IMG/VR virus record: IMGVR_UViG_3300024301_000077
Location: 1 to 26,474 of that record
Source: a virus
Length of the DNA stretch: 26,474 nucleotides
Reading direction: 5' to 3' (one strand)
In this document: positions 1 through 26,474 of the stretch, piece by piece
Position numbering within the stretch: the first letter of the stretch is position 1
Layout of the letters: every line of letters starts with the position of its first letter
Notes under the pieces: generated by a model
The model's input: only the letters and a program-made list of their open reading frames with translations
Told to the model about the DNA's origin: nothing
Database searches by the model: none
Program-made: the position numbers and the translations under genes

Positions 1-257
1 ATGGTGGAGATGCTAACTACTTTATGAGCGTTGCCAGAGAACTAGAAGGTAGTGATTGGGATATGGCCCGTGACGCTATCTTAGATGGTGATACAGCGCC
101 AAAAGAAGAAGTATTAAGCATTATTGCTGATAACTCTCCAGAATTATTAAAAGCACTATTTCCAAAAGATGCTGAAACAAAAGATTACCTAGCAACTATG
201 CGTGAATCAACAGAAAAACTCAAAGATGAGTTAATAAAAGAACTTATGGGAGACTAA
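1..257 (+). CDS. 3' part of an unknown gene (5' truncated by window edge)
   Basis: I do not recognise this protein. An ATG at 24 would give 77 residues, but the same frame stays open to the first base and reads naturally as coding (GDANYF before the Met). The only purine-rich stretch before ATG 24 (GGAG, bases 6-9) is about 14 nt away, which is poor spacing. I therefore treat it as the C-terminal part of a longer protein. The visible part is acidic and helical, with a Lys/Glu-rich C-terminal segment ending in ELMGD. It stops 3 nt before the next gene, whose Shine-Dalgarno GGGAG lies inside its last codons, so the two are probably co-transcribed. Alternative: a complete 77-aa gene starting at 24, overlapping an upstream stop at 25-27 in another frame. 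Confidence 0.6.
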   Translation, partial: GGDANYFMSVARELEGSDWDMARDAILDGDTAPKEEVLSIIADNSPELLKALFPKDAETKDYLATMRESTEKLKDELIKELMGD

Positions 258-260
258 GTT

Positions 261-1115
261 ATGAATGATCTAGAAAGAATTCTCAATCTAGCAGGAGTAC
301 ATTATGAGGCTCCTGTAGTAGAAGAGACAGAAACAACCGAACGTGAACTCAAAGAAGGTATCACATCATTAAAGTGCAAGCATTGTGGTGATATGTTAGG
401 ACAACCTACTACAGACTGTGCTTATGATAGTATGGATCCAAAAGGTGATAACTGGATTATGGTAGACATTGACGGCGACGGCGATGCTGATATTGCAGTT
501 CAACAGGAAGACTTTGAATTAGCAGAAGCAAGTTGCGGTTGTTGCAACGAAGATCCATGTGGATGTGATGATGATTGTGAATGTAAAATGAATGAAGCAT
601 CATGTGGTTCTAATAAAAAGCATAAACATGAATCAGTTGAAGAAGAACTTGAGGAAGCAAAAACTGAACTTGAGGAAGAGCCAAACGAAGGCAACGAATT
701 TACAGATGAACTTAAAAAGGCTAAAGACGCTGGCAAAGACGAATTCGAAGTTGGCGGCAAGAAATACAAAGTTAAAGAATCAGAAGAAGTTGATGAATCA
801 GAAGAAGAAACTTTAGAAGAATCTCCAACAATGGACACTACTCAACTAATTCACTTGCTAAAACTTTCAGGCATTAGTGAAGAAAAAATTAACGAACACA
901 TTGAAAAACTAAGTGAGCAATGGGCTAACACACCTGAAGGTGTCCGTGAAACAGATCCAACAGTTCATGGTGAAGAAGATAATTACAACTTCGCTCAAGC
1001 AGTTAACCTAAGTCTAAAGCGTTACTTAGACGCACAAGACATGAAAGTCAGTGTTAACGAAGGTCATACAGTAGAAGGCATGAAAGCCAAGTATGACGCA
1101 ATGAAAAACAAATAA
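261..1115 (+). CDS. Acidic Cys-rich protein with zinc-ribbon-like and Ca-loop-like motifs
   Basis: A 284-residue protein with no family I can name. Residues 39-53 hold C39-x2-C42 and C53, resembling half of a zinc ribbon. Residues 69-77 read DIDGDGDAD, the pattern of an EF-hand/dockerin-type calcium loop. Residues 92-115 hold eight cysteines (C92, C94, C95, C100, C102, C106, C108, C115). A Glu-rich low-complexity stretch covers roughly 125-190, and the C-terminal third (from MDTTQLIHLL) looks folded and helical. Start supported by GGGAG at 248-252, 8 nt before the ATG. It is followed by a strong terminator. Its position just before gp17 and its acidic make-up suggest a head- or core-associated protein, but that is inference. 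Confidence 0.85.
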   Translation: MNDLERILNLAGVHYEAPVVEETETTERELKEGITSLKCKHCGDMLGQPTTDCAYDSMDPKGDNWIMVDIDGDGDADIAVQQEDFELAEASCGCCNEDPCGCDDDCECKMNEASCGSNKKHKHESVEEELEEAKTELEEEPNEGNEFTDELKKAKDAGKDEFEVGGKKYKVKESEEVDESEEETLEESPTMDTTQLIHLLKLSGISEEKINEHIEKLSEQWANTPEGVRETDPTVHGEEDNYNFAQAVNLSLKRYLDAQDMKVSVNEGHTVEGMKAKYDAMKNK

Positions 1116-1144
1116 ACCTAGGACCGTTAATTCTAGGGAGGTTT

Positions 1145-1195
1145 GGCCGCTACCGTAATGTAATTCGCTACTTACATTTAAAAGCGGCCTTTTTT
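1145..1195 (+). terminator. Bipartite rho-independent terminator before gp17
   Basis: A 7-bp stem GGCCGCT (1145-1151) / AGCGGCC (1183-1189) is followed directly by six T (1190-1195). The loop contains a second perfect stem, AATGTAA (1157-1163) / TTACATT (1172-1178), so the RNA would fold as a stacked two-part hairpin. It should end transcripts arriving from the Cys-rich gene and isolate gp17, which starts 18 nt after the T run. Confidence 0.85.
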
Positions 1196-1200
1196 ATCAG

Positions 1201-1208
1201 GTAAATAC
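1201..1208 (+). promoter_or_regulatory. Candidate late promoter of gp17 (GTAAATAC)
   Basis: TAAATAC at 1202-1208 is shared with the other late promoters here, but the two preceding bases are GG rather than the preferred TA or CA. Using T4 late spacing (last A of TAAATA at -6), +1 falls on 1213, the A of the gp17 ATG. A weak AGGT at 1199-1202 could instead serve as ribosome binding site on a readthrough transcript. Confidence 0.4.
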
Positions 1209-1212
1209 AAAC

Positions 1213-2766
1213 ATGGCAGTAGATACCAAATTAACCAAAACCCCATATAAAAGAGAAGAATATACTACAGATCAACTTCTTGAATTGGCAAAGTGCGCTC
1301 AAGATCCTAAGTATTTTTTGACTGAACATTGTTATATTCAACACCCAACAAAGGGTCGCATGAAGTTTGAACTATATGATTATCAACGAAGCCTTGTGGA
1401 TGTATATCATGAAAATAGATACAGCATTGCTATGCTTGCTAGACAGATGGGTAAGTCAACAGCAGCAGCGGGTTATCTGTTATGGTACGCAATGTTTAAT
1501 CCAGATCAAACTATCTTAATTGCGGCACACAAATACAGTGGTGCCCAAGAGATTATGCAACGTATACGTTTTGCCTATGAAACACTACCTGATTTTATTC
1601 GTGCTGGTGTAACAGCATATAACAAAGGCAGTTTAGAGTTTGATAATGGTAGTCGTATTATAGCACAAGCAACAACAGAAAATACAGGTCGTGGTTTAAG
1701 TATTTCGTTAGCATACTTGGACGAGTTTGCGTTTGTTAGACCCACGATTGCTCGTGAATTTTGGACTTCATTATCTCCTACACTAGCAACTGGTGGTAAA
1801 TGTATTATTACAAGTACACCAAATATGGATGATGATCAGTTTGCACAAATTTGGCGTGATAGCACTAATAATATAGATGAATATGGTAATGAACAAAAAG
1901 TAGGCAAGAATGGATTTGCACATTTTCTTGCAGATTGGAAGGCTCATCCAGATAGAGATGAAGAATGGGCAAGTGTAGAAGAAGGTAAAATTGGCGAAGA
2001 ACGCTTTAGACGAGAACATAACTGTGAGTTTATTGCGTTTGATGAGACACTAATTGACAGTATTAAATTAGCAAATATGGAACACAAAGAACCATACGCA
2101 AAAATGGGTCAAGTAAGATGGTATAAACCACCAGTAAAGGATAAACTATATTTAATTGGACTAGATCCAAGTTTAGGAACAGGCGGCGATAATGCTGCTA
2201 TACAGGTTTATGAATTACCAGGAATGTTACAGGTTGCTGAATGGCAAAATAACAAAACACCAGTAAAACAGCAAGTGTATATTGTACAACAAATTGCCAA
2301 GTATCTTGTTGAGGATGGAATAGATCCTACGAGTATATATTATAGTGTAGAAAATAATACTCTGGGAGAAGCAGCTCTAATTATGCTTGAAGAAATTGGT
2401 GAGGATAATATTCCAGGAACAATGATTACAGAGCCTAAAAAACGAGGCGGTAATACAATTAAGTACAGACGTGGATTCACTACTACACATAAAAGTAAAC
2501 TGTCTTCTTGTGCTAAATTAAAGCATTGGGTAGAAACAAATAGAATTGAAATAGCAAGTAAAAATTTATTACGTGAACTAAAAACATTTATTGCTCGCGG
2601 TAACAGTTTTGCCGCTAAAGAAGGTGAGACGGATGATCTAGTTATGGCTCTTATACTAGTAGTTCGTATGGCTTTGGAAATAACAAAATATGATGATGAC
2701 GCTTTTGATGCACTAAACGAAGCACAAGAAGAGTGGGATGAACCAATGCCAATGAGCTTTTTATAA
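1213..2766 (+). CDS. 17: Terminase large subunit (gp17), packaging ATPase/nuclease
   Basis: DNA-packaging motor of T4-like phages: an N-terminal ATPase drives translocation into the prohead and a C-terminal RNase H-fold nuclease cuts the concatemer. The 517 residues show Walker A ARQMGKST (76-83), Walker B LAYLDE (D170, E171), and coupling motif ITSTPN (199-204). The nuclease metal ligands appear as D318 (LIGLDPS), E380 (SVEN) and D474/D475 (GETDD), matching the T4 D401/E458/D542 arrangement. It is shorter than T4 gp17 (610 aa), mostly at the ends. The next Met is far downstream, so the start is secure although the Shine-Dalgarno is weak (AGGT, 10 nt). The gene is isolated by a terminator upstream. 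I see no small-terminase (gp16) candidate beside it. Confidence 0.97.
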   Translation: MAVDTKLTKTPYKREEYTTDQLLELAKCAQDPKYFLTEHCYIQHPTKGRMKFELYDYQRSLVDVYHENRYSIAMLARQMGKSTAAAGYLLWYAMFNPDQTILIAAHKYSGAQEIMQRIRFAYETLPDFIRAGVTAYNKGSLEFDNGSRIIAQATTENTGRGLSISLAYLDEFAFVRPTIAREFWTSLSPTLATGGKCIITSTPNMDDDQFAQIWRDSTNNIDEYGNEQKVGKNGFAHFLADWKAHPDRDEEWASVEEGKIGEERFRREHNCEFIAFDETLIDSIKLANMEHKEPYAKMGQVRWYKPPVKDKLYLIGLDPSLGTGGDNAAIQVYELPGMLQVAEWQNNKTPVKQQVYIVQQIAKYLVEDGIDPTSIYYSVENNTLGEAALIMLEEIGEDNIPGTMITEPKKRGGNTIKYRRGFTTTHKSKLSSCAKLKHWVETNRIEIASKNLLRELKTFIARGNSFAAKEGETDDLVMALILVVRMALEITKYDDDAFDALNEAQEEWDEPMPMSFL

Positions 2767-2775
2767 ACATCTAGG

Positions 2776-2784
2776 CATAAATAC
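2776..2784 (+). promoter_or_regulatory. Late promoter CATAAATAC
   Basis: CATAAATAC lies in the 41-nt gap after gp17 and matches the T4 gp55-type late element TATAAATA at 7 of 8 positions. Predicted +1 is near 2789. It is followed by Shine-Dalgarno AGAGGT (2792-2797) and the ATG at 2808. Confidence 0.75.
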
Positions 2785-2807
2785 ATATAATAGAGGTACT
2801 AATATTA

Positions 2808-4088
2808 ATGAATGAAATCGCAAATGAAATCTTTAACATCTTAAAAGGTGCAAACTATAAACTTCGTTTATTCACTTCCGAAGGCATTAAAACAACTAAT
2901 CCAGAAGAAGCGACGAGATTTTATGCATTTGATCAAGATCTAATGATTACGATTAGAAAAGAAGATGCTAAAACAGAAATATTAGCACAGGCTGGACAGG
3001 ATTATGATATCCCTTCCAATAAGGCTTTACTTGATAGCGTAAAGTCAGTAGCACATAAAAATTTAGGTGAGTTTACAGTGAGAAAGTTCAACAAACAAAT
3101 TGCGCCAAAGGACTTCGCACACCAGAGTGTGGTTCAAGAAGGCTTCAGCAAACCCTTTGGTAGTATTAAAACAAGTTATATTCAATTACCAGAAGCAAGA
3201 TTAATTATTAAACATTCAAAAGGTGTGAATGAAGAGGTGCGTGGCGCTCGCAGTAGAAATATTCATTCACTGTTTATTGAAAACTCACAAGGTGAAAAAT
3301 TTAAGTTCCCTCATAGATATATGGCGGGAGCAAAAGCGATGGCGATGCACGTCAACGAAGGCGGTACTCCGTACGATGCTAAGGGCGAAGCAATCCTAGC
3401 ATTATGTGAAGAGATCGCTGATCTTAACAAGTTTGTAAGACATGTTAAGAATAATAATCTAGTAAATGAAACGAACGGTGATATTGTCGAGGCAGTTCAA
3501 TCCAAACTTGCTGGTTACAAAAACACCATTAATAGTTTGTCAACTCAAAGAGGTTATAACAATTTTCAAGTTCAAGAGAATATTGAAGAAATCGACGAAA
3601 ATAGTGTTGACATTACAGAAAAATTCCTGTACAATACTTTTACTACTGAAGATTTAAATACAATTTTAAGTAAGGTTGGACGTATTGTGGCAGAAAACAG
3701 AAGAGAATCTGAAATACATAAAGAAGCCTTGCAACGTGTTATTGAAATTATCAATAGCAAGCAAGATTTAAAAATTAGTTATGATGAGAATGATCCAGAC
3801 CATCCAAATAATGCTAAGACAAAATTTGCATTTGGCGCAGATGGCGACGTTGCAAGGCTTAATATGTTATTAGGTTTTATTGCAAGCAATACTAAAAATG
3901 ATGACTTGTGGAATGCATTACATGTATTAGCAGATGGTATGGTACATCAAATGTCAAATGCATATCAGGAAGTTGTTAAGAAAATTGTAGATTATTTGGT
4001 GAAATCAGCAAATGTTACTAAAGAAAGTCAAGTTGCTGTTTCATTAGATGAAGATATTGTGTTAGAACTTCGTAAAAGAATTTCTTAA
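2808..4088 (+). CDS. Large late hypothetical protein (probable virion-associated)
   Basis: A 426-residue protein with no motif of known function. It resembles a hypothetical family I recall from marine T4-like phages, recognisable from its start (EIFNILKGANYKLRLF) and the following ATRFY segment; function unknown. The C-terminal third is strongly helical (roughly 285-426). It has its own late promoter and a good Shine-Dalgarno (AGAGGT, 10 nt), so it is expected late, with packaging and structural genes. A virion or head-assembly role is inferred from this timing and from its place after gp17. It is followed by about 155 nt of regulatory DNA that starts the early recombination operon. Confidence 0.85.
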   Translation: MNEIANEIFNILKGANYKLRLFTSEGIKTTNPEEATRFYAFDQDLMITIRKEDAKTEILAQAGQDYDIPSNKALLDSVKSVAHKNLGEFTVRKFNKQIAPKDFAHQSVVQEGFSKPFGSIKTSYIQLPEARLIIKHSKGVNEEVRGARSRNIHSLFIENSQGEKFKFPHRYMAGAKAMAMHVNEGGTPYDAKGEAILALCEEIADLNKFVRHVKNNNLVNETNGDIVEAVQSKLAGYKNTINSLSTQRGYNNFQVQENIEEIDENSVDITEKFLYNTFTTEDLNTILSKVGRIVAENRRESEIHKEALQRVIEIINSKQDLKISYDENDPDHPNNAKTKFAFGADGDVARLNMLLGFIASNTKNDDLWNALHVLADGMVHQMSNAYQEVVKKIVDYLVKSANVTKESQVAVSLDEDIVLELRKRIS

Positions 4089-4117
4089 TAATATCAAAAA
4101 CTTAGGCAAAAAAGTGC

Positions 4118-4146
4118 TTGACAGTAGGCACTATAATATGTATACT
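4118..4146 (+). promoter_or_regulatory. Early sigma70-type promoter of the gp32-uvsX operon
   Basis: TTGACA (4118-4123), 17 nt, TATACT (4141-4146); predicted +1 near 4153. Best-spaced early promoter in the window. It gives a leader of about 92 nt before gp32 and would drive six co-directional genes to 8458. Confidence 0.85.
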
Positions 4147-4169
4147 GTATAGGCTAACAAAGGCAAAAA

Positions 4170-4213
4170 GTAGTTAAGAGCTACACTTACAAAGTGATAC
4201 ATCGAGTATCGCT
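4170..4213 (+). promoter_or_regulatory. Structured gp32 leader (candidate autoregulatory operator)
   Basis: Two foldable elements lie in the leader. GTAGTT/AGCTAC (4170-4175 / 4179-4184) forms a small hairpin whose loop TAAG (4175-4178) can pair with CTTA at 4186-4189, a pseudoknot-like arrangement with a tight loop. AGTGATAC (4193-4200) and GTATCGCT (4206-4213) form an 8-bp stem with one G-U pair and a 5-nt loop. T4 gp32 represses its own translation by binding a pseudoknot upstream of its start codon, so an equivalent operator is plausible here. Inference only. Confidence 0.35.
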
Positions 4214-4244
4214 ACTAATAGAGGCTAATATAGGAGAAAACATT

Positions 4245-5249
4245 ATGGCATCTTTGGCAGAAATCAGAGCAAAATTGCTCGAACAAGAAAATCGTTCTAC
4301 TACTAGAACATCCTCAGGCGGCGGCGACAACGCAATTTTCCCACATTGGAATATCCCAGAAGGTTCATCAGCAACCTTACGTTTCCTACCAGATTCGGAT
4401 GAAAATAACACGTTCTTTTGGAAAGAGCGTCAAATGATTCGTCTCGAATTTCCTGGTGTTAAAGGTGGAGACGAACACAAATCCGTAACGGTTCAGGTTC
4501 CATGTGTTGAAATGTGGGGCGATAGTTGTCCAATCCACGCAGAGATTCGTCCTTGGTTTAAGGATCCTAGCATGGAAGAACTAGGTCGTAAGTATTGGAA
4601 AAAGCGTTCGTATATTTTCCAAGGCTTTGTAACACAAAGCGATCTACAGGAAGAAACAGTTCCTGAAAATCCAATCCGTAGATTTGTTATTAGTCCACAA
4701 ATCTTTAAGATTATTAGTCAGGCACTTATGGATCCTGACTTTCCTGAAATCCCAACAGATTATGAGCAAGGCACAGACTTCCGTATTATGAAGTCTACTA
4801 AAGGCCAGTATGCAGATTACTCAACATCAAACTGGGCAAGACGTGAGCGTTCACTAAACCAAGAAGAACGTGATGCGATTACCACACACGGTTTGTTTAA
4901 TCTTAACGACTTTTTGCCAAAGAAGCCAAGTGCTGAAGAGTTGGGAATTATCTTCGAAATGTTTGAAGCAAGTGTAGATGGTCAGTTGTATGATCCAGCA
5001 CGTTTTGGTGATTACTATCGTCCATATGGAGTTGAGGCTCCAGGTAATCGATCAGCAGCTCCTGTAGCGGCTCCGACACCTGCTCCAGCACCAGTAGCAG
5101 AAACTCCTGCTCCAGTGGCTACACCGGCACCCGCTCCTGCTCCACAGCCAGAGCTTGTTGCTGAAACAGTGGCGGCACCAGCAGGCGGTCAAGAAAAAGC
5201 AAGTGCTCAGGACATTCTAGCAATGATCCGTAATCGTAAAGAATCTTAA
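4245..5249 (+). CDS. 32: Single-stranded DNA-binding protein gp32
   Basis: Coats ssDNA during replication, recombination and repair and recruits partner proteins. The 334-residue product has the basic N-terminal start (ASLAEIRAKLLEQ), the OB-fold core segment PHWNIPEGSSATLRFLPD (33-50), and a zinc site that can be read as H78-x8-C87-x7-C95-x2-H98, close to T4's H-C-C-C. An Ala/Pro linker (about 285-310) leads to a C-terminal peptide, AQDILAMIRNRKES. T4 gp32 ends in a strongly acidic tail; this tail is not acidic. I chose ATG 4245 because AGGAG (4232-4236) lies 8 nt upstream and the protein then starts at the conserved N-terminus; an in-frame ATG at 4194 lies in the structured leader. Confidence 0.96.
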   Translation: MASLAEIRAKLLEQENRSTTRTSSGGGDNAIFPHWNIPEGSSATLRFLPDSDENNTFFWKERQMIRLEFPGVKGGDEHKSVTVQVPCVEMWGDSCPIHAEIRPWFKDPSMEELGRKYWKKRSYIFQGFVTQSDLQEETVPENPIRRFVISPQIFKIISQALMDPDFPEIPTDYEQGTDFRIMKSTKGQYADYSTSNWARRERSLNQEERDAITTHGLFNLNDFLPKKPSAEELGIIFEMFEASVDGQLYDPARFGDYYRPYGVEAPGNRSAAPVAAPTPAPAPVAETPAPVATPAPAPAPQPELVAETVAAPAGGQEKASAQDILAMIRNRKES

Positions 5250-5261
5250 GGAGAAAAGAAA

Positions 5262-5450
5262 ATGAAACTATCTAAACTCGCAAAAATTAATGAGTCATAC
5301 ACTATCTATCGTTACGACAACGGCTTCCGTTTTGAAGCAAGTGGTCGTGATGCTGAGAATGAATGGAAGAATGTAAATCTCATTATTGCAGACGAAGAAG
5401 ATCTTCTTGAAGTCATTAAAGAAGCAAATTCAATGGAAAAGGATGACTAA
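5262..5450 (+). CDS. Small hypothetical protein between gp32 and uvsX
   Basis: A 62-residue protein I cannot assign. Its middle looks like a small beta unit (SYTIYRYDNGFRFEASGRD) followed by an acidic helix (DEEDLLEVIKEANSMEKDD). AGGAG at 5249-5253, overlapping the gp32 stop, sits 8 nt before the ATG, which supports efficient translation. Only 2 nt separate it from uvsX, so it is made together with gp32 and UvsX. A role as an accessory to recombination or ssDNA binding is inferred from position only. Confidence 0.85.
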   Translation: MKLSKLAKINESYTIYRYDNGFRFEASGRDAENEWKNVNLIIADEEDLLEVIKEANSMEKDD

Positions 5451-5452
5451 AC

Positions 5453-6574
5453 ATGGCTAGACCTTTTGATGTAAGCAAGTTCCGCAAAAGCATCACAAAG
5501 GCAGTACCAGGTTTAAGTGTAGGCTTTAATGATCCAGATACTTGGATTAGCACAGGTAATTACACATTAAACAAACTTATCAGCGGGGACTTCTCAAAAG
5601 GAGTCCCCCTCGGTAAGGTAACGGTACTTGCTGGTGAAAGTGGTGCGGGTAAATCCTACATTGCGGCAGGTAACATTGTAAAGAACGCACAAGATCAAGG
5701 TATCTTTGTTGTTCTTATTGACAGTGAAAACGCACTAGACGAAAAATGGCTACATGCTCTTGAAGTAGATACTAGTGAAGAAAAACTTCTTAAACTTAAC
5801 ATGAGTATGATTGACGATGTTGCTAAAACAGTAAGTGACTTCATGAAAGATTACAAAGCAGAATATGCTGATAAGGATAAAGAAGAACGCCCTAAGGTAT
5901 TGTTTGTGGTAGATTCATTAGGTATGCTACTTACACCAACAGACGTGGATCAGTTCCAGAAGGGAGATATGAAGGGTGATATGGGTAGAAAACCTAAGGC
6001 ACTTACTGCTCTTGTTCGTAATACTGTGAATATGTTTGGTGAATACAATGTGGGTATGGTATGTACCAATCACACATACGCATCGCAAGATATGTTTGAC
6101 CCAGATGATAAGATCTCAGGCGGCCAAGGCTTTATCTATGCGAGTAGTATTGTTATTGCTATGCGTAAACTTAAACTTAAAGTAGATGCAGATGGAAACA
6201 AAACAAGTGATGTACATGGTATTCGTGCCGCTTGTAAGGTAATGAAAACTCGTTACGCAAAACCTTTTGAGAGTGTACAAGTTGAAATTCCTTATGAAAC
6301 AGGTATGAGTCCATACAGCGGACTTGTTGACTTTTTTGAAGCAAAAGGCATTCTAAAGAAAACAGGTAATCGTTTGGAATATGTAAGTCCCGTTACTGGT
6401 GAAGTAATTACACAGTTCCGTAAACCATGGAACGCAAACGAAAATAACTGTTTGGATAAAATTATTGAAGAATTTGATAGTTTGCCGGAAGAAGTACAGG
6501 ATGCGAATCCTAATGAAGTTATTGATTTAATTCCAGATGAAGAGGCAGTAGAAAATGGTAATGTCGTTGAGTGA
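5453..6574 (+). CDS. uvsX: UvsX recombinase (RecA/Rad51 family)
   Basis: ATP-dependent strand-exchange protein that forms filaments on ssDNA, used in T4-type recombination-dependent replication and repair. The 373 residues show Walker A GESGAGKS (61-68), Walker B VLFVVDSLGML (from about 149), and the UvsX N-terminal signature DTWISTGNYTLNKLISG (29-45). A RecA-like loop-2 region occurs around KISGGQGFIYASS. Shine-Dalgarno AAAAGGA (5437-5443) lies 9 nt before the ATG. The C-terminus is acidic, as is common in RecA-family proteins. The next gene starts inside the last 20 nt of this one, indicating translational coupling. Confidence 0.97.
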   Translation: MARPFDVSKFRKSITKAVPGLSVGFNDPDTWISTGNYTLNKLISGDFSKGVPLGKVTVLAGESGAGKSYIAAGNIVKNAQDQGIFVVLIDSENALDEKWLHALEVDTSEEKLLKLNMSMIDDVAKTVSDFMKDYKAEYADKDKEERPKVLFVVDSLGMLLTPTDVDQFQKGDMKGDMGRKPKALTALVRNTVNMFGEYNVGMVCTNHTYASQDMFDPDDKISGGQGFIYASSIVIAMRKLKLKVDADGNKTSDVHGIRAACKVMKTRYAKPFESVQVEIPYETGMSPYSGLVDFFEAKGILKKTGNRLEYVSPVTGEVITQFRKPWNANENNCLDKIIEEFDSLPEEVQDANPNEVIDLIPDEEAVENGNVVE

Positions 6575-6830
6575 TGGCGATTTAGAATTTATCCTACAAC
6601 TATATGATGTAGGATTTGGAGTAATCCCAGATAAATCTAAATTTGAATATGCAGAAAATTTTGTGTACAAACTTGTGGATTATGGGTTTGATGTAAAAGG
6701 AAATGCTAAAGAAATTAGCGATCACGATGAATATCTAGATAAGGCTGTTGAAGTAGTACTTGAGGATGACGATATGGATCCTGAAGATGAATGGCTTGAT
6801 CCAGAATTCGACGATGAATGGGATGACTAA
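6555..6830 (+). CDS. Small acidic hypothetical protein after uvsX
   Basis: A 91-residue very acidic protein with no recognisable domain; the C-terminal 25 residues are almost all Asp/Glu with Trp and Pro (EDDDMDPEDEW, DDEWDD). ATG 6555 is chosen because AGAGG at 6541-6545 is 9 nt upstream; an in-frame ATG at 6561 is possible. It overlaps the end of uvsX by 20 nt and abuts the UvsY-like gene. A DNA-mimic or protein-docking role is conceivable from charge alone, but the sequence does not show it. Confidence 0.8.
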   Translation: MVMSLSDGDLEFILQLYDVGFGVIPDKSKFEYAENFVYKLVDYGFDVKGNAKEISDHDEYLDKAVEVVLEDDDMDPEDEWLDPEFDDEWDD

Positions 6831-7289
6831 ATGAGTCAGTGGTACAGAAAAGTTACTTCTGATATGAGTGAAATCGTTAGCGCGATTTCACACTTTGAAC
6901 AAGAAATTGATCAAGCAAGATTGGAGTGTGGTATGAAAGGTAATCTCGAAAGACAGAGCCGTGACATGCCAGGTATAGTCGAGCACCGTTTCAACCAACT
7001 CCAGGAAGTAGAAGCAATTCTTGAATATCTAAATACTGAAATGCGAAAAATTCGCAGTAAAATATTTCGTAAATATTTAGAATCCTATAATAGGGCTTTA
7101 AGTTCTAGAGATGCTGAAAAATTCGTTGATGGGGAAGAAGACGTTGTAGCATTACAATACCTCATTAACGATTTTTCTCTTGTTCGAAATAGATTCATTG
7201 GTATCATCAAGGCACTAGAAGCAAAGCAATTTCAAATTAATAATATTGTAAAACTTAGAGCAGCTGGACTGGAAGACATAACTCTATGA
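6831..7289 (+). CDS. uvsY: UvsY-like recombination mediator
   Basis: UvsY helps load UvsX onto gp32-covered ssDNA. This 152-residue helical protein resembles T4 UvsY (137 aa) mainly in the C-terminal part: IIKALEAKQFQINNIVKLR here against T4 ALDAIKSRGFAIKHIQDMR, and a preceding region with the same layout (aromatic YLESYNRALSSRD, then an acidic stretch). The N-terminal half is helical with an LQEVEAILEYLN segment. Position directly downstream of gp32 and uvsX supports the role. The match is by eye and moderate; the alternative is an unrelated helical protein. It overlaps the next gene by 4 nt (ATGA). Confidence 0.62.
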   Translation: MSQWYRKVTSDMSEIVSAISHFEQEIDQARLECGMKGNLERQSRDMPGIVEHRFNQLQEVEAILEYLNTEMRKIRSKIFRKYLESYNRALSSRDAEKFVDGEEDVVALQYLINDFSLVRNRFIGIIKALEAKQFQINNIVKLRAAGLEDITL

Positions 7290-8458
7290 GTGATACTTTT
7301 TGCATTTTACCTTGGACGCATGTATATACAAATCCTAAAGGAATGTGTACTTCTTGTTGTGATTCTAGGATGGAGCCTTTTGAATGGCAACAAAATTTTA
7401 AAGATACAATTAATCATTCAGAATTACAAAAATTAAGATCAGATTTAGCAAACGGAGTAAAGAATCCACATTGTAGTTTTTGTTGGAACAAAGAAGATGC
7501 AGGGCTGAAAAGTGTCCGTCAAATTATGAATAACAGCATAATATATAAAGATATAAATGTTTCCGAATTTACCAACTCAGATTATAGTTTAACAGATCCT
7601 AAAATTAGATACTTAGACATAAGGTCTAGTAATTTATGTAATTACAAATGTAGGTTTTGCGGTCCTACTCTAAGTAACAGTTGGGTTCCAATATGGAGAC
7701 AATTAACAAAATTAAAAAACGATCCGTGGCCCAAAAATGGTATTATAGAATTTGATATCCAAGCAACCGATATTTTAGATCATATTCAATATATAAGATC
7801 AGTTCATCTTGCAGGAGGAGAACCCGTTCTTATGCCAGGAACTTATTGGCTTCTTGATCAATTTATTGAAAGAAAGTTGTTTGATGTTAGATGGTCTATT
7901 ATTAGTAATACTAGTAGATTGAGCTATGGAAATAAAAAAATCACTGATTTATTAAAACATTTTGAAGATGTATGCTGGTCAATGAGCATTGATGCTATCG
8001 GAAAGAAACATTCTTATCTTAGAAGTAATGCTAATGACTGGGATATAGTATATCAAAATTCACAGACTTTGATAGATATGAGAAAAAATTCTTCATTAAA
8101 GAAACTTTTTATACATTGCAGTGTATCATGGTTAAATTTATATGCTGCGTATGATGTATGGGAGATGTATCATGATAAAGTAGATCAGTTTGATTTCAAT
8201 TTTGTTTTCTATCCTGCCCATTTTAATATACATAATGTTTTACCTGAATCTGAAATACAACGTGCAATAAAATTTTATGAAAGTAAGGAAAAACATCCAG
8301 ATTTAGACAAAATCTTATCGTTTCTAAGAACAAAACCTGATGATTGTCAAGACTTACTAGATGTAGCGAAAAAATTTCATGAAGAGCACGATCAAGTTAG
8401 ATTTGAAAATCTTTTAGATTGTTTTCCAGAATGGGAAAACATGTTAAAAAATAGTTGA
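7286..8458 (+). CDS. Radical SAM protein, twitch-domain type
   Basis: A 390-residue radical SAM enzyme. The canonical cluster site C118-x3-C122-x2-C125 (LCNYKCRFCGP) should bind the [4Fe-4S] cluster that cleaves S-adenosylmethionine. LAGGEPVLM around 175-183 matches the GGE motif. The N-terminal FCILPW (5-10), CTSCC (21-25) and CSFCWNKEDAGLKS (63-76) match the twitch-type radical SAM family as I remember it, where such Cys bind an auxiliary cluster. The substrate is unknown; relatives occur in surface-sugar clusters and in marine phage genomes. It overlaps the UvsY-like gene by 4 nt, so it belongs to the recombination operon. Its stop codon lies inside the -35 box of the next promoter. Confidence 0.85.
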   Translation: MSDTFCILPWTHVYTNPKGMCTSCCDSRMEPFEWQQNFKDTINHSELQKLRSDLANGVKNPHCSFCWNKEDAGLKSVRQIMNNSIIYKDINVSEFTNSDYSLTDPKIRYLDIRSSNLCNYKCRFCGPTLSNSWVPIWRQLTKLKNDPWPKNGIIEFDIQATDILDHIQYIRSVHLAGGEPVLMPGTYWLLDQFIERKLFDVRWSIISNTSRLSYGNKKITDLLKHFEDVCWSMSIDAIGKKHSYLRSNANDWDIVYQNSQTLIDMRKNSSLKKLFIHCSVSWLNLYAAYDVWEMYHDKVDQFDFNFVFYPAHFNIHNVLPESEIQRAIKFYESKEKHPDLDKILSFLRTKPDDCQDLLDVAKKFHEEHDQVRFENLLDCFPEWENMLKNS

Positions 8459-8482
8459 CATATACCTTAGTTGTGTTACACT
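8455..8482 (+). promoter_or_regulatory. Early sigma70-type promoter
   Basis: TTGACA (8455-8460), 16 nt, TACACT (8477-8482); predicted +1 near 8489. The -35 box contains the stop codon of the radical SAM gene. Leader of about 30 nt to the ATG at 8519, with Shine-Dalgarno AAGGA at 8507-8511. Confidence 0.7.
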
Positions 8483-8518
8483 ATAGATATAGTTAGGACA
8501 AAACTAAAGGACAAGGCA

Positions 8519-9229
8519 ATGCCTAAAAACCATAAAGAATCATATTACAGCAACTATTCTCCATTAGACGTTCTTGCGTTGGCTATTAGAGTCTATGATA
8601 AGCAGGGTTTTATTCGTAGTGGAGAAGGTTATGTTGACATCAATCATGAAGAAGGAACTCAGACAGTAATCAATGATAATAAAACAGAGGTTACAAATCT
8701 TTTAGTAACAAACCTTCGTCCAGAAGATGATGAATTACAACTAGCAAAAGAAATTATGGATAAGTTTAATGGTAAGTTCATGTTAAAAAAACTTACTGGA
8801 GGTCTTACTAGTTTTGAACAAAATGTCGCAAAAGCCTTTAGTGAAGAAATAAATAAATTTTCAGTCAGTATTATTTCTAGTATTCCACACATGAATCAAG
8901 TGGACAAGAAACGGCAAGCAGTTACTGATCGATTAGAGTCTGTTCGTTTTGATAGTGAATATTTTGGTGATAACAGAGTTCGATATGATATCGAAGTAGA
9001 AGTAATCGATGTAAAATTTATTCAAAGTAGCGGTGTTTATATGATCACTACTTTATATAACAATAAAGACATCATTAAATTTTGGTGGAGAGACCAGCCA
9101 GATATTAGTGATATCATTGATGGTAAGGTCATTAAAATTCGTGGAACAGTTAATAAGCACGAAAATAGTAAATATAGTAAAGCAAAAGAAACTATGCTTA
9201 ATAGGGTGAAAATCATTAATGCTTCATAA
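8519..9229 (+). CDS. Conserved early protein, possibly with an OB-fold-like C-terminus
   Basis: A 236-residue protein of a family I recall as hypothetical in T4-like cyanophages. Distinct segments are ESYYSNYSPLDVLALA near the N-terminus, a central GKFMLKKLTGG, SIISSIPHMNQVDKKR, and a C-terminal part running VEVIDVKFIQSSGVYMITT to GKVIKIRGTVNKHE and TMLNRVKII. The C-terminal alternation of strands with a KIRGTVNKHE turn looks like an OB fold, suggesting nucleic-acid binding, but this is inference. Start chosen at 8519: an in-frame ATG at 8471 lies between the promoter boxes and would be upstream of the transcript start, while 8519 has AAGGA 7 nt upstream. Early promoter and neighbours fit DNA metabolism. 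Confidence 0.85.
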   Translation: MPKNHKESYYSNYSPLDVLALAIRVYDKQGFIRSGEGYVDINHEEGTQTVINDNKTEVTNLLVTNLRPEDDELQLAKEIMDKFNGKFMLKKLTGGLTSFEQNVAKAFSEEINKFSVSIISSIPHMNQVDKKRQAVTDRLESVRFDSEYFGDNRVRYDIEVEVIDVKFIQSSGVYMITTLYNNKDIIKFWWRDQPDISDIIDGKVIKIRGTVNKHENSKYSKAKETMLNRVKIINAS

Positions 9230-9764
9230 TCAAGATTTTGATATTTTAATAGAAGACTTTCGCAAATTATATAATAAACATCTTGAAATTGGTTTTGTAG
9301 AAAATTATAACGATGTACCATTTCTTTATGATCAATATCAAACACATTTCTATATTAGTGAAGTTATGAAGGGAATTTTGAAACATAAAGGATTGCCTCG
9401 TATATACGACTGGTATAAAAATGTAAATTGGAGTAAAATATATACAGATAAGTATATATACTCAAATGAAGAAGAAATTGGATCATTTGAAGTAAACGGA
9501 TTATGGGTTAAAGATAGGTATTTTGACTATGCAACGGCGTGTATACCATATGCCGATGATATAAATCTTCAAAAATATATTCATAGGGCAGTAGCAGTAA
9601 ACGAATTCGGCGGACAGGTATATAAAGAAAAACCATCAAGAATGGTTTATCTTGTGGCTTCAATAATTAACAAAAATAACGAAAACTTTCCATTTTGGTA
9701 TACCAAAATGGTTAAAAATTTACATAAATTTGAAGAATTAGGCCCTAAAAAGGTTGACAGGTAA
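9219..9764 (+). CDS. Hypothetical early protein
   Basis: A 181-residue protein I do not recognise. It is rich in aromatic residues (many Tyr, Trp, Phe), with no membrane segment, signal peptide or Cys motif. It starts 11 nt before the stop of the preceding gene, so translation is probably coupled. The last codons overlap the -35 region of the next promoter. Charge and composition look like a soluble mixed alpha/beta protein. Function unknown; early expression is inferred from the upstream promoter. Confidence 0.8.
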   Translation: MLHNQDFDILIEDFRKLYNKHLEIGFVENYNDVPFLYDQYQTHFYISEVMKGILKHKGLPRIYDWYKNVNWSKIYTDKYIYSNEEEIGSFEVNGLWVKDRYFDYATACIPYADDINLQKYIHRAVAVNEFGGQVYKEKPSRMVYLVASIINKNNENFPFWYTKMVKNLHKFEELGPKKVDR

Positions 9765-9782
9765 GGCATCTTGCTATATCAT
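9754..9782 (+). promoter_or_regulatory. Early sigma70-type promoter of the AAA+ gene
   Basis: TTGACA (9754-9759), 17 nt, TATCAT (9777-9782); predicted +1 near 9789, about 30 nt before the ATG. Overlaps the end of the preceding gene. Confidence 0.78.
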
Positions 9783-9818
9783 TAAAGAATAAGTTAACAA
9801 AAGTAACAGGAGTTACGC

Positions 9819-10685
9819 ATGTCACAAGTAGCATTTAAGACTGTCCGCAAAGGTCGTAAAACAAAAGCGGAATCCATCCTAGAAGTTGTTGATACTCCAG
9901 AAGTAGAATCAACTGAAACAGATGAACAGATTGTAGAACGCCTGCGTGAGCGTTTTGACATCCTAAACGATATGACACAAATGTCAATTGATGGTGTTGT
10001 ACGAGGTATGGTTGTTACAGGACCCCCAGGTGTTGGTAAGAGTTTTGGTGTTGAGCAAGTGCTAGAAAAGAATAGCATGTTCGACAAACTAGCAGGTAAC
10101 CGTTTACGTTTTGGTATTGAAAAAGGCGCCGCCAGTGCTATTGGCTTGTACAAGTTGCTGTATAACTATGCTGATTCTGGTAATGTGCTAGTATTAGATG
10201 ATTGTGATACAGTATTGTATGACGAAACATCACTTAACCTACTCAAGGCGGCACTAGACAGTAGCAAGAAACGTAGGCTGAGCTGGAATACAGATAGTTC
10301 GTTGTTGCGACGTGAAGGTATTCCAGACAGTTTTGAGTTTAGAGGTAGTGTAATTTTTATTACTAACCTGAGGTTCGACAAGGTACGAGGCAAAATTAAG
10401 GATCACTTAGATGCAATTATGTCACGTTGCCACTATTTGGACCTTACAATGGATACTATGCGAGAAAAAATGCTTCGTGTAAAGCAGATTGTAGGCGATG
10501 GTATGCTTGAAGATTACAAGTTTACCAAAGCAGAGCAGGATGAGATTGTAGACTTCATGATTACTAATCAAGGACGTCTACGAGAAGTAAGTCTGCGTAT
10601 GTGTACAAAGATTGCAGACTTGCGTAAAAGTCAGTCAGACCGCTGGGAGCGGATGGCTGAAGTGACATGTATGTTACGAAAGTAA
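9819..10685 (+). CDS. AAA+ family ATPase
   Basis: A 288-residue ATPase with Walker A GPPGVGKS (68-75), Walker B VLVLDDCD (123-130) and a sensor-1-like VIFITN (178-183). The first 35 residues are a charged, probably flexible tail. It is not gp44: gp44 clamp loaders carry a DExx-type Walker B and an SRC-type arginine-finger motif in a longer protein. SRCHYLDL (about 204-211) is only loosely similar to that SRC motif. The partner is unknown; the family is widespread in phages. It has its own promoter, a strong Shine-Dalgarno (AGGAG 9808-9812, 6 nt) and a strong terminator, so it is a monocistronic early unit and its dose can be set independently of its neighbours. Confidence 0.88.
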   Translation: MSQVAFKTVRKGRKTKAESILEVVDTPEVESTETDEQIVERLRERFDILNDMTQMSIDGVVRGMVVTGPPGVGKSFGVEQVLEKNSMFDKLAGNRLRFGIEKGAASAIGLYKLLYNYADSGNVLVLDDCDTVLYDETSLNLLKAALDSSKKRRLSWNTDSSLLRREGIPDSFEFRGSVIFITNLRFDKVRGKIKDHLDAIMSRCHYLDLTMDTMREKMLRVKQIVGDGMLEDYKFTKAEQDEIVDFMITNQGRLREVSLRMCTKIADLRKSQSDRWERMAEVTCMLRK

Positions 10686-10702
10686 CTACTCCTTCCCCCC
10701 CT

Positions 10703-10730
10703 GGCCCGGCCGAAAGGTCGGGCCTTTTTT
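10703..10730 (+). terminator. Strong rho-independent terminator with GAAA tetraloop
   Basis: GGCCCGGCC (10703-10711), loop GAAA (10712-10715), GGTCGGGCC (10716-10724), then six T (10725-10730). The 9-bp GC stem has one G-U pair and a stable GNRA loop. A run of seven C precedes it. It ends the AAA+ transcript 10 nt before the next -35 box. Confidence 0.95.
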
Positions 10731-10739
10731 ATTAAATGC

Positions 10740-10768
10740 TTGACAAATCAAAAGGTTAGCGTTATTAT
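10740..10768 (+). promoter_or_regulatory. Early promoter of the uvsW operon (predicted leaderless)
   Basis: TTGACA (10740-10745), 17 nt, TATTAT (10763-10768). Normal -10 to +1 spacing puts the transcript start at 10775, exactly the A of the uvsW ATG. No Shine-Dalgarno is present in the gap. Confidence 0.8.
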
Positions 10769-10774
10769 ACTATT

Positions 10775-12226
10775 ATGAATTGTAAAATTATATTAAAAGA
10801 TGAAGTAAACTGTAAGATTGAAGGGCTTGATCTCGACACACGAAAAAAGTTAGAGAAAGAGCTCAAATTCTTCATGCCTTATGCCTATCATGTTCCTGCA
10901 TATAAACTAGGACGTTGGGATGGTTGTGTGAGCTTTTTTACTATCGGAGGTGTTACATACACTAATTTGTTGGATATGCTTGTCCCTATCATCATAGGAG
11001 AAGGATATTCTATAGAGATACAAGATTATAGACAGTCAGTTACTTTTGATTTTGATGAAGTAGATGAAACAACATTTCAACATAAAGTATGGCCTAAAGG
11101 ACACCCCGTTGAAGGCGAACCAGTTACATTGCGTGATTATCAAATTGAGATTGTAAACAAGTTTTTAGAAACACCGCATTGTTTGCAAGAAATTGCAACT
11201 GGTGCTGGCAAAACTCTTATTACAGCAGCTCTAAGTTCTAAAGTAGAAAAATACGGTCGAAGTATTGTAATTGTCCCTAACAAAGATCTAGTTACACAAA
11301 CTTATGCGGATTATATAAACTTAGGATTAGATGTAGGTGTTTATTACGGAGACAAAAAAGAAATTGGAAAAACTCATACCATTTGTACATGGCAGAGCTT
11401 AAATAGTATTAAGAAACAATTTCGCGAAGCAAAAAGCGATATGAGCGTTGCAGAGTTTGCAGAAGATGTGATCTGTGTAATAGTAGATGAAGTTCATCAA
11501 GCAAAAGCAGATGTTTTGAAAGAACTATTAACTAAAGATTTTGCACATATACCATTACGTTGGGGATTAACAGGAACCATACCTAAGGCAGATCATGAAA
11601 AAATAGCATTGAAAGCATGTCTTGGAGAAGTTGTTAATAAACTTACAACTAGTGAACTACAAGAAGAAGGAGTGCTAAGTAATTGTCACGTTAATGTAAT
11701 TCAACTAGAAGAGACTGTGGAATATAATAACTATCAAAGTGAACTAACATACTTAACAAGCGATAAGAAGCGCATGGAGTATATCAGTAAACTTATAGAA
11801 ACAATCAGTGAGAGTGGTAATACACTGATACTTGTAGACAGAATTAAGTCAGGAAACATGATTGTTGATAATGTTCCTGGTGCTAGTTTTGTTAGTGGTA
11901 GTATGAAAACGACAGTAAGGAAAGATCATTATGATGAAATCAACACAGAGGACCAGCGAGTCCTTGTGGCAACGTATGGCGTGGCGGCTGTCGGGATTAA
12001 TATACCTCGCATTTTTAACCTTGTACTTCTTGAGTCTGGTAAGTCTTTTGTTCGTGTCATCCAGTCTATTGGGCGTGGTGTTCGTAAAGCACAAGATAAA
12101 GACTTTGTTCAAATCTGGGACATCACTAGTACAGCAAAATTCTCAAAACGACATTTAAGAGAAAGAAAGAACTTCTATAAAGAAGCCAATTACCCATTTA
12201 CCATAGAAAAAGTAAAATACAAATGA
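10775..12226 (+). CDS. uvsW: UvsW helicase (RecG-like SF2)
   Basis: RNA-DNA and branched-DNA helicase of T4-like phages; it unwinds R-loops, remodels stalled forks and promotes the switch to recombination-dependent replication. The 483-residue product has the UvsW N-terminal domain (KLGRWDG, about 44-50), the Q-motif-like LRDYQ (119-123), motif I ATGAGKT (141-147), DEVH box (238-241), LTGTIPK (265-271) and motif VI QSIGRGVRKA near the C-terminus. In T4 uvsW is a late gene; here it has a sigma70-type promoter and so looks early. It starts an operon of six genes joined by 1-14 nt overlaps. The predicted mRNA is leaderless. Confidence 0.96.
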   Translation: MNCKIILKDEVNCKIEGLDLDTRKKLEKELKFFMPYAYHVPAYKLGRWDGCVSFFTIGGVTYTNLLDMLVPIIIGEGYSIEIQDYRQSVTFDFDEVDETTFQHKVWPKGHPVEGEPVTLRDYQIEIVNKFLETPHCLQEIATGAGKTLITAALSSKVEKYGRSIVIVPNKDLVTQTYADYINLGLDVGVYYGDKKEIGKTHTICTWQSLNSIKKQFREAKSDMSVAEFAEDVICVIVDEVHQAKADVLKELLTKDFAHIPLRWGLTGTIPKADHEKIALKACLGEVVNKLTTSELQEEGVLSNCHVNVIQLEETVEYNNYQSELTYLTSDKKRMEYISKLIETISESGNTLILVDRIKSGNMIVDNVPGASFVSGSMKTTVRKDHYDEINTEDQRVLVATYGVAAVGINIPRIFNLVLLESGKSFVRVIQSIGRGVRKAQDKDFVQIWDITSTAKFSKRHLRERKNFYKEANYPFTIEKVKYK

Positions 12227-12723
12227 AAATATTAACAGTAGAAAATCAAACATATGAACTTGATGAAATACCAGATCAAATAGAAGATTTAAGATATGGT
12301 GTATTAGATTATAGTGATCCTAAAAACGTCGACTATTATTTTGTTCCCCTAGTATTTTTAGAAAGTTTTTATAGTCCTGCAGCAATATTACAAATAGGAA
12401 AAAACCAAATAAGTGTTCCATTAGATTGGAGTATGGTTATTTGTGATCATGAGGTAGGAGAACCAGAAGTAGTGAGTTTAATGAGTTTGAATGACAGAGG
12501 ATTTACTGCTTTTTCTTTCAATCCTATTACTGGATTCTCTCCAAAATACCTTGAAATTCAAATGATAAACGTCTATACTGATGTTAAGTGGTATGCTCCA
12601 AAATTAAAATTTGGGCACCTACTCTGCGTTCCTTTAACTAATGATAATAATCCAGACTGTGTATTGTTTGTTAAAGAAGCAAATAAAATACCTGAGGTTT
12701 TAGATATAAATGTCATCTGGTAA
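12223..12723 (+). CDS. Conserved hypothetical protein downstream of uvsW
   Basis: A 166-residue protein predicted to be mostly beta, with no enzyme motif I can identify. Segments such as YFVPLVFLESFYSPAA (39-54), VPLDWSMVI and AFSFNPITGF look like conserved structural cores. It begins inside the uvsW stop (ATGA) and overlaps the next gene by 14 nt. I recall similar hypothetical proteins next to replication genes in marine T4-like phages. Function unknown; a replication or clamp-related accessory is only guilt by association. Confidence 0.82.
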   Translation: MKILTVENQTYELDEIPDQIEDLRYGVLDYSDPKNVDYYFVPLVFLESFYSPAAILQIGKNQISVPLDWSMVICDHEVGEPEVVSLMSLNDRGFTAFSFNPITGFSPKYLEIQMINVYTDVKWYAPKLKFGHLLCVPLTNDNNPDCVLFVKEANKIPEVLDINVIW

Positions 12724-13177
12724 GTTAAGTATTAAAAGTGAAATGACTGCTATCGACACCAAAGATCGTTCTTGGTATAATAGTCTTAGTGAAGATGAAA
12801 AGAAGAAATTAGGAATATGGATCCTAATGAGATATACAAGCAGTGTTAAACATGATATTAAAGATTTTGAAGAACATTATTTAGAATGGACGAATGAATT
12901 AGTCAATGTTCATTTTAATACATTAAGACATCATCCTGAACTACAATTTAAACTTTTACAAGCATTAGGGCTTGGAAAATCAATGTATCATCCATGGATT
13001 GCGCCTGGTAAAAAAGGAACAGAAACAAAACTTTTTAAATTTTTTAAAGAGCATTATGTAGAATACAATGATGATGAGATAATACTTTTATTATCTCAGT
13101 TTCCAAAAGATGAACTTAAAGAAAAATTGGAAGAATTTGGTTTAGATAATAAAAGTATCAAAGAATTAATGAAATAA
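12710..13177 (+). CDS. 62: gp62-like clamp loader small subunit
   Basis: In T4, gp62 pairs with the ATPase gp44 to load the sliding clamp gp45. This 155-residue helical protein follows the gp62 layout: an N-terminal RYTSS segment (about 41-45) in the place of the family's NR(Y/S)-S motif, a middle HPELQFKLLQALGLGK (75-90), a Lys-rich link, then a helix FKEHYVEYNDDEIILLLSQF (about 107-126) and a C-terminal LEEFGLDNKSIKELMK. The match is by pattern and moderate. No gp44 or gp45 is in this window, and the AAA+ protein at 9819 does not look like gp44. It overlaps both neighbours. An in-frame ATG at 12743 is an alternative start. Confidence 0.6.
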   Translation: MSSGKLSIKSEMTAIDTKDRSWYNSLSEDEKKKLGIWILMRYTSSVKHDIKDFEEHYLEWTNELVNVHFNTLRHHPELQFKLLQALGLGKSMYHPWIAPGKKGTETKLFKFFKEHYVEYNDDEIILLLSQFPKDELKEKLEEFGLDNKSIKELMK

Positions 13178-13851
13178 TGTTTGTATGTGAATACTGTAAT
13201 TCAAGTTTTAAGAGGGAGCGAACGTTAAGTGTCCATGTCTGTGAGCCTAAACGTAGGCACTTACAAAAAAATAGTAAGCATGTCCGTCTAGCATTTAGAA
13301 GTTATCAGTTATTTTATAAAATTGGGACAAACACAAAAAAGGAAAAAACATATGACGACTTTGCCGGAAGTCAATATTATAATGCTTTTGTTAAATTTGG
13401 TAGTTATTGTTTAGATTTAAAAATAGATGATGTGCCGGATTTTGTAAAATGGTTATTAACAAATCAAATACCTATTGATAGGTGGGTTAGTGATACACAA
13501 TTTAATAAGTGGATTAAAGAAAGACTTAAAACAGAAACAGTTGATAGGGCAGTAGAACGAACAGTTCTATTTCTTCAAGATTGGGGTGAAGATAACGCTA
13601 ATGCTTGGAATTCATACTTTGAAGCAGTGCCAACAAATCTAGCAGTGTTTCATATATGTGCTGGAAAAATTAGTCCATGGGTACTTTATGCAAGTAATAG
13701 AGCTCAAGGGTTATTAGATAGATTAAATGAAGAACAGATAAAAATGATTATTGAATACATTGACCCTCATGTATGGCAGATAAGAATGAAAAGACATCAA
13801 AAGGATTTTGATTGGGTTAAAAAATTATTAGAAAAGGCGGATCTTGCATAA
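13177..13851 (+). CDS. Zinc-finger-type conserved hypothetical protein
   Basis: A 224-residue protein starting with a compact finger: C4-x2-C7, then H20 and C22 (SVHVCEPKRRH), consistent with a single C2H2/C2HC-like zinc finger in the first 28 residues. The rest is helical and aromatic-rich, with DWGEDNANAWNSYFEAV (131-147) and AGKISPWVLYASNRAQG. Its start overlaps the gp62-like stop by 1 nt and its stop overlaps the next start by 1 nt. I recall a matching family of unknown function in marine T4-like phages. A nucleic-acid-binding replication accessory is plausible but not shown. Confidence 0.82.
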   Translation: MFVCEYCNSSFKRERTLSVHVCEPKRRHLQKNSKHVRLAFRSYQLFYKIGTNTKKEKTYDDFAGSQYYNAFVKFGSYCLDLKIDDVPDFVKWLLTNQIPIDRWVSDTQFNKWIKERLKTETVDRAVERTVLFLQDWGEDNANAWNSYFEAVPTNLAVFHICAGKISPWVLYASNRAQGLLDRLNEEQIKMIIEYIDPHVWQIRMKRHQKDFDWVKKLLEKADLA

Positions 13852-14564
13852 TGAACAAATTTATTTTTGATGTTGATGGTACAATAACACCGAGTAGACA
13901 ACTTATAGACCCAGGGTTTAAATCGTTTATGATGGAGTTTGCTATACGAAATCAAGTATTTTTAGTGACTGGTAGTGATAAACCTAAAACTATTGAGCAG
14001 ATTGGTGAGGATATGTTTAATGCCTGTCACACAGTATATAATTGTAGTGGTTGTGATGTATGGCAAAGCAAGAAGAATATTAGAAAAATTGAATGGGAAC
14101 CTGAGCAAGACGTAATTGACTTTCTCGAAAAAGAATTAGCAAAAAGTAAATTCTATAAGAAAACCGGACTACATATTGAAATAAGAACAGGCATGCTAAA
14201 CTTTAGTATTGTTGGTCGTAGGTGTAGTACTGAAGAACGATTCATGTATGCTGAATGGGATGACCATAAACAGGAAAGACAAGGAATAGCAAAGCGTTTT
14301 AATAAAAAATTTCCTGATCTAAAAGCAAATGTAGCAGGTGAAACAGGTATTGATATTGCTCCTAAAAACTTAAACAAAGCACAAATTTTAGTTGACTTTA
14401 ATAAGGAAGATGTATTATATTTCTTTGGTGATAAAATTACTGAAAATGGAAATGATTATCCATTAGCACAGGCTATTACTAATGGAAATAGTTATAGTGT
14501 TGAAGGCTGGAAAGAAACATATTCAAAACTACAATTAATGAAAGTAATGGGCATAGCAAAATGA
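13851..14564 (+). CDS. HAD-superfamily hydrolase, phosphomannomutase (PMM2)-like
   Basis: A 237-residue HAD protein. Motif I is FDVDGTITPSR with catalytic D7 and D9; motif II region is LVTGSDKPKTIEQIG (38-52); a substrate-loop-like RTGMLNFSIVGRRCSTEER (about 112-130) and a C-terminal FFGDKITENGNDYPLA resemble eukaryotic-type phosphomannomutases, which carry RNGMLN..PIGR and FGDKT..GGND at these places. Length (PMMs are about 250 aa) also fits. It could act on a sugar phosphate or nucleotide, as a mutase or phosphatase; the sequence does not decide. It lies in an early replication operon, overlapping neighbours by 1 and 4 nt, which is odd for a sugar enzyme. Confidence 0.85.
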   Translation: MNKFIFDVDGTITPSRQLIDPGFKSFMMEFAIRNQVFLVTGSDKPKTIEQIGEDMFNACHTVYNCSGCDVWQSKKNIRKIEWEPEQDVIDFLEKELAKSKFYKKTGLHIEIRTGMLNFSIVGRRCSTEERFMYAEWDDHKQERQGIAKRFNKKFPDLKANVAGETGIDIAPKNLNKAQILVDFNKEDVLYFFGDKITENGNDYPLAQAITNGNSYSVEGWKETYSKLQLMKVMGIAK

Positions 14565-15145
14565 TAGTTAACACTGATATTGATATTGATGTAGCAGATA
14601 GAAATAGATTACTTAGACTTATAAAGAATACACCTGCTATGATTAATCGTGATAACAAAAAAGTAAAACATAATACTGGTGTGTATTTTCATGAAGTTCC
14701 TGAAAATCCGTTTAATGGATTATGTACTATTGATTATAAAGATGCGGAAAGTTTGGGTTATTTTAAACTAGATATTCTTAATGTAAATATTTATGAAAAA
14801 ATTAAAGATACAAAACAATTAGATGATTTGTTGTCCATGGAGCCTATGTGGGATTTGCTAGAATATGAAGATATTGTTAAGCAATGTTTTCATATTCATA
14901 ATCATTTTGATGTAGTAAAAAAGATGAAACCTCGAAGCGTAGAACAACTTGCCGCAGTTTTGGCAGTTATTCGTCCAGCAAAAAGACATTTACTTGGTAA
15001 AAGTTGGGATATTATTATGTCAGATGTTTGGAAAAAACCCAATGACGACAGTTATTATTTCAAAAAGGCACACGCTCATGCCTATGCTTTAGCAATAGTA
15101 CTTCAATTAAATCAACTTGTCAAAGATTTTTCTTTACAAGGCTGA
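14561..15145 (+). CDS. Miniature DnaE/PolC-like protein (polymerase III alpha palm/fingers remnant)
   Basis: A 194-residue protein whose motifs run in the same order as the catalytic core of bacterial replicative polymerase III alpha. DIDID at 6-10 aligns with the E. coli PDFDVDF motif carrying D401 and D403. LGYFKLDILNVN (65-76) aligns with the KFDFLGL motif carrying D555. VKKMKPRSVEQLAAVLAVIRP (from 119) aligns with the region before the fingers' RPGP motif, and FKKAHAHAYA (167-176) with the NKSHAxAY motif. All three catalytic aspartates thus appear kept, while PHP, thumb, tail and OB domains (about 900 residues) are absent. Alignment is from memory. It may be a reduced polymerase-like enzyme or a repurposed fold. 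Last gene of the uvsW operon; its 3' end overlaps the minus-strand gene by 26 nt. Confidence 0.7.
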   Translation: MIVNTDIDIDVADRNRLLRLIKNTPAMINRDNKKVKHNTGVYFHEVPENPFNGLCTIDYKDAESLGYFKLDILNVNIYEKIKDTKQLDDLLSMEPMWDLLEYEDIVKQCFHIHNHFDVVKKMKPRSVEQLAAVLAVIRPAKRHLLGKSWDIIMSDVWKKPNDDSYYFKKAHAHAYALAIVLQLNQLVKDFSLQG

Positions 15146-15491
15146 TGCTTCGTCTCTTAATTCGTTTCGTTATATTATCGCTTAGTCTAACTTCGGGACC
15201 TGATAAAATCTCCATTTGTTTTACACTAAAACTTTGACTTGTATAACTAAACGGCCATCTATTCATTAGAGCAATATTGATTGGTAAACGACGATTAGTC
15301 TCCCACCACCATTCCTCTCCGAGCTGAAGGAATAGTTTTTTCTCTTCCACATCTCTCAATCTATTATAAACATACATGCTCGCAATTTGAGTATCGATGT
15401 TTTGCATAATACCGACATATTCATTGTTTGCATAAGATATAACAGTAAGAAATGGATATTTTTCCAAAAATTCTTGATACTTTGTTATCAT
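15120..15491 (-). CDS. Conserved hypothetical protein, only minus-strand gene
   Basis: A 123-residue protein; the best explanation of a stretch with no plus-strand gene. It reads like a real protein (FLEKYPFLTVISYANNEYVGI, FLQLGEEWWWETNRRLPIN, then a basic tail KRIKRRSISLVKK) and resembles hypothetical proteins I recall from T4-like cyanophages. Function unknown. Its 3' end overlaps the mini-DnaE gene tail-to-tail by 26 nt, and its 5' end faces away from a strong late promoter. No clear Shine-Dalgarno precedes the start. On the minus strand TAAATA (plus coordinates 15500-15505) would give a transcript start 3 nt before the ATG, suggesting late, nearly leaderless expression. Confidence 0.8.
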   Translation of the reverse strand: MITKYQEFLEKYPFLTVISYANNEYVGIMQNIDTQIASMYVYNRLRDVEEKKLFLQLGEEWWWETNRRLPINIALMNRWPFSYTSQSFSVKQMEILSGPEVRLSDNITKRIKRRSISLVKKNL

Positions 15492-15499
15492 TATAATTC

Positions 15500-15507
15500 T
15501 ATTTAGC
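15500..15507 (-). promoter_or_regulatory. Possible minus-strand late promoter (GCTAAATA)
   Basis: Reading the minus strand, GCTAAATA precedes the start of the 123-aa gene by 8 nt and keeps the TAAATA core. Predicted +1 is 3 nt before the ATG. The seventh core base after TAAATA is G rather than C, so it is weaker than the plus-strand elements. Confidence 0.3.
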
Positions 15508-15530
15508 CTTGTATATTTTGATCCAATTCG

Positions 15531-15539
15531 TATAAATAC
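15531..15539 (+). promoter_or_regulatory. Strong late promoter TATAAATAC
   Basis: Perfect T4 late octamer TATAAATA followed by C. Predicted +1 near 15544. AGGA at 15553-15556 is the ribosome binding site of the structural gene starting at 15564. Confidence 0.85.
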
Positions 15540-15563
15540 TCATATAATGTATAGGATCATTAA

Positions 15564-16388
15564 ATGAGCAATCACAGCACAAGTTATAGCATTTCACAAA
15601 GTGGTGATCTATTCACTTTACAAGACCACGGGACAACTAGTGGATTGGCAAAGTATAATAGTACCGCTGGAACTACTATCAACAGTCCTCTAAATTATCG
15701 AAAATTAGAAGCATTTAGGGGTGTCGATAATGAGTTCTTTTTCTTTATTAAGAATCAAGATAGAAAACCAGTTGATCTTAACAATATTGAAATCAATGTA
15801 ACTGTAATTTTTAGAGAAACCAGATCTGCGATTTTCTCTAAGAAATGCCAAATCACCGATTATGAATTAGGTGCTTGTAAACTTGTTTTAAGAAGTTCAG
15901 ATTTGCACAATGCAGAATCAGGATTATATGACCTCATACTTACTTATACAGATAATCAAGGGCTGGTTTTGCCGTTGTATGCTGATACAAATATGCGTCC
16001 ATCTTTAACAATGGAAATTAGTAATGACGCATTTATTATTCCAAAAATTACTGAAACGATTGATGTATTTCTAAGTGATAGTCAAGGATATATGGTTAGC
16101 GGAAGAATAAATGGTCCTGCTTTAATGAATAAACCATCAGGATTAGTTACATGGGCTGTATATACCACAGGATACACAGGAAAGTTTTTCCTTCAAGCCA
16201 CAACTAGTCATTATCCAGATGAAACAGACTGGTTTAATCTTGAACTTGGCGCTCTAGTTGATTGGTATATGTTTAATAACTTTACCGGTATAGAGCCATT
16301 TACAGTTCAATCTAATCTAATGTTCCTTCGTGCTAAATGGGAAAATACTGGCAACGGAACGGTTGACAAAATACTAGTTAGACTATAA
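15564..16388 (+). CDS. Virion structural protein with BppU-like N-terminal domain
   Basis: A 274-residue all-beta protein with a perfect late promoter. Residues about 42-140 (FFFFIKNQDRKPVDLNNIEI, then beta strands, then SGLYDLILTYTDNQG) follow the pattern of BppU/upper-baseplate N-terminal Ig-like domains, which present tail or baseplate proteins. The C-terminal half (WAVYTTGYTGKFFLQATTS, ending WENTGNGTVDKILVRL) looks like a second beta domain of the kind found in phage tail or capsid-decoration proteins. Placement on the tail is inference. The last 26 nt of the gene contain the early promoter of the primase, so two expression programmes overlap here. Confidence 0.82.
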   Translation: MSNHSTSYSISQSGDLFTLQDHGTTSGLAKYNSTAGTTINSPLNYRKLEAFRGVDNEFFFFIKNQDRKPVDLNNIEINVTVIFRETRSAIFSKKCQITDYELGACKLVLRSSDLHNAESGLYDLILTYTDNQGLVLPLYADTNMRPSLTMEISNDAFIIPKITETIDVFLSDSQGYMVSGRINGPALMNKPSGLVTWAVYTTGYTGKFFLQATTSHYPDETDWFNLELGALVDWYMFNNFTGIEPFTVQSNLMFLRAKWENTGNGTVDKILVRL

Positions 16389-16391
16389 TAT
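16363..16391 (+). promoter_or_regulatory. Early promoter of primase-helicase operon (predicted leaderless)
   Basis: TTGACA (16363-16368) with either TATAAT (16384-16389, 15-nt spacer) or TAATAT (16386-16391, 17-nt spacer). The second register puts +1 exactly at 16398, the primase ATG; the first puts it 2 nt earlier. It lies inside the end of the structural gene. No Shine-Dalgarno is present. Confidence 0.72.
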
Positions 16392-16397
16392 AACAGT

Positions 16398-17414
16398 ATG
16401 GCTTTAATTACTGAATTCGTGAAAACTGTGATTCCTGTGAACTGGAAATCTACCCCTAGTGGATGGACATCCGGTAATTGTCCTATGTGTGTTATTAATG
16501 GGCAAGGCCGCCCTGATACAAAAGGTAGAGGCGGCATAAGGTTTGATGATGATAAGTTTCAGTACAACTGTTTTAACTGTGGTTACAAAACTGGCTGGAG
16601 TCCTGGAAAACGTATTACAGGTAGACTAAAACGACTATTTCAACAATTCGGTGTTGATGAATCTGAAGTTCAAAGACTACAACTTGAATTACTTAAAGAA
16701 GAAGATGTAGCAGTAGTATTAGCAAGACAAGCAAAACGCAATGAGCCTGTTATTATTGATTGGGATGAATATCAACTTCCAGAAGGTGCCCAAAGTATTT
16801 GCGATTACACCGGAGAACCAACCCCAGAATTTATAAAAGCAGTTGAGTATTTGTATGAGCGTGGATTTGATCCAATGGATCCACGTTTTATGTACAGTCC
16901 AGCGAGCGCACCTGGTAGGATGAAGAACAGATTTATTGTGCCGTTCACATATAAGGACAAGGTAGTTGGTTATACTGCTCGCTGGATTGGCAATCCTCCA
17001 GAAGGCATGCCCAAGTATTTTAATCAACAACCTAAAAACAATTTTGTGTATGGTTTGGATAGACAAACACCGGACAAGAACATTGTTATAGTAACTGAAG
17101 GACAACTGGATGCCATTGTAACAGATGGTGTTGCTATTGGCAGTAACAATATCAATGATGATCAAGCAAATATTATTGATAGTTTGCAAAAACGTGTTAT
17201 ACTATTAGCAGATGCAGATAGTGCAGGTATGCGAGCAGTATACAAAGCCATAGAGCGTGGCTGGAGTGTGTCGTTTCCTGAATGGGATGATTGTAAAGAT
17301 GCAAGCGATGCTCTATTAAAGTATGGTAGATTGTTTACAGTGCGTAGTATATTGGACAGTGCGGTTAGCAATCCAACTAAGATTAAAGTATTAGCGAAAT
17401 CATATTGTAGATGA
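16398..17414 (+). CDS. 61: DNA primase gp61
   Basis: Synthesises RNA primers for lagging-strand replication together with helicase gp41. The 338 residues contain an N-terminal zinc-binding domain with C28-x2-C31 and C58-x2-C61, and a TOPRIM domain with VTEGQLDAI (232-240, E234) and LLADADSAG (269-277, D272 and D274). A substrate-handling segment RFIVPFTYKDKVVGYTARW lies between. Length matches T4 gp61 (342 aa). It has its own early promoter inside the preceding late gene and overlaps the 48-aa gene by 4 nt (ATGA), so primase, small protein and helicase form one operon. Confidence 0.95.
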   Translation: MALITEFVKTVIPVNWKSTPSGWTSGNCPMCVINGQGRPDTKGRGGIRFDDDKFQYNCFNCGYKTGWSPGKRITGRLKRLFQQFGVDESEVQRLQLELLKEEDVAVVLARQAKRNEPVIIDWDEYQLPEGAQSICDYTGEPTPEFIKAVEYLYERGFDPMDPRFMYSPASAPGRMKNRFIVPFTYKDKVVGYTARWIGNPPEGMPKYFNQQPKNNFVYGLDRQTPDKNIVIVTEGQLDAIVTDGVAIGSNNINDDQANIIDSLQKRVILLADADSAGMRAVYKAIERGWSVSFPEWDDCKDASDALLKYGRLFTVRSILDSAVSNPTKIKVLAKSYCR

Positions 17415-17557
17415 GACTTACGGATGAGCAAATTAAAGACTTTATTGAATGGGGAGGCGAAAGGTTGCCTAACCCAGATAACTACCCTCGAGTATTTGAA
17501 TATTATTTAATGCTGTATATGTATATTAAAAAGATAGGACCGTTTAATGGCAAATGA
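17411..17557 (+). CDS. 48-aa small protein between primase and helicase
   Basis: A short gene in the 132-nt gap between gp61 and gp41. It starts with an ATGA overlap with the primase stop and ends 11 nt inside the helicase gene, the same coupling style as its neighbours. The protein begins MRLTDEQIKDFIEWGGERLP and continues with a Tyr-rich helical segment (FEYYLMLYMYIKKIGPF). It reads as a small helical protein that could bind the primase-helicase complex. No family assigned; the coupling and clean reading frame are the evidence. Confidence 0.75.
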   Translation: MRLTDEQIKDFIEWGGERLPNPDNYPRVFEYYLMLYMYIKKIGPFNGK

Positions 17558-18929
17558 TTATAATGTAGAAATGCAAAAACTATTTGTAGAATTCCTAGCA
17601 CAGGATCAAGACTTATTTGTGCGTGTTAATGGTATTCTTGATACAGAATACTTTGATAGAACATTGCGTAAAAGTGTTGAATTTATTAGGAAACATGCAA
17701 ATGAATATGGTGCATTACCTACACTGCAACAAATTAAGGCAAGTACTGGCACTGAATTAGGTGGGATACCTGATGTAGATGACAGACATAAGAAATGGTT
17801 TGTAGATGAGTTTGAACAATTTTGTAAACACAAAGCACTGGAAAGTGCTATCCTAAAAAGCACAGACTTGTTGGAAAAAAGTGAATACGGCGCAGTAGAA
17901 AAATTAGTTAAAGATGCAGTCCAACTTGGCCTAGCAAAACACATGGGTACAAATTATTGGGATGATCCAGCAGGCCGCATCGAAAAAGTTCGTAACAGTC
18001 GTGGTGGTACAAGTACAGGATGGAAAGGTATTGATCAGAAACTTTATGGCGGATTTAACAGAGGAGAACTAAACATTTTTGCGGCGGCCTCAGGCGGCGG
18101 TAAAAGTTTGTTCTTACAAAACTTGGCACTTAATTGGGCATTGGAAGGCATGAACGTATTGTACATTAGTTTGGAACTTAGTGAAGAACTATGTAGTATG
18201 CGTCTTGATAGTATGCTTACAGGTTATAATACAAAAGAGGTATTTCGCAATACAGATGATGTAGATTTAAAAGTGCGTATGGCTGGTAAAAAAGCAGGAC
18301 GTTTACAGATTGTACAACTTCCTAATGGTATTACATGTAATGATTTAACAAGTTATATGCGTGAATTTGAAGTCAAGACTGGTGTTAAAGTAGACTGTAT
18401 GTTACTTGACTATTTGGACTTGATGATGCCTGCACAACGCAAAGTACCACCAAGTGATTTGTTTATTAAAGATAAATTTGTAAGTGAGGAGCTGCGTAAC
18501 TTTGCAGTAGAACATGATATGTTATTCGCAACAGCCTCACAGTTAAACCGTAGTGCAGTAGAAGAAATTGAATTTGATCATAGTCATATTAGTGGTGGTT
18601 TAAGTAAGATTCAAACAGCAGATAATGTTATTGGTATCTTTACAAGCCAAGCAATGCGTGAACGTGGTAGATATCAAGTACAGTTTATGAAAACACGAAG
18701 TAGTGCTGGTGTTGGACAAAAAGTAGATTTGGCATTTGATATAGCAGGATTGCGTATTACAGATCTAGAAGATGGCGAAGAAAGTGCTGAAGTTGCAACG
18801 GTAAATGGAACACTAGATAAAATACGCAGACAATCCACAGTAACACAAAACTTAACTGAAAACAATCTTGTTGAAAGAGCTGTTGATCGATCTGAGAAGA
18901 TGCGTGGTTTACTGAAAAAACAGGATTAA
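17547..18929 (+). CDS. 41: Replicative DNA helicase gp41 (DnaB-like)
   Basis: Hexameric 5'-3' helicase of the T4-type primosome. The 460-residue protein has an N-terminal helical domain (about 1-140), then the RecA-like core with GWKGIDQKLYGGFNRGELNI (158-177), Walker A AASGGGKS (180-187), a Walker-B-type CMLLDYLDLM and the DnaB-family ATASQLNRSA sensor segment. The C-terminal 60 residues are charged and probably flexible. Length is close to T4 gp41 (475 aa). It follows primase and the 48-aa gene in one operon. No terminator is visible after it; a late promoter begins 5 nt past its stop. Confidence 0.96.
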   Translation: MANDYNVEMQKLFVEFLAQDQDLFVRVNGILDTEYFDRTLRKSVEFIRKHANEYGALPTLQQIKASTGTELGGIPDVDDRHKKWFVDEFEQFCKHKALESAILKSTDLLEKSEYGAVEKLVKDAVQLGLAKHMGTNYWDDPAGRIEKVRNSRGGTSTGWKGIDQKLYGGFNRGELNIFAAASGGGKSLFLQNLALNWALEGMNVLYISLELSEELCSMRLDSMLTGYNTKEVFRNTDDVDLKVRMAGKKAGRLQIVQLPNGITCNDLTSYMREFEVKTGVKVDCMLLDYLDLMMPAQRKVPPSDLFIKDKFVSEELRNFAVEHDMLFATASQLNRSAVEEIEFDHSHISGGLSKIQTADNVIGIFTSQAMRERGRYQVQFMKTRSSAGVGQKVDLAFDIAGLRITDLEDGEESAEVATVNGTLDKIRRQSTVTQNLTENNLVERAVDRSEKMRGLLKKQD

Positions 18930-18933
18930 ATCG

Positions 18934-18941
18934 CTAAATAC
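18934..18941 (+). promoter_or_regulatory. Late promoter (CTAAATAC)
   Basis: CTAAATAC just after the gp41 stop keeps the TAAATAC core shared with the other late elements. Predicted +1 near 18946. It would drive the five-gene block to 22291. Confidence 0.6.
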
Positions 18942-18964
18942 AGTATAACAACATGGGAACTGTC

Positions 18965-19213
18965 ATGAAAAAGAATACACGATCTTTATTAGAAGAAATT
19001 AACAGTATCGCTCCAGTTAAAAGTAAACATCAACTTCTTGAAAGTAGAGGAGTCAATGCAATCAGTAGTATTGTTAATTTATTACAATTAATTGATGAAA
19101 GTTATGATCCTGAAACTGCTCAGGATATGACAAAGCGTGTAATGCTTAGTATCAAGAATCGTGACACTGACAGATTTATCCGTGGCATTAAAAAGATTCG
19201 AGATGTAAAGTGA
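18965..19213 (+). CDS. Small late hypothetical protein
   Basis: An 82-residue helical, mildly basic protein (RSLLEEINSIAP near the N-terminus; RFIRGIKKIRDVK at the end) with no known domain. Two starts are possible: ATG 18953 (86 aa), only 7 nt after the predicted late start, or ATG 18965, which has GGGAA (18955-18959) 5 nt upstream and a normal 19-nt leader; I prefer the second. It overlaps the next gene by 4 nt. A late, head- or DNA-associated role is inferred from promoter type only. Confidence 0.75.
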   Translation: MKKNTRSLLEEINSIAPVKSKHQLLESRGVNAISSIVNLLQLIDESYDPETAQDMTKRVMLSIKNRDTDRFIRGIKKIRDVK

Positions 19214-20400
19214 AAATTAGTGATATTATAGTAGGAACAAAACGTAGAAAGCATCGCAATCCACGAAGAAATAGAATAACACAGAATGATCTGTATAAGC
19301 CTGATCTTTCTAAATTAAGTGAAGGTGCCAGAATTCAACATGTTGAAGATTTAACTATTTGGGATGGTTCTGCTGGTGCTAGACGTGCATTAAATTATCT
19401 ACGCAAATTAGAAAGTTCTCCGGGTGACGTAACAATTAAATGGGACGGCAAACCCGCTGTTATCTTTGGAAGAAATGAAAAAGGTGAATTTGTTTTAACC
19501 GACAAAAGTGCATTTGGCGCAACAACCTATCATGGAAAAGTCACAAGCAAACAAGACCTACGCAGTATGATTGCAAATAGAAAGTCAAAAGACGAAGAAG
19601 AAAGACAGAGAAGAAATGCGTTTGCAGATCAAATGGCTGGAATTTGGGATTATTTTGAAAAAGCAACACCAAAGGATTTTAGAGGCTATGTACATGGTGA
19701 TTTATTGTATTTTACTACACCCAAAGAGATAAAAGGTAAACTAGTATTTGAACCAAATACTACAACATATTTTGCTGATCCACACAGTGACATTGGTAAA
19801 AAAATTGCTAATAGTAAAATTGGAGTTGTACTTCACCAGTATATAGATTTAGATGGAAATAAAAGTGCATCGGATGCCTCCAAGTTTATTAAAGGTGATT
19901 TGCTAGTCATGCCACCAGTGTTTGTCACGCATACGCCTGATATTGATATTCCAGAAGTAGATAGATTAGATGATTTAATTTCTAAAAATGCAAGTCAAAT
20001 TGATGACTTAATTAATGTTCCTTCTGAATTAAAAATGAGTAATTTTAAAGACATACTTTATACATATATTAATAACAAGACAAAAGCAGGACAACTAGAA
20101 AATTTAGGACAGGATTTTATGGAATGGGCTGAAAAATCCAACTTATCAGATCCGAAAAAGAATAGATTAATAGATTATGTTTCTCAAAAGAAACAAAGTT
20201 TTGGTGCAATGTTTCAAGTTATTGCAGGTATTATGAATGTAAAAAATAAAATTATTGCTGAATTAGATAATCAACCAGCAGACATAACAGCAAAAACTGA
20301 CGGTAAGCCCGGTGGTGAAGGTTATGTAATCGGTGCTGGCGATGCTAAACTAGTAAATAGAAGTGAGTTTACAGCAGCAAACATGGCGAGGAATAACTAA
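19210..20400 (+). CDS. Ligase-like nucleotidyltransferase family protein
   Basis: A 396-residue protein of a family I recall as uncharacterised in marine T4-like phages. Its motifs recall ATP-dependent DNA/RNA ligases: KWDG (77-80) as motif I with candidate nucleotidylated Lys77, GYVHGDLLYF (159-168) as motif III, GEGYVI (369-374) as motif IV and AKLVN (379-383) as motif V. An insertion of about 200 residues separates III and IV, far longer than in ordinary ligases. The first 25 residues are very basic (GTKRRKHRNPRRNR). It lies in a late unit, overlapping neighbours by 4 and 1 nt, so it is made with structural proteins. Ligase, capping-like transferase or an inactive relative are all possible. 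Confidence 0.72.
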   Translation: MKISDIIVGTKRRKHRNPRRNRITQNDLYKPDLSKLSEGARIQHVEDLTIWDGSAGARRALNYLRKLESSPGDVTIKWDGKPAVIFGRNEKGEFVLTDKSAFGATTYHGKVTSKQDLRSMIANRKSKDEEERQRRNAFADQMAGIWDYFEKATPKDFRGYVHGDLLYFTTPKEIKGKLVFEPNTTTYFADPHSDIGKKIANSKIGVVLHQYIDLDGNKSASDASKFIKGDLLVMPPVFVTHTPDIDIPEVDRLDDLISKNASQIDDLINVPSELKMSNFKDILYTYINNKTKAGQLENLGQDFMEWAEKSNLSDPKKNRLIDYVSQKKQSFGAMFQVIAGIMNVKNKIIAELDNQPADITAKTDGKPGGEGYVIGAGDAKLVNRSEFTAANMARNN

Positions 20401-21179
20401 TGGAAAAGAAATACACACCTAGTGAATATGCAGTTATGTATGGCGGCCATAGCCTTGATGATATGCAATCAGCAACCGTAGAACTAGCTCAACTTAATTT
20501 TATTCAAAGTTTAAGTGAAGCAAGAATGTTTCGTAGTAGAGCTCAAATCGGAAAAGAGGGTGCTAGAAGTTTAACAGATCATTTGTTTGTATCTCTTTTA
20601 AGTTTATATGCTATGAGTAATGACTACAACTATGCACCGGTAGCAAAAGAATATGCCAAAAGAACTAGACAATTAGGTAATTTCAATAATCCAAGTCCTA
20701 GTGGCACTGACTTATATCAAACAATTTATAGTATTGGTAAACCGCAGGGATTAATTGATGGAAATGAAAAAGATCAATTACTATTAGACAAAGTTCAACT
20801 TGATACTCCTAGAATTAGAAGATTTTTAGATAAAATTAAACAAGGTAATGTCAATCCTTCAGAAGCACAACAATTTTTCTATAAATTAGAACGAGATCTA
20901 AAGATTCAAGATCCTAAGTTAAGAGCATCTAGAAGGTTGATCCAAAATTGGAATACACTATCAAGCGATCAACAAAAATTAGCAGGTTCTCAATTGATGC
21001 GATATTATAGGCTTAATGCTAGACGCAGTGATCTGATGCCATTATTTGCAAATTATGCAAAAGACCAAGATCTAGATATCAACGATAAAGAAAAAATGGG
21101 AATTGGCGCAAGGGTATTGAAAACAGCAGGGTTGTTTGGACTTGGATACGGATTAGCAAAGGCCTACCCAACTGGATAA
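20400..21179 (+). CDS. Late hypothetical helical protein
   Basis: A 259-residue, mostly helical protein I cannot assign. It contains repeated charged helices (for example DTPRIRRFLDKIKQGNVNPSE) and ends with a glycine-rich hydrophobic segment (about 235-259, TAGLFGLGYGLAKAY) that could be a short membrane-interacting or amphipathic helix. The start shares one base with the stop of the nucleotidyltransferase-like gene (TAATG), indicating coupled translation; the two proteins may act together. Expressed late by promoter context. Confidence 0.82.
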   Translation: MEKKYTPSEYAVMYGGHSLDDMQSATVELAQLNFIQSLSEARMFRSRAQIGKEGARSLTDHLFVSLLSLYAMSNDYNYAPVAKEYAKRTRQLGNFNNPSPSGTDLYQTIYSIGKPQGLIDGNEKDQLLLDKVQLDTPRIRRFLDKIKQGNVNPSEAQQFFYKLERDLKIQDPKLRASRRLIQNWNTLSSDQQKLAGSQLMRYYRLNARRSDLMPLFANYAKDQDLDINDKEKMGIGARVLKTAGLFGLGYGLAKAYPTG

Positions 21180-21827
21180 ATGCAAGAAAAATATCTTTTA
21201 ATCGGACAACCACGCAGCGGAACAACATATCTATCAGCAATTTTTCAAAGATCTTTTTTCTTGAACCACTCCGGTGCTGCATATAATGAGCAAATAAAGA
21301 AAATTAATAATACCAATGATATTAAAATATTTTTAAACCATGTAAATAGTAAAAATCTCAAACATCCTGTAGTCGTTAAAGAACATCTCTGCTTATTACA
21401 AGATAATAATATTGATATAACTCAAGAATTTAATAATTTTTATCGCATTAAAATCATAAGAAAAAACATATCAGAAATAGCAATGAGTATGCTTATTGCT
21501 AGAGAACTTAATAAATATGAATTTTGGACAAATGAAGAAATAATATTTCCTAAATTCATAGTAAATGAAAGTGATGCAAAAGAATCATATTCTATAAGTA
21601 AAAAAAGACTGCAGGATATTGAAAGTTTAGATATAGAAACCCATCAAACAATATATTACGAAGATTTAACTGGAGATCCACTTAAAGATCAATTACTATT
21701 TCCAATGTTCCAAAATAATCCTATAAAAGAATTTGATAAAATCACAGTTAAAACTGCTGGTTATCAAGATAGTATTTTAAATTACAATGATGTGTTAGAA
21801 TGGTTTGACGAGGTAAAAAATATATGA
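21180..21827 (+). CDS. Sulfotransferase-like protein
   Basis: A 215-residue protein with the PAPS-binding 5'-phosphosulfate loop GQPRSGTTYL (9-18) and a later RIKIIRKNISEIAMSM segment matching the 3'-phosphate-binding region of sulfotransferases. Then TIYYEDLTGDP, a typical family element. These enzymes move sulfate from PAPS to sugars, lipids or proteins; the acceptor here is unknown. It starts directly after the preceding stop and overlaps the next gene by 4 nt, within a late structural unit. Compared with its neighbours it is Asn/Ile-rich and looks more A+T-rich, as does the radical SAM gene, which could mean recent acquisition. Confidence 0.85.
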   Translation: MQEKYLLIGQPRSGTTYLSAIFQRSFFLNHSGAAYNEQIKKINNTNDIKIFLNHVNSKNLKHPVVVKEHLCLLQDNNIDITQEFNNFYRIKIIRKNISEIAMSMLIARELNKYEFWTNEEIIFPKFIVNESDAKESYSISKKRLQDIESLDIETHQTIYYEDLTGDPLKDQLLFPMFQNNPIKEFDKITVKTAGYQDSILNYNDVLEWFDEVKNI

Positions 21828-22291
21828 CACAAAAAGTTCATGGAGTTCACAGACCTGCAGAGGTCCTATCAGGTAATACTGATTTTTATTCTGCTTTTAC
21901 ACTTGTCGATATAACTGATACAGGAAACAGCAATCCTAAAGGAAATATAAAATCATTCAAACAAGCACAAAATCTTAATACTTTAATCCAAATTTTAAGT
22001 ATGCGAACACAGTTAGTTTTATCGAGTGTTAAAAAATTAGAATCTCAAGATTTGACTGAGTATGATTTTGGTTCTGAACTAATAGGAACTCATGATATAT
22101 GGATTTTAAAATTTGCAACTGAAACAACTGATGTTTGGAAAAAAAATGATAATCCTGTTTATTTTGCTAATATGGACTGTTCTGATGTTCCAGTTAATAC
22201 TGAACTAGATGAAACAGCAGTTATTAATCATAGATTTGAAACTTCTGGAAATAATAAAAATTTGTACTTTACTATGAGTGAATTTATATAA
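21824..22291 (+). CDS. Late hypothetical protein, probably structural
   Basis: A 155-residue beta-rich protein (starts VHGVHRPAEVLSG) resembling small hypothetical proteins I recall from the structural regions of T4-like marine phages. No catalytic motif. It overlaps the sulfotransferase stop by 4 nt and its own stop codon lies inside the next late promoter. It could be a tail or decoration component; this is inference from late expression and neighbours. Confidence 0.8.
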   Translation: MTQKVHGVHRPAEVLSGNTDFYSAFTLVDITDTGNSNPKGNIKSFKQAQNLNTLIQILSMRTQLVLSSVKKLESQDLTEYDFGSELIGTHDIWILKFATETTDVWKKNDNPVYFANMDCSDVPVNTELDETAVINHRFETSGNNKNLYFTMSEFI

Positions 22292-22295
22292 ATAC
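22287..22295 (+). promoter_or_regulatory. Strong late promoter TATAAATAC
   Basis: Perfect TATAAATAC overlapping the stop of the upstream gene. Predicted +1 near 22300, leaving a leader of about 60 nt before ATG 22362. Drives a five-gene block to 24234. Confidence 0.85.
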
Positions 22296-22361
22296 AGATA
22301 GTAAAGTGCAAGAGCACAATAATAGACAATCAGCTCTTTAGATTAGACGGCGGCACAACCT

Positions 22362-22631
22362 ATGGCAATGCAACAGTCAAGACTAGAGCGTGAAAATCTC
22401 GAGGCCCATGTAGACTTATGTGCAGAGAGATATCGCGTGTTAGAAGAAAAATTAGACAATTTAGATAAAAAGTTTGATAGACTTGAAAGTGCTATGAAAG
22501 ACTTGACTGATAAACAAGCAAGTGACAAAGCAAACAGTAACAAATTATTAATTGGTGCCGCTGCAACGGTTATTGCTGGTCTTTTAAGTACAGTAGTTTT
22601 GTTACTTTTAAATTTGCAAGGACTTAGTTAA
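22362..22631 (+). CDS. Coiled-coil membrane protein (XhlA/holin-like)
   Basis: An 89-residue protein with an N-terminal coiled coil (about 8-52, heptads such as LEEKLDNLDKKFDRLESAM) and one C-terminal membrane span (about 62-85, ending VVLLLLNLQGLS). This layout is typical of XhlA/haemolysin-type phage proteins that help holins in lysis, and of some virion membrane-contact proteins. Family recalled from T4-like cyanophages. No strong Shine-Dalgarno precedes ATG 22362; an ATG at 22368 is the alternative. First gene of a late unit, fitting a lysis or virion role. Confidence 0.75.
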   Translation: MAMQQSRLERENLEAHVDLCAERYRVLEEKLDNLDKKFDRLESAMKDLTDKQASDKANSNKLLIGAAATVIAGLLSTVVLLLLNLQGLS

Positions 22632-22633
22632 CA

Positions 22634-22921
22634 ATGTTTTTGGTAGAAGAATTTAATAATATGATCTTTGAATCAAAAATGGTTTTTGCAAAAAGAGGAA
22701 ATCAAGTAGTAAAGAAGTTTCGTTGTACTGCTGGCAAACGTAAAGGAAGAGTTGTAAGTAGTCCTAGTCAATGTGCAGCACCAATAGATTTAAAAAAGCG
22801 TTTTGTTTTGAAAAAAACAAAAGCAAGCAAAGGAAGACGTATGGCAAAGAAAGCCCAGCGTACTAAAAAATTGAACCCTGCAAGTAAAATTGTAGCGAGA
22901 TTAAATAAGGCAAGAAGATGA
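22634..22921 (+). CDS. Small very basic late protein
   Basis: A 95-residue protein dominated by Lys and Arg from about residue 20 on (KRKGRVV, KKTKASKGRRMAKKAQRTKK). Two Cys (C31, C47) flank a GKRKGRVVSSPSQ segment. It resembles a conserved basic protein I recall from cyanophage late regions. Charge suggests nucleic-acid binding, for example DNA condensation in the head, but no domain proves it. It follows the coiled-coil gene by 2 nt and overlaps the next gene by 4 nt. Confidence 0.8.
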   Translation: MFLVEEFNNMIFESKMVFAKRGNQVVKKFRCTAGKRKGRVVSSPSQCAAPIDLKKRFVLKKTKASKGRRMAKKAQRTKKLNPASKIVARLNKARR

Positions 22922-23439
22922 AGTTAGCCGGTGATAGTATTGTAGATACAGTTATTGAATACGCCAATGTAAAATTTGGTGTAGAACTACCTGTTGAACA
23001 GGTCAGTACACAACTAAAAGGTATGTCGTTTAGCGCAACATTAAAATTAGTTGATGCAATTAAAAACGAAAATGATGATGCTTTCTCTTCACTCATTGAT
23101 ATGAGTGCAGTTAATGAAGCATACGGAACCTCTGGCACTTCTGCCCCAAGTAGAGCAACTACTCGTGCCCAAAGTGGAGCAATTCAAAGTAGACGTGCTA
23201 CTATTGCAGGACAAGATGCTGCAAGAGATGGTACTGGCGGAAACAGAACAGTAGCAGGTGGTAATAAAACTGCAACAGGACAAGGCGCCAATATGGGCGG
23301 TGGTGGTTCTGGCGATCCGGACGATATTGAAAGAGCTCAGAATGCACAAACAGCAGGGCAAGCCGCTAATCAATCACAACAAAATGCCAGTGAAATTGAA
23401 CGTATTAAACAACTAGTAGATAGACTCACAAGAGGTTAA
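22918..23439 (+). CDS. Late protein with disordered Gly/Ala/Gln-rich tail
   Basis: A 173-residue protein with a folded helical N-terminus (1-68, FSATLKLVDAIKNENDDAF) and a low-complexity tail rich in Gly, Ala, Thr, Arg and Gln (about 70-150), ending in a short helix (SEIERIKQLVDRLTRG). No known domain. The pattern suits a scaffold-like or head-internal protein. It overlaps the basic-protein gene by 4 nt and is followed 1 nt later by the next gene. Confidence 0.78.
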   Translation: MKLAGDSIVDTVIEYANVKFGVELPVEQVSTQLKGMSFSATLKLVDAIKNENDDAFSSLIDMSAVNEAYGTSGTSAPSRATTRAQSGAIQSRRATIAGQDAARDGTGGNRTVAGGNKTATGQGANMGGGGSGDPDDIERAQNAQTAGQAANQSQQNASEIERIKQLVDRLTRG

Positions 23440-23440
23440 T

Positions 23441-23653
23441 ATGAAATTAGTAGAACTACCAATAGGCATTCCAGTATTTTTAAATAACATTGAAACTAAA
23501 GTATATGAGTCAATGAAGGAAGAGATCTGTAAAGAAGAACTCAGTGAACGTGATGCTCATATAGCCCAACAACTTGTTGGGAAAGGGGTATGCAAACGCA
23601 TACAACGAGAAGGTAAAACATATTATTGTAAAACAAAAGGAAGTATATTATGA
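23441..23653 (+). CDS. Small late hypothetical protein
   Basis: A 70-residue protein with a helical middle (EEELSERDAHIAQQLVGKG, with small changes) and a basic beta-like end (CKRIQREGKTYYCKTKGSI). The end looks like a small winged-helix wing, which would suggest DNA binding, but it is too short to be sure. AGAGGT (23431-23436) lies 4 nt before the ATG. It overlaps the next gene by 4 nt in a late unit. Confidence 0.72.
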   Translation: MKLVELPIGIPVFLNNIETKVYESMKEEICKEELSERDAHIAQQLVGKGVCKRIQREGKTYYCKTKGSIL

Positions 23654-24234
23654 CAGTCGATCCAGAAATGCTTAAGATTCTAAAAAATCTTGAAAATGCA
23701 GAACAACTACATGAGCAAAAACAAATTGATAGAGCTCAAGGAAAAGCAGTAGTATCTGAAGATTCACAGGAAATGTATAACATTTTAAAACGTTTAGAAG
23801 ATGCAACAACTAATGTTGCTCAAACTATTAACGAACAAAAAGACGTAAATCCTGTAACTGCTGTTGGAATGAAATCTGGTAATACTATTACAATGAATGG
23901 TTACAGTTTGCATATGGAAAAAGGAAAATTAACAGAAAAGTATACTAAAACTTTCTACACAATTAAACATGGTGATGATGTTCTTCATAAAGATTTAGGT
24001 TTATTTGAAAGTGCAATGGCTATTTTAAAAAAATTAATTGAAAGAAAATCAGGAATTTCTAAGATAGTAGAACTAGATGATAGATATCTTAGTCATTTAA
24101 CTGAAGCAGCTTATCACAAAGCAAGAGCAAAGACTATTACTGAATCAGTAAAACATGATGTTGCTATTGCAAAGCATAGTTCTGCAATGGATAAGGCAAG
24201 TCATGCAAAACGAGAAATTAAACGTTTAATCTAA
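23650..24234 (+). CDS. Late hypothetical protein
   Basis: A 194-residue protein. The N-terminal third has two similar helices (PEMLKILKNLENAEQ at 5-19 and QEMYNILKRLEDATT at 40-54), an internal repeat. A small beta region (NTITMNGYSLHMEKGK) follows, then a C-terminal helical part (YHKARAKTITESVKHDVAIAK, roughly 155-175). No known family. The repeated helix plus the later helices suggest a head-assembly or DNA-associated role; unproven. Last gene of its late unit, before the next late promoter. Confidence 0.8.
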   Translation: MTVDPEMLKILKNLENAEQLHEQKQIDRAQGKAVVSEDSQEMYNILKRLEDATTNVAQTINEQKDVNPVTAVGMKSGNTITMNGYSLHMEKGKLTEKYTKTFYTIKHGDDVLHKDLGLFESAMAILKKLIERKSGISKIVELDDRYLSHLTEAAYHKARAKTITESVKHDVAIAKHSSAMDKASHAKREIKRLI

Positions 24235-24255
24235 AGTTAAAAAAATCCTAAAAAG

Positions 24256-24264
24256 CATAAATAC
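24256..24264 (+). promoter_or_regulatory. Late promoter CATAAATAC
   Basis: CATAAATAC identical to the element before the 426-aa gene. Predicted +1 near 24269; Shine-Dalgarno GAGG (24282-24285) and ATG 24292 follow. Confidence 0.78.
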
Positions 24265-24291
24265 ATTATATAAATTATAGCGAGGTTTACC

Positions 24292-25224
24292 ATGAATTTA
24301 CACGATTTACAAGAAAATAAATTTGCTATCTTACATCGTGCTCTAAATGAAGTCTTCGAAACAGACTTTAATTTTGATATGCCAGTAGAGAAAATGGAAA
24401 GAGTCCATGCAGCTACTGTTAAGCGTATTTCAGAAATGAAGCAAAATGGTGTTGATGTTAGCAATAAAAGTTTTCAAAGATTATTATTGGTTGCTGAAGG
24501 TTTAAAATTAGTTTTATCCCAGAAGCCAATTCAAGAAGAAATTATTGAAGAAAGTGATGCTCTAGATCAAGCAGAAGTATTACTAGCAGCAAAACAAATG
24601 GCAGATGATCTCCAGAAAATGGCAGAGAATCTAGCAAGTATGCAGGTTGAAGACCTAATGAGCATTACAAATGCTATGAAGGAAGAAGTAGGCCTAGCAG
24701 AAGCAGAAGCATTTGAAGCAGCAGCAAGTGCTGCAATCGGCGGCGCATTAGAAGCAGTTAAAGCAGCTAACGAAAGCGTTAGCAATGCAGTTCTAGCAGC
24801 ACAAGGCCAACCAGTACCAACTGACATGGAAGCACCGATGGATATTCCAGCAGAAGATCCTGCTATGGATCCTGAAGCACCTGCTGAAGAAATGCCAGAT
24901 GATTTTGAAGGCGCTGATGCAGCTGATGAAATGACAGATGCTGACGGTCGTGAAATGAAAGAAGATGCTTATCTAAATGCTATTAAAATGGTTAAGGAAG
25001 CACAAAAAGACGGTAAGGTAAACAAAGACGTATTACAGCAAGCATTCGAGAGTTTGAAGATGCTAAAGCCTGCGCCTAAAGTTGCAAAAGAAAACACCAA
25101 AGGTGCTTTTGGAGGCGGTGGCAACAGTGTTGACGGCAGGGCACCAGCTGCGCCTAAAAAAGCACCAGTGGCAAAACCTGCAAAATCAGGTGCAAGTGCC
25201 GGCTCACAACATGCGTTTAAGTAA
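24292..25224 (+). CDS. Late acidic/Ala-rich protein, possibly head core or structural
   Basis: A 310-residue protein in three parts: a helical N-terminal domain (1-90), a long Ala/Glu/Met helical region (about 95-170, LLAAKQMADDLQKMAENLAS), and a disordered acidic Pro/Asp tail (about 175-215), then a Lys-rich Gly/Ala/Pro end. The central region resembles a conserved family I recall from T4-like cyanophages. Composition (acidic, helical, disordered) is like scaffold or prohead core proteins, but no core-protein family is proven. It has its own late promoter and a good Shine-Dalgarno (GAGG, 6 nt). Confidence 0.8.
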   Translation: MNLHDLQENKFAILHRALNEVFETDFNFDMPVEKMERVHAATVKRISEMKQNGVDVSNKSFQRLLLVAEGLKLVLSQKPIQEEIIEESDALDQAEVLLAAKQMADDLQKMAENLASMQVEDLMSITNAMKEEVGLAEAEAFEAAASAAIGGALEAVKAANESVSNAVLAAQGQPVPTDMEAPMDIPAEDPAMDPEAPAEEMPDDFEGADAADEMTDADGREMKEDAYLNAIKMVKEAQKDGKVNKDVLQQAFESLKMLKPAPKVAKENTKGAFGGGGNSVDGRAPAAPKKAPVAKPAKSGASAGSQHAFK

Positions 25225-25237
25225 TTAGGATTTACCT

Positions 25238-25567
25238 ATGAGAATTTGTGATATTATAAGAGAAAATTCAACAGTTCATGATGCTATCTTAGATCTTTTA
25301 ACAGCATTATCTGGTGAAGGTTTAGATAGCGTCCCGATGCAATCTATCTTAGGTGATCTTAATTCTCAAGGTATTGACTTAGATGAACCAGGCCTATTTG
25401 ATAATCTAAGTAACCTTGCTATTGTTAGAAATATCAAAGACGGTGTAGTTTATTTTAATAGCGACAGTGATCAGTCACATTATAACGATATGCCTGATCC
25501 TGAAGCACAGGACAAGCAGGTTAGTAAACTTGCACAAAAACAAGTAGATAAGGCAGTAATGCAATGA
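25238..25567 (+). CDS. Small late hypothetical protein
   Basis: A 109-residue acidic protein beginning MRICDIIRENS. Residues about 14-75 (LLTALSGEGLDSVPMQSIL, then GVVYFN) look like a small winged-helix fold (helices then a two-strand wing), common in DNA-binding proteins; this is a guess. The end is charged and helical. It lies 13 nt after the preceding gene and overlaps the next by 4 nt. Confidence 0.76.
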   Translation: MRICDIIRENSTVHDAILDLLTALSGEGLDSVPMQSILGDLNSQGIDLDEPGLFDNLSNLAIVRNIKDGVVYFNSDSDQSHYNDMPDPEAQDKQVSKLAQKQVDKAVMQ

Positions 25568-26184
25568 CAGTAGGTTTAAATGCATCTCAGGCAAGATCAA
25601 AAAGTCAACAAGATTTAATTATATATAATGAAGTCCAAAATATCATGACTGACATTATTACAAAAAGCGCCTCGGGTGCGTTTGCTTCTATTGTAGCAGA
25701 TGGAACAACTATGACAGAATCTACTCCAAGTGTTGATCATATTGGAACTGTTGTCAATCCCACAGTCGTAGGAGGAACAACAATTATTTTAAATGGTGTA
25801 TCGGTAACACTTGGCACTACTGGCCTTAATTTAAATTCAATTATTGCAGATATTAATGATGCAGGTATAACTGGTGTTACTGCAAGTAAAAATACAGCAA
25901 ACAATCTGGTATTAACGTTTACAGCCCAAGCAAGTGTAAACTGGACATATGATATCGGCGCTGGCACAGCAAACCTTGCATTAGGATTAACACAAGCAAC
26001 ATACACAATTAATAATCCATCTAGTGTAGATTATTTTAATACATGGCAAGGCACTCGTACTGACCGAGGCGAAAGCCAACAAATGGATCAAGTTATTAGG
26101 CATTTTCAAAACCTTGGTTATAAGATTGAAAGAACTGTAAATACTGCAACTAATAGTACATTCCAGTGGAATATTTACTGGTAA
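25564..26184 (+). CDS. Virion structural protein with inserted hook-IN-like repeat
   Basis: A 206-residue protein. Its ends (ARSKSQQDLIIYNEVQNIM at 10-28 and YFNTWQGTRTDRGESQQMDQ to QWNIYW) form a module common in marine T4-like virion proteins as I remember them. Between them, about 61-147, sits a beta segment (GTTIILNGVSVTLGTTG, then LNSIIADINDAGITGVTAS) that resembles the hook-IN motif of flagellar hook/flagellin proteins. The insert may be an exposed domain. It overlaps its upstream neighbour by 4 nt and ends just before an early promoter. Confidence 0.82.
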   Translation: MTVGLNASQARSKSQQDLIIYNEVQNIMTDIITKSASGAFASIVADGTTMTESTPSVDHIGTVVNPTVVGGTTIILNGVSVTLGTTGLNLNSIIADINDAGITGVTASKNTANNLVLTFTAQASVNWTYDIGAGTANLALGLTQATYTINNPSSVDYFNTWQGTRTDRGESQQMDQVIRHFQNLGYKIERTVNTATNSTFQWNIYW

Positions 26185-26191
26185 TAAACAC

Positions 26192-26219
26192 TTGACTTTT
26201 TTAAAAAATAGTGTAATAT
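26192..26219 (+). promoter_or_regulatory. Early promoter of the RecB-like nuclease (predicted leaderless)
   Basis: TTGACT (26192-26197), 16 nt, TAATAT (26214-26219). Normal spacing puts +1 at 26226, the A of the ATG. No Shine-Dalgarno. A TATAAA at 26217-26222 (19-nt spacer) is the alternative -10. Confidence 0.6.
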
Positions 26220-26225
26220 AAATGT

Positions 26226-26474
26226 ATGGTCAATATTACATCCCCCTATGAATATAAAGAATTCAAACGCAAAAGTATAGACGGTAAAAGGCTTTATGAG
26301 AATCCTTATGGCGAGCCAGTACCTAGCGTTACGACAATTCTAGATAAGACAAAACCCCGCGAAAAAGTTGAAGCATTAAACAACTGGAAAAAACGTGTGG
26401 GTGAAGAAAAAGCAAAACAGATTGTTACTGAAGCCGCCAATGTAGGTACAATTATGCACGCCATTCTTGAGCAT
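26226..26474 (+). CDS. RecB/Cas4-like PD-(D/E)XK nuclease, 5' part (truncated by window end)
   Basis: The first 83 residues are visible and open to the window edge. PVPSVTTIL (31-39) followed by NNWKKRVGEEKAKQI (52-66) and GTIMHAILE (74-82) match the N-terminal part of RecB/Cas4-type exonucleases, where the G-T-x2-H-x3-E element is part of the active site; catalytic D/E-x-K residues lie beyond the window. Such proteins in T4-like phages probably process DNA ends. Start at 26226 fits the -10 position and the amino-acid reading; no ribosome binding site is present. Confidence 0.78.
   Translation, partial: MVNITSPYEYKEFKRKSIDGKRLYENPYGEPVPSVTTILDKTKPREKVEALNNWKKRVGEEKAKQIVTEAANVGTIMHAILEH

Follow-up and report, generated by a model that had tools for sequence, protein, structure and literature searches.

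The open reading frame (ORF) at 14561-15145 of the window, i.e., of the whole 26,474-nucleotide stretch of viral DNA analyzed here (IMG/VR virus record IMGVR_UViG_3300024301_000077), encodes a homologue of the palm and fingers of DNA polymerase III alpha and is a new, well-preserved member of the split minimal Pol III alpha described in 2021, a reduced polymerase of bacterial type that occurs as two proteins in large T4-like phages next to their main polymerase. Its product is probably the C-terminal subunit of a putative two-protein minimal family-C DNA polymerase with an accessory role at the phage replication fork. The ORF, referred to below as the C-half, starts with ATG and specifies 194 amino acids:

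14561..15145, + strand: C-terminal subunit of the split minimal DNA polymerase III alpha (phrog_11778), consisting of the Mg2+-binding palm half and shortened fingers

The homology to DnaE and the retention of the catalytic aspartates follow from the agreement of profile comparisons, fold searches and residue conservation. The ORF matched the family phrog_11778 ("DNA polymerase") with an E-value of 1.9e-65 over residues 4-189 of 194, and also phrog_405, the full-length phage DnaE family (E 2.9e-5). When the protein was compared with an alignment of ten DnaE sequences using hhalign, a probability of 92.8 and an E-value of 4.1e-7 were obtained. Nothing decisive came from Pfam, NCBIfam or a single-sequence PDB search, the matches to the Pfam fingers family PF17657 (E 0.094) and to TIGR00594 of NCBIfam (E 0.032) being below threshold and suggestive only; the decisive support was provided by family profiles and folds only. 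The preliminary description had claimed an ORF at this position with DnaE motifs in a given order, and both are present, the order being beyond chance; with DnaE profile matches in hand, the claim of homology stands.

The motifs of the window protein were assigned by reading an alignment of C-half members against a DnaE reference alignment made up of E. coli DnaE and nine divergent DnaE sequences:

14576..14590, + strand: codons of D6-I-D8-I-D10, equivalent to E. coli DnaE D401, D403 and D405
14669..14680, + strand: codons of H37-N-T-G40, equivalent to H511-G514
14765..14773, + strand: stretch with the codons of K69 and D71, equivalent to K553 and D555, D71 being the third metal ligand
14972..14977, + strand: codons of R138-P139, equivalent to R639-P640 of the fingers
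15059..15085, + strand: codons of F167-K168-K169-x-H171-x-x-x-Y175, equivalent to F756-N-K-S-H760-S-A-A-Y764

D6 and D8 thus represent the first two metal ligands, while D10 is the third aspartate of the motif and corresponds to the invariant D405. It had been proposed earlier that all catalytic aspartates are kept, which is correct, and that they are D8, D10 and D71, which is not: the labels D8 and D10 lie one aspartate too far along in the alignment with E. coli, and the equivalents of D401, D403 and D555 are D6, D8 and D71. The DnaE reference alignment keeps R362, G363, S364, D401, D403, D405, H511, G514, K553 and D555, as well as R639, Q687, E688, R709, F756 and H760. Among 29 diverse C-half members the residues D6, D8, I9, D10, H37, G40, K69, D71, R138, P139, K141, H171 and Y175, among others, are kept. 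In a wider gathering of the family, D6, D8, D10, K69, D71, R138 and H171 were unchanged in every covering row (115-116 of 116 distinct ORFs), although the conservation of DIDID is biased upwards in this set since one of the three patterns used for collecting contains this motif. Purifying selection on the C-half gene is strong (omega about 0.06), the median dN/dS of 78 close pairs of C-half ORFs being 0.058.

The window protein shares with bacterial DnaE (1160 amino acids in E. coli) the order of the palm and fingers motifs and all catalytic aspartates. In contrast to the full DnaE/PolC layout, in which PHP, complete palm, thumb, full fingers, HhH and clamp-binding parts lie in one chain, it contains only the second half of the palm and partial fingers, and the PHP, thumb, HhH, OB, clamp-binding and C-terminal domains are lacking. 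The thumb (about residues 430-505 in E. coli) is absent between the DIDID helix and H37, and approximately 90 residues of the fingers, including Q687, E688 and R709, are absent between R138 and F167. The nucleotide-binding R-G-S motif (E. coli R362-S364) is likewise absent from the ORF, together with the first half of the palm.

An AlphaFold2 model of the window protein, calculated from 53 aligned sequences comprising the window and viral-contig loci only, reached a pLDDT of 91.5 and placed D8 and D10 within a strand of residues 7-11 and D71 within a strand of residues 70-74. The model has the DnaE palm/fingers fold: in a Foldseek search against the PDB, ranks 1-10 were all Pol III alpha structures (3e0d, 4iqj, 2hpi, 2hnh, 5fkw, and others) with probabilities of up to 1.00, while the entries below rank ten had mostly low probabilities. 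The TM scores were modest (0.36-0.42 of the query, with Foldseek E-values of 2e-3 or weaker), which is to be anticipated from a fragment with deletions.

A search with PF07733 in the records of Phosso, Paride, RaK2, Atu_ph07, Vibrio 2.275.O, SCTP-2, Slicko01, XacN1 and GAP32, one of which is a partial genome of 349 kb, revealed, far from the C-half, a second small ORF in each of these nine distinct genomes, with E-values of 1e-8 to 1e-13. This N-half consists of 169-188 amino acids in the nine phages, carries the invariant motif GxGRGS, and belongs to phrog_11127 in the four members scanned (4/4). Its profile matches residues 247-392 of E. coli DnaE (E 4.5e-6), and in the hhalign comparison with the DnaE alignment (probability 98.1, E 7.7e-14) the match ends at residue 393. 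The ten best PDB fold matches of the N-half model (pLDDT 90.9) are all Pol III alpha. R-G-S was unchanged in 92 of 92 N-half partners, and the N-half, like the C-half, is under strong constraint.

Since the N-half carries the missing R-G-S motif and ends at residue 393, and the window protein starts at about residue 400 of E. coli DnaE, the sequences indicate that the enzyme is split into two proteins and that the thumb and some of the fingers have been lost. The break point falls in the loop FLN(393)-PERVSM-PDFDVDF of E. coli DnaE, so that a palm formed by one chain in the bacterial enzyme is divided over two genes in the split form. C-halves measure 172-221 amino acids (160 contigs) and N-halves 158-202 amino acids (102 contigs), and no fused form was found among these 160 C-half and 102 N-half ORFs. 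In four contigs (L091, L096, L099, and L317), a small conserved ORF with the motif MNARGD or LNARGD directly follows the N-half gene.

The presence of all three catalytic aspartates would permit the window protein to act alone as a miniature polymerase. Yet R362-G363-S364 and the first half of the palm are found on a second conserved protein in 9/9 phages, for which reason this possibility was rejected as very improbable. The earlier description of the ORF as a miniature Pol III alpha core is correct with respect to the homology to DnaE but not in regarding the core as self-contained. In cyanobacteria, the two halves of DnaE are joined by a split intein, and a post-translational joining of this type might be considered here because the break also falls inside DnaE. 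However, the N-half stops 0-2 residues past an EFLK-type end and the C-half starts only a few residues before the first aspartate in most members; since neither end leaves room for intein fragments, the probability of such a mechanism is close to nil.

The distribution of the two halves was analyzed next to that of the family-B polymerase. Relatives of the window ORF were detected by tblastn in 63 phage records with 36-54% identity, one cluster of window relatives shows 64-74% identity, and pattern searches together with tblastn yielded C-half relatives in at least 574 viral contigs. The C-half was found in six of six searched N-half contigs with a length of 200 kb or more. Conversely, C-half fragments of 57-222 kb yielded two genuine N-halves, in G001, a 205-kb relative of the window, and in G023, while none was found in the C-half contigs G002 (222 kb) and G005 (117 kb). 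In G001, the distance from the family-B polymerase gene to the N-half beyond it is about 19 kb, and G002 already ends about 11 kb past its own family-B gene; G005 continues for about 30 kb past this gene, still without an N-half. An apparent N-half inside a longer frame of G024 was rejected, as it turned out to belong to another kind of enzyme, a short DnaE in a single chain. Both halves are present in L088 (OQ508956), a circular phage record of 141 kb and thus well below jumbo size. A family-B polymerase was identified in 12 of 18 records, including all nine phages and the relatives G001, G002 and G005, and most of the open frames checked contain the DTDS catalytic motif. This T4 gp43-type enzyme is encoded by the same phages but has an unrelated fold and a separate gene. 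Within the 26-kb window fragment, neither a family-B polymerase nor, among its ORFs, an N-half was seen.

The genes surrounding the C-half in the window are as follows:

10775..12226, + strand: UvsW-type helicase of the same gene cluster (profile; synteny in relatives)
13851..14564, + strand: upstream gene, HAD/phosphomannomutase-like phosphatase (PF03332, 2e-27)
15120..15491, - strand: convergent small gene of unknown function (phrog_11637), overlapping the 3' end of the polymerase half
16398..17414, + strand: DnaG-type (Toprim) primase (profile)
17547..18929, + strand: gp41/DnaB-type helicase (synteny and sequence, without a profile run)

The start codon of the polymerase half and the stop codon of the gene before it share the four bases ATGA (14561-14564), which we read as a sign of translational coupling with the HAD-like gene. 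The order uvsW - small genes - C-half - convergent gene - structural gene - primase - gp41 is that of the C-half cluster; the window has this conserved neighbourhood, with some variation among nine annotated relatives. In all nine, a lone convergent gene occupies the same position, in XacN1 one gene further on. A "gp62-like" neighbour had also been reported, but the likeliest candidate, 12710-13177, matches only phrog_11758 (function unknown). An epsilon-type exonuclease is encoded near the C-half in RaK2, GAP32 and XacN1, and the N-half gene has gp44 or another AAA/clamp-loader gene in its vicinity: the clamp-loader ATPase in RaK2, Paride and G001, an AAA-ATPase in Phosso. Elsewhere in the window, the sequences suggest a radical-SAM-like protein (7286-8458; NLCNYKCRFC) and a sulfotransferase-like protein (21180-21827).

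Some related contigs contain a further reduced DnaE. The marine viral contig L316 encodes a single-chain, PHP-less DnaE of about 563 amino acids with all catalytic residues (1093-2781, - strand), and short single-chain DnaE genes also occur in contigs of the L322-L398 range, located after gp41 at a distance of a few kb from the C-half. The C-half was found in seven of eight tested contigs with this gene, and phages with both forms may carry two kinds of family-C polymerase gene. A 484-kb uncultured phage encodes a single-chain DnaE and a family-B polymerase, and both half-profiles matched there inside the single-chain frame only. No short single-chain DnaE was found in the searched close relatives of the window. 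Like the split form, the short enzyme (L316; uncultured phage LR756508) is a reduced, phage-encoded member of family C, but it consists of one chain and has a thumb-region segment, the fingers arginine and a C-terminal part. As a source of the split form it is not supported: the C-half profile scores hardly better against it than against ordinary DnaE (E 2.7e-7 versus 4.1e-7) and the N-half profile scores worse (E 1.2e-9 versus 7.7e-14). Since these scores do not favour the short DnaE, no descent of the split form from it is claimed.

With regard to function, the C-half and the N-half would come together to form a single nucleotidyl-transfer site, and the resulting dimer would add dNTPs to a primer end, presumably with low processivity because PHP, thumb, HhH, OB and clamp-binding parts are missing. 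At the phage fork, the pair would then have an accessory part in primer extension, gap filling or repair, and bulk synthesis would be left to the family-B enzyme. A link to the replisome is suggested by gene position, as the C-half lies in the uvsW-primase-helicase cluster and the N-half near the clamp-loader ATPase. Ordinary dNTP binding may be altered, because Q687, E688 and R709 have no counterpart in the window protein. It is conceivable, although rather unlikely, that a thumb-less family-C site built in trans, having lost the dNTP-gripping fingers, carries out a specialised fork reaction such as end addition or primer finishing and not ordinary copying.

Alternatively, the rebuilt enzyme might be a nucleotidyltransferase that copies no template and adds nucleotides to ends, to a protein or to a small molecule. 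The nucleotidyltransferase core (G-S, DxD, D) is intact and the thumb and the fingers segment with E. coli Q687, E688 and R709 are missing, while the fingers arginine is still present in the short single-chain relatives (R349 in A6). However, the retained equivalents of H511, R639, F756 and H760 and the lasting place of the gene among fork genes point to DNA synthesis, and we regard a non-templated reaction as unlikely. The very small size and the lack of recognised DNA-gripping domains would also suit a catalytically silent accessory, in which the DnaE fold acts as a fork- or clamp-binding adaptor or as a decoy of the host polymerase. Against this, the metal-binding aspartates and the R-G-S motif of the partner are invariant over very divergent genomes, and the clamp-binding and HhH regions of E. 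coli DnaE fall in the missing C-terminal part. We hold a silent accessory to be decidedly unlikely, and the purely non-catalytic decoy raised in the preliminary description is disfavoured because active-site residues are invariant in the C-half as well as in the N-half. An accessory two-protein polymerase thus remains our preferred interpretation.

Elements of this system have been noted before. In phage CBB, a truncated alpha-like protein of 172 amino acids and an epsilon-like protein were noticed in 2017 (PMC5259590). A phage-specific "split minimal Pol III alpha" was described in group 2.2 jumbo phages, consisting of an N-terminal NTP-binding and a C-terminal Mg2+/template-binding protein that are encoded far apart; it occurs beside a family-B polymerase, and a role in the synthesis of one strand or in repair was suggested (Iyer et al., 2021; PMC7824862). 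The window shares with this system the small C-terminal Mg2+/template-binding protein, and window relatives share the distant N-half and the company of a family-B polymerase, UvsW, gp41 and a gp32-like SSB. The window differs in being an environmental viral member whose own N-half would lie outside the 26-kb fragment. The earlier statement that such a gene is "unexpected" beside a family-B polymerase was too strong: the split form had already been published (Iyer et al., 2021; PMC7824862), and DnaE-like annotations of the two halves exist in at least one public record. No biochemical study of split Pol III alpha was found in the literature, with subscription journals largely outside our coverage. 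The present analysis adds members from hundreds of viral contigs and from the 141-kb phage, and it defines the exact break point as well as the segments that are missing.

Taken together, the hundreds of viral contigs and the 141-kb phage show that the split polymerase is neither rare nor restricted to jumbo phages. In phages that have a family-B polymerase of their own, a second polymerase core, from the unrelated bacterial family C, is kept over very divergent genomes in the form of two proteins of 160-220 amino acids. Should the pair be functional, it would be close to the smallest polymerase of family C and would provide a natural example of an active site shared by two gene products.
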